From a virus: a DNA stretch of 38,797 bases. This document shows, in pieces, positions 1 to 38,797 of the stretch (positions are counted from its first letter, which is position 1; every line of letters begins with the position of its first letter). Below the pieces are notes generated by a model, which was not told the origin of the DNA, ran no database searches, and saw only the letters and a program-made list of their open reading frames with translations. Both the position numbers and the translations under genes were made by a program. Location of the stretch: positions 1 to 38,797 of IMG/VR virus record IMGVR_UViG_3300045119_000374; one strand, given 5' to 3'.

Positions 1-127
1 GTAAGCCTGCCGTTGCGCCTGATTGACATCGGCGACGGTCTGCCCGGTGTAAGGGGTATAGGGTTGATTGCTCAGGGCACCGGCGCGGCCGACCGCCTGT
101 TGGGTGTAGTCCTCCAGCCATTGGGGA
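1..127. repeat. Terminal direct redundancy, left copy
   Basis: The first 127 bases are identical to the last 127 bases of the window (38671-38797). The length of exactly 127 matches a common assembler k-mer, so this is most simply the overlap left when a circular contig is cut, not a biological terminal repeat. One copy should be dropped, giving a unit of about 38,670 bp. The repeat lies inside a coding frame that reads through the junction. Confidence 0.97.
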
Positions 128-186
128 ATGAATGCATTGGTGTTCTGGACGGTATTAGTTGAGGCCCCGCTGCCGCCGCCGCCCAT
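1..186 (-). CDS. Ejection/internal virion protein, N-terminal part (continues at 38670)
   Basis: This is the 5' end of a gene cut by the arbitrary contig ends. It starts at ATG 186 and encodes 62 residues beginning MGGGGSGASTNT before reaching base 1; the frame continues without interruption at 38670 and ends at 37561, for 431 residues in all. The Gly-rich start followed by a PQWLEDYTQQAVGRAG-type segment is typical of a Gln/Ala-rich virion protein found beside ejection proteins in podovirus-like phages. The start overlaps the stop of the upstream gene (TAATG), so translation is probably coupled. It is not truncated in the circular genome. A role in DNA ejection is inferred from composition and neighbours. 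Confidence 0.85.
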   Translation of the reverse strand, partial: MGGGGSGASTNTVQNTNAFIPQWLEDYTQQAVGRAGALSNQPYTPYTGQTVADVNQAQRQAY

Positions 187-569
187 TATCGCGCGCTCCT
201 CTCAAGGGTCTTGAAGTATTGCACGGCGCGTGGCCGCCACGCGCCACCCAACGGCGTCCTGGCCAGCCGCAGCCACCCCATGCGCCCGGTCGCCGTCGCG
301 ACGCTACACCCCTCGCCCGCCGCCCACCCGTCGATATCAGCCTGCAAATCGAAGCACTCGCGGATCTCGCCGGAAGCGATCCAATAGTTGCACGCACGCA
401 GGCGGGGATAGACCAGCACCTCGGTCACGACGAGACTGTCACCGTTGGCCCAGCATTGCGCCCGGCCTTCGTGGATCTTATCCAGCACATCTTGGGCCGT
501 ATGCGTATTTCCAGCAAAGGCCAGTGCCTTTTCAAAACGCCTGAGCTTTTCCGCGTCCGACAGGCTCAT
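186..569 (-). CDS. Conserved phage protein, possible GNAT-like fold
   Basis: The protein has 127 residues and starts MSLSDAEKLRRFEKAL. I chose ATG 569 because it overlaps the preceding stop as ATGA; an in-frame ATG at 623 would intrude deep into that gene. It resembles a family of small podovirus proteins with an N-terminal helix, a THTAQDVLDKI segment, an acidic ECFDLQADIDGW stretch and a GCS..TATGRMGWLRL segment, which I associate with an acetyltransferase-like fold. No catalytic activity can be claimed. It sits between a 72-residue gene and the ejection-protein genes, so it is expressed late. Function is unknown; the fold suggestion is from memory of the family and is tentative. Confidence 0.75.
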   Translation of the reverse strand: MSLSDAEKLRRFEKALAFAGNTHTAQDVLDKIHEGRAQCWANGDSLVVTEVLVYPRLRACNYWIASGEIRECFDLQADIDGWAAGEGCSVATATGRMGWLRLARTPLGGAWRPRAVQYFKTLERSAR

Positions 570-784
570 GGCGTTACCAGATCGGTATGGAGCGTGCCAT
601 CGGCGTGCACCTTCACCCGCCATGTCTGGCCGGTGTCGTCGATCAACGCCAACGAGTGATAAACCGGTGTGACGGTGGCGGATGCCTTGGAATTGATCGC
701 GTCCGCCATTTGTTGCAGACGCTGATTGATGTCACCGGAAACCGGCGCGGCGAACGGCGCCGGAGGATGCGGCCGCGTGACCAT
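566..784 (-). CDS. Small conserved virion-region protein
   Basis: This 72-residue protein starts at ATG 784, directly after the nozzle gene stop (TAG, 785-787), with an AGG-rich stretch upstream. It has a Pro-rich start, a short predicted helix (INQRLQQMADAINSKA) and a C-terminal half with alternating residues (YHSLALIDDTGQTWRVKV) that looks like beta strands. Its stop overlaps the next start as ATGA. I do not recognise a domain. Its fixed place between the nozzle and the ejection genes suggests a small structural or assembly role. Confidence 0.72.
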   Translation of the reverse strand: MVTRPHPPAPFAAPVSGDINQRLQQMADAINSKASATVTPVYHSLALIDDTGQTWRVKVHADGTLHTDLVTP

Positions 785-2350
785 CTACCTGCGTCCTCCC
801 GGCTTCAGATCCAACCTCGGCCGTCCAACCGAGAACGGCGCGTCCGCCGTGGCCTCGATCCGCAACCGCACCGAACGACCGGACAGACGCGTGTCCATCA
901 AGCCGCCGTGCGACACCGTGTAAAGCCCGCTGTCATTCTCCACGCTGTCCCACGGCTCCTCGCGCGACAGGAAGCGGAAACCAAATGGCGGCGGCAACGC
1001 CGGATTGGCGGTCGCGTCAAAGACCACCTGCCGCACATGAAATCGATTGTTTCCCTCGCCGCCATTGAGCGCGCCACTCTCGACGTAGACCTGCCCGGCG
1101 GACGCGCGTGGAACACCATTGTCGGTATATCCTGACTCGTGCTGATACAACGCGCCGCCGGTGCCATCGGGGCCGGCGCCGCCGAGGACGGGAAAGTCCA
1201 GCGTGCCGATCCGGTCGCCCGCCGTGCGCGCCCGCTTGCCGAGCAGCCAGTAGCCCGGCTGGGTCGTGTAATTCATCGCGATATACCGGTTGTTCTCGCC
1301 ACTCTCCGAACTTTCATCGGGGAAATCCCACCAGAGTTCAGCGAATTGCGGGTTGGCCGAGCCGAACAGCCGCCCCGCGCCACCAGCTTTAAGGACCGAG
1401 AAGAACCAGTTCTTCACATCGCATTGCAGCGGCTGGACGTTACCGTTGTAGAACCAAAAGTTTTGCTGCGACATCCAGGCGACGAACGAGCCGGCGCCGG
1501 CCACCGCGCGCGGCGAGATCGGCCCGCAGCCGGTGCCGATCTGGGTGATGCCGTAGGCGTAGGGCGCGCCGACATACTGCATCAGATGCACGTCGTTGGT
1601 CGTGAACAGCATGATGCCAGCCGCCACCTTCACCGCCGTCAGCGCCGCCGCGCTCGTGACCAGCTGCTTGTCGCCGGCGAGATTGGTGACATTCGGCGTC
1701 CAGACCGTCATGTCCTCCTGCTCCGACCACGCGATTTTGCGTGGATCGCCATCCGAGCCATACAAAACGACATGCCGCTGGTCCGTTACGATGACGCCAC
1801 GGTTCTTCACTGGCGCGTTGAGCACCTGGGTGGCGTGCACCGTTGGCGTGTTCGGGTCCCACGAATACAAATGCCCATCCTGCGTCGGCACGACCACGAG
1901 CAACTCACCGAAATTATCCATCGACCACCAGTCGGTGGGATGCCCGAGGATGCCGGGGGGACCGATCGGTGTGCCGGTGCCGCTGCTGATCCCGTAGACA
2001 CCGTCACCGTAGTTGCCGAGGCCGTAGCCCGAGGGGAAGCCCGGCGGCAGGATCGGCGGCGCGCCGGTTGGCGTGATGTCGTAAAGCTGCTGGGTGTCGA
2101 ACAGGTAGGCCCAGAGATGCGTGTCGGTGCCGAACGCCGCCCAACGCTGGTATTTGTTGTCGTGCCATGTGATGGCGTCGCGCGGTACGTCGCCAACCGC
2201 GCTGCCCGACAGCACCGCGTTGCCGCCGATTGGCACCGTGACACCACCGCGCCAGCGGATGTTGTTGGCATCCCACCAATGACCAGGTGTCGCCTCCGAC
2301 GTGGACTGCCTGACGATGCCGGGCGGCGGGAGTTGGGTTACGCGGGGCAT
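785..2350 (-). CDS. Tail nozzle / tail-tube closure protein
   Basis: The protein has 521 residues and starts MPRVTQLPPPGIVRQST. The opening, with a GIVRQST..ATPGHWWDANNIRWRGG pattern followed by repeated strand-rich units (AITWHDNKYQRWAAFGT, LYDITPTG, MDNFGELLVV), is typical of the nozzle proteins of P22/SU10-type podoviruses, which form a propeller-like ring closing the tail tube until DNA release. Position fits: it lies between a fibre gene and the ejection-protein group. The start overlaps the upstream fibre gene by 13 bases. The family name is from recognition of these motifs; P22 gp10-like function is inference. Confidence 0.8.
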   Translation of the reverse strand: MPRVTQLPPPGIVRQSTSEATPGHWWDANNIRWRGGVTVPIGGNAVLSGSAVGDVPRDAITWHDNKYQRWAAFGTDTHLWAYLFDTQQLYDITPTGAPPILPPGFPSGYGLGNYGDGVYGISSGTGTPIGPPGILGHPTDWWSMDNFGELLVVVPTQDGHLYSWDPNTPTVHATQVLNAPVKNRGVIVTDQRHVVLYGSDGDPRKIAWSEQEDMTVWTPNVTNLAGDKQLVTSAAALTAVKVAAGIMLFTTNDVHLMQYVGAPYAYGITQIGTGCGPISPRAVAGAGSFVAWMSQQNFWFYNGNVQPLQCDVKNWFFSVLKAGGAGRLFGSANPQFAELWWDFPDESSESGENNRYIAMNYTTQPGYWLLGKRARTAGDRIGTLDFPVLGGAGPDGTGGALYQHESGYTDNGVPRASAGQVYVESGALNGGEGNNRFHVRQVVFDATANPALPPPFGFRFLSREEPWDSVENDSGLYTVSHGGLMDTRLSGRSVRLRIEATADAPFSVGRPRLDLKPGGRR

Positions 2351-3162
2351 CGCGCTTCCAGCACGGCCACGCGTGCCGCCAGTTCCTTGCAGCAGTTCAC
2401 CAGGGCCAATGTGAGCGGCCCGAGATTGGTCGCCAGTTGCCCTGGCAACAGTCTGGGGTCGAGTGAGCCGTCCTTGGTCCCGAGCCGCTGTTCCAGCACC
2501 AGTTCCGGCATCACCGCGCGCGCCTGCTGCGCCACGACGCCGGTATAGGTCACGCCATCCGCCGTGGTGCCACCCTTGCCATTGTATTCGAACGAAATCG
2601 GCTGCAATGCCATGATCTGCGCGAGACCGGAGACGTAGGGCCGGATGTTTCGTTTCACCCTCTCATCCGACGCGGCGATCCACGGGCCGCCGCCGGGCTT
2701 GTAGGCGTCCGCGATGATTTGCAGATTGCCGTTGTAATCGAGGCTCATTACAGCGCGGTTGTTGTTCCAATATCTGACCGCAGTCGTCTCGTGCCATGTG
2801 TCGGTGCAGCCGTCCTGCCATTGCCACACCCGGTCCGGCGCGTTGCGGTAGGCGATCCAGTTGGTGACGGCGGGATAGCCGAACAGGACAGTGTTGGCGC
2901 CGACGCCGTTCGCGTTGATGGAGCCGGAAACACCGAGATTGCCGCTGACGGAGGCCTGACCGTTGACCACGAGGTTGCCGGAAATGGTCCCGCCGGTAAG
3001 TGGCAGGCTTGGCGAGGTCGACCCACCTCCGGTGCCCGCGAGGCTGTGCAGATAGCCGTCGAGCGCGGTCCAGTTCGAGTTAGTGAGGCTACCCCAGGAA
3101 TCCTGGCTGCCGCCAATCGTTGGTAAATTGAAATGATAATTGGAAGTGATACTACCTGACAC
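2338..3162 (-). CDS. Tail fibre with C-terminal S74 chaperone domain
   Basis: The protein has 274 residues with the chosen GTG start at 3162, which is 8 bases after a GGAG (3174-3171). A GTG at 3171 overlaps that GGAG and is less likely. After a start MSGSITSNYHFNLPTIGG the middle is Gly/Ser/Asn-rich with collagen-like NLVVNGQASVSGNLGVSG repeats. Residues from about 165 on contain ASDERVKRNI, a QPISFEY strand and TGVVAQQARAVMPELV, the hallmark of the Peptidase_S74 intramolecular chaperone that trimerises a fibre and then cleaves itself off. The C-terminal helix (VNCCKELAARVAVLEA) fits the trimeric coiled coil. Likely a receptor-binding fibre. It is the first late gene after the plus-strand nuclease. 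Confidence 0.9.
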   Translation of the reverse strand: MSGSITSNYHFNLPTIGGSQDSWGSLTNSNWTALDGYLHSLAGTGGGSTSPSLPLTGGTISGNLVVNGQASVSGNLGVSGSINANGVGANTVLFGYPAVTNWIAYRNAPDRVWQWQDGCTDTWHETTAVRYWNNNRAVMSLDYNGNLQIIADAYKPGGGPWIAASDERVKRNIRPYVSGLAQIMALQPISFEYNGKGGTTADGVTYTGVVAQQARAVMPELVLEQRLGTKDGSLDPRLLPGQLATNLGPLTLALVNCCKELAARVAVLEARCPA

Positions 3163-3259
3163 AGGCCGCACTCCATGTTATTAACGGAGCGGTGGCAGTG
3201 CGTCCAACACTACCGCCGCCCCTGACCACGACCCCTGATGTGAGCAAGGACCGGAGCTG

Positions 3260-3874
3260 ATGAAGCATAGCATAACCGAGGAGCAACGCGCGGCACGGCG
3301 GACCTATATCCGTGCCTGGCGTCAGGCGAACATAGACAAGGTCCGAGAGCAGGCGCGCCTTAAGCGCGCCGCCAACAAGGAAGCGGTCGCGGCGTATCAG
3401 CGCGAGTATAACTCGGCCAACAAGGCACGCATTCGAGAGCAAAAACGAGAATGGCGCATAAAGAACCGGGAGAAGGTGATTGCTGACCGCAAGGCGTATA
3501 AATCGGCCAACCGAGCGACAATAAACGCGCAAGAGCGAGAGCGCAGTAAACTGGTCAGACACGAGAAACGCGAGGTATATCGAGCGAACTATAAACGGGC
3601 TAACGCCAGACGACCAGCAGCGCTCCTTGCCAGAAATGAGGTTCGGCTCGGCAGAAAGAGACCGGACACCTGCGACGCATGCGGTGGGAATGACGGGGGT
3701 ATCGTGTTCGATCATTGCCATGTCAAAGGCCACCCGCGAGGCTGGCTGTGCGATCGATGCAACGTTGCTCTCGGCTGCCTCAAAGATGATGCGAACAGAT
3801 TGCGCAAATTGATCGTGTATCTTGAGCGCAACCGGGAGAACTCCTCGCCGCAATTAGTTCTGGCTGGCATCTGA
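3260..3874 (+). CDS. Endonuclease VII-type HNH homing nuclease
   Basis: The protein has 204 residues and starts at ATG 3260 with GGAG just upstream. Residues 1-115 are highly charged, with repeated units such as ANKEAVAAYQREYNSANK and RIKNREKVIADRKAYKSAN that resemble helical DNA-binding repeats. The C-terminal part holds C-x2-C (CDACGG), the FDHCHVKGHPRGWLC core and a second C-x2-C (CDRCN), the zinc-bound His-Cys arrangement of recombination endonuclease VII. It lies on the plus strand inside a minus-strand late operon, splitting it between two tail genes and converging on its right neighbour with no spacer. That placement marks it as a mobile nuclease gene, not a phage resolvase. Confidence 0.88.
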   Translation: MKHSITEEQRAARRTYIRAWRQANIDKVREQARLKRAANKEAVAAYQREYNSANKARIREQKREWRIKNREKVIADRKAYKSANRATINAQERERSKLVRHEKREVYRANYKRANARRPAALLARNEVRLGRKRPDTCDACGGNDGGIVFDHCHVKGHPRGWLCDRCNVALGCLKDDANRLRKLIVYLERNRENSSPQLVLAGI

Positions 3875-4195
3875 CTATTTCACACCAGCGGGAGGATTGA
3901 GTGCCGTGTTGGTGATGCCGGCCGGGCTGTCCGAACTGTCATCCGTCACGGCAACGAACCAGGTGGCACCCGGGTCGGTCGGCAGCTTCACATGCCAGCC
4001 AGCGATCCCCGACGTGCGATTGTAGCCCATCCGCATGACCCAATCGCGATAGGTGCCGGTCGACGTGCCGGTGTGCGGCCGATTGGTCTGCGGCGCGACC
4101 GGCGCCTGGAAGCCCCAGACGATGCCGCCGTTGGCTGCCCTCCATTGGGGGTTACCACTAGGGGTTGCAGTCATACTACCTGCGGTAGAAGCCAT
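3875..4195 (-). CDS. Small putative tail/structural protein
   Basis: The protein has 106 residues and begins MASTAGSMTATPSGNPQW at ATG 4195, one base after the previous stop (TGA-G-ATG). It is rich in Thr, Gly and Trp with short beta-type segments (GGIVWGFQAPV, GIAGWHVKLP, ATWFVAVTDDSSD), and no membrane segment or catalytic motif is visible. It is the last gene before the inserted nuclease on the opposite strand. I do not recognise the family. Position among fibre genes suggests a small virion or fibre-associated protein. Confidence 0.68.
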   Translation of the reverse strand: MASTAGSMTATPSGNPQWRAANGGIVWGFQAPVAPQTNRPHTGTSTGTYRDWVMRMGYNRTSGIAGWHVKLPTDPGATWFVAVTDDSSDSPAGITNTALNPPAGVK

Positions 4196-4196
4196 C

Positions 4197-4448
4197 TCAT
4201 GCCTCCTTCATCGTCACGCGCGGAACGAATGGCTGTGCTTCGGGGAGCGTCCCGTAGTCCTCCGGCGCCAACCGGGGCGGCGTCTGGCCCGCGCGCTGCC
4301 GCATCTCGTGCATCTGGCACTGGCGCTGGATGTCCGCGATCAGCGGCGCGACCTCGTTGAACGGCTGCCGCGCCAGCATCGTGAGGACGTGTTCCCACTG
4401 CTGGCGGGGGAAGGCGACGGGGATGGTCTGTTCGTTGAAGCCGCTCAT
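4197..4448 (-). CDS. Small conserved phage protein of the tail region
   Basis: The protein has 83 residues and starts at ATG 4448, overlapping the previous stop as TGATG. It has a mainly helical middle (WEHVLTMLARQPFNEVAPLIADIQRQ) and an acidic, Pro-rich C-terminus. A PRQQWEHVLTMLA..PF..VAPLIADIQRQ pattern is common to small uncharacterised phage proteins next to tail fibre genes. No enzyme motif is present. Function is unknown. Confidence 0.75.
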   Translation of the reverse strand: MSGFNEQTIPVAFPRQQWEHVLTMLARQPFNEVAPLIADIQRQCQMHEMRQRAGQTPPRLAPEDYGTLPEAQPFVPRVTMKEA

Positions 4449-4741
4449 CACACCCCCGCCATCGCATTCCACGTGCCATCGCCGCGACTGACATAAACCG
4501 TCGAACCGACCGCGCCATCGGTGCGTGAGTAAAGCGAGCCCAGCGGCTCCGTGGTCGCTGGCGCACCCGTTCCGGCGGTCCATGTCGGCCCCGACACTCC
4601 GCCCGGTCTCGGCAGAATTGTCGTGTCCAGGACGTCACTATTCGCGTTCAGGTGTCCGCCCCAATTTTCCGCGTCGGCATTGTAGGTCGGCTTGAACAAC
4701 CCTAAATTTGGCGTCGTGGTATATTCGGTACCACTCATCAT
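4448..4741 (-). CDS. Short tail protein sharing the tailspike anchor module
   Basis: The protein has 97 residues. ATG 4741 overlaps the preceding stop as ATGA; a second ATG at 4738 follows directly and gives 96 residues. The N-terminal 40 residues (MSGTEYTTTPNLGLFKPTYN, then WGGHLNANSDVLD) closely match the start of the tailspike at 6931. The rest is Gly/Thr-rich with GSLYSRTDG and VYVSRGDGTWN segments, like the knobs of short fibre proteins. The shared module probably fixes both proteins to the same site on the tail. A receptor-binding or decoy-fibre role is inference. Confidence 0.8.
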   Translation of the reverse strand: MMSGTEYTTTPNLGLFKPTYNADAENWGGHLNANSDVLDTTILPRPGGVSGPTWTAGTGAPATTEPLGSLYSRTDGAVGSTVYVSRGDGTWNAMAGV

Positions 4742-5301
4742 GCTGCTTTCGCGAAAGGTCCAGGCGCCCATACCCCAGGCGCGCAGACGTGTTGCTGAAC
4801 ATCGAAGGCGCGCTCGAGGACCACGTGCCCGGGGCTGGCATCGCCCACCGCCGCGTAGCCGTCCTGGCCGAAGCCGCCGATGCCGAAACCGACCCCCACC
4901 GGCCCGAACGCGGCGTAGGTGCCCCACGCGTAGGTGCCGAAGCGACCTCGGCCGAACGGGCGGTTGGTGATGAGGTTGTCGGTGTTCAGCACGATACCGC
5001 CGGCTGGAATGCGGGCGATGTCATACATGGCGATCACCACCGGATCGGTCACGGCCAGCACCGGCAGGGTGCCGTGGCGTTGTCCCGCCAGTGGCGTGGT
5101 CCAGAACGAGACGGAGCCGACCGTGCCCCAATCAGCTGTCGCGTGCTGCCACTGCAACGAGACTGGATTGGAGACGAGCACGCCATCGGCGGTATACGCC
5201 AGCGTGGTCGGCTGACGGAGGTAACCCGCCACCGTGATCTCCTGGCGGTTGACCTCCAGGGCGACGAAGCAGTCAAGCGGAAAGGTGATGGTGCCGGGCA
5301 T
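4738..5301 (-). CDS. Conserved virion structural protein
   Basis: The protein has 187 residues and starts MPGTITFPLDCFVALEVN. The LEVNRQEITVAGYLRQPTTLAY segment, the VSLQWQHATADWG segment and a Gly/Phe-rich middle (FGRGRFGTYAWGTY) belong to a conserved set of uncharacterised proteins in podovirus tail regions. No Shine-Dalgarno is obvious before ATG 5301 and 13 bases separate it from the tailspike stop. Strand-rich composition fits a virion component. Function is not known. Confidence 0.75.
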   Translation of the reverse strand: MPGTITFPLDCFVALEVNRQEITVAGYLRQPTTLAYTADGVLVSNPVSLQWQHATADWGTVGSVSFWTTPLAGQRHGTLPVLAVTDPVVIAMYDIARIPAGGIVLNTDNLITNRPFGRGRFGTYAWGTYAAFGPVGVGFGIGGFGQDGYAAVGDASPGHVVLERAFDVQQHVCAPGVWAPGPFAKAA

Positions 5302-5314
5302 CAGGTTCGCGCTT

Positions 5315-6931
5315 TCATGGCACGATCATCGGCCCGGCATATTCAAGCAGATATTGCGATCCGGGTTGGCCTGAAATCACCGCGAGACGATAATTCAGCG
5401 CCAGAACCCGAGGCGCATTCGTCGCGGAACCATAGAACGACCATCCGACAGGCGGATAAACATTCACCGCCGTGGCATTCCCGTTCATGACCTCCATCCT
5501 CGTGCCCAAAGAGGTTACCGGAAGAATCACGCCCGAACCGGCGGGAACCGTCCCGATAAGAGTGGATGTCGCTGTCACGGCGGCGGCCGTGGCCTGTGTC
5601 GTGCCGGCCGCTGTGAAGGCGGCCGCGAACGAGACCGCGACATTCTGAACGTTGAACCGGACCTTGGTCGTGGCCGAGATGTCGCCAAGATGCGAGTTGG
5701 TGAACGTGGGCGCGCCCAGCACCGGGTTCATCGCCACCGTCTGATTGATGCCATACCCGGTATTGTCGTGAATATTGGTGCCGGGAGTGACGATGACGAC
5801 AGGCGTCGGCGTATCGATCCTGATCCCGTCGCACCCGTTCTGCGCGTAGGCGACGAGCGCGCCGTCGATCCGAACCACGCCGGACCATCGTTGCACATGG
5901 ATGCAATGTCCATTGCCGCTCGCTCCGGTATTCACCACCCAGCACTTGACGACGATAAATCCGCCGCCAGGATCGTTAATCCAAACATTGTCATTGATAG
6001 CCCCGCCACCGGGAACAACGCACCCTGGGTTCGTTGGTGACGCACTGCTGCCTGACGTGTCACACGAGACATTGACGCCGAGAAACACCTCACGGTTGAC
6101 CTCGGCCGCCAGCGCCTGATCGATAACAACATTATTCCAGTTGGCGATAATGTCGCAATTATCAATGTTCAGGCCGCCAAATGCCCCTCCGATATGCAGG
6201 CCGGTTCCCGATCCAAGCATCTTGCCGAACTGAAGAAACAGTCCGGCCTTGCCGCCGCTGCTTCCAACGCCACCATTGACTCGCACCGCGTCGTTTTGAG
6301 CGGCCGCCTCGAAATTGAACAACGTTACCTGGTCGATCTTGTCGAACCAGAACCCGTTCCAAAGGTTATAGTGCAGATTACTGTCGGCACCGATATGCGT
6401 GGCGCCCGACTGTCCCGCGACCTTGATCTCGGTCAGACAGGCGTGCAGGCAATTGTCCAGATGCAGCCCGGTTCCGGCGGTCATCACCGTTTGGCTATCG
6501 ATGATGAAGCCACGCAATGAGAAGTTAAAACAGTTGGTGATCTTCAACAAATCGATGGTCGCGCCAGTGCCTTTGTAAATCAGCGCGGTGACGCCAATAC
6601 CGGCGCCCTCCAAAGTAAACGCCTGCCGGTCATGCAAAACGAGCGGCGCGGTGAAATACAGCCACCCGGCGGGCAACACGCCTTTGACCGGGTTGGGGCT
6701 CGCCTGTAACGCGGCGAAAAACGCCTGCAACGCGGTGGTATTATCGGCGGCACCGGCGACCACGCCATAATCCGTCGCATGGAGGACCGCTTCCGCGACG
6801 GCGCTCCCAACCACGGCGTCGATCTTGTCCGAATTTAAATTCAGATGCGCGCCCCATTGCCCGACGTCGAGCGCGTAGTTGGGTTTGAACAACCCCAGGT
6901 TTGGCGTGAGGGTGTAATCGACGCCGCTCAT
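5315..6931 (-). CDS. Tailspike with pectate-lyase-like beta-helix
   Basis: The protein has 538 residues. ATG 6931 was chosen because it overlaps the previous stop as ATGA; a longer frame to 6976 is unlikely. Residues 1-45 form the anchor module (TLTPNLGLFKPNYALDVGQW, then LNLNSDKIDAVV) also seen in the gene at 4448. A D-Y-G-V-V...DNTTALQAFFAAL segment at about 70-90 is the usual entry to a right-handed parallel beta-helix of the Pectate_lyase_3 type, and the following 350 residues are strand and turn repeats rich in Asn and Gly. The last 100 residues look like a separate compact domain. Likely binds and perhaps degrades host surface polysaccharide; catalytic residues cannot be assigned. Confidence 0.85.
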   Translation of the reverse strand: MSGVDYTLTPNLGLFKPNYALDVGQWGAHLNLNSDKIDAVVGSAVAEAVLHATDYGVVAGAADNTTALQAFFAALQASPNPVKGVLPAGWLYFTAPLVLHDRQAFTLEGAGIGVTALIYKGTGATIDLLKITNCFNFSLRGFIIDSQTVMTAGTGLHLDNCLHACLTEIKVAGQSGATHIGADSNLHYNLWNGFWFDKIDQVTLFNFEAAAQNDAVRVNGGVGSSGGKAGLFLQFGKMLGSGTGLHIGGAFGGLNIDNCDIIANWNNVVIDQALAAEVNREVFLGVNVSCDTSGSSASPTNPGCVVPGGGAINDNVWINDPGGGFIVVKCWVVNTGASGNGHCIHVQRWSGVVRIDGALVAYAQNGCDGIRIDTPTPVVIVTPGTNIHDNTGYGINQTVAMNPVLGAPTFTNSHLGDISATTKVRFNVQNVAVSFAAAFTAAGTTQATAAAVTATSTLIGTVPAGSGVILPVTSLGTRMEVMNGNATAVNVYPPVGWSFYGSATNAPRVLALNYRLAVISGQPGSQYLLEYAGPMIVP

Positions 6932-8349
6932 GTCGTCACCTGCTGCATTTCCGCGTTGGACAGAGCGCGAGGCCAATACTGGACGCGGCGAATGTAACCG
7001 CTGCCGTTGTTCGCGGCCGGTCCTGGAATGGCACTGATGAAACCGATGATCGGCAGAGTAATTCCGGTCTGAGCACCAGATGCGACAGCGCCGCCGTTAA
7101 GGCATATTTTACCGGTGGGCGAGGCGAAGGCCGAAACGCCCTTATTGACCGCCCCCGGTGTCGCCGCGTTGGCCGTCTGTAAGACCGCGCCGCCATCCCA
7201 ACTGGCGAGCAGGTTGGATGCCGACAACACGATCAACGGCGACGATGTGCCGCCGACGTTCGCGCTGATCACGCAGGTTCCGGGTGAAACACCGAACAAC
7301 GTGAAGTCCGCGAACCAGGAACCGAGGTTGGCGGTCATCCACGGCGAAGTGGACATCGTGTTCAGATCCTGCGCTCTGGTCACGGCCGCCGATATCGTCG
7401 GAATGTAGCTGGTGGCGAACGATCCCGTTTCGATCTGCGCGCCCCAGGCATAGATCCCCTGTCCGACAACGCCCACGGCTGAGCGATTATCGCCCGTGGC
7501 CGAAACGACCGCGCACATGCCGATATACCAGGATATGGCCCCCGTCGCGTTCGGCGTCAGTGTATATGATACGCGATACCAACCATTCGGATATGGCGTG
7601 ACGGCCACGGATTTATTGGTAATCCCGGCGCCCAGATCGGCGCCCACCACACCGGTCCCGTTCGTCAGGTCGAAGTAAGCCGTCGCCACGCCGCCGGCCG
7701 CGACCTGAAAAAAGCAATTCGCCGTGGCGGTCTTTTTGATAAACACCGACAGGGTATACGCTGTGCCCGCCGTCCCCGAGGCGACAGCATTGGAAATGGC
7801 GCGGATATCGGCGGCGGTAGAGGTGGCAGCGACCAGCGCCGCCGTTCCCGTCGTCCCATCCGGAGCGACTATCCCGGCCGCTGACAGCGCGGCGGAGCCA
7901 AACGTAGACCAATTACCAACGCCCGTTGCCAATGACGGCCATAGCGCGTTGGTCCGCGCCTCCTCGATCAGCAGCCCGCGCAGCACGCCTCCGGCATAAT
8001 CCCAACGCGGCGCGTTGATCGCCGCCGGTTGGATCGTTCCGCTCGCGTCGGTGTATGTCGCGGTCGACGCCCGCGTGAAAGTAATCCGGCTGTCGAGCGT
8101 GCCGGGCGTCATGAAGCCCAGATCCAACGTGGCGCCCGGTGGTCCGATGGCGACAACCTGCGAGCCGCCGAATTGCGCGCGCATCTCCTGACTGAAGTAT
8201 TTGCACCAGCCCATCGGCGAGACCGGGCCGGTGACGTGGCCGCACCACTTCGGCGCGATGTAAAACCGGCAGAACGAGCACTTCTCGCGCCCCCCCATCG
8301 GCGTGTAGCGCGCCTGCTGGGGTGAGACGCGGTGGGTGATCATGTTCAT
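6928..8349 (-). CDS. Tail fibre with an N-terminal HiPIP-like Cys domain
   Basis: The protein has 473 residues; ATG 8349 overlaps the adaptor stop as TGATG. Residues 10-55 contain C24-x2-C27-x8-C36-x12-C49 with GPVSPMGWCKYF, the pattern of high-potential iron-sulphur proteins, though with shorter spacings than the photosynthetic forms. Similar small Cys-rich proteins occur alone in other phages next to the adaptor gene. From about residue 80 a fibre begins: FTRASTATYTDASGTIQPAA, then GLLIEEARTNALWPS, followed by strand-rich lectin-like (concanavalin-like) repeats to the end. A fusion of the two is therefore likely. Cluster binding is inference; a zinc site is equally possible. Confidence 0.8.
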   Translation of the reverse strand: MNMITHRVSPQQARYTPMGGREKCSFCRFYIAPKWCGHVTGPVSPMGWCKYFSQEMRAQFGGSQVVAIGPPGATLDLGFMTPGTLDSRITFTRASTATYTDASGTIQPAAINAPRWDYAGGVLRGLLIEEARTNALWPSLATGVGNWSTFGSAALSAAGIVAPDGTTGTAALVAATSTAADIRAISNAVASGTAGTAYTLSVFIKKTATANCFFQVAAGGVATAYFDLTNGTGVVGADLGAGITNKSVAVTPYPNGWYRVSYTLTPNATGAISWYIGMCAVVSATGDNRSAVGVVGQGIYAWGAQIETGSFATSYIPTISAAVTRAQDLNTMSTSPWMTANLGSWFADFTLFGVSPGTCVISANVGGTSSPLIVLSASNLLASWDGGAVLQTANAATPGAVNKGVSAFASPTGKICLNGGAVASGAQTGITLPIIGFISAIPGPAANNGSGYIRRVQYWPRALSNAEMQQVTT

Positions 8350-9014
8350 CAGAACGAGACCAGCTCGGCGCGGAACGGCGCACCAGAATAGTCAGACATT
8401 TGCTTATGCAAATCCGCCCTGGTCACCGCCTGCTGGAACTGCGCGTCACACTGCTGCGCGCGGTCGTCATCCAGTTCAAACAACGCACCATATTTGCACA
8501 CACCCCACAAATACACGCCATAAAGCTGCTCAAGCACGGCGTTGGTGTCGGTCGGCAGTAGCAACGGACGTGGTTTGGCATACCACCCCATTAATATCTT
8601 CTGCGGCACCCAGTTGGGATCAGGCGGATCGGGAATGATGGGGTGCGGCAAAAACTCGATACAATCATGCACCAATCGATAGGCCCGGCATACCTGACCC
8701 ACGGCGCCGACCACGGCACCATCCCGCCACGCGGTGCTGTAGGCGGAGGTCCAGTGCCCGCTCCACTCGTCCTTCAGTTCGAACATCTCGCCGCTCGTCG
8801 CGTCCCGGATGCTCTCCATCGTCGCGAAGTCGGCCGGCAGCGAGATGTAAGCGGCATCGATCGGCTGGATGCCCGAGGTCACCATGCAGCGCGCCCGCAG
8901 CGTCTGGGCGATCTCGGTCTCGACCATGAGCACCCAGCCGGGGATGAGCGGCAGAACATCTTTACGGTTGAGCCACGCCTGCACGTCTTCGATCAGTTGC
9001 GCGTAGGTCGCCAC
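8349..9014 (-). CDS. Head-tail adaptor protein
   Basis: The protein has 221 residues and starts MATYAQLIEDVQAWLNRKDV. The opening helix, then IPGWVLMVETEIAQTLRARCM, an ISLPADFATMESI strand segment and the LYGVYLWGVCKYGALFELDD helix near the C-terminus fit the podovirus adaptor family (SU10-adaptor type), which forms a 12-mer ring linking portal to nozzle. The gene stands right after capsid-proximal genes, as expected. Translation of the next gene is coupled by TGATG. Confidence 0.85.
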   Translation of the reverse strand: MATYAQLIEDVQAWLNRKDVLPLIPGWVLMVETEIAQTLRARCMVTSGIQPIDAAYISLPADFATMESIRDATSGEMFELKDEWSGHWTSAYSTAWRDGAVVGAVGQVCRAYRLVHDCIEFLPHPIIPDPPDPNWVPQKILMGWYAKPRPLLLPTDTNAVLEQLYGVYLWGVCKYGALFELDDDRAQQCDAQFQQAVTRADLHKQMSDYSGAPFRAELVSF

Positions 9015-9017
9015 GGA

Positions 9018-9371
9018 TCACTTCCGGTCGTTCGGCTTGTGCTCCGGCTGATGTGGCGCTGGCTGCGGCGTGACATGCGGCGGGGGCACCACGGGTGCCT
9101 CCACCACTGCCGCCCCCTCCTGCTGCGCGGCCTCCAGGGCGGCTCCCTGCTCCTGCGCGGCCTTACCGGCGGCCATCGCCTGGGCGCGCATCTCGGCGGC
9201 GCTGGTAGCCTCGGGATAGACCTTCACGAGCAGCACCGGATCGATGTCCGGCGGCAGCATCGGCTCGGCCGGTGGCAGGACAGTGGTGTCCGGCTTGCCC
9301 ATCGTGCCGATGCCCTGCGTCGGGCGCTGCGGGGTGGTCTCGGCCTTATGGTCGGTTGTTCCCATCGCCAT
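9018..9371 (-). CDS. Pro/Ala-rich small virion-region protein
   Basis: The protein has 117 residues with the chosen start at ATG 9371, which has AGGAAG seven bases upstream; a start at 9392 would give 124 residues but lacks a comparable site. The sequence is low in complexity: a Thr/Pro-rich N-terminus, a conserved-looking PDIDPVLLVKVYPEATS segment, an Ala/Gln helix (MRAQAMAAGKAAQEQGAALE) and a His/Pro-rich tail. No domain is recognised. It lies between a capsid-associated gene and the adaptor, and is probably a minor capsid or head-completion factor. Confidence 0.7.
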   Translation of the reverse strand: MAMGTTDHKAETTPQRPTQGIGTMGKPDTTVLPPAEPMLPPDIDPVLLVKVYPEATSAAEMRAQAMAAGKAAQEQGAALEAAQQEGAAVVEAPVVPPPHVTPQPAPHQPEHKPNDRK

Positions 9372-9372
9372 G

Positions 9373-9696
9373 TCAGAGCTTCCTTCCGTCATCGGTGCGG
9401 AGCAGCCGGCATTCGCGGCTGTCCAGCACCTGGTTCAACAGTTTCGGGTCTTTGGTGACCCCGAGTTTTTGCCATTGCTGCCAGATCACCAGCGGCACGC
9501 GCGCTACGTGGGTCCAACTCTGGCCGCGCGCCCGGTGCGGATCGAAATCGCTCGCGATCCGCTTCGCCGACTCCACGATCTGGCGCGTGTCCTGGGTGTG
9601 GGTCATCACGAGACCGACCCTGGGGTCGGAGTCAGCCTCGATCTCGGTGTAGCGCCGGGTCGACGGATCAAAGTTTTCGTAAAGGAGGTTAGCCAT
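9373..9696 (-). CDS. Conserved protein following the capsid gene
   Basis: The protein has 107 residues and starts MANLLYENFDPSTRRYTEIE. This short protein, with VGLVMTHTQDTRQIVESAKR, a RGQSWTHVARVPLVIWQQW segment and a C-terminal DSRECRLLRTDDGRKL, is a conserved companion of SU10-type capsid genes in podoviruses and pelagiphages. In this genome an HNH gene has come between it and the capsid gene, and the two overlap by 8 bases. Function is unknown; a head-completion role is only positional inference. Confidence 0.8.
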   Translation of the reverse strand: MANLLYENFDPSTRRYTEIEADSDPRVGLVMTHTQDTRQIVESAKRIASDFDPHRARGQSWTHVARVPLVIWQQWQKLGVTKDPKLLNQVLDSRECRLLRTDDGRKL

Positions 9697-10402
9697 CGCG
9701 CTTACGCCTGTAATAGATGGCCAATGCCCTTGCGTTGGAACACGCCTTGCACGATCGCATGCCGTTGTAGAGATACGTGTTGTCAGGCGTGTATTCGTGT
9801 CCAGACGGACAGTGCGTCTTAGCGGCGTTTAAGGACGAACCACCCTTGAATCGGCCCTTGGCTCGCATGTCACTGACGTTATCCCGCTGCGTGCCAAGAA
9901 ACAGGTGAGCCGGATTACAACAAGCCGGAACATCACAGATATGGCAGACACTCATACCATCAGGGATTGGTCCATTGACCTCTTCCCAGGCCAGTCGATG
10001 AACCCTTAACGTTGTGCCGTCACGACCTATCATGCCGTATCCGTCATTTGTGACCGCCCCCTCCCAGAGCCAACAACCTGAGTTAGGCTCTGGGATAAGA
10101 CGGTCACGCCAAGGGATCACCTCAGCCTTTCTCGTATCGGCGGTCGTAGTCAGAAACAGGTGCGTGGGATTGCAACATGCCGTGACGCCGCACGTATGTG
10201 AGACAATCGACCCTTGTGGAACAGGCCCGTGCGTTTCTTCCCAGGCGACGCGATGAACACGTAACGTCTTTCCATCACGTGTGAATTGTCCGAAGCCGCC
10301 AGGATCAACACGGCCCTGCCACAACCAACAGTCAGTCGCCTGTTGAGGTATTACGCGGTCTTGCCACGGAGTTGGTTTTCTCATCTCCATCGTATACATC
10401 AT
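9689..10402 (-). CDS. Tandem-duplicated HNH homing endonuclease
   Basis: The protein has 237 residues and starts at ATG 10402, with GAGG eight bases upstream; ATG 10399 is also possible. Two similar HNH modules follow one another: PWQDRVIP..CWLWQGRVDPGGFG..HRVAWEETHGPVPQGS..SHTCGVTACCNPTHLFL and PWRDRLIP..CWLWEGAVTNDGYG..HRLAWEEVNGPIPDGM..CHICDVPACCNPAHLFLGT. The second keeps the usual H-x-C-D signature; in the first the Asp is Gly, so it may be degraded. The C-terminus has a C-x..C-x2-C zinc motif (HCPSGHEYTPDN, then CKACSN). It sits in the capsid-head operon as a mobile insertion. Confidence 0.88.
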   Translation of the reverse strand: MMYTMEMRKPTPWQDRVIPQQATDCWLWQGRVDPGGFGQFTRDGKTLRVHRVAWEETHGPVPQGSIVSHTCGVTACCNPTHLFLTTTADTRKAEVIPWRDRLIPEPNSGCWLWEGAVTNDGYGMIGRDGTTLRVHRLAWEEVNGPIPDGMSVCHICDVPACCNPAHLFLGTQRDNVSDMRAKGRFKGGSSLNAAKTHCPSGHEYTPDNTYLYNGMRSCKACSNARALAIYYRRKRDG

Positions 10403-10441
10403 AGATGAGACCTCGACAATATTATTATCGTTACGGTATCA

Positions 10442-11425
10442 TCACTGATTTAGGTCAAAGATAGTGCTATGTGCCTTGGGCGCCGTCGGACGAATACAAC
10501 CTTCGAACACCACGCTACCTTGCTGATTATCTCCCGTGACGGCGTACGTCTGGTCCACGAAGTCCCGGCCCGTCAGCGGCCCCAGTTCTACGTAGTCCGG
10601 CGACACGAGCAGGATCTGATGCAGCGGGCAGAAGCGGTCCGGGGCCAGTTGAATGGCGCCGAAATTCGTTCTGTAAACATCCACCGCGCCCATGATCGTT
10701 ACCTCTTCACGTGACGTAACGTTCTGGATGTTCTGCGCCACGACCGCGTTGCCGGTGCCACCCTGCGACAGCGTGGCGAAATACGCCTTCACATTACCCG
10801 ACATGATGCCGAGCGTCGGCACGCTGCCGGCCTGCCAGCACTGCTGAACGGCGGCATCGACCATGGCCAATGTCAGATCGCGCGCGGTGCCCGGCGTGCC
10901 CGCGTTGGAACCATCGCCAACCGGCATGACCCCGGCGCCGGCGCCACGCGAACCATTCAGCGTGTAACAGGGCAGTCCCGACATATGCCTGGGGTCGGTC
11001 AGGGTGCGCACCAGCGGGGATGTGATGGCGAACTCGACATCCCGCTTCAGTTCCATCGCCTTCAGGATGGTCTGCCTGTTGTATTCGTCCTCGCCGCCCA
11101 CGAAGTCGGCCGCGCGCGTGGTATTCGATACGCCAACCGAACGGACCGCGATCTGACAGATGTTGTTGAACCTTACAGGTTTGGTAACTGGTTGCGCTAC
11201 CGCGGTGAAACCTTCGGGCTGAAAGTTGTCTGCCACGGCGGCCAAATCCTGAACCACCCACTCGGACAAAATTTGTTTCGAGTCGACACTGGAAATAGCA
11301 GATAGTAACGGAGTCGCATCGACATCTATCTGAAAGACCAGGTCCCGCAAATCCTCCTTCACGCCGACCGCTGTCGGCTCGATATACGTATTACTTGGGG
11401 CCGCGCCCATCGCGCCAACAGCCAT
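10442..11425 (-). CDS. Major capsid protein, SU10/DUF5309 type
   Basis: The protein has 327 residues; ATG 11425 has GGAG about six bases upstream. The sequence matches the SU10 major capsid protein (DUF5309) pattern: a charged N-terminal segment LRDLVFQIDVDATPLLSAIS, the FEVFNNICQIAV.. beta segment around NNICQIAVRSVGVS, an ELKRDVEFAI helix, then VPTLGIMSGNVKAYF, and the C-terminal GAVDVYRTNFGAIQLAPDRF and DYVELGPLTGRDF strands. It builds the HK97-fold shell. The scaffold gene lies upstream after a 232-base gap, so the capsid is probably expressed from its own additional promoter there, although none was clear. Confidence 0.92.
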   Translation of the reverse strand: MAVGAMGAAPSNTYIEPTAVGVKEDLRDLVFQIDVDATPLLSAISSVDSKQILSEWVVQDLAAVADNFQPEGFTAVAQPVTKPVRFNNICQIAVRSVGVSNTTRAADFVGGEDEYNRQTILKAMELKRDVEFAITSPLVRTLTDPRHMSGLPCYTLNGSRGAGAGVMPVGDGSNAGTPGTARDLTLAMVDAAVQQCWQAGSVPTLGIMSGNVKAYFATLSQGGTGNAVVAQNIQNVTSREEVTIMGAVDVYRTNFGAIQLAPDRFCPLHQILLVSPDYVELGPLTGRDFVDQTYAVTGDNQQGSVVFEGCIRPTAPKAHSTIFDLNQ

Positions 11426-11657
11426 GTGTCACTCCATCGCGGGCGCGGACGCACACCATGGGGCGTCTCGCGCGGTGAAACCGAATTGTGAGGTTTCGCG
11501 ATGGTCTGGGGCGTCGGCCGGGTGGGTGCGAAGCACTCCCGAAAGCGCGGATCAGGCTCTCAGCGACGGCACGTCCCGTCCGAAAGTGGGTCCAGGGGAC
11601 TCTTTCAGGCGACGAATGTCAGTAGGCTGTCAGGATGTCGGTTTTGTCAACCGACGT
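11426..11657. other. Non-coding gap before the capsid gene
   Basis: A 232-base gap between the scaffold stop and the capsid start is the longest in the otherwise tightly packed late operon. Apart from the hairpin at 11637-11655 it holds no convincing open frame. An intact TTGACA lies inside that hairpin on the minus strand (11649-11644) with no good -10 at 17 bases, so a capsid promoter is possible but unproven. The GGAG site for the capsid gene is at its left end. Confidence 0.5.
11637..11655 (-). terminator. Hairpin just after the scaffold gene
   Basis: GTCGGTT (11637-11643) pairs with AACCGAC (11649-11655) around a 5-base loop, two bases after the scaffold stop codon. It has no T-tract, so it may be an attenuator or a stability element that lets capsid be made in excess of scaffold, not a true terminator. 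Confidence 0.4.
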
Positions 11658-12788
11658 TCAGCGTCCCGCCCCATTGGTGCTCGCCCTTCTCGCGGCCAGC
11701 AACGCCGCCGCCGTGCGGTAGTCGGCCTTCCGGCCAAACGCCTCCTCGGCGACGGCGACCCGCTCGGACGGGGCCGGTGGTGGCGCCTGTCCCCGCGCCG
11801 GGGCGATCTGTGCGGGCGCCGTCGTCTTGGCACTCTCCACCCAACGGTCGAACATGGCCGCCTTCATCAGCGCCTTCAGATGGTGCGCGTTGGTCAGCCC
11901 CTGCAATTCGTTCTGGCTGAAGCCGCCCTTGGTGGTGGCCCAATCGACGATCTGCTTCTGCGCCGCCGCCCGCTCGGTCGGATCGGCCCAGAACGGCAAC
12001 TCCTTCGCCAGTTGCTCGTTCGCCGCCGCCACCTGCTGCTCCATCGCCCGCTGCCGCGCCTGCTGTTGCAACGTCGTCAGTCCGGCCAACCGATTTTGCT
12101 CATTAACCGCCGTCTCCCAGGCGGCCCGCTCGCGCAGATACTGCTGTGGATTGGTCTCCAGCAGATGCGGGTCGGGCAGTGGCGGCGCGTTCTGGACCGT
12201 CTCGGCCAGGCGCTGCAATTCCGGCTGGATATAAGGCAGAACCGCCGCCAACGCCTGTTGTTGCGCCTGCAACGCCTGCCGCTGTTGCGCGATTTCCTGG
12301 GTCTTTTGTGTGTAATCGGTCGATTTGCGCTGGGCGAAGGCGCGCACCTCGGCCAGGGTCTTCAGCCGCTGCCCCTCGATCTCGAACCCCTCGCCCAGCG
12401 CCATATCGGCGGGCGCCCCCTCGGCCACGGCCGCCGCTCCCGGCACGCCAAGCGCCCGTTCCATCGCTGACAGCCCGCTGTCGGCCACTCCGGCCACCGA
12501 GGGCTTCGGCGCTTCCGGAGGTGTTGCTTTCGCCGCCGCCGCCAGTTCAACGGCGGGTGGCCTGCGCGTGGACTCTGGTGTCGCGGGCACGGCGGACGTG
12601 GGTGCCTCCCTCGGGGCCTCGGGACCGCGCCGCTGCCGGTTGAGCAGCCGCGCCGCCTCGGAGATCGAGATCGAGGGGGACTCGTTGGCCGGCGGGCTGA
12701 CGCCGCTGTCGGCTGGTGTCGCCGGTGGTGCCGGTGTTGATGCCGGTGTCGATGCCGGGGAGGCCGGCGTGCCCGTGCTTTCGCTCAT
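11658..12788 (-). CDS. Capsid scaffolding protein candidate
   Basis: The protein has 376 residues; its start overlaps the preceding stop as ATGA. Residues 1-130 are Pro/Ala/Ser-rich and disordered, the middle is a long Gln/Ala/Arg-rich helical stretch (QRQALQAQQQALAAV, NEQNRLAGLTTLQQQARQRA) and the tail is again Pro-rich (GQAPPPAPSERVAVAEEAFG). The acidic, helical, low-complexity character and the place right before the major capsid gene are the usual signs of a scaffold. Its short gap and hairpin before the capsid gene fit an excess of capsid. No sequence family is claimed. Confidence 0.72.
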   Translation of the reverse strand: MSESTGTPASPASTPASTPAPPATPADSGVSPPANESPSISISEAARLLNRQRRGPEAPREAPTSAVPATPESTRRPPAVELAAAAKATPPEAPKPSVAGVADSGLSAMERALGVPGAAAVAEGAPADMALGEGFEIEGQRLKTLAEVRAFAQRKSTDYTQKTQEIAQQRQALQAQQQALAAVLPYIQPELQRLAETVQNAPPLPDPHLLETNPQQYLRERAAWETAVNEQNRLAGLTTLQQQARQRAMEQQVAAANEQLAKELPFWADPTERAAAQKQIVDWATTKGGFSQNELQGLTNAHHLKALMKAAMFDRWVESAKTTAPAQIAPARGQAPPPAPSERVAVAEEAFGRKADYRTAAALLAARRASTNGAGR

Positions 12789-13924
12789 TGCTGTTGCCTT
12801 TGCTGGCCACCGATGGCCGCCGCACCGCCGCCCGCCATCAGACCGGCGAGGCCGTAACGGCGGATGATCTCCATGTTCTTCGGATCGAAGATAACCGAGT
12901 TGTAGCTCCCCTCGCCCGCGCCACGGCTGCCCGCGTCGAGGTAACGGATGCCAGGAATGCCCGCCGCTTTCAGTTTTTGAGCTATCTCCGGCGCGCCGAG
13001 ATCGGCATCACGTGACAGAGCGGAAACAACATCCTGGCCGGTTAAAGGTATCTTCAGCCTGTCCGCGCTCATCATTCGCTCGGTGAGGGGCACTGAATTA
13101 TCCGCGAGACTGTTTATCGCCGCCTGAACATCAGGATGTTGCTCGCTCAGTGGCTTGTCCCAGTGCAGGAACCGCTCGGGGTCGGCGTTGACCTGGACCT
13201 CATACATGTGGCCGGCGGGCGCCGCGTTGCTGAAATGAGTATCCAACCGACTCGCGGCCTTCACCGCCGCGTCGTCCCATGTGTTACTGTTCAGATCGTG
13301 CCCGCTCAACATCGTGCGAAGATCACGCACAACAGCATCATTACTGGCGGCGTCCCGCAGCGCCGGGTTGTCGTGCGCCGACAACATAGCCCGCAGGTTG
13401 TCCACGGTTGGCGCCGGGCCGTTCGGGTTGTAGGGCTGGAAGTCCGTCAGCGCGTTGTTCAGACCGTCCATCGGACCGGTCGATAATTTATCTCGATATC
13501 CTCTCGCGATAGCCTCGTTCTCGGCGAGATACATCCCATGCCCATACGCCTGCGCGCCCTCTCCGGTGCCGATCTTGCTCAGGTCGAACGCATCGAACTG
13601 GTGCGGGCTGCCGTGGTAAGCGGTGAAGCCGGGCGGCGGGGCATCTCCGGGTGCCGACGTGCCTAACGCCACCGCCGTTCCGGCCTGACCGATCGCATCG
13701 AGCAGTCCGGCTTTGGTCGGCATCCCGGTGTTGTCATCCCACAAACCACGCTCGGCGCTGATCCGCCGCTGCGCCTCCATCGCGTCCATCACCTGTTGAT
13801 ACACCGTCCCCAACGCATCGGCCCTTGGATCAGGCTGTAACACCGGCGGACGGTCATCCGGCGGCTGCAACAGGCTCAAGGGAGCCTGGGATTGCTCCTC
13901 ATCAGGATACAGCAACGAGGCCAT
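12785..13924 (-). CDS. ADP-ribosyltransferase-like virion-region protein
   Basis: The protein has 379 residues. After a Pro-rich start, residues 103-135 read YHGSPHQFDAFDLSKIGTG then GAQAYGHGMYLAEN, the opening of the ART-PolyVal-like ADP-ribosyltransferase family: the His of YHGSPH, the Tyr of MYLAE and a later GEGSYNSVIFD (338-347) with a Glu in the expected place. A DPERFLHWDKPLSEQ segment (249-262) and a GIPGIRYLD segment also match this family. The mid part is long and poorly conserved. The family transfers ADP-ribose to target proteins or nucleic acid. Between the portal and scaffold genes it may travel in the virion and be injected. Activity is inference. Confidence 0.82.
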   Translation of the reverse strand: MASLLYPDEEQSQAPLSLLQPPDDRPPVLQPDPRADALGTVYQQVMDAMEAQRRISAERGLWDDNTGMPTKAGLLDAIGQAGTAVALGTSAPGDAPPPGFTAYHGSPHQFDAFDLSKIGTGEGAQAYGHGMYLAENEAIARGYRDKLSTGPMDGLNNALTDFQPYNPNGPAPTVDNLRAMLSAHDNPALRDAASNDAVVRDLRTMLSGHDLNSNTWDDAAVKAASRLDTHFSNAAPAGHMYEVQVNADPERFLHWDKPLSEQHPDVQAAINSLADNSVPLTERMMSADRLKIPLTGQDVVSALSRDADLGAPEIAQKLKAAGIPGIRYLDAGSRGAGEGSYNSVIFDPKNMEIIRRYGLAGLMAGGGAAAIGGQQRQQQ

Positions 13925-13927
13925 CCC

Positions 13928-14185
13928 CTACTCCATCGCCCGGTTCATCTGGTCCGCCACCCGATCAGCCTCCACCGCCTCGGCGTCGGCGGTGATTTCG
14001 TTGCGAATGCGATTGAGGGCGATCACGATCAACCGATTGTCCTCGCGCTGGCGTGCATCATCGAGGAACATCGCCCACCAGGTGGATTGATCCTCGATAC
14101 GCTTCAGCACCGCCTGGAACGCGGGATCGTCCAGCATGCGCCGGCACGCCTCGGCCTGAACCACCTGCTCGGCGGTTAGCGTCAT
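13928..14185 (-). CDS. Small helical protein
   Basis: The protein has 85 residues and starts MTLTAEQVVQAEACRRML; ATG 14185 overlaps the previous stop as ATGA. It is helical and charged throughout (DDPAFQAVLKRIEDQSTWWA, DARQREDNRLIVIALNRIRN), with no cysteine motif or membrane segment. It stands between the portal-proximal genes and the ART gene. No family is recognised; a small virion-assembly role is only positional. Confidence 0.65.
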   Translation of the reverse strand: MTLTAEQVVQAEACRRMLDDPAFQAVLKRIEDQSTWWAMFLDDARQREDNRLIVIALNRIRNEITADAEAVEADRVADQMNRAME

Positions 14186-14367
14186 AACTTCCCAACCTCA
14201 CGAATGGCCTGCTGAACGTTTGGTGGCATCGCATCGAGCGCGCGGCGGTCATATTCCGAGAGCGCCACGTCGTTCTGTAGCTTCCAGCAAATCCCAAGAG
14301 CATCTTCGACCATTCGGCCGTAGCGCAATTGCTCTTCCTTGGTCGCGCGTTTTGTCTTCAGCGCCAT
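14182..14367 (-). CDS. Small basic-to-helical protein
   Basis: The protein has 61 residues. ATG 14367 was chosen because it begins just after the membrane-protein stop with a GGGGTG upstream; a longer frame to 14493 overlaps that gene. The N-terminus is basic (MALKTKRATKEEQLRYGRM), followed by two helices. Its stop overlaps the next start as ATGA. Function is unknown. Confidence 0.62.
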   Translation of the reverse strand: MALKTKRATKEEQLRYGRMVEDALGICWKLQNDVALSEYDRRALDAMPPNVQQAIREVGKL

Positions 14368-14371
14368 CGCA

Positions 14372-14542
14372 TCACCCCTGAATGACGAAGCCGAAAACGC
14401 GCCAACCGAGCAGGAACAGCAGCACGGCGAACACCCACCCGTTGTAGTTGGCCCAATAAACCTGACCGTTCGCCGTGCGCCCCCAGGCGCCAAACACCAG
14501 CGCGATGACGAAAATCACCCAGAAAAGTAGCCCGATGGACAT
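14372..14542 (-). CDS. Small two-helix membrane protein
   Basis: The protein has 56 residues. ATG 14542 overlaps the portal stop as TGATG, so the longer frame to 14974 is a shadow of the portal gene. Two hydrophobic segments (IGLLFWVIFVIALVFGAW and GWVFAVLLFLLGWRVFGFVI) flank a short polar loop, fitting a hairpin in the inner membrane. Such small proteins between portal and head genes are often hypothetical; a holin role is possible since no other clear holin is present, but cannot be shown. Confidence 0.72.
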   Translation of the reverse strand: MSIGLLFWVIFVIALVFGAWGRTANGQVYWANYNGWVFAVLLFLLGWRVFGFVIQG

Positions 14543-17199
14543 CACTGTGGCCCTCCCGGTCCCGGCAGTGGTGGCCCGCCCGGTCCCAGTAACGGAGACA
14601 GCGCGGCCCGTTGGGCGATCTGGCCGTATGCCGTGGGCATCCTGCCAGTAGCAAGCGCGTTGCCGATCGCCGCCCGGGTCATCGGATCGGCTGGCGGCAT
14701 CGGGGGCGGCGGCGGGGCCATCGGCCGGGGTGGCATCATGTTGGGCGGACGCGGGCCAGCCATCATCGGGGGCACCATCGGCTGGCCCGCCCCACCCGGC
14801 CGTGGTGGCTGGGGAGGCGCCTGCCCCACGGCCGGAGGTTGTGGCGAGGTCGGTGGCGGCAGGCCGGAGAGCAGGCCAACAGCCGGCGCGTTGCTCTTCA
14901 TGCTCTGCTTGAACTGGTCCAGGGACGGGGCGGGGGTGCCGAACTGCGCCGCCGCCACCCACGTCTTCGTCCACGCATCCAGCGCCGCCTTGTCCCGCTC
15001 CCGATCGTCCTCGAGCAACAGAGAGGCGCGTTTCGTCTGCTGGTCGGCCCGGTCATTCTCCACGTCCGCCGCCGTCTTGCTCTGCTGCACCTGGGCCAGG
15101 ATGAGTGATGGATCGGGCGGCGGCGGGGGTGTCGGCGGCGGCCGGAAGTCGGGCGGCAACTGTTTCAGATAGGCCCCAACATCCGAGATGTTCATGGTCT
15201 CGAGCATCCGGGCCAACGTGTTGCGATACTCCGGGATGCCGGCCAACGGGTTGGACATGCCGCCGACCTGCATGATCTGCTCCTGCTTGCCGGCGATGGC
15301 CGACAACATCTGCAATCGCTCGGCCGGCATGCCCTTACCACCAACATTGACCGCGCACTCCCAGTCGGTGGCCAGCGCACGTGGATCGATGGCGACCCAG
15401 GCATGCCTTATTCTTATGACATTCGGCCGGTCCTGCTGGCGCGCCAGCATCCTCAACAGCCCGCTGTAGAGCGGCGCCAGACCGGTCTCGGCCAAAGTCC
15501 TGGCCACCATGTCGAGCCGATCCTGCGCGGCACTGGACTGTTGCGACACGGCGATGGGCGCGGTCGATTGCAGTTCATCAACAGTGAGACCAGCGCTGGC
15601 CCTGGTGATACCCGTTCTGCTCTCTCTTATACTCTCCAGCACCGCCATGACCGGCAGCGCCTCCTTGCCCATGAAGGGCTTGGTCAACTCGGTCACCGCG
15701 CCGGCGGCGGCCACTCTTATAATACTGCCGATCGCGGTCTGCCTGACGTCGGCCATGTTGACCTGGCCCTGGGTCGCCACCGTCCTCGGAAACATGGACT
15801 GGCCCAGACTGTCCAGGGTGGCCCGCATCACCCGGCTCTCGACCCGCTGCAGATCCATCACCATGTCGGCCTGCGACATGCCGATGACCTGACCCACTTC
15901 CCTGTATGGGGTGAAACAACTCAACGGGATCTCGTCGACCCGCTCCCATTGTATAAGTGACTGGGCGTTGCCCAGCATGTGCACATGGATCAGCTCGGCC
16001 CGGTGGTCCCCGTCCGTGTCCATCCTGATCCAGCCCTCGGCATACCTCACGAGGCTGGTCGCCTTATCGTTCGGCGGGCTGGCGGCCATGTTGCGCCCCC
16101 TGGCCCCATCCCTGGCGATCACCTCCTGACGCCGCCGCATGTCCTGGCCGCGACCCCGATGCGCCAGCACCTTGTCCTCGGGCAGACCCATCTCGAGCAG
16201 CTCCGAGACCGTCACGTCGCGCACATCCCAGACCGCCTTCGCGGTCGCGACGGTCGACGCCGAGGGGTCCACCCAGATACACTCCGCCGGCCGCTGCGTG
16301 ATGTGCGGCCAGCCGCGTGACGTGGAGCGGGTGAGCGTGGCCGACCACAACTCGGCGGGGGCGCCCTGGCTCAGATACATCCGGCCCTCGGGGGTTTTGG
16401 CGAGCGCCTGCTGCTCCTGGGGCAGCATCGGGCGGCGGATGATCCGGCTCGCCTCGATCCCAGGCTCAGCCAGCAACATCTGCAACTGCGGCAGCAACAG
16501 CCCCTCGCACACCTCGGTCCGGCTGGCCTGCCGGGCACCCCAGTGCCATCTGACCCAGCCCGCCTTGCGGGTCAGCGCGTCAAGCAGCGCATCATGCAAT
16601 ATGGTCCAGCCGGGATTGGCCGAGAACAAGGCCCACCGGGCATAGTCCGTCGCCTGCCGCGCCAGCTGGGCCACCGTGCCATCAGTCTCCTCCGACGAAA
16701 TGGGGCTGAAGGAGACGGGATCTTCGACGCCGGTGAAGAGGCGGAGGAGGCTCGGGAGCGTCTGGCGGATGGTGTCCCTGACCACCGTCAGGGTGATGTT
16801 GCTGCGACCCTCGAGGCGGGGCGCGTTGGGTTCGCCCGCGTAATATTCCGATGCCGTTATCCGCTGCCGGCTCAACTGATCATCGTAATTCCGGCAGGTC
16901 GAGAACCAGAACCGGGCGTTTTCAGCGATCTCAGCGTCGGTCTTGCCAAGCCGCTCAAACACAATTTCCTGTTGCCATGGGGCGGCGGTGGGACGCGGTG
17001 ATGGTCTTAATCCCGCCGCGTATCGCCTGAGCGTGGGCGGGAGGGACTGGTCACTGTCGGGCGGCGGATCATCGCCCTGCTTCGGCGGCAACAGAAACGC
17101 CAGCATCTGCTCTGATGTCGCGTTGATGCCGATCGGCCGCATGCCCCTGGGCACGAGGTTGGGGATCGGTGGAAGGGGAGGGGGGCCGATGCCGCTCAT
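14542..17199 (-). CDS. Portal protein (large podovirus type)
   Basis: The protein has 885 residues; ATG 17199 overlaps the previous stop as ATGA. It has a long N-terminus, then segments typical of large podovirus portals: RITASEYYAGEPNAPRLEGR, a helical NADSLGQSMFPRTVATQGQV core, a VMAVLESIRESRTGITRASA stretch and a QDRLDMVARTLAETGLAPLY helix that forms the crown and stem. The last 160 residues are Pro/Met/Gln-rich, giving a flexible barrel extension. The portal forms the dodecameric DNA gate at the head vertex. It follows terminase as expected; family assignment rests on these patterns. Confidence 0.87.
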   Translation of the reverse strand: MSGIGPPPLPPIPNLVPRGMRPIGINATSEQMLAFLLPPKQGDDPPPDSDQSLPPTLRRYAAGLRPSPRPTAAPWQQEIVFERLGKTDAEIAENARFWFSTCRNYDDQLSRQRITASEYYAGEPNAPRLEGRSNITLTVVRDTIRQTLPSLLRLFTGVEDPVSFSPISSEETDGTVAQLARQATDYARWALFSANPGWTILHDALLDALTRKAGWVRWHWGARQASRTEVCEGLLLPQLQMLLAEPGIEASRIIRRPMLPQEQQALAKTPEGRMYLSQGAPAELWSATLTRSTSRGWPHITQRPAECIWVDPSASTVATAKAVWDVRDVTVSELLEMGLPEDKVLAHRGRGQDMRRRQEVIARDGARGRNMAASPPNDKATSLVRYAEGWIRMDTDGDHRAELIHVHMLGNAQSLIQWERVDEIPLSCFTPYREVGQVIGMSQADMVMDLQRVESRVMRATLDSLGQSMFPRTVATQGQVNMADVRQTAIGSIIRVAAAGAVTELTKPFMGKEALPVMAVLESIRESRTGITRASAGLTVDELQSTAPIAVSQQSSAAQDRLDMVARTLAETGLAPLYSGLLRMLARQQDRPNVIRIRHAWVAIDPRALATDWECAVNVGGKGMPAERLQMLSAIAGKQEQIMQVGGMSNPLAGIPEYRNTLARMLETMNISDVGAYLKQLPPDFRPPPTPPPPPDPSLILAQVQQSKTAADVENDRADQQTKRASLLLEDDRERDKAALDAWTKTWVAAAQFGTPAPSLDQFKQSMKSNAPAVGLLSGLPPPTSPQPPAVGQAPPQPPRPGGAGQPMVPPMMAGPRPPNMMPPRPMAPPPPPMPPADPMTRAAIGNALATGRMPTAYGQIAQRAALSPLLGPGGPPLPGPGGPQ

Positions 17200-17681
17200 G
17201 CCGGTTTATCCTCCGCGTCGGGCAACAACCGCTCCGCCAACCGAAACAAATCCATAATCAATCCAATCGGAGCGTCCGCCTCGAATAAAAAATCGCTGAT
17301 CCGCACGACGTCGCAAGCCGCATCGGTCAATTCTTCCGGCCCCTCGTTCAAGGCCAACACCACGAACGGAATCTGGCGGCGCGACACATCATCAGCCAAC
17401 CGGTCCCGCTCACGCTTCCACGCCTTCAATCGACGCCTGCTCTGACGACGCTCCGCCGCGAAAGCCGGGGCGATATGCTCGAGCACGTCCCACATCGACA
17501 CGGCCCGGCCCCCACGCGCCATTTCATCCAACATCTGTCCGCCACGTCGTTTGATCGCGGCGTTGAATGCCCCCCCGTCATTGGCCGACGCCGCCGCCGA
17601 TCGGATCTCTTCAATCTGAAAGATCAGATCGCCGAGATGATCTCTCGTTACAGAGAAGCCCGGCGGGGTTTCATCGCTCAT
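17196..17681 (-). CDS. Helical protein of the terminase-portal interval
   Basis: The protein has 161 residues; ATG 17681 overlaps the previous stop as ATGA, so an upstream ATG at 17702 is not needed. It is rich in Arg and Ala with a basic segment RRQSRRRLKAWKRERDRLAD, an RRQIPFVVLALNEGPEEL segment and an acidic C-terminus. No zinc or enzymatic motif is visible. Its place among terminase-portal genes suggests a packaging or assembly accessory. Unknown. Confidence 0.68.
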   Translation of the reverse strand: MSDETPPGFSVTRDHLGDLIFQIEEIRSAAASANDGGAFNAAIKRRGGQMLDEMARGGRAVSMWDVLEHIAPAFAAERRQSRRRLKAWKRERDRLADDVSRRQIPFVVLALNEGPEELTDAACDVVRISDFLFEADAPIGLIMDLFRLAERLLPDAEDKPA

Positions 17682-17809
17682 GCCGTCGCCCCAACCGACC
17701 AAACCCGCGAGGCGATCAACCGGCCACGCGCCCGCCGCAACCGCCGCTCCGCCGCGTGAAACGCCGCCAATGCCTCCCGATATTCCGCCTCCGGATCAAT
17801 CTCGGTCAT
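17678..17809 (-). CDS. Tiny basic protein between ATGA-coupled genes
   Basis: This 43-residue protein starts MTEIDPEAEYREALAAFHAA and ends RVWSVGATA. Its ATG (17809) overlaps the upstream stop as ATGA and its own stop overlaps the next start as ATGA (17678-17681), so coupling on both sides argues that it is real. It is too short for a domain call: an acidic start, then an Arg-rich helix. Confidence 0.68.
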   Translation of the reverse strand: MTEIDPEAEYREALAAFHAAERRLRRARGRLIASRVWSVGATA

Positions 17810-18024
17810 ACGTCGGCCCTCACGCCATACAACGCCTCATCATCCGTCAAACCCTCGGCGTTCCGCACGACAATGGTCGCCGGCCCGGGCTTGTACGAAC
17901 GCCGCTCCAACGCCTCCAAAGCCAACGCCAGAATCTTGAACTCGCGATGCAGCCCCTTAACCATGAGCCGCGTGTCCGCGACGGAGTCCTTCAACCGCCT
18001 GATCTCACCATCGGTCATGCTCAT
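17806..18024 (-). CDS. Small coiled-coil-like protein after TerL
   Basis: The protein has 72 residues and starts MSMTDGEIRRLKDSVADTRL at ATG 18024, two bases after the terminase stop with a GGGGAG in the end of that gene. It is helical and charged (LMVKGLHREFKILALALEAL) and ends in a small strand region. Its stop overlaps the next start as ATGA. No family is recognised. Confidence 0.68.
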   Translation of the reverse strand: MSMTDGEIRRLKDSVADTRLMVKGLHREFKILALALEALERRSYKPGPATIVVRNAEGLTDDEALYGVRADV

Positions 18025-18026
18025 GA

Positions 18027-19481
18027 CTACACGAACTCCCCCGGCTGGAAGGCCATCCCAAACGGCCGGCTGTCATGCAAACCACTGGTCATGCCACTGC
18101 CAATCCCCAGGCCCTGCTGGGCAAAGGTGTGGATGAGAGCGTCAGCGGCATCAGGTGATGCCAGACCTCGGCTTCGCATGCTGTTCTTGCTCTCGACCTG
18201 CAGCCGCCCATCACTCAGGAACGCGTAGCGTGGGGCCACCAGATCATCCCTGAGTTGATCATCGAGGGGGAGGCGGCAGGCCCTGCTCTCCAGCCACTCC
18301 TTGGTCCGGACCCACAACTCGTCTCTGAGCCTCGCGTATTTGCCAGTGGTTGACGCCGACTCGGAGACATTGAGCCCCAGTATGGGCAGGTTCTGCTCGT
18401 GCAGGCGGTCGACAACGCCGCTGCCAATGCCGATGACATCAATCACGATCAGCGCGGGCTTGATGGTCTGGAGGTCGTATTCGGCTTTGATCGCGCCACT
18501 GAGTTGCATCGTATCGAACTGCCGCCACCGCCTGGGCATCTCAGTCACCACGTTGCCACGCCGCTTGATGAGGACGGAGGCGTCACTGCCGAAGCGAGCC
18601 ACGTCGATTCCCCATATTTCGGATTCGGTCATGACAATGGGAATGTCCCGACGCATCGCGCTATCGACCAGATCGGCGCCAATCAGCGTGTTGTCATCGG
18701 CCTGGGGAAACTCACCAAGCACCCTTACCCTGTAGGCATTGCTGTCGATACCGTATCGTTTCGCTATTTCATCGACAAAGCCGGGTGATACCCTCTTGCT
18801 TTCCGCTGATGATACCTTCATGGTTAGCCACCTGTCTCTTTCGAGCATGTGACATCTCCAGAAGAAACCACTCGATCGTGTCGGATTGCCAATGAGTATC
18901 GTTACGGCACCGGGGGAGGACATGCTGCCACCCGCCGCCTCGAACACCGCCTCGGGTATGCCGCTGGCCTCATCAGCCACCAGCAGCACATGATCACTGT
19001 GCAGCCCAGCCATCGCCTCGGGCGTGTCGGCCCGGCTCGTCCTGGCGGTGATGAAACACTCCTGATCAGAACGCAGCGTTATGTGATCACTGGTGATGTT
19101 CCAGAGATCCCGCCAACCTTTCGGCAACAGATTGAACCACTTGATGGTCTCGGGCCACAACGCGTCAAACAACTGCGGACTGGTCGGCGCGGTGCAGGCG
19201 ATCTTGAATGGCGCGCGGGTGTTCGCATACCACGTGAGAACCCACGCCGCGAAAGCCGTCTTACCAACACCATGACCACTTCTGATGGCGATACGGGTGT
19301 GGCCTTTGGCGAGGGCCTGCAGCGCCTGCAACTGCCATGCATCCGGCTCGACGCGCAGCACCTCCCTCACAAACGCAACCGGTGCCCGAGCATACCTGCT
19401 GATCGCGACGTGGAACGGGTTCTCCGCTCTGGCGATCCGCTCGCCCCAGTCAGAGGGAAGCGTGCTCGGGGCGTCGTTCAT
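18027..19481 (-). CDS. terL: Terminase large subunit
   Basis: The protein has 484 residues. ATG 19481 overlaps the preceding membrane-gene stop as ATGA; an ATG at 19499 would overlap that gene more. Walker A RSGHGVGKT (67-75), a Walker B VLLVADE (165-171), and in the C-terminal nuclease domain a GIDVARFGSD pair of Asp residues (293, 300), a further VIDVIG Asp (348) and a C-terminal SPDAADALIHTFA (about 455-467) give the ATPase plus RNase H-like nuclease of TerL. It cuts and packages DNA into the prohead together with a small subunit. Packaging type cannot be read from sequence alone. Confidence 0.95.
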   Translation of the reverse strand: MNDAPSTLPSDWGERIARAENPFHVAISRYARAPVAFVREVLRVEPDAWQLQALQALAKGHTRIAIRSGHGVGKTAFAAWVLTWYANTRAPFKIACTAPTSPQLFDALWPETIKWFNLLPKGWRDLWNITSDHITLRSDQECFITARTSRADTPEAMAGLHSDHVLLVADEASGIPEAVFEAAGGSMSSPGAVTILIGNPTRSSGFFWRCHMLERDRWLTMKVSSAESKRVSPGFVDEIAKRYGIDSNAYRVRVLGEFPQADDNTLIGADLVDSAMRRDIPIVMTESEIWGIDVARFGSDASVLIKRRGNVVTEMPRRWRQFDTMQLSGAIKAEYDLQTIKPALIVIDVIGIGSGVVDRLHEQNLPILGLNVSESASTTGKYARLRDELWVRTKEWLESRACRLPLDDQLRDDLVAPRYAFLSDGRLQVESKNSMRSRGLASPDAADALIHTFAQQGLGIGSGMTSGLHDSRPFGMAFQPGEFV

Positions 19482-19675
19482 CCAGGCTTGTCCAGGCAAC
19501 GCTCGATGATCGTCTTCAACAACGCGTTCCTGGCCTCGCTGTTGTGGCTGACAGAGTAAGCAAGGGCGCCCATGAACATGATGTTGAGGACGAGAAGCGC
19601 AATGAAGGCCGGAGGAAGAGCGCGAATGAGCTTGTCGGGAATGCCAGCCAGTAACTGCTGCGTGCTCTCGTTCAT
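19478..19675 (-). CDS. Single-pass membrane protein preceding TerL
   Basis: The protein has 65 residues and starts MNESTQQLLAGIPDKLIRAL. One hydrophobic helix (PPAFIALLVLNIMFMGALAY) is followed by a charged tail; the pattern KLI-ALPPAFIALLVLN recurs in small unannotated proteins beside terminase genes of proteobacterial phages. Its stop is coupled to TerL. A holin-like or assembly role is possible and unproven. Confidence 0.75.
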   Translation of the reverse strand: MNESTQQLLAGIPDKLIRALPPAFIALLVLNIMFMGALAYSVSHNSEARNALLKTIIERCLDKPG

Positions 19676-19753
19676 GGCGGCGTCATGGCAGTTGCGACTG
19701 CGTAACGGTGTTGGGGAATTTCAAGCCAGGATTTGGGAGGGGGGCCAGTGCCA

Positions 19754-20041
19754 TCACCAGACGGCCTTGGTGGGGGGGCCTCGGCGGCCGTCGCTGGCAC
19801 GGCAGGCGGGACACACGGTGACGTCCGGACCGTTGGCGCTGAACCATGCCCAGCAAGCCAGACAGCGGCGCTTTGTCATAACACTGTCGTCACGCTTCTG
19901 CGGATAACCGCTGTGTCCGTAGCATAAGTCATGCGGCCACCTGATCAAACGGTCGTTTACGGATGTCGCATGGTTTTGTATGAGCGTTAGTTGTTCCTGC
20001 TTCGTTCGCGCATGGCTCGCGGAATGTCGCGACATACTCAT
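19754..20041 (-). CDS. Small zinc-ribbon-like protein
   Basis: The protein has 95 residues; ATG 20041 overlaps the upstream stop as ATGA. The C-terminal half holds C-x2-C (CLACWAWF) and CPACRASDGRR, spaced as a four-Cys zinc ribbon. The N-terminal 50 residues have no clear structure, and an internal ATG at 19879 would give just the ribbon. The role is unknown; DNA contact near the terminase genes is plausible. Confidence 0.62.
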   Translation of the reverse strand: MSMSRHSASHARTKQEQLTLIQNHATSVNDRLIRWPHDLCYGHSGYPQKRDDSVMTKRRCLACWAWFSANGPDVTVCPACRASDGRRGPPTKAVW

Positions 20042-20562
20042 TCCGTTGGCACATCGGTATCGCTCGTCACCGCCGCGTGCTCGATGACAGGTGGCGCATC
20101 GGCCGAAGCCAGCAGCTCCTGCGAGATCACCCGCGCGGCTACTAAGTGCAGTTCAATGGTAGCGTTGCCCGTCGTCTCAATTTCCTGCTTCGGCCTCCCA
20201 AACCCACGGTCGAGTAGCGCGATGGCCGCCGCCAGCCGCATCTTCTCATCCTTACTGCCGAGCAGCCGCGCCGCGACTTCGATGCAACGTGGTCCATGCT
20301 TACGCGCGAGCGCCGCGATATCCACCTCGGGCTTCGGCCGACCGTTGGGATTGCCCGATTGACCGGGTTTCCACGCGCTGCGCGGCAACGGATTGCCTGA
20401 TTGTCCTGGCTTCCACGCCGTCGAAGGCAGCTTTCGTGGCGTTCGTGCTTGTTCGGACGTGCTAACAGACACGTGAGACAAATCCCATGCCATGATTATG
20501 TGTTTCATGACAGCGAGACGCCGCCGATCTGTCAATCCCTCGATGAAAATCGCCCGTTTCAT
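20038..20562 (-). CDS. DUF5681-like protein, terminase small-subunit candidate
   Basis: The protein is 174 residues with ATG 20562; no Shine-Dalgarno supports this start and ATG 20493 is another option. Two copies of a W-K-P-G-Q-S-G-N-P motif (AWKPGQSGNPLPRS and AWKPGQSGNPNGRP) occur in tandem, the second followed by GRPKPEVD as in DUF5681 proteins. After that comes a helical part (VAARLLGSKDEKMRLAAAIA) and DRGFGRPKQE. DUF5681 genes often stand where a small terminase is expected. It leads the late operon. The duplicated motif is unusual. Function is inference from context. Confidence 0.72.
   Translation of the reverse strand: MKRAIFIEGLTDRRRLAVMKHIIMAWDLSHVSVSTSEQARTPRKLPSTAWKPGQSGNPLPRSAWKPGQSGNPNGRPKPEVDIAALARKHGPRCIEVAARLLGSKDEKMRLAAAIALLDRGFGRPKQEIETTGNATIELHLVAARVISQELLASADAPPVIEHAAVTSDTDVPTE
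20507..20535 (-). promoter_or_regulatory. Possible internal late promoter
   Basis: TTGACA (20535-20530) followed after 17 bases by TGTCAT (20512-20507) faces the late operon, inside the DUF5681-like frame. If used, the start would be ATG 20493, about seven bases after the expected transcription start. Only the -35 is a full match. Confidence 0.35.
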
Positions 20563-20587
20563 CGAAAATATTCATGATAAAAACCCA

Positions 20588-20616
20588 TTGACGAACATCA
20601 CGCCATTTCGTATATC
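20588..20616 (+). promoter_or_regulatory. Promoter of the small rightward early operon
   Basis: TTGACG (20588-20593) and TATATC (20611-20616) are 17 bases apart, a good sigma-70 match, followed by AGGA nine bases before ATG 20644. It lies in the short divergent gap between the DUF5681-like gene and the first early gene. Confidence 0.62.
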
Positions 20617-20643
20617 GATGTCATCAACACAGGAACACAGCAC

Positions 20644-20934
20644 ATGACCAACGAATTGAACTGGCTCCGGGGTAAAGCGAAGCAAATCCAGACGGACACG
20701 CTGGTCATCACACCCGATGAAGCGATTGCCGCCGAGTGTCAGCCGGGGACTTACCGCGTTGAGTATTTCGCCTTCAGAGGCACCGTTCCTTACCGCATGG
20801 CTCGTGCGCTCGCTGGCAGCAAGCTAACCAACACCGAGACCGAGAACGAGGTGCTTCACCTGGGCAACGGTTATCGCGGCGGTGAGGGTCAATGCCGGTA
20901 TTACCGGACGGTCTACACGCTACTGGCCGCCTGA
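20644..20934 (+). CDS. Small early protein, unknown
   Basis: The protein has 96 residues and starts MTNELNWLRGKAKQIQTDTL with AGGA nine bases upstream. It looks strand-rich in the middle (GTYRVEYFAFRGTVPYRMAR) and ends with YYRTVYTLLAA. No motif is recognised. It is first in a rightward operon of five genes and is driven by the promoter at 20588. Confidence 0.72.
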   Translation: MTNELNWLRGKAKQIQTDTLVITPDEAIAAECQPGTYRVEYFAFRGTVPYRMARALAGSKLTNTETENEVLHLGNGYRGGEGQCRYYRTVYTLLAA

Positions 20935-20960
20935 CCCCACGCCCCACGCCCCACGCCCCA
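20935..20960. repeat. 7-bp tandem repeat CCCCACG
   Basis: CCCCACG is repeated 3.7 times (20935-20960) right after the stop of the first early gene and before the ribosome site of the next. It may be replication slippage. It forms no hairpin. Confidence 0.85.
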
Positions 20961-20980
20961 TCACACGAGGACCATTTCCC

Positions 20981-21487
20981 ATGCCCCGCCTCATTCGCAC
21001 TCGCTACATTCCATCCGGTTCGCTCAAGGTCACCGACAAGCAATCCGACGCGGTTGCTTACCTTTACGCTGGCGAGAAGTCCGGCCGGCTGAACGCCATC
21101 ATCTACTACGGCAAGCAGACCAAATCGGTGGCGTTCCACTCCTACCGCACCGAGGCCGAGCGCGAAGCCAACGTGCGCGACTGGTTTGAAGCGCGGCGGA
21201 AGCAAATGGCATCGAAAGCGGAATATGCCGTTGAGCGTGCGACGCGTGTAGCGACCGGCGCGCGTTTTGAGATTGGCCGGACGTATTACGATCGCTCGTC
21301 ATGCGACTGGGACACTGTCTACAGCTTCAAAATCATCAGCCGGACGGAGAAGACGATCACGATTGAAGAGCATGGCGAGGTTAAAAAGCGCGGCATCTAT
21401 ATCGCGGACAATGGTGTGGAGTGCTGCAAGCCGCATGGCACGTATTCCATGTGCTCGGTCATCCGCGCCGACAAATTGACCGCCTGA
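20981..21487 (+). CDS. Early protein of unknown function
   Basis: The protein has 168 residues; ATG 20981 was chosen with GAGG upstream, since the longer frame to 20882 overlaps the previous gene. The first half has strands and turns (TRYIPSGSLKVTDKQSDAVA, LNAIIYYGKQTKSVAFHSYR), then a helix (EAEREANVRDWFEARRKQM), then a second strand-rich half with KIISRTEKTITIEEHGEVKK and a NGVECCKPHGTYSMC segment. I do not recognise a family. Probably an early host- or DNA-interacting protein. Confidence 0.75.
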   Translation: MPRLIRTRYIPSGSLKVTDKQSDAVAYLYAGEKSGRLNAIIYYGKQTKSVAFHSYRTEAEREANVRDWFEARRKQMASKAEYAVERATRVATGARFEIGRTYYDRSSCDWDTVYSFKIISRTEKTITIEEHGEVKKRGIYIADNGVECCKPHGTYSMCSVIRADKLTA

Positions 21488-21520
21488 CACGCCCCCATCA
21501 TTCAACCGAGGACACCTGAC

Positions 21521-21832
21521 ATGACCACGACGAACACCCGTTACATCGCGATCGAGCATAACAGCGGCTTCATCTGGGGCGACGCGACCTGTGAGACGCC
21601 GGAGGCGGCCTGCGCTGCCATTGATCGCGACGCTGACGGATCGAAAGCGTCCGTGGCCTGGGAGCGGGGTTCACCGATCCGCGACACTGACGGCGGCTAC
21701 CACCTGTATGTGGCACCCGATGGCCTCCCTGCCATCGAGGATGGTCAGGACCAGGAGATGATTGATCGGGTGATCGCCGAGTGTCGCCACATTGGTGACT
21801 ACCGTCCGGTCGCCGAGGTGGAGGAGTCATGA
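21521..21832 (+). CDS. Small acidic early protein
   Basis: The protein has 103 residues and starts MTTTNTRYIAIEHNSGFIWG; GAGG lies ten bases upstream. It is acidic (about 20 Asp/Glu) with TPEAACAAIDRDADGS and a DGGYHLYVAPDGLPAIEDGQ segment. Small acidic early proteins often mimic DNA, but nothing else supports that here. Its stop is coupled (ATGA) to the next gene. Confidence 0.7.
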   Translation: MTTTNTRYIAIEHNSGFIWGDATCETPEAACAAIDRDADGSKASVAWERGSPIRDTDGGYHLYVAPDGLPAIEDGQDQEMIDRVIAECRHIGDYRPVAEVEES

Positions 21833-22158
21833 GCGGCAGCCCTCTCCGCCCCCTGATCCCCGCGCATCAGGCCCTTGAGCCGTCTCCGGAGCCTGTCACG
21901 GCCACCGCCGTTCCCGAGGCTGTCAGCCACTCACTTCCGCGTCCGTTATCCCCTGGCGCCCGTCTGGCGGCCGCTCTGAAGGCCATCCGCTGGACCTACG
22001 GCACCCTGGCCGTCGAACTACGGACCTCCCCCTCCACCACCCGCAACTGGGGCCTGGGTCGTAGCCCCGTTCCTCCGGCGCTGCTGGCGTGGCTCGAGGA
22101 TCTTGCCGCGTATCACCACACGCATCCCGCTCCGCCGCTGAGGGATCGGGAGCCATGA
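21829..22158 (+). CDS. HTH-like early protein
   Basis: The protein has 109 residues. After a Pro/Ser-rich 45-residue start, the segment LAAALKAIRWTYGTLAVELR then TSPSTTRNWGLGRSPVPPALLAWL has the length and spacing of an XRE-type helix-turn-helix (T-x4-E-L-x5-T-x2-NW). It overlaps both neighbours as ATGA. A regulator role is inference. Confidence 0.7.
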   Translation: MSGSPLRPLIPAHQALEPSPEPVTATAVPEAVSHSLPRPLSPGARLAAALKAIRWTYGTLAVELRTSPSTTRNWGLGRSPVPPALLAWLEDLAAYHHTHPAPPLRDREP

Positions 22159-22331
22159 AAGCCTCGGAGCGAGTGGCCAAGGCGATTTACGCCCTTAATC
22201 CACACCTCGATCAAGGTGTCCCGGTGCCATGGGACGAACTGCGCGGGCCGTTGCGCGATTCAGCTTTTCGGATCGCCAGGGCCGCGATTGAAGCGATTGC
22301 GGCCCTCGACGAGCGTGATGACGCGCCATAG
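22155..22331 (+). CDS. Small helical early protein
   Basis: The protein has 58 residues. ATG 22155 overlaps the previous stop as ATGA and starts MKASERVAKAIYALNPHLDQ. It is helical with an Ala/Ile-rich C-terminus (RIARAAIEAIAALDERDDAP). This type is seen in many small phage proteins without a known role. It is the last gene before a strong terminator. Confidence 0.72.
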   Translation: MKASERVAKAIYALNPHLDQGVPVPWDELRGPLRDSAFRIARAAIEAIAALDERDDAP

Positions 22332-22379
22332 TCTCTGTCCGTCGCTCCTCGCGACTGTCACCACGATCCACTCCGACCG

Positions 22380-22413
22380 CCGCCGCCCTCCCCCCTTGGC
22401 GGCGGTTTTTTTT
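22380..22413 (+). terminator. Intrinsic terminator of the rightward early operon
   Basis: CCGCCGCC (22380-22387) pairs with GGCGGCGG (22398-22405) around a 10-base loop and is followed by eight T (22406-22413). It is a textbook rho-independent terminator 48 bases after the last stop codon. Confidence 0.92.
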
Positions 22414-22450
22414 GTGGCCGGACACCAATCCCGCATTTGACTTTCGTCAA

Positions 22451-22651
22451 CACCGTAGCAGCGTAGCTCTCTATAGAGAATGGATGCTACGCTACGGATA
22501 CGGAGGGGTCGAAACCCCCCCGTTCGTATCCGGCCTTGCTACGGGCTAAATTTTTGTTTTTGTTGGATAATTCGGAAATCGTAGCAGACCGTAGCATCGT
22601 TACGGTAGCAAAAGATACGATCCGTTGCCGTAGCAGAATGGATGATACGAT
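22451..22651. other. Candidate replication origin: CGTAGCA repeat cluster
   Basis: Seven-base units CGTAGCA or its complement recur at 22454, 22580, 22590 and 22629 (forward), 22604 (GGTAGCA), 22462 (CGTAGCT) and, inverted, at 22485, 22490 (CGCTACG) and 22537. GATACGAT occurs at 22614 and 22644, and a 15-base AGAATGGATG-N-TACG at 22477 and 22635 with one mismatch. An AT-rich run (about 22545-22580) lies among them. Iteron-like repeats, an AT-rich stretch and the adjacent RepA-like helicase gene are what a theta or strand-displacement origin looks like. It lies between two convergent operons and has no open frame. Confidence 0.62.
22495..22532. repeat. Long perfect-arm hairpin inside the repeat cluster
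   Basis: CGGATACG (22495-22502) pairs with CGTATCCG (22525-22532), and inside it GGGGT (22505-22509) pairs with ACCCC (22514-22518) around CGAA. It could be an origin hairpin (single-strand initiation type) or a two-way transcription terminator; the T-rich stretch starts 17 bases downstream on the plus strand. Confidence 0.75.
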
Positions 22652-22662
22652 TTGGTTTTCCC

Positions 22663-22693
22663 TGGTGAGTATATATCTGTCTGCGACTCACCA
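22663..22693. terminator. Inverted repeat at the end of the helicase gene
   Basis: TGGTGAGT (22663-22670) is the exact complement of ACTCACCA (22686-22693), with a 15-base loop, and it overlaps the helicase stop codon. There is no T-run, so it may be a weak terminator or stability element of the leftward operon. Confidence 0.45.
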
Positions 22694-23818
22694 CCTGTAG
22701 TTGAGCTTCTCGACTACTTTCTCGCCTTTTTCGGTAAGTGTCCACTGCGCTCCCTTGCGGATGCGGACGATCAGTTTGTCCTCGGAAAGCGTGGAAATAG
22801 CCCGTTGCACGCGCCATTTCAGGGGTTGGTCGTTGTCGTCGATCCATCCGGCGTGTCGGCAGATCTGGGCGTATGACCAGTCTGGGTATGTGTTAAGCGC
22901 CCACAGGACGACGTCTTCGTTCGCGAGAGTCTGTTTGCCGTGGTCGGCGACGGCTTCCTCGGACATGGGTTCGGCGATGATGGTCATCTCGGGCCGGTCG
23001 TTTTCGTCGATCAGTCCGGTTTCCACTTTGCGTAGGCGGTAGCCGAGGGGGGAGAAGTCCGGCCCCCGGATTTTGCCGCACCAGTGCAGTTCGGTGACTT
23101 CGCCTTGTTCGTCGGACCAGAGCACGAGGTTGCCGTCCAGTTCGTTCAGGAACGCGCCGCCGCCCCGTGGCAGCAGGTTGCCGCGCGCGGCGCCCTTGAC
23201 GGGGTGTGAGAGGGCGACGACGGCGGGGTTGCCTGGGCAGTCGTGCAGGGTTCGCAGCGTCCTGGCGTAGCCTCCGGCCTGCACGTTGGAGTTCTCATCG
23301 TCGCCGGGGAAGAAGCTGGAAGCGGTATCACCGATGATGAGGGCGAGATCGATGCCGAGGCCGGTGATGGCTTTCCGCAGTGCCTCGACCTCCTCCTCGG
23401 CGAACGGGAACGCTCCGGGGAGCACGTAGGGCAGTTGGTTGAGTGGGATTTTGCAGGCTTTTGCCATGCCGATCATGCGGGCTTCGAGGTCGGCGGGATT
23501 TTCGCCGGCCAGGATGAGGACGTTACCCAGGAACGTGCCGAGGTTGCCGATTGATCGGCCGGCGTGGATCATGCAGGCGTTGAACAGCCAGACGGCGGTT
23601 TTGCCGTGTCCGGTGAGTGAGGTGCATGCGTAGAGGCGTCCGCGTTGGACGATGCCATCGATAAGCCATACCGGCGGCACATGGCTGGCGATGAACTCGG
23701 CGCCGGTCAGGATGCGGTTGACGCCTTTCTGGGGTTCGGGAGGTGGCTTTGTCCCGCCGCTTTCGTAGGCCTGTCGGATCTTTTCGCGGCGTGTTTTTTC
23801 GCCGTCGTCATGGGCCAT
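22688..23818 (-). CDS. RepA-like hexameric replicative helicase
   Basis: The protein has 376 residues and starts MAHDDGEKTRREKIRQAYES. The Walker A is SLTGHGKT (67-74), the Walker B LALIIGDT (158-165), and an ALSHPVKGA segment (202-210) with the conserved His follows, as in the AAA_25/RepA RecA-fold helicases of IncQ plasmids and phages. A winged-helix-like domain is at the C-terminus (about 300-376, W-x-VQRAISTLSEDKLIVRIR). It likely unwinds DNA at the phage origin, which lies directly downstream. It is the last gene of the leftward recombination-replication operon and overlaps its neighbour by 11 bases. Confidence 0.85.
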   Translation of the reverse strand: MAHDDGEKTRREKIRQAYESGGTKPPPEPQKGVNRILTGAEFIASHVPPVWLIDGIVQRGRLYACTSLTGHGKTAVWLFNACMIHAGRSIGNLGTFLGNVLILAGENPADLEARMIGMAKACKIPLNQLPYVLPGAFPFAEEEVEALRKAITGLGIDLALIIGDTASSFFPGDDENSNVQAGGYARTLRTLHDCPGNPAVVALSHPVKGAARGNLLPRGGGAFLNELDGNLVLWSDEQGEVTELHWCGKIRGPDFSPLGYRLRKVETGLIDENDRPEMTIIAEPMSEEAVADHGKQTLANEDVVLWALNTYPDWSYAQICRHAGWIDDNDQPLKWRVQRAISTLSEDKLIVRIRKGAQWTLTEKGEKVVEKLNYRW

Positions 23819-24173
23819 GTCCCCTCCTCCTGGCGTCGGGCAGGGTGTCGTAGATCGTCTCCGTTACGATCGCGGTGACCTCCGGCTCATCCAGGGTTTG
23901 TGATTGGTTGATGTCGTGGGCCTGCGCCATGATGGCGTTCCACGGCAGGCGGGCGCGGGCGTTGGCCGTGGTCAGTTCGCGGATACGCAGCCGTAGCTGG
24001 TCGCGTGTGTGTCGCCAGATGGCGGCGGATTCCCGCATTTCCCTGGCGTGTCGGGCGGCTTCATCGATGTCGGAATATCTTGCCAGTATCGCGACATCGG
24101 CGAGCGTCAGGGTGAGCCACTCCCGCGCGACGGCGTAGCCGAGTTCGGCGGCGAAGGAAGGGTGGTTTGACAT
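23808..24173 (-). CDS. Small helical protein before the helicase
   Basis: The protein has 121 residues; ATG 24173 overlaps the upstream stop as TGATG. It is helical with an Arg-rich stretch (WRHTRDQLRLRIRELTTANARA) and an acidic C-terminus. Position between the nuclease and helicase genes suggests a replication accessory, such as a helicase loader, but no motif supports it. Confidence 0.65.
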   Translation of the reverse strand: MSNHPSFAAELGYAVAREWLTLTLADVAILARYSDIDEAARHAREMRESAAIWRHTRDQLRLRIRELTTANARARLPWNAIMAQAHDINQSQTLDEPEVTAIVTETIYDTLPDARRRGHGP

Positions 24174-25345
24174 CAGGCGAGTGCCTGTCGGCACAATGCG
24201 TCGCCGCGATCTTCAAGCACGACGTCGATCGGTCGGCGGAAGCCTATCCTCGGGTTTGTCGTGGTCATCCAGAGTTCGGCCAGATCGGCTCGCCCGAGTT
24301 TTGCCATGGCGGCGCGCCGTAGCGCGTCACGGGCAACCTGTCTGGCTTCATTGATCTGGGCCAGTTTTCCCTCTTTCTCGCGGATCAGGCTGGCGGCCCA
24401 GGCGCAGAATTCTCCGAGGTTCGGTGTGTCGCCTTCGAAGCCTCCCTGGTTTCGCCATTGGCTGACGCGTTGCTCGGTCCAGAGTTCGGCGACCGTATCA
24501 TCGTTGAAGTGTGCTTTGGCGACCGAGACGACCATGGCCCTGGCTCTGCCGATGGCCCGTGTCTTGGCGGCGTTCGTCTCCTGCTCTTTCCTGGCGGTGA
24601 CCTGTCGCTCGGCCTGCTGTTGTTCTTCCCATAGCGCCCATTGCGTCATGAGTTTGGCCCGTTCGCCGGCCATGGCGGCCTCGAGGTCTTGTTCGGCTTT
24701 GAGGCGTGCCGCTTCGGTCACGGCGGCCTCTGCTCGCGCGGCTTGTTCGAGTCTGTTGAACAGCCAGTGGCGCGGCGCTTCTCTGAAGATCGCCTGCCAG
24801 ATGGTTTCCTCGGTGACTTCCCGGCGATGGAATGAGCCGAGGTCGATCTCCATGGCTGGTGCGGCTCGTTGCCGTAGTTTCTCGATTTTGTCTTCGTCGG
24901 CTTTGTGGGTGACGGCGACCTCGATGATGAGGTCGTGACCCTCGAAGTTGGCGACGATGTCGGGCCGCAGCCCATCGATCCATTGCTCGAGGCGGATATC
25001 GGTCAGTGCGAGGTCGCGCGGGTCTGCCACGTGTCGGAACGTATTTCCGACCGTGACGTATACGCCTGGGATCATGATGACCCCGTGTTTTTCGATCAGT
25101 TCCTTGGCGAGGAGGTGCACCATGCTCTCGAAGCCGGTGGTGCAGATGCTGTCGGCGAGATGGGCGAAGTGGTGACGTATGATGAGGCCCTGTTTGGCGA
25201 CGAGTGGTCGTCGGCATCCGGGGCATATGCAGTCGCACGCGAGGCCTCGCGGCACGTCGCTGACCGGGACCAGCTTGCCGTCTGGTCCGAGGCCGTAGGG
25301 TAGGGCTACGTCGGTTGGAAGGAATGACGGTGGCGCGTCAGACAT
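24173..25345 (-). CDS. CoiA-like nuclease with a C-terminal DUF2384-like tail
   Basis: The protein has 390 residues. The N-terminus holds a zinc-finger type CDCICPGC (37-44) then LIIRHHFAH, as in CoiA-type competence proteins. RPDI (127-130) then IIEVAVTHK (140-148) is a PD-(D/E)XK nuclease core with Asp129, Glu142 and Lys148, with Glu74 upstream. A long Ala/Glu/Gln coiled coil (about 205-265) separates it from a C-terminal LAELWMTTTNPRIGFRRPID segment that resembles the MbcA/ParS/Xre (DUF2384) fold. It lies between RecT and helicase genes, so a recombination or DNA-processing nuclease is likely. The DUF2384 match is tentative. Confidence 0.8.
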   Translation of the reverse strand: MSDAPPSFLPTDVALPYGLGPDGKLVPVSDVPRGLACDCICPGCRRPLVAKQGLIIRHHFAHLADSICTTGFESMVHLLAKELIEKHGVIMIPGVYVTVGNTFRHVADPRDLALTDIRLEQWIDGLRPDIVANFEGHDLIIEVAVTHKADEDKIEKLRQRAAPAMEIDLGSFHRREVTEETIWQAIFREAPRHWLFNRLEQAARAEAAVTEAARLKAEQDLEAAMAGERAKLMTQWALWEEQQQAERQVTARKEQETNAAKTRAIGRARAMVVSVAKAHFNDDTVAELWTEQRVSQWRNQGGFEGDTPNLGEFCAWAASLIREKEGKLAQINEARQVARDALRRAAMAKLGRADLAELWMTTTNPRIGFRRPIDVVLEDRGDALCRQALA

Positions 25346-25357
25346 GGCGCTCCCCGG

Positions 25358-26278
25358 TTATGCTGGCGCCGGCTCGCGGAACGGATCGGTCGCGGGGTCG
25401 GCGAAAACGCCATCGTCCTCTGGCGCGGAAGTCTCAGTGGCGGCGGTGCGGCGGATTGCCTCCGAGATGATATGGTTCAGCCGGTCCTTGGCGGCGGGAC
25501 CGAAGCGGTCCAGGGCCAGTTGGACGTCACTCCTCGCCAGTATGGCGTCCACTTCCTCGCCGCCCTCGCAGGCGGCCAGTTCCAGCCCGACCGCGTCCAC
25601 GAACTGGCCTTGTGTTGGGCGTTTGGGTTGCTCGACGACCACGGCGACCGGATCGGGCGTGCCGGCGGCGTGCTGCACCGTTTGGCGTTCGGGTGGCGCC
25701 GGATCGTGCGTTGCGGGCGCGGCGTCGAGCGTGGTGCCCCGGAACGTGTCGCGGACGGTCTGGGCGTCGAACTCCTCCGGCGAATACACGCCCAGCATCA
25801 CCTCGGGGGCGTGTCTGCGAGCCCAGACCCGCGCCGCGTGATACGTCAACATTTGGTCGGGGCTCTTCTTCCAGTGTTCGTTGTCGGTCCTGGCGCTGGC
25901 GAGCGTGACGACGACCTCGCGTGGCTTGTCCTCGCCGCGCATGATGCCGCGCGCCGTGACGGCCCTGGTCGCGTCCTCGCCGCTGAACTCGTAATCGAGC
26001 CGCCCTTGGAGGACGCCGCTGGCGTTTATGGCGGCGGAAACCAGTTTCCCCTCGTAGCTGATGCGTCCGCGCACGATCGCCGTGCATTGTGCGACGGCAA
26101 AAGGCGACATGCCCCAACGGCAGGCCTGCTCGATCACCATGAGCATGTCGGACGGATTGCGGAGATGCTCTGGCACCATCTTGCCTCTCGCCATCATCTC
26201 CGCGAGACGCATGGCGTCGGTGAGGTTCTGCGGGATCAGGCCGGAGCCGTTGCCGCCGGTTGTCGTGATCGCATTCAT
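25358..26278 (-). CDS. recT: RecT single-strand annealing protein
   Basis: The protein has 306 residues and begins MNAITTTGGNGSGLIPQNLT. The RecT core is clear: WGMSPFAVAQCTAIVRGRIS, YEGKLVSAAINASGVLQGRL, DYEFSGEDATR, and MLTYHAARVWARRHAPEVML. RecT anneals complementary strands in phage recombination and genome concatemer formation. The C-terminal third is Pro-rich with a helical end. It overlaps the inserted HNH gene as ATGA and is followed by a CoiA-like nuclease that may stand in for the usual exonuclease. Confidence 0.9.
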   Translation of the reverse strand: MNAITTTGGNGSGLIPQNLTDAMRLAEMMARGKMVPEHLRNPSDMLMVIEQACRWGMSPFAVAQCTAIVRGRISYEGKLVSAAINASGVLQGRLDYEFSGEDATRAVTARGIMRGEDKPREVVVTLASARTDNEHWKKSPDQMLTYHAARVWARRHAPEVMLGVYSPEEFDAQTVRDTFRGTTLDAAPATHDPAPPERQTVQHAAGTPDPVAVVVEQPKRPTQGQFVDAVGLELAACEGGEEVDAILARSDVQLALDRFGPAAKDRLNHIISEAIRRTAATETSAPEDDGVFADPATDPFREPAPA

Positions 26279-26751
26279 GGGATGTGGCTCCAGGTCTGGC
26301 CGTGCCGGACCAAATAAATTACGCGGGGAGTGACGTTCAGTTGACGAGCCAGAACAACGCCGTTTTCAGCGCTGGCCTTGATCATTTTCACGTCGTCGTC
26401 AGTTAATTTGGCGTTGTGATTGGCCGCGCCACGGTTAGGATTTGTCCGGTGCCTGCCTTTACTAAGCATGTCTTTGGTGTTGTCGTCAGCGGTCCCAAGG
26501 AACAAATGGGTTGGATTAACGCACAGCCTGACGTCGCAATGGTGCAGCACCATCATACCGTCGGGGATGGCGCCAACGTGAAGTTGGTAGGAAACGCGGT
26601 GCGCTGAGGCTTTGGTCTGCCCGAACGCATAAAGTTTCCCATAACCGACGTCGGACATGGTTCCGCGCCACAGCCAGCAACCTGAGTTTGGCTCAGGCAT
26701 CCATTGCATGGCGAAACGTTGCTCGACGGTCATGTCGCGGGGGCGGACCAT
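26275..26751 (-). CDS. HNH homing endonuclease with C-terminal HTH
   Basis: The protein has 158 residues. It starts MVRPRDMTVEQRFAMQWMPE and contains GCWLWRGTMSDVGYG, then HRVSYQLHVGAIPDG and the HNH signature VLHHCDVRLCVNPTHLFLGT with TADDNTKDM. The C-terminal NHNAKLTDDDVKMIKASAEN and QLNVTPRVIYLVRHGQTW resemble the helix-turn-helix of such nucleases. Both ends overlap their neighbours (TGATG and ATGA), so it fits the operon perfectly despite being a mobile gene. It is a relative of the tandem HNH gene at 9689. Confidence 0.85.
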   Translation of the reverse strand: MVRPRDMTVEQRFAMQWMPEPNSGCWLWRGTMSDVGYGKLYAFGQTKASAHRVSYQLHVGAIPDGMMVLHHCDVRLCVNPTHLFLGTADDNTKDMLSKGRHRTNPNRGAANHNAKLTDDDVKMIKASAENGVVLARQLNVTPRVIYLVRHGQTWSHIP

Positions 26752-27287
26752 CAGCGGGTCCTCAGTGCGATTGTTGGCGCTGCGTTGGTGAGTTCGCAGC
26801 CGGGGACGGCAACGCCCTCTTTCATCACGGCCAGGATGGTGCGTTTGTCGGGTTGCCGGGTGACCACGGTTTCAACGTAGATCTCGGGCACGGCGTCGAG
26901 ATCAGTGACTTTGACCGAGGGTGTGCCTTGGCGAACGGATGCGGTGACATCCTCCAGTTCCAGCTTCCTGAGCCCGGTGCTGTCCATGACGGCGAAGGCT
27001 GTTGCCCGCATGGTCTGTGCGCGGTTCTTGAACCGGCCCGCGCGCTCCCGCATGGCTTCGATCCGTTCGGCGGCGGCGTCGGCCATGGACTCCGCGTGCA
27101 CCGCGCCGCGCACGAGGCGGGCCAGGATCTCCCCGAGCTCGCCTTCCTCGGGGCCGAGAAGTTCAACCAGCATGGCCTCGTCATGCTCAAGCGCGGGGTC
27201 TTCGGCCAGCAGCCGTTCGCGGGCCGCGTGCCATGCGCTGAGGGCGACCTCCACGCGATAGCCGGTTGGCGGGCGGATTTCGTTCAT
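26751..27287 (-). CDS. Gp157-family protein
   Basis: The protein has 178 residues and starts MNEIRPPTGYRVEVALSAWH. It matches the Gp157 pattern of siphovirus and temperate phages: a helical, acidic first half (ARERLLAEDPALEHDEAMLV), a MRERAGRFKNRAQTMRATAF stretch, the LRKLELEDVTASVRQGTPSV segment and a VPEIYVETVVTRQPDKRTIL ending. Gp157 is associated with phage recombination genes and phage resistance; its biochemical role is not settled. It is the first gene of the leftward operon, with AGGA eight bases before ATG and a strong promoter upstream. Confidence 0.82.
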   Translation of the reverse strand: MNEIRPPTGYRVEVALSAWHAARERLLAEDPALEHDEAMLVELLGPEEGELGEILARLVRGAVHAESMADAAAERIEAMRERAGRFKNRAQTMRATAFAVMDSTGLRKLELEDVTASVRQGTPSVKVTDLDAVPEIYVETVVTRQPDKRTILAVMKEGVAVPGCELTNAAPTIALRTR

Positions 27288-27310
27288 GTGGTGCGTCCTT
27301 TATGTTTAAT

Positions 27311-27364
27311 CCACACCATGATTACACTACACACCTGTTGCATGTCAACGCGGATGTGTGGTAG
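27311..27364. promoter_or_regulatory. Divergent promoters with GTGTGG-type repeats
   Basis: Leftward promoter: TTGACA (27348-27343), then TGTAAT (27326-27321) after 16 bases, matching consensus at 6 and 5 positions. A weaker rightward one, TTGCAT (27338-27343) and TAGATG (27362-27367), overlaps it. GGTGTGTAG (27335-27327, minus), GGTGTGG (27317-27311, minus) and TGTGTGGTAG (27355-27364, plus) are similar sites near the -10 and -35. They may bind the ribbon-helix-helix protein encoded at 27375. Confidence 0.68.
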
Positions 27365-27374
27365 ATGGCGTCCC

Positions 27375-27578
27375 ATGAGCAGAAAGATTGAACCCATGGA
27401 TGAGCCAGCAGCCCGCCCGGCGGCACCCAAAACGCTGAGGATGCAACTCGTCATTTCACCGAGTCTCGTGCGTAAGGTGGACGCGTGGCGGGGACGTCAG
27501 GAGGACGTTCCGAATCGGTCGAAGGCGATCCGCTTGCTGATCGAGCATTCGCTGGAGGATCAACGCCAGGAAGCCTGA
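27375..27578 (+). CDS. Ribbon-helix-helix repressor
   Basis: The protein has 67 residues and starts MSRKIEPMDEPAARPAAPKT. The segment LRMQLVISPSLVRKVDAWRG then NRSKAIRLLIEHSLEDQ is a ribbon-helix-helix (CopG/Arc type) DNA-binding domain. It is encoded divergently from the leftward recombination operon, and no Shine-Dalgarno is visible; ATG is seven bases after the putative -10, so the message may be leaderless. An antitoxin role is possible but no toxin partner was found. Its 3' end overlaps a minus-strand gene by 128 bases. Confidence 0.8.
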   Translation: MSRKIEPMDEPAARPAAPKTLRMQLVISPSLVRKVDAWRGRQEDVPNRSKAIRLLIEHSLEDQRQEA

Positions 27579-27768
27579 GCCAGTCCGGCACTGGCACGTC
27601 GGGCTGTGGCACGGCGCGCGGATCAGCGAGGATGGCGGCGGCGAAATCGAAGGGTTCGGGCGATGGGCGAAGGTTGGCAGTGTTGGGCGGCTTTGTTCCT
27701 GTCGCTTCTTGCGTTGGTGCTGTCCGCGCTGAGCGTGTGGATACGAACAATTCCATCTGCCGGGTCAT
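27451..27768 (-). CDS. Small Pro-rich protein, antisense to the RHH gene
   Basis: The protein has 105 residues, is Pro-rich and low in structure, and starts MTRQMELFVSTRSARTAPTQ; ATG 27768 overlaps the previous stop as ATGA. A short segment (PFDFAAAILADPRAVP) may form a helix. The 3' part lies antisense to the RHH gene (27451-27578). The overlap makes this call less secure: either both are real or the end of the frame is open by chance. No family is recognised. Confidence 0.55.
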   Translation of the reverse strand: MTRQMELFVSTRSARTAPTQEATGTKPPNTANLRPSPEPFDFAAAILADPRAVPQPDVPVPDWLRLPGVDPPANARSASGSPSTDSERPPDVPATRPPYARDSVK

Positions 27769-28175
27769 CTCGTCGCGTCCTCGTTCCGTCCCCGGATCGG
27801 TGAGGGCCGCTTCGGTAGCTTCATGCGTTTACGTTGCCCGGCGATGGCGCTGACCGTCGATTTCAGCTCGCGCGCCATCTCCGAGAGCGTCAGCCCGCGC
27901 GCCGACAATTCGGCCAGTCGCAGGCGCGCCTCCTCCGACCATTCCGGGTTCCGCGTGATGCCATCCAGTTTCGGCGCTTCGTTGATGCGATATCGTTTAG
28001 AATCAATCCGTGTCAGACAGCCTTCGTCGCGCCATTGTTCCAGGATGGTTTTGACCCACTCATGGCCAATTCCGGTCGCCTCGGCGATCTGGCGCGGCGA
28101 GGCATGCAGGCTCCCCTCTGGGCCGCCCTGGCTATGCGCTACGATCCAGCCCCACACCTTCTCCCGCGCGTTCAT
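27765..28175 (-). CDS. GcrA-like regulator with winged-helix N-terminus
   Basis: The protein has 136 residues; ATG 28175 overlaps the upstream stop as ATGA. Residues 1-65 form a winged-helix type domain (PRQIAEATGIGHEWVKTILE, then WRDEGCLTRIDSKRYRI). Residues 77-122 (WSEEARLRLAELSARGLTLS, EMARELKSTVSAIAGQRKRM) resemble the helix-turn-helix of the alphaproteobacterial cell-cycle regulator GcrA, which reads GANTC methylation at promoters. GcrA proper is longer (about 170 residues) and has a sigma-factor-binding tail that I do not see. It is likely a host-promoter or phage-gene regulator; GANTC dependence is inference. Confidence 0.68.
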   Translation of the reverse strand: MNAREKVWGWIVAHSQGGPEGSLHASPRQIAEATGIGHEWVKTILEQWRDEGCLTRIDSKRYRINEAPKLDGITRNPEWSEEARLRLAELSARGLTLSEMARELKSTVSAIAGQRKRMKLPKRPSPIRGRNEDATR

Positions 28176-28372
28176 GGGCGCTCAGGCGCGAAGGAGAATG
28201 TCGCGGACTTCCATTTCCTGGACATCTCAGGCGTTCGATCCCACGCCTTTAGCGCGGCCTCGATGATCTTGCGTTGCTCGCGGTCGATCAGTTCATGATG
28301 GCCGGCGCGGCGACTGGCCTCGCTCTTCTGAGCAGGCGGCATGTCGATCCAGGCGATCCAGTGACCGGTCAT
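28172..28372 (-). CDS. Small protein, unknown
   Basis: The protein has 66 residues and starts MTGHWIAWIDMPPAQKSEAS; ATGA overlaps on both sides. It is basic (RRAGHHELIDREQRKIIEAA) with no motif. It stands in a run of small genes between RusA and the GcrA-like regulator. Confidence 0.68.
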   Translation of the reverse strand: MTGHWIAWIDMPPAQKSEASRRAGHHELIDREQRKIIEAALKAWDRTPEMSRKWKSATFSFAPERP

Positions 28373-28551
28373 TCCCTGAAGTCCTCATCATCGGGCTCTG
28401 GGTGGCAGAACGAGTTCAGCGCCTTGTGGCTAACGCGGCCGCAAGTCGAGCAGCGAAAGGCCATCCAGAGATTTTGCCGCCGGTCGGAGGCCGATACGAC
28501 GCGCCCGGTGTTCCAGCCGAACAGGTGCGCGATGGCGTGGATCAACTTCAT
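28369..28551 (-). CDS. Small zinc-binding-type protein
   Basis: The protein has 60 residues; ATG 28551 overlaps the RusA stop as ATGA, while an ATG at 28566 would also read. It contains CSTCGRVSH and a later Cys-His (NSFCHPE), a possible zinc site. The start is MKLIHAIAHLFGWNTGRVVS. No family is claimed. Confidence 0.65.
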   Translation of the reverse strand: MKLIHAIAHLFGWNTGRVVSASDRRQNLWMAFRCSTCGRVSHKALNSFCHPEPDDEDFRE

Positions 28552-29021
28552 GCCGGCATCTTCCACGTCAGCGCCCGCCGCTTCGGAGCGGCCCTGTGCA
28601 TCACCGGCCGCGCGCGTGGCCTCGTGCGTGCCGTCACCACGCCCGCTTCGGCGAGCGGCCAGAACGCCGCCATGCAGTCGGTTCTGTCGGCCGGCGTGAT
28701 ACTGATTCCGACGCAGTTCCTGTCATCGGAAATGATCTTCATGTTGGTAGCGAGGTCGAGGATTGGTTTTAAGTGATTGTCCAGGTCCATGCGTGAGCGA
28801 GGCACCTCGATGACGATGTTGAAGCGGCTGGTAATGGTCTCAAGCCCGACGATTTGCATCTTCACCGCCCATCCCGCTTCGTCGCGCCACGCTTTGTATT
28901 CCGGTGTCAGATCGCGGTGGCCGCGCCGCGTCACCTGCCGCGAGAACATGCGGTTGGCTGATGTGGGGCGCGGAAAATTAATGACCACGGCTGGCTGTTC
29001 GCTCACTTCGCCAGTTTCCAT
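28548..29021 (-). CDS. rusA: RusA-type Holliday-junction resolvase
   Basis: The protein has 157 residues with ATG 29021; a longer frame upstream is mostly out of place. VVINFPRPTSANRMF is the RusA opening and MDLDNHLKPILD (79-90) with IISDD (96-100) gives Asp79, Asp81, Lys85 and the paired Asp99/Asp100 of the RusA active site. RusA cuts four-way junctions during phage recombination and packaging. The C-terminus has an extra basic tail (RTRPRARPVMHRAAPKRRAL). It fits the recombination genes at RecT. Confidence 0.9.
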   Translation of the reverse strand: METGEVSEQPAVVINFPRPTSANRMFSRQVTRRGHRDLTPEYKAWRDEAGWAVKMQIVGLETITSRFNIVIEVPRSRMDLDNHLKPILDLATNMKIISDDRNCVGISITPADRTDCMAAFWPLAEAGVVTARTRPRARPVMHRAAPKRRALTWKMPA

Positions 29022-29236
29022 CCCGCGTTGAAGATCGGCCCCTCGTCGTCGAGCACGGGTTTTTGTCGGCTGCGCTGGATCACCAGCGGCGTCACGCAGA
29101 CCACGACACGAGACAATTTCAACTCGGTCTTTCGCCGGTCGGCCGCCTCCTTCGTTTCGAACGTCTCGCGCTCGATCGGCGGCATCGGGTCGCCGAACGC
29201 GTGCCGGCGAAAATCCTGCCACGATACTGTCCACAT
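29003..29236 (-). CDS. Small protein before RusA
   Basis: The protein has 77 residues; ATG 29236 follows GGAGG by about six bases, while a longer frame to 29278 has no such site. It starts MWTVSWQDFRRHAFGDPMPP and has a helix (ETKEAADRRKTELKLSRVVV) and a strand-rich end. No motif is recognised. It overlaps RusA by 19 bases. Confidence 0.68.
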   Translation of the reverse strand: MWTVSWQDFRRHAFGDPMPPIERETFETKEAADRRKTELKLSRVVVCVTPLVIQRSRQKPVLDDEGPIFNAGWKLAK

Positions 29237-29253
29237 CTCCCGCCTCCCTTGGT

Positions 29254-29463
29254 TCACGCGGTCTCGGTTTCCTCGCACGGATACATGTCCGGACGGATTT
29301 CACATCCGGGGATGCCAGTGAGCGCGGCCACGCGCGGGACGTGTCTGGCGGGCACCCGCCGCCACTGGGTGACGGCGGAGGGGACGATCCCCAGATGTTC
29401 AGCCAACCGACTGGGGCCGATCTTCTGAAGAACCTTGGTCAGGGGGGCGTCATAATCTGGCAT
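29254..29463 (-). CDS. Cro/YdaS-type regulator
   Basis: The protein has 69 residues and starts MPDYDAPLTKVLQKIGPSRL. The HTH reads SRLAEHLGIVPSAVTQWRRV, then PARHVPRVAALTG, followed by CEIRPDMYP; the VPA-x2-V..TGI-x..RPD-YP ending is characteristic of the YdaS/Cro group. It is divergent from the XRE gene and starts only six bases after a -10 box, with no real Shine-Dalgarno, so its message may be leaderless, as in lambda cI. It likely binds the shared operators. Confidence 0.85.
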   Translation of the reverse strand: MPDYDAPLTKVLQKIGPSRLAEHLGIVPSAVTQWRRVPARHVPRVAALTGIPGCEIRPDMYPCEETETA

Positions 29464-29469
29464 GACCTG

Positions 29470-29497
29470 AGTATGCAGGACTGCTGCATACGGTCAA
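29470..29497 (-). promoter_or_regulatory. Leftward switch promoter with embedded operator
   Basis: TTGACC (29497-29492) and CATACT (29475-29470) are 16 bases apart. The operator ATGCAG-N5-CTGCAT (29473-29489, within a 21-base GTATGCAG-N5-CTGCATAC) lies between them. ATG 29463 is six bases beyond the -10. A repressor bound here would block this promoter. Confidence 0.68.
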
Positions 29498-29514
29498 CCC
29501 ATCCATTTCCTGTC

Positions 29515-29544
29515 TTGCAGGGAATCTACATTCCGTCCCATATT
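29515..29544 (+). promoter_or_regulatory. Possible rightward promoter of the XRE repressor
   Basis: TTGCAG (29515-29520) and CATATT (29539-29544) are 18 bases apart; ATG 29552 is seven bases further, with no Shine-Dalgarno. The message would be leaderless. Moderate match only. Confidence 0.4.
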
Positions 29545-29551
29545 CCCGGCC

Positions 29552-29842
29552 ATGAGTGACGAGGTTATTTATAAGGTCGAGATAGGTCGCCGGCTGCGGG
29601 TCGCGATCGAGGCGATTGGCGAGACCCAGGCGGAGGTCGCGCGGGAACTGGGCATTTCTCCGACGAAGCTGGGGAACTGGTTACGCGGCGACCATTATCC
29701 CGCCCATTGGTTCATGAAATGCTTTTTCGACCGCTACGGGGTTTCAACGGAGTGGATTTTGCGCGGGATTGTTTCAGAGGCGCCTTCGGGATTGGCGAAG
29801 GCAATATGGCGCGCGGATCAGGCATCGCAGGCGGATCAATAG
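29552..29842 (+). CDS. XRE-family repressor
   Basis: The protein has 96 residues and starts MSDEVIYKVEIGRRLRVAIE. AIGETQAEVARELGISPTKL then GNWLRGDHYPAHWFMKCFFD is a clear XRE helix-turn-helix, ending with a RYGVSTEWILRG segment as in CI-like repressors. It lacks a C-terminal peptidase domain, so it would not be cleaved by RecA in the LexA manner. It lies opposite the Cro/YdaS-type gene and upstream of two operators. Which of the two keeps lysogeny is not known. Confidence 0.83.
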   Translation: MSDEVIYKVEIGRRLRVAIEAIGETQAEVARELGISPTKLGNWLRGDHYPAHWFMKCFFDRYGVSTEWILRGIVSEAPSGLAKAIWRADQASQADQ

Positions 29843-29918
29843 GCAGGGGTTGGCCGAGCTTCCGCAGGATCAATAAGACAGGCTGATATCCCGGCGGTTC
29901 ACGGTCGGTGAAAAAAAG

Positions 29919-29935
29919 ATGCAGAGAGTCTGCAT
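29919..29935. promoter_or_regulatory. Operator copy 2 (ATGCAG-N5-CTGCAT)
   Basis: ATGCAGA-gag-TCTGCAT, a perfect 17-base palindrome, precedes the rightward early promoter. Its centre is 31 bases from copy 3 (about three helical turns), so cooperative binding is possible. Confidence 0.85.
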
Positions 29936-29942
29936 CGCCATA

Positions 29943-29971
29943 TTGACTGATGCAGAAATTCTGCATAAGGT
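29943..29971 (+). promoter_or_regulatory. Rightward early promoter with operator copy 3
   Basis: TTGACT (29943-29948) with CATAAG (29964-29969, 15 bases) or TAAGGT (29966-29971, 17 bases). Operator copy 3, ATGCAGAAATTCTGCAT (29950-29966), fills the spacer. Together with copy 2 it flanks the -35, which is what a repressed early promoter looks like. Confidence 0.7.
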
Positions 29972-29996
29972 GGCCTCCAGACACACGGAGGCTATC

Positions 29997-30428
29997 ATGC
30001 TCAACAAGGCGCATTTCGACGACTCCCGGTTTGATGCGGATTTACTTGGCGACACGCACGGTGCCCACGGCGTCGCTGGCGCGAATGGCGAATTTTACCA
30101 GGCAATACTACCGAAGCAAGAGGTAAAACGCGCCAGGACTCGCTTTAATTGTGCGCCAATACTTGACCGCGCGTATAATGATTGCGCGCTTTCGCCACAA
30201 CCGCGCGCGTGGCCCAATGAGGCAGCCTGTAACGGACTGTCTCCGTCGTCAACCACACATAGCGAGTGCCCTCGCTGCGAGGATGGCGTGGCGTTCCACG
30301 GCAACGATCCGGCCGGCGGTGTTCGATGCGAGGTTTGCGATGGCGCGGGCGTGCTCGAGGTCACGTGCGGTCTGTGCGCCGAGGAGGTGCTGGCGGACAG
30401 GCACCGCGTGATCGAGAGGGTGGCATGA
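29997..30428 (+). CDS. Early protein with DnaJ-like zinc motif
   Basis: The protein has 143 residues. ATG 29997 follows GGAGG by six bases, so the longer frame from 29919, which would run across the operators, is not used. The C-terminal half has C-x2-C pairs (CPRCEDG, CEVCDGAG, CGLC), the C-x2-C-x-G repeat of DnaJ-type zinc fingers. The first half is unstructured. It is the first gene under the repressed promoter. Role unknown. Confidence 0.75.
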   Translation: MLNKAHFDDSRFDADLLGDTHGAHGVAGANGEFYQAILPKQEVKRARTRFNCAPILDRAYNDCALSPQPRAWPNEAACNGLSPSSTTHSECPRCEDGVAFHGNDPAGGVRCEVCDGAGVLEVTCGLCAEEVLADRHRVIERVA

Positions 30429-30634
30429 GCGCGGATCGCCCCTCACGGGTCCAGGGCGCCGCCGGGTATTACGACACCGTCGACCCCTGGGACCGTCGCG
30501 CCGACGACATTCTGCGTGTGGAGGTTCTTACTTCATGGTGCCGGCGACACATCGAGCCGCCGCCAGCCGCCATCCTTTACGACGCCACGGCCGCGATCGA
30601 GCGGCTGAAACAGGAGGCGCGCGATGAGCGATGA
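30425..30634 (+). CDS. Small early protein
   Basis: The protein has 69 residues; ATG 30425 overlaps the previous stop as ATGA. It starts MSADRPSRVQGAAGYYDTVD and has a helical C-terminus (ILYDATAAIERLKQEARDER). A WLKQEARDDG-type ending recurs in the next gene. No known function. Confidence 0.7.
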   Translation: MSADRPSRVQGAAGYYDTVDPWDRRADDILRVEVLTSWCRRHIEPPPAAILYDATAAIERLKQEARDER

Positions 30635-30827
30635 GTATGGCGATGAGTATGCCCGCGCCTGCTTGGAGATGCTGATCGTCAATCGTGGCGGCATCCCCAA
30701 AGCGTGCGACTTTTGCAAGCAGCCATTCACCGTCGCGCGGTATCCCGTGCCCGAAGAGGGTCGCGCGTGGGCGTGTCGCGAGTGCGAGGCGGTCTGGCTG
30801 AAACAGGAGGCGCGTGACGATGGGTGA
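30624..30827 (+). CDS. Small zinc-finger early protein
   Basis: The protein has 67 residues and starts MSDEYGDEYARACLEMLIVN. CDFCKQPF then CRECEAVWLKQ is a C-x2-C...C-x2-C zinc ribbon. The C-terminal LKQEARDDG echoes the LKQEARDER end of the previous gene, suggesting a short internal duplication. It overlaps both neighbours. Confidence 0.7.
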   Translation: MSDEYGDEYARACLEMLIVNRGGIPKACDFCKQPFTVARYPVPEEGRAWACRECEAVWLKQEARDDG

Positions 30828-31215
30828 AGCAGGTGCCGTCTCTCCGGCTGTCACCCCCGCTCGTCTACTGGAATTGGGGTCCATCCTGATTAACCGACGA
30901 GTGGCCGGGGCGGCTTCTGGCGGATCGCGTCCCCGTTCGTTCTCTCTCCCGCCAACGAAGATGCCCGATCATACTGACGTGATGGAGAATGTCCACATGC
31001 TGTCTGAGGAACTACGCAATCTCGCGTTGTGGATGCGGACGCGGCAAAAGTTTCGCGCGCGTCGTGACGTGCCGTGCGATGCTTACGGTGTGGAACTGGC
31101 GATCGAGCGGCTCGACGAACTGGCCGAGGAAGCCGAGCGACTTGAGGGGGCCACGCGGATGCTGAGCGGTGCCGAGATCGCTGAACGCGTGGCGGTCGAA
31201 GGTGTCGGGCGATGA
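30820..31215 (+). CDS. Early protein, unknown
   Basis: The protein has 131 residues. ATG 30820 sits nine bases after GGAGG; GTG 30814 is too close to that site. After a disordered start, MLSEELRNLALWMRTRQKFR and VELAIERLDELAEEAERLEG form charged helices, possibly coiled coil. No domain is recognised. Confidence 0.7.
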   Translation: MGEAGAVSPAVTPARLLELGSILINRRVAGAASGGSRPRSFSLPPTKMPDHTDVMENVHMLSEELRNLALWMRTRQKFRARRDVPCDAYGVELAIERLDELAEEAERLEGATRMLSGAEIAERVAVEGVGR

Positions 31216-31234
31216 GAACGCCGCCGGAGCCGGA

Positions 31235-31354
31235 GTGACCCGCCGCCGTCACCCCGGCTGGATGGAGGCGCTCCAGCTGTTCCTGACCGCCATGCTGGCG
31301 TGGCTGCTGCTGATCGGCGTGGTGTGGCTGGCGATCGAAGCGGTGGCGCGCTGA
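31235..31354 (+). CDS. Tiny membrane protein
   Basis: The protein has 39 residues and starts at GTG 31235 (GGAG five bases upstream), reading MTRRRHPGWMEALQLFLTAM; the longer frame from 31169 overlaps the previous gene. One hydrophobic helix (LFLTAMLAWLLLIGVVWLAI) follows a basic start. It is last in the early operon. A lysis or superinfection role is possible but unsupported. Confidence 0.6.
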   Translation: MTRRRHPGWMEALQLFLTAMLAWLLLIGVVWLAIEAVAR

Positions 31355-31370
31355 TAGAGCAAGGCGTGAG

Positions 31371-31835
31371 TTATTCCGCCGCGTCCGCGAACAGGTCGCC
31401 CGTCTTCGGCTCGCCCAGCATGTGCGTCAGCCGCTTCCGAAGCCCCGCATTTTCCTTAAAGCCAAGCAGTGTGCGCGTGCGAAACCCGCAAAACCGCTTA
31501 TGTTCCTCGTAGGTCTTCCAGACCTCATCACAATTCAGGATGTAGGCGTTCGCGGTGCCGACTTTGGCGACGACGATCGCGTTGCTCTCCGCCAGATATT
31601 TGATCGCTCGCCGGATGGTCCTCTGATGTAGGTCCAGTTCCTCCGCGATCAGGTCGATCGTACAGCAGAGCGCATTATCATGGCCGCAGTGCTCAGTCAG
31701 GAACACCCAGACCCGAGCCGTTGCCGCGCCGCCCCGAAGGCTGATCAACTCTTTCAGCCGGGTGAACCCCCGATCATAGATCTTGGTGAAGCGAGGACCG
31801 GATGGGGTGTTCGCCGTGTCACGTATAGAGGTCAT
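31371..31835 (-). CDS. Winged-helix replication-initiator-like protein
   Basis: The protein has 154 residues. ATG 31835 has GGAAGG six bases upstream; a longer frame to 31934 runs across the operators. A wHTH segment reads CTIDLIAEELDLHQRTIRRA, then YLAESNAIVVAKV, followed by NAYILNCDEVWKTYEEHKRF and CGFRTRTLLGF. I associate this HTH-plus-TRTL pattern with small plasmid replication proteins in alphaproteobacteria. It is preceded by repeated palindromes in its promoter, as for self-regulated Rep genes. Initiator function is inference; it may be just a regulator. Confidence 0.62.
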   Translation of the reverse strand: MTSIRDTANTPSGPRFTKIYDRGFTRLKELISLRGGAATARVWVFLTEHCGHDNALCCTIDLIAEELDLHQRTIRRAIKYLAESNAIVVAKVGTANAYILNCDEVWKTYEEHKRFCGFRTRTLLGFKENAGLRKRLTHMLGEPKTGDLFADAAE

Positions 31836-31864
31836 TTTCAGCCTTCCCATGGACTCAGAAATCC

Positions 31865-31948
31865 CATATACGGATTTTCGTGTCCTGACAACGGACAGAT
31901 AGAGGACATAGCTCATGTCCCCTATTGAGGACATGGCTCATGTCCCCT
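31865..31948 (-). promoter_or_regulatory. Promoter and palindromic repeats of the Rep-like gene
   Basis: A 22-base unit GAGGACATRGCTCATGTCCCCT occurs at 31902-31923 and 31927-31948 (period 25 bases), each containing GGACAT-N5-ATGTCC. A related TGTCC-N7-GGACA lies at 31881-31897, and its spacer is TTGTCA on the minus strand, a -35 box for TATATG (31870-31865) 15 bases downstream. The half-sites therefore enclose the -35, fitting self-repression by the Rep-like protein. Confidence 0.72.
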
Positions 31949-32154
31949 TTGCGGCTGGAAGGTATTGATTTTGTTAGACGTTTTATTCGCTCTTTCTCTG
32001 TCTTCAGAGGGGGCCGGAATTACGCCCGCCGGAGCGACCGGCGACGAGTCTGGCGAGGGCGGGCGTGAGGCTGGCCACAGAGCGTTAATGAGCGCGCCCG
32101 CCTCGCGCGGATGCGAGAAAGATTGCTTATGAAAGAAGGGAGCGCGATCACATC
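31949..32154. other. Non-coding region with GC-rich inverted repeats
   Basis: After an AT-rich patch (about 31958-32002) comes ACGCCCGCC (32022-32030) facing GGCGGGCGT (32058-32066) over 27 bases, with a competing smaller hairpin GCCGG (32028-32032)/CCGGC (32038-32042). No open frame is seen. It may be part of an origin, a structured leader, or the promoter region for the gene at 32155. Confidence 0.5.
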
Positions 32155-32406
32155 ATGAAGAAAAAACAGCCCCGGCAGACACCGCGTAGAAAACCGATAC
32201 GCAAAAATTCCGGGCGGGCGGCACGAGAGCGTGAACTCGCCCTTGAACGCTGGATGGCGATTAACGTGGATGAGCCGGTAGAGATGGCCTCCGTGCCCGA
32301 TTATCCGCCGATGCTTGATTATGGTCTGGATGAAAACTTGAACGAGGGTCGTGAATGGCTCGCTGGGGGAGACTGGCGCGGAAAACAGATTGGGGGAGGC
32401 GCGTGA
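32155..32406 (+). CDS. Small basic protein
   Basis: The protein has 83 residues and starts MKKKQPRQTPRRKPIRKNSG. The first 35 residues are very basic, suggesting nucleic-acid binding; the C-terminus is acidic with Pro and Gly. A purine-rich AAGGGAG lies 13 bases upstream, farther than usual. The stop overlaps the next start as TGATG, supporting it as real. No family is recognised. Confidence 0.68.
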   Translation: MKKKQPRQTPRRKPIRKNSGRAARERELALERWMAINVDEPVEMASVPDYPPMLDYGLDENLNEGREWLAGGDWRGKQIGGGA

Positions 32407-32612
32407 TGATCGATTTTACCGGGCTGGCGACCGCGTTTTCGCTGATGTGGTACCTGGGTTGGGCGTTAGCTCTTCTGTTCTGCTTGTTGGTGTGGTTCGC
32501 GGTCAGCGGTATCGAGGTTGTGAGAAAGTTACGCGCGGGTGACCGGCTTACCCTGGCCTGCGTGATCTCTTTCGGGATCTGGATTGCCCCCCTCGCGCTC
32601 TTCCTGTTTTGA
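32406..32612 (+). CDS. Two-helix membrane protein, possible holin
   Basis: The protein has 68 residues and starts at ATG 32406, overlapping the previous stop. Two hydrophobic helices (FSLMWYLGWALALLFCLLVW and LTLACVISFGIWIAPLALFL) flank a short basic loop (VVRKLRAGDR). Size and topology fit a class II holin. It converges on the last ejection-protein gene, with no gap. It is the best holin candidate here, but this is only inferred; no endolysin adjoins it. Confidence 0.65.
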   Translation: MIDFTGLATAFSLMWYLGWALALLFCLLVWFAVSGIEVVRKLRAGDRLTLACVISFGIWIAPLALFLF

Positions 32613-34622
32613 TTACCGCTGATTGGCCAGGAAACCAAGCAACCCCGCCACGCGGGGGTTCTCGATTGGCAAACGCGGCCCGGATGGCGTGGACGCTACC
32701 TTGATGCCCAAGGGGCTGGTAAGACCACGACGCACGAGCGAAGGCCACAAAACGTCGGCTCCCAACATCCCCGCGCCAGCTTTCGGGCCGCCCATGGTAG
32801 CGGCCATTATGGCCCTCGGGGCCATTTCCATCAATCGGCTGGTCGGCGCTGTTTTCGATGTGTTCATGTTCTTCTCGACCGATCTGAGTTGATCAGCGAC
32901 CGTCACCAGATCATCCAGTTTCTGAGAAACAAGAGGATCGCTGAACAAAGCGCGCGTCCCTTCGGGATCGTCCCGCATTTGCGCTCTCGCATTGGTCAGG
33001 AACGTTCCGGTGGATACGTCTCCTTGCTGGGATGGTTTCGCCATCTGCATGTCTCGCAATTTCGCCGCCGCGATCGCGTCAGCCGCCACCGGTAGTTGAT
33101 CGCGTAGTTGCTGTTGCGCGGTATTGTCACGCAAAAGCGTGCGCGCCACGTCATCCGGGCGCATGGTTTCCTGGCCCTGATTGTTCCGCTGAATGATCCT
33201 GGAAAGTGTGCCATCGATGAACTGGTGCCCATCGATCGTGACCTGATTGGCCGCGTTGAACAAACCTCCCTGACCATGTTGGTTCGCGGTGTCCTTCATT
33301 CCTTCCGCGAGACCGCCATAGATCCCCTTGAGTTGCGACGCGCTCATGTTGCCGGTGATATCGGTCGTGCCCATCGCGTCACCAATCTGGCTTTTGAGTG
33401 CCTGCGCCTGCTCCCAGGTCAATGTCTTGCCGGACGGAACATCGGTGTTCAACGCGTCCAGCCACTTCCTGGCCTGCGCCGATGCGAAGGCCCGCTGATT
33501 TTCAGGCAGGCTTGCGAGGGCGGGTGGCGAGGCGGCGTATTCAAGCGCCTTCCGGTAAGGCGCCGGATCAACCGACGCCCCGGCCATACGTTGATTGAGA
33601 GGGTCCCAGACCGCCTGCTGCTTCGCGGGGAATGTATTCTTGATCCAGTTATAGGCTTCGTTCTGCGCCACCGTGCCGGCGTCCTGCATCGTTCTGATCG
33701 GCGGTTGACCGGGCGGTGACAACAGATGCGCCGTATCGTCCACGGCGCGGCCGAAATCATCCACCATTCCTTGCTGCGCCGGCTGCAGATTGCTGCCAGT
33801 GCCAGAATAGGTCGCTTCAGCGCGTTGCACTTCGGGACGGTCGGTTACCGCGCCCATGGAACGCGGCCTGATAAGCAGTCGATCGAGCGCCTCGGCGACC
33901 GGCGTTTTCACGCCCTCATACATATTCCGCAATACGCCGGCCGCATCACTGAGAGCCGACACGCCGCCAGCGCCGATGATGTTTCCGGTGAGCCGAGCGG
34001 CGGGTTTCGCCCAATCGGGCACGAAGGGTGACGATGCGGCGGCCTCTCCGGCTCCGGCCCCCGCGCCACCAGCCACTACCTGGGTCGCCGCGAGCGGAGC
34101 GGATGTCACGGGAGCGGAGCCAATCATTGGGCGCACCAGCGTGGGCGCTCTGGCCACGAACCCCGGCGCGGCGGTGCCAACCCCCATGGGTGTGAGCATG
34201 GCGCTCCCGCCACGGATGATTTCAGCGTTCCGCTTTTCCTCCGACGTTCGCGCCTCCGGCACACCGAGCGCGGTCACGCCCCGGTCGAGCATGGTCGATG
34301 GCGCCTCGATCCGGGGTGTGTTGGGGTCTCCAAACGTGTTCCCGAGCCACCGCCCCGGCCACGTCATGGCATCCACCGCCGCCGCTGGCAGGCTGGTCAT
34401 CCCCTCGACCGCGTTCCGCGTGCCAAGGCCAAGGCCGCGTCCCACGTCGCTGATGACGCCGGGGCCATGATCGTTGCTGGGCACCTTGTCGTAGGATGTG
34501 GACAAGACGCCGAGCGGCACACTGCGCGCGAGCGGATCAGTGGCCGGTGTATCGGAGGGGGCCGTCTCACCAGAGGGACCGAATGGCACTGAACTGGCGA
34601 CGGGATCAAAATCATCAGCCAT
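32613..34622 (-). CDS. Large ejection / internal virion protein
   Basis: The protein has 669 residues and starts MADDFDPVASSVPFGPSGET at ATG 34622, one base after the upstream stop. It is Ala/Gly/Pro-rich, with a VPSNDHGPGVISDVGRGLGL segment, long helical parts (PSGKTLTWEQAQALKSQIGD, NQVTIDGHQFIDGTLSRIIQ) and no catalytic motif. A start that leads into VGRGLGLGTRNAVEGMTSLP and EARTSEEKRNAEIIRGG is typical of podovirus DNA-transfer proteins. It probably forms part of the trans-periplasmic channel during DNA ejection. Confidence 0.75.
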   Translation of the reverse strand: MADDFDPVASSVPFGPSGETAPSDTPATDPLARSVPLGVLSTSYDKVPSNDHGPGVISDVGRGLGLGTRNAVEGMTSLPAAAVDAMTWPGRWLGNTFGDPNTPRIEAPSTMLDRGVTALGVPEARTSEEKRNAEIIRGGSAMLTPMGVGTAAPGFVARAPTLVRPMIGSAPVTSAPLAATQVVAGGAGAGAGEAAASSPFVPDWAKPAARLTGNIIGAGGVSALSDAAGVLRNMYEGVKTPVAEALDRLLIRPRSMGAVTDRPEVQRAEATYSGTGSNLQPAQQGMVDDFGRAVDDTAHLLSPPGQPPIRTMQDAGTVAQNEAYNWIKNTFPAKQQAVWDPLNQRMAGASVDPAPYRKALEYAASPPALASLPENQRAFASAQARKWLDALNTDVPSGKTLTWEQAQALKSQIGDAMGTTDITGNMSASQLKGIYGGLAEGMKDTANQHGQGGLFNAANQVTIDGHQFIDGTLSRIIQRNNQGQETMRPDDVARTLLRDNTAQQQLRDQLPVAADAIAAAKLRDMQMAKPSQQGDVSTGTFLTNARAQMRDDPEGTRALFSDPLVSQKLDDLVTVADQLRSVEKNMNTSKTAPTSRLMEMAPRAIMAATMGGPKAGAGMLGADVLWPSLVRRGLTSPLGIKVASTPSGPRLPIENPRVAGLLGFLANQR

Positions 34623-34623
34623 T

Positions 34624-36894
34624 TCATTTCACCAGTTGCAGGCCGCCGCCGGGGGATCGATACAGCGTGCCGACGCCTATGTTGTTATCCGCCGCCCATT
34701 CCCGGCGCCGTTGTGCCCATCCGGGATCGGGATCATTGCGATGATCCCAGAGATCCTGAGCAATCTTCGGCACGATCGGGTATTTTGTTTCCATGGTCTG
34801 CTGCGCTCTGTCTATCGCATCTGCCATGTTCGTTCCTGGCCGGGACATCTCCTTGTTAACCTCGACATTGAAACGAATTTTCGCCTGTTGCGCCTGCTTC
34901 AGATATCCGATGACGGCGGAACGGGTAGTCTGGTCCTGATAAAGATTTGGACCCATGCCCTGAATGAAGTTGAGATCGCGATCCGACAACGACCCCATCG
35001 CCATGCCCTGCCGCAGCGATTTGATCACACTGGAAATACCGGTCTGCAGCATTTGCGTGGCCCCGGCTTCACCTTTATCCGCCAGACCAGCCTGCGCCAT
35101 TCGGTTCAGAACCGTGGTGTCTCCCCACGGGACGGTAGCCCAGACGTTGGGTTGTTTCACGTTGTCAGACAACGCCTTCAGACCATCCAGTTCGCTGATC
35201 GAGCCGCGCGCGGCGTTTGCCTCAGTATCAAGCGCGGTCAGCGTTTTCTCATTTCTGGAATTGATGGTCGCCTTGTCATTGCTAAGACGTGACTGCTCGC
35301 CTGTCGCGGTGATCTCGGCCAGTTTATAGCGTTGCGCCTGATCCGCCTGCTGCTGTTTCAGGTAGTCATCCAGCATCTTGGCGTGGGTGTCCTGCTGCTG
35401 CCTGAAATCCGCCTCGTGGAATTTAAGCAGCGCGTCGGTCGCCACTTTGGCCGCGTCGGTCTGTGACCCCAGCACCTTGGTCATGTTGGTGCCGAAGTTG
35501 CTTTCGGCCCTCTGCACGTCGGCCGGCGTCAGGGCCGCCTGTCGCTCGTGCACGTAGGCGTCCTGGATCGTCTTCACCGCCTGCTGCTGCTCCGGGGTGA
35601 ACGTTCCCGGCGGGATCAGGCCGGGCGGGATCTGCGATGGGGTGTAGCGGAATACGGGCGGCCCCGAGCCGGGTGCCGGGGGCGCCATGGCGGGGTCTGG
35701 AGACGCCGCCGGGATTGTCCCCTGCCCAGGAGGCGCCAGCGGCCCGGTGGCCGGCCCCACCTGACCGGGCAGCCATGGCACGTCCGGAGGCGCGGCTGCC
35801 TGCGTGGTTGGCCCTGGAGGCGGCGCGGAAGGCGCGCTGCCGGCGCCCGGCCCGGCCACCTGAACGGGCGGCGGCATCTGAATCGGCGCTCTGGAATCGC
35901 CGCCCAGAGCGGCTGGTGGCACTGGGACGCCAGGAGCGGCGGCTGGTGGCGCGGCCGCCCCGGTAACAGCCGTCAATGCGCCAGGGCGATAGCGATTGAC
36001 GTTGGCGACATAGTTCGGGTCGCCGCCGCCGTTGTAGTTCTTCAGCGCCGCGTTCACCGTCGCCGGATCGGAAAAGTCGGTGCGCGGGCCGCCGCGTGCC
36101 TTGAGGTAGTCGGCGGCGAAGTTGATGTTGACGCGCGGGTCTTTCAGTGTCGCCGGATCGATGCCGGTCATGCCGAAGCCTGGATCTTTCGCGGTGGACG
36201 GCTTGATCTGATGCAGGCCGATTTCTCCGGCGCCGCCGACCGCGTTGGGATTGAACCCGCTTTCCTGCTTACCTTGCGCGATCAACACGTCGACCGGGAT
36301 GCCGGTGCGCGCCGACGCCTCCTGATAGATCGGCAACAATTCAGGGGGCACCGCGATCGAGCCGCCGGTCGCGATGCTGGTTCCCGGCGGGGGCGTTCCG
36401 GGTTTTCCACCGCCGCCCACCGTGTAAGGCACTCCGGCGACCGCCCGTTGGTTCGCCTGCAATTGCAGCAGCGGAATCGCTTCCTTGATCCGCGCGAGTT
36501 GATCCTGCCGCGCTTCCCTGGCCGCCTGATACTGCGCTGCGGCCAGCGCGGCCGCCGACCGCTGGTCCTGGCCGACCGACTCTTGCGCGCCTTGCAATCC
36601 GGTCGCCAACGAACTGAGCACGTTGGGGCGCACCGCGTGCGGTCCCGAAGCCAGCAGCATGTTGATGCCGAAGTTCAGCAGCGCGCGATTGCCCGCCGCG
36701 TCCGCCTCGCCGCCGCGCAGCTGATAGCCAGCCGGCGCGCCACCCAGCACGCGACCCAGCAGGCCGGTCCAACTCGGTGACGTGCCATCGTCCGGCGTGC
36801 CGGTTGGTATGGTTGGCGCCGGCTGCCTCAGTTGTCGCTGAAGATCGGCGATCGCGTCGGCGGTGTTCGGGATCTGGGTGTCGGTGTCCGCCAT
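34624..36894 (-). CDS. Internal virion protein with lytic transglycosylase domain
   Basis: The protein has 756 residues. Residues about 182-305 are an SLT-type lytic transglycosylase: VPPELLPIYQEASARTGIPV, then AQGKQESGFNPNAVGG with catalytic Glu211, EIGLHQIKPSTA and YNGGGDPNYVANVNRYRPG. Pro/Gly-rich segments (306-420) lead to a long Gln/Lys-rich helical C-terminus (QQQADQAQRYKLAEITATGE). In podoviruses such ejected proteins open the peptidoglycan for DNA passage. It is not an endolysin, as it is large and within the ejection group. Confidence 0.88.
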   Translation of the reverse strand: MADTDTQIPNTADAIADLQRQLRQPAPTIPTGTPDDGTSPSWTGLLGRVLGGAPAGYQLRGGEADAAGNRALLNFGINMLLASGPHAVRPNVLSSLATGLQGAQESVGQDQRSAAALAAAQYQAAREARQDQLARIKEAIPLLQLQANQRAVAGVPYTVGGGGKPGTPPPGTSIATGGSIAVPPELLPIYQEASARTGIPVDVLIAQGKQESGFNPNAVGGAGEIGLHQIKPSTAKDPGFGMTGIDPATLKDPRVNINFAADYLKARGGPRTDFSDPATVNAALKNYNGGGDPNYVANVNRYRPGALTAVTGAAAPPAAAPGVPVPPAALGGDSRAPIQMPPPVQVAGPGAGSAPSAPPPGPTTQAAAPPDVPWLPGQVGPATGPLAPPGQGTIPAASPDPAMAPPAPGSGPPVFRYTPSQIPPGLIPPGTFTPEQQQAVKTIQDAYVHERQAALTPADVQRAESNFGTNMTKVLGSQTDAAKVATDALLKFHEADFRQQQDTHAKMLDDYLKQQQADQAQRYKLAEITATGEQSRLSNDKATINSRNEKTLTALDTEANAARGSISELDGLKALSDNVKQPNVWATVPWGDTTVLNRMAQAGLADKGEAGATQMLQTGISSVIKSLRQGMAMGSLSDRDLNFIQGMGPNLYQDQTTRSAVIGYLKQAQQAKIRFNVEVNKEMSRPGTNMADAIDRAQQTMETKYPIVPKIAQDLWDHRNDPDPGWAQRRREWAADNNIGVGTLYRSPGGGLQLVK

Positions 36895-36897
36895 GGC

Positions 36898-37545
36898 CTA
36901 CCCTAACAGCCCGCGTGGGCGATATGTGACCGGGGCACCGCTCAGTTGCCCCTGCTGATACGCCTCCTGCCGTCTGAGCAAGGCGTCCACGATGGCCGCG
37001 AGTTGCCTCTCACCGCCCTGTGGCTTGCCCACGGCGCCGGCGACAAAGGTTTGCTTTGGACCCGCCGATGCCGATGGCGCGGCCGCCTTGGCCGCCGTGG
37101 AGGCCGTGGTGCCGGCGCTCAGCAGCTTGCCGCCGGCCGAGAGTTTTTCGCCGGTCGAGGCGGTGTCCCACCACGCCCCCAGCTTACCGAGCAAACTGGA
37201 CGGAACGGTGTCCAGGGTAGCGCCCTGCACGGTGGGGCCGAGCAAGGGTCCAGAGGCATTGGCTGATATCCCCGCGTCCGCCGCCAGCGCCGGCTCCGCC
37301 GCGCTCGAGAGCGTCAGGAGGTCGGTCGGCGCCGTGGCCGCCGCTACCTCGGGCAGGGTCGCCGCCGCGATCTCCGGCGCCGTGGCCGCCGCTGTCCCTG
37401 CCGCCGCTGTCCCTGCCGCCGCCGTCGCGGCCAGATCCGCCGCTGTCGCAGCCGCCGCCGTTCCGGCCGCCGCTGTTCCGGCCGTCGCCGCCGTATCGGC
37501 CGCCGCCGCGAGCAGAGCGGCTTCGGTGATACCTCCGTCAGCCAT
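36898..37545 (-). CDS. Ala-rich internal virion protein
   Basis: The protein has 215 residues and starts MADGGITEAALLAAAADTAA. The first 100 residues are almost wholly Ala/Thr/Gly, forming helical repeats like small ejection proteins; the C-terminus (RQLAAIVDALLRRQEAYQQG) is a charged helix. It lies between the Gln-rich and transglycosylase genes with gaps of 15 and 3 bases. Ejection function is inferred from composition and position. Confidence 0.75.
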   Translation of the reverse strand: MADGGITEAALLAAAADTAATAGTAAAGTAAAATAADLAATAAAGTAAAGTAAATAPEIAAATLPEVAAATAPTDLLTLSSAAEPALAADAGISANASGPLLGPTVQGATLDTVPSSLLGKLGAWWDTASTGEKLSAGGKLLSAGTTASTAAKAAAPSASAGPKQTFVAGAVGKPQGGERQLAAIVDALLRRQEAYQQGQLSGAPVTYRPRGLLG

Positions 37546-37560
37546 CCGATGTGTCCCTGT

Positions 37561-38797
37561 TCATGCGATGCTGGCACTCTTCACGGCGTTCTTGTTCGTG
37601 CCGGTGAGACTGTCGATCAGACTACCGGTGTTGCCGAGCAGACCGCCCGTCGTCGCCACGCCGCCGATCACCTGTCCGAAGGGATCTGAAGCCATATCCT
37701 GGCTGAACGAGCCGGTATTGCTGGTGCTGTAAGGAATGCCGCTGACCGCGCCCAGCAAGGTCTGGATCTGTTGATACGGGAACGCCTGCTGCTGGGCGAA
37801 CGCCGCCTGTTGTGAATTCAGGATGTTCTGCTGATACTGCTGCTGTAACGTGCCCGCCTGATTGAGCGCGTTGATCTGCCCAAGCGAGGCGGCCTGCTGC
37901 CCGGACAGCGCCCCCGGCAGTTGCTGCGCCGCCGTGAGGCCCGCCTGGAGGTTGATATTGGCCATGTCCCGCGCCCCCGTCTGGCTGGCGCCGTAGCCCT
38001 GCCCCAGCGCGTTGTTGAGCGCGGTCGCGCTACCATACCCCTGCTGCGCCAGGGCATTGGCGCTACCATAGCCCTGCTGCGCCAGGGCGCTGGACGCCGC
38101 CAACCCCTGCTGTCCCGCCTGTAACCCGATATTGGTGCCCGACTGCAACGCGTTGCCCCAGCCCTGGTTGAGCATGTTGCCAATGAACTGCTGGGTGCCC
38201 AGGGCGTTCTGCGCGTCCGCCACCCCTTCCTCGACCCCCTGCCTGGAACCGCCGAAGGCGCCAACCTGAATCGCCTTGTCGGCGATGCCCTGCTTCGCCA
38301 GGGCCAGTTGCTGTTGCCCCGCCCGTAGCGCCGGATCGATCACCTGCTGGGTGTAGGGCGACATGAGTTGCTGGGCGTTCTGCCCTATGCCTTGCGCCGT
38401 CGCCGGCCCCTGCCCCGCGTAGCCGCCAAGCAGGCCCTGGCTCTGGTCATAGGCATTCCCGAACACGTTCTGGTTTTGGGAATAAGCATTACTGAGATTG
38501 GCCGACGTCGGGTTGTAGACGCCCTGCTGGAAGTTGCCGAACAACTCGTTGGTGCCGTTGTTGACGCCGCCAGCCGTCACCGGCGAAGCCTGCCCGGCCA
38601 GGCCCCAATTGGCGTTGATGGCGGCGTTCCAGCCGCCCGTGCCCATACCCTGCATGGCGCCGGTCTGATCGTAAGCCTGCCGTTGCGCCTGATTGACATC
38701 GGCGACGGTCTGCCCGGTGTAAGGGGTATAGGGTTGATTGCTCAGGGCACCGGCGCGGCCGACCGCCTGTTGGGTGTAGTCCTCCAGCCATTGGGGA
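37561..38797 (-). CDS. Ejection/internal virion protein, C-terminal part
   Basis: This is the main part of the 431-residue protein that begins at 186. It has repeated Gln/Gly/Ala segments: ALAQQGYGSANALAQQGYGS (a direct tandem repeat), SPYTQQVIDPALRAGQQQLA and QVGAFGGSRQGVEEGVADAQ, the last typical of podovirus DNA-transfer proteins. The C-terminus has a NSQQAAFAQQQAFPYQQIQT helix. The frame runs on to base 38797 because the last 127 bases repeat the start. An ATG at 38655 is not the real start. Confidence 0.85.
   Translation of the reverse strand, partial: PQWLEDYTQQAVGRAGALSNQPYTPYTGQTVADVNQAQRQAYDQTGAMQGMGTGGWNAAINANWGLAGQASPVTAGGVNNGTNELFGNFQQGVYNPTSANLSNAYSQNQNVFGNAYDQSQGLLGGYAGQGPATAQGIGQNAQQLMSPYTQQVIDPALRAGQQQLALAKQGIADKAIQVGAFGGSRQGVEEGVADAQNALGTQQFIGNMLNQGWGNALQSGTNIGLQAGQQGLAASSALAQQGYGSANALAQQGYGSATALNNALGQGYGASQTGARDMANINLQAGLTAAQQLPGALSGQQAASLGQINALNQAGTLQQQYQQNILNSQQAAFAQQQAFPYQQIQTLLGAVSGIPYSTSNTGSFSQDMASDPFGQVIGGVATTGGLLGNTGSLIDSLTGTNKNAVKSASIA
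38030..38089. repeat. Tandem repeat in the ejection protein
   Basis: A 30-base unit coding for QQGYGSANAL-like decapeptides (ALAQQGYGSA) occurs nearly exactly twice between 38032 and 38091, with ACCATA(C/G)CCCTGCTGCGCC as its core. It repeats in frame and probably arose by slippage. Confidence 0.7.
38671..38797. repeat. Terminal direct redundancy, right copy
   Basis: These 127 bases equal bases 1-127. Joining the copies gives a closed circle with the ejection gene intact across the join, which is the best evidence that the window is a whole genome. Confidence 0.97.

Follow-up and report, generated by a model that had tools for sequence, protein, structure and literature searches.

Where does a phage that is known only from its DNA start to copy its genome, and which of its proteins recognises the place? 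This question is raised by a gene-free stretch of about 200 bases in the IMG/VR virus record IMGVR_UViG_3300045119_000374, a complete-looking record of 38,797 bp which was analysed at its full length and is called the window here. The stretch is crowded with copies of a short motif, CGTAGCA, and lies directly 3' of the gene of a RepA-like helicase. The initial annotation regarded it as a probable origin whose arrangement recalls the IncQ type, with a helicase plus an iteron-binding initiator.

The window phage is a tailed phage with genes for portal, major head, terminase, a RecT-like annealing protein and RusA. A subset of the ORFs was scanned at the protein level, and none of these proteins was recognised as a primase. 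Two proteins (9689-10402 and 26275-26751, minus strand) resemble HNH endonucleases by their motifs, which are similar around PEPNSGCWLW, and a gene with a CoiA N-terminal domain (24173-25345, minus strand) is located near the helicase gene. A direct terminal repeat of 127 bp is present at 1-127 and 38671-38797. Since the records of three related phages (L077, L039 and L013) show a terminal repeat of identical length, it is probably the k-mer of an assembler on a circular contig and not biological.

A cluster of short sites next to a helicase gene

The exact heptamer CGTAGCA occurs seven times in the window, and six of these copies are located in 22454-22635. The hexamer CGTAGC is found eight times in the cluster, and the more general CGTANC at 13 sites in 206 bp (22454-22649), compared to 0.29 expected from its density elsewhere. 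In 60 dinucleotide shuffles of the whole window, no 7-mer reached more than four copies per 210 bp as compared to the six observed, on which ground chance or low complexity was rejected as the source of the cluster. The only denser 7-mer cluster in the window is a low-complexity run of the GCC type at 37.3 kb; such GCC-type repeats (37278-37503) lie inside an Ala/Thr-rich reading frame (36898-37545). The density of CGTAGCA-type units beyond chance, as claimed initially, was thus confirmed, and so were a 15-base repeat (22477 and 22635, identical at 14 of 15 bases), two GATACGAT units (22612 and 22642), a hairpin and an AT-rich patch. The position of the cluster between converging genes, directly 3' of the helicase gene, was also borne out: the genes on the plus strand end at 22331 and the helicase gene on the minus strand ends at 22688.

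The sites are 7 bp long and are found in both orientations with uneven spacing (Table 1). Most relatives have a hairpin at a similar position. Although this position is conserved, the hairpin is in its energy just slightly above the local background in stability, and its interpretation as an unusually stable conserved element was dropped. In 22462-22491, and at the same position in relatives, a short conserved element like TTCCTATAGAGG / TTTCTATAGGGG is seen between the last pairs of sites.

Table 1. Features of the helicase gene and of the adjacent site cluster in the window.
Position	Strand	Feature	Basis
22376..22413	+	Inverted repeat with a run of eight T behind it; probable terminator of the plus-strand operon facing the origin, outside the origin proper	
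22450..22655	.	Proposed replication origin (iteron cluster)	13 CGTANC sites; GC-skew minimum 22453
22454..22460	+	Site CGTAGCA	
22462..22468	+	Site CGTAGCT	
22485..22491	-	Site CGTAGCA	
22490..22496	-	Site CGTAGCG, overlaps site 22485..22491	
22495..22532	.	G-rich hairpin, stem with two inverted CGTATC sites	
22496..22502	-	CGTATC-type site (other specificity), in hairpin arm	
22525..22531	+	CGTATC-type site, in opposite hairpin arm	
22537..22543	-	Site CGTAGCA	
about 22547..22576	.	AT-rich patch (23/30 A/T), candidate unwinding element, sites on both sides	
22580..22586	+	Site CGTAGCA	
22590..22596	+	Site CGTAGCA	
22598..22604	-	CGTAAC-type site	
22613..22619	-	CGTATC-type site, within a GATACGAT unit	
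22629..22635	+	Site CGTAGCA	
22643..22649	-	CGTATCA site, within a GATACGAT unit	
22688..23818	-	RepA-like (RecA-fold) helicase, 376 aa, C-terminal winged helix; proposed self-loading initiator	Pfam AAA_25, E 6.5e-12
22700..22960	-	Winged-helix domain, helicase residues 287-373	AlphaFold2
22781..22819	-	Predicted recognition helix, residues 334-346 (KWRVQR...), with K334, W335, Q338, R339	Column scan, partial Mantel

Profile comparison matched the helicase to RSF1010 RepA (1g8y, E 0.0038) and Foldseek to 1olo (E 5e-6), the fold matches being RSF1010 RepA, RAD51 and DnaB. In the AlphaFold2 model of the whole helicase, pLDDT is 90-94 over the helices of the winged helix; the domain modelled alone reached a pLDDT of 88.7. 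Fold matches of the winged helix are of the MarR/MntR type, with E 4e-3 and weaker.

Cumulative GC skew, which the initial annotation had suggested as a check, shows its minimum at 22453, i.e. at the cluster. An artefact of gene orientation was rejected for the window, because minus-strand genes are present on both sides of the cluster and yet their third-codon-position skew flips sign, from +0.143 on the left to -0.215 on the right. In six of 14 large records, window included and several of them possibly fragments, minimum and cluster are no more than 1.3 kb apart. Of the 13 others, five agree with the window in this respect (distances of 238-1295 bp) and the remaining ones do not, so the skew is supportive but not universal. 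Taken with the site density, the AT-rich patch and the position-conserved clusters in relatives, the skew minimum supports well the earlier proposal of a probable origin next to a RepA-like helicase, and the 200-base stretch is very probably the place where copying of the phage DNA starts.

Site words and helicase residues in related phages

Scans of IMG/VR with the helicase revealed about 50 distinct contigs, and our comparison rests on about 35 related phages (L numbers). Close relatives of the helicase were not found in INPHARED phages, PLSDB plasmids or GTDB genomes; weak matches in Gordonia, Caulobacter and Escherichia phages comprise the helicase domain only. In most IMG/VR relatives, one 6-7-mer is enriched in a cluster immediately 3' of the helicase stop codon; this word differs by phage, and relatives with clusters at this place share about 37-83% helicase identity. 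The words include CGTAGCA, CGTATCA or CGTATCG, CGTAACA, CGTTCCA, CGTTCAG, CGTTTCA and CGTACCG, moreover TGTACCG, TGTATCG, TGTTTCA, TGTTCCA, CGTATAG and TGGTCCG. Even though the word changes, order, strand and spacing of the sites are often kept, with layout scores of up to 0.95 (window and L015, 0.90; L010 and L012, 0.95; L073 and L077, 0.92). CGATACA/CGGTACA as the forward orientation of some motifs was dropped, since the site layout matches the reverse complement. The CGTATC-type sites of the window, including those in the GATACGAT units, are largely found at the positions of the CGTATC sites of L015; the window origin may therefore be a partly converted one.

The scan for associations with each motif base took in all 277 variable columns of the helicase, in 28 non-redundant proteins. 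As the relatives are non-independent samples, the other columns of the same protein, which have the same phylogeny, served as control. The best column for base 1 was K334 (z 9.3, next 3.4), for base 4 Q338 (z 7.5, next 5.0), for base 5 W335 (z 7.0, next 3.7) and for base 6 R339 (z 9.4, next 4.7). All four are located in the predicted recognition helix and, being at i, i+1, i+4 and i+5, are spaced as on one helix face. Motif distance shows no dependence on helicase-domain distance (r = 0.03) but correlates with the four residues at a partial r = 0.64 (partial Mantel, permutation p 2e-4), the highest partial r of 1000 random 4-column sets being 0.43. The motif frame of this analysis was partly set by hand, and an orientation-free rerun with automatic 7-mers in either orientation and small shifts agrees with it (partial r = 0.62, position 334 best of 325 equivalent windows). 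In nearest-neighbour prediction at helicase-domain identities of 70% or less, the four residues recover 77% of the variable bases, as compared to 50% for the helicase domain and 55% for the average protein.

The correspondence can largely be read residue by residue. Base 1 is C in phages with Lys334 and T in those with Arg334; base 4 is mostly A where residue 338 is Gln and mostly T where it is His or Phe. At base 5, an aromatic residue 335 is accompanied by G, Ala, Gly or Pro by T, Gln by A, and Ser or Thr mostly by C. At base 6, C accompanies Arg339, and A accompanies Ala339 or Trp339. The residues explain base 7 poorly. Convergence is seen for aromatic 335 with CGTAGCA (window, L018, L024 and L068) and for Ala335 with CGTATC (L008, L015, L020, L036, L048, L073 and L083). 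Exceptions are L010 (His338 with A), L069 (Ser335 with T and Gln338 with T) as well as L077 and L032 (Ser335 with T); L014, L063, L065 and L080 fit badly or ambiguously. The comparison of these sequences shows that the 7-base signal varies in step with four residues in the tail of the helicase, and it suggests how the helicase may recognise its own origin.

Natural pairs of near-identical phages illustrate this joint change. L081 and L082 have helicase domains of 98% identity and combine R334 with TGTACCG and K334 with CGTACCG, respectively. In L010 and L012 the helicase domain is 100% identical, and Gln/Ser335 are paired with CGTAACA/CGTTCCA. The DNA of the latter two is 91-100% identical until about 200 bp before the stop codon, 62-78% over winged helix and origin, and then 86-98%. 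L081/L082 and L009/L015 show the same dip in identity. Winged helix and origin thus diverge as one cassette of roughly 500 bp between flanks of 90-100% identity, which means that reader and sites change together as a compact unit. The joint change may reflect recombination or concerted change, two routes that the data do not tell apart for every pair.

Proposed recognition of the origin and alternative roles of the sites

We consider it highly likely that the cluster is the replication origin of the phage and is bound by the winged helix of the helicase itself. The RepA-like helicase encoded beside the cluster would bind the 7-base sites via its own C-terminal winged helix; several copies, gathering to the left and right of the AT-rich patch, would melt it and then load themselves as replicative helicase. 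Specificity would come mainly from the four recognition-helix residues, with 334 reading base 1, 338 base 4, 335 base 5 and 339 base 6 of a motif [C/T]G-T-[A/T]-N-[C/A]-[A/G]. As no more than about 100 bp separate the end of the winged-helix coding sequence from the first sites, the reader together with its sites would make up one compact cassette, exchangeable or co-drifting, which may give each phage lineage a private origin. Avoidance of cross-interference or of hijacking is the presumed selective reason, and the swapping of reader and sites as a pair suggests that phages are under strong selection for private origins.

Alternatively, a separate initiator corresponding to IncQ RepC might bind the sites and recruit the helicase, given that RSF1010 RepA depends on RepC. 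A candidate is the RepL/DnaD-like winged-helix protein encoded at 31371-31934 (minus strand), which shows similarity to RepL (E 7e-7) and a weak one to O-like initiators of phages. However, a homologue of it is present in only one of 21 relatives' records (some of them fragments), though nearly all have the cluster; a small gene upstream of the helicase is found in 4 of 21. Moreover, the co-variation points to the helix of the helicase itself. With no initiator common to the relatives, we rejected this unlikely alternative, and hereby the IncQ-type part of the initial annotation, a helicase plus an iteron-binding initiator, lost its support. The sole relative with the RepL-like gene is L008, at 86% identity; the protein is possibly a second initiator or a regulator.

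Could the sites be operators instead, by which the helicase, or a regulator with its winged helix, controls transcription, with the origin elsewhere? Many relatives have a co-directional reading frame starting 180-300 bp downstream, so that a promoter could lie in the cluster, and the winged helix resembles MarR/MntR-type repressors in its fold. In the window, however, the genes on either side converge on the cluster, which leaves none for it to regulate, and no sigma-70-like promoter was found there; a dozen sites around an AT-rich patch, located at the skew minimum, are more in keeping with an origin than with operators. We regard operators as quite improbable. A role of the cluster in packaging, partition or recombination, with its position beside the helicase a coincidence, is most improbable: loci of these kinds also show clustered short sites with a hairpin, but the cluster travels with the helicase and not with the terminase (conserved in 2 of 21 relatives), and it co-varies with a domain of the helicase.

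Comparison with known replicons and outlying relatives

The proposed helicase-borne recognition sets the window apart from IncQ plasmids. RepA of RSF1010, a hexameric helicase, shares its fold and, detectably, also sequence with the window helicase, and the RSF1010 iterons likewise lie beside an AT-rich segment. IncQ plasmids use a separate iteron-binding protein, RepC, and direct iterons of roughly 20 bp, and RSF1010 RepA is not known to use a C-terminal winged helix of its own for iteron recognition. The window, in contrast, has short 7-bp sites in both orientations and a reader that is probably part of the helicase. Further marks of IncQ replicons are the primase RepB' and the hairpins ssiA/ssiB; the window shows one hairpin of conserved position and unexceptional energy, and the scanned subset of its proteins includes no recognised primase. 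Having neither a separate RepC nor long direct iterons, the system is not of the IncQ type.

A closer analogue is found in satellites and cassettes. According to PMC7581432, which cites Ubeda et al. 2007, the C-terminal domain of the Rep helicases of SaPIs recognises an iteron origin directly downstream of their own gene. For Cch2 of SCCmec, the isolated C-terminal domain binds such repeats (PMC7581432). Both systems share with the window short iterons directly 3' of the own helicase gene and a proposed self-loading helicase. The window origin also has the flanking AT-rich segment of the SaPI kind. However, the SaPI/SCC helicases are DUF927/MCM-like or of the D5 type, whereas the window helicase is a RecA-fold RepA-type protein (Pfam AAA_25) encoded by a phage; because of this difference in helicase type, we do not claim membership in the SaPI Rep family. 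Co-variation at the level of residues and many natural specificities were not found described for SaPI/SCC in the literature searched.

Lambdoid phages also have private initiator-origin pairs, iterons beside an AT-rich strand and exchange of modules (PMC4488673 and the work of Furth et al. cited there). Unlike the reader proposed here, the lambdoid O protein is itself no helicase, and P serves to recruit DnaB; the iterons are of 19 bp and are bound by the N-terminal half of O, and the origin sits inside the O gene and not 3' of a helicase gene. Extra copies of the lambda origin block growth of lambda (PMC4488673), and selection for private origins could plausibly arise from such an effect. 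Replicons of Pseudomonas plasmids are natural chimeras as well, composed of exchangeable modules, but there the exchanged control and replication modules are without mutual specificity (PMC5304414), whereas a unit of the window type holds reader and site together.

An earlier description of such a phage system was not found in the open-access literature searched, in which the SaPI/SCC analogue was found. We think it fairly probable that the window represents a widespread, undescribed phage system, in which one protein would be both replicative helicase and origin reader with a short, largely readable code of four helix residues to four bases. Its cassette would have been repeatedly swapped or re-tuned, resulting in private origins that probably escape interference by co-infecting relatives or satellites. 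For an origin in uncultivated phages, sequence variation found in nature is enough to indicate the likely binding protein, the residues in contact and the bases that they apparently read. With roughly 30 natural reader-origin pairs, among them a pair with differences at one of the four reading residues and at one motif base, the evolution of initiator specificity becomes open to direct tests, and these pairs could supply many mutually compatible replicons.

Relatives that have the helicase but no repeats, which the initial annotation had named as an argument against an origin, are confined to a distant clade (L041-L044, L089 and L090); the argument holds for this clade and fails for the main ones. 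In the distant clade no cluster was found 3' of the helicase, and the winged helix is without the loop before the recognition helix. A reading frame continues 3' of the helicase in L041, L044 and L089; in these three, what follows the helicase immediately, at the place of the origin in the others, seems to be the start of a CoiA-like reading frame. Downstream of the helicase stop codon of L088 and L049, dense clusters of other words (GTGAACG; TGTGATGA) are present, and the different C-terminal helix of these two helicases suggests further types of reader.
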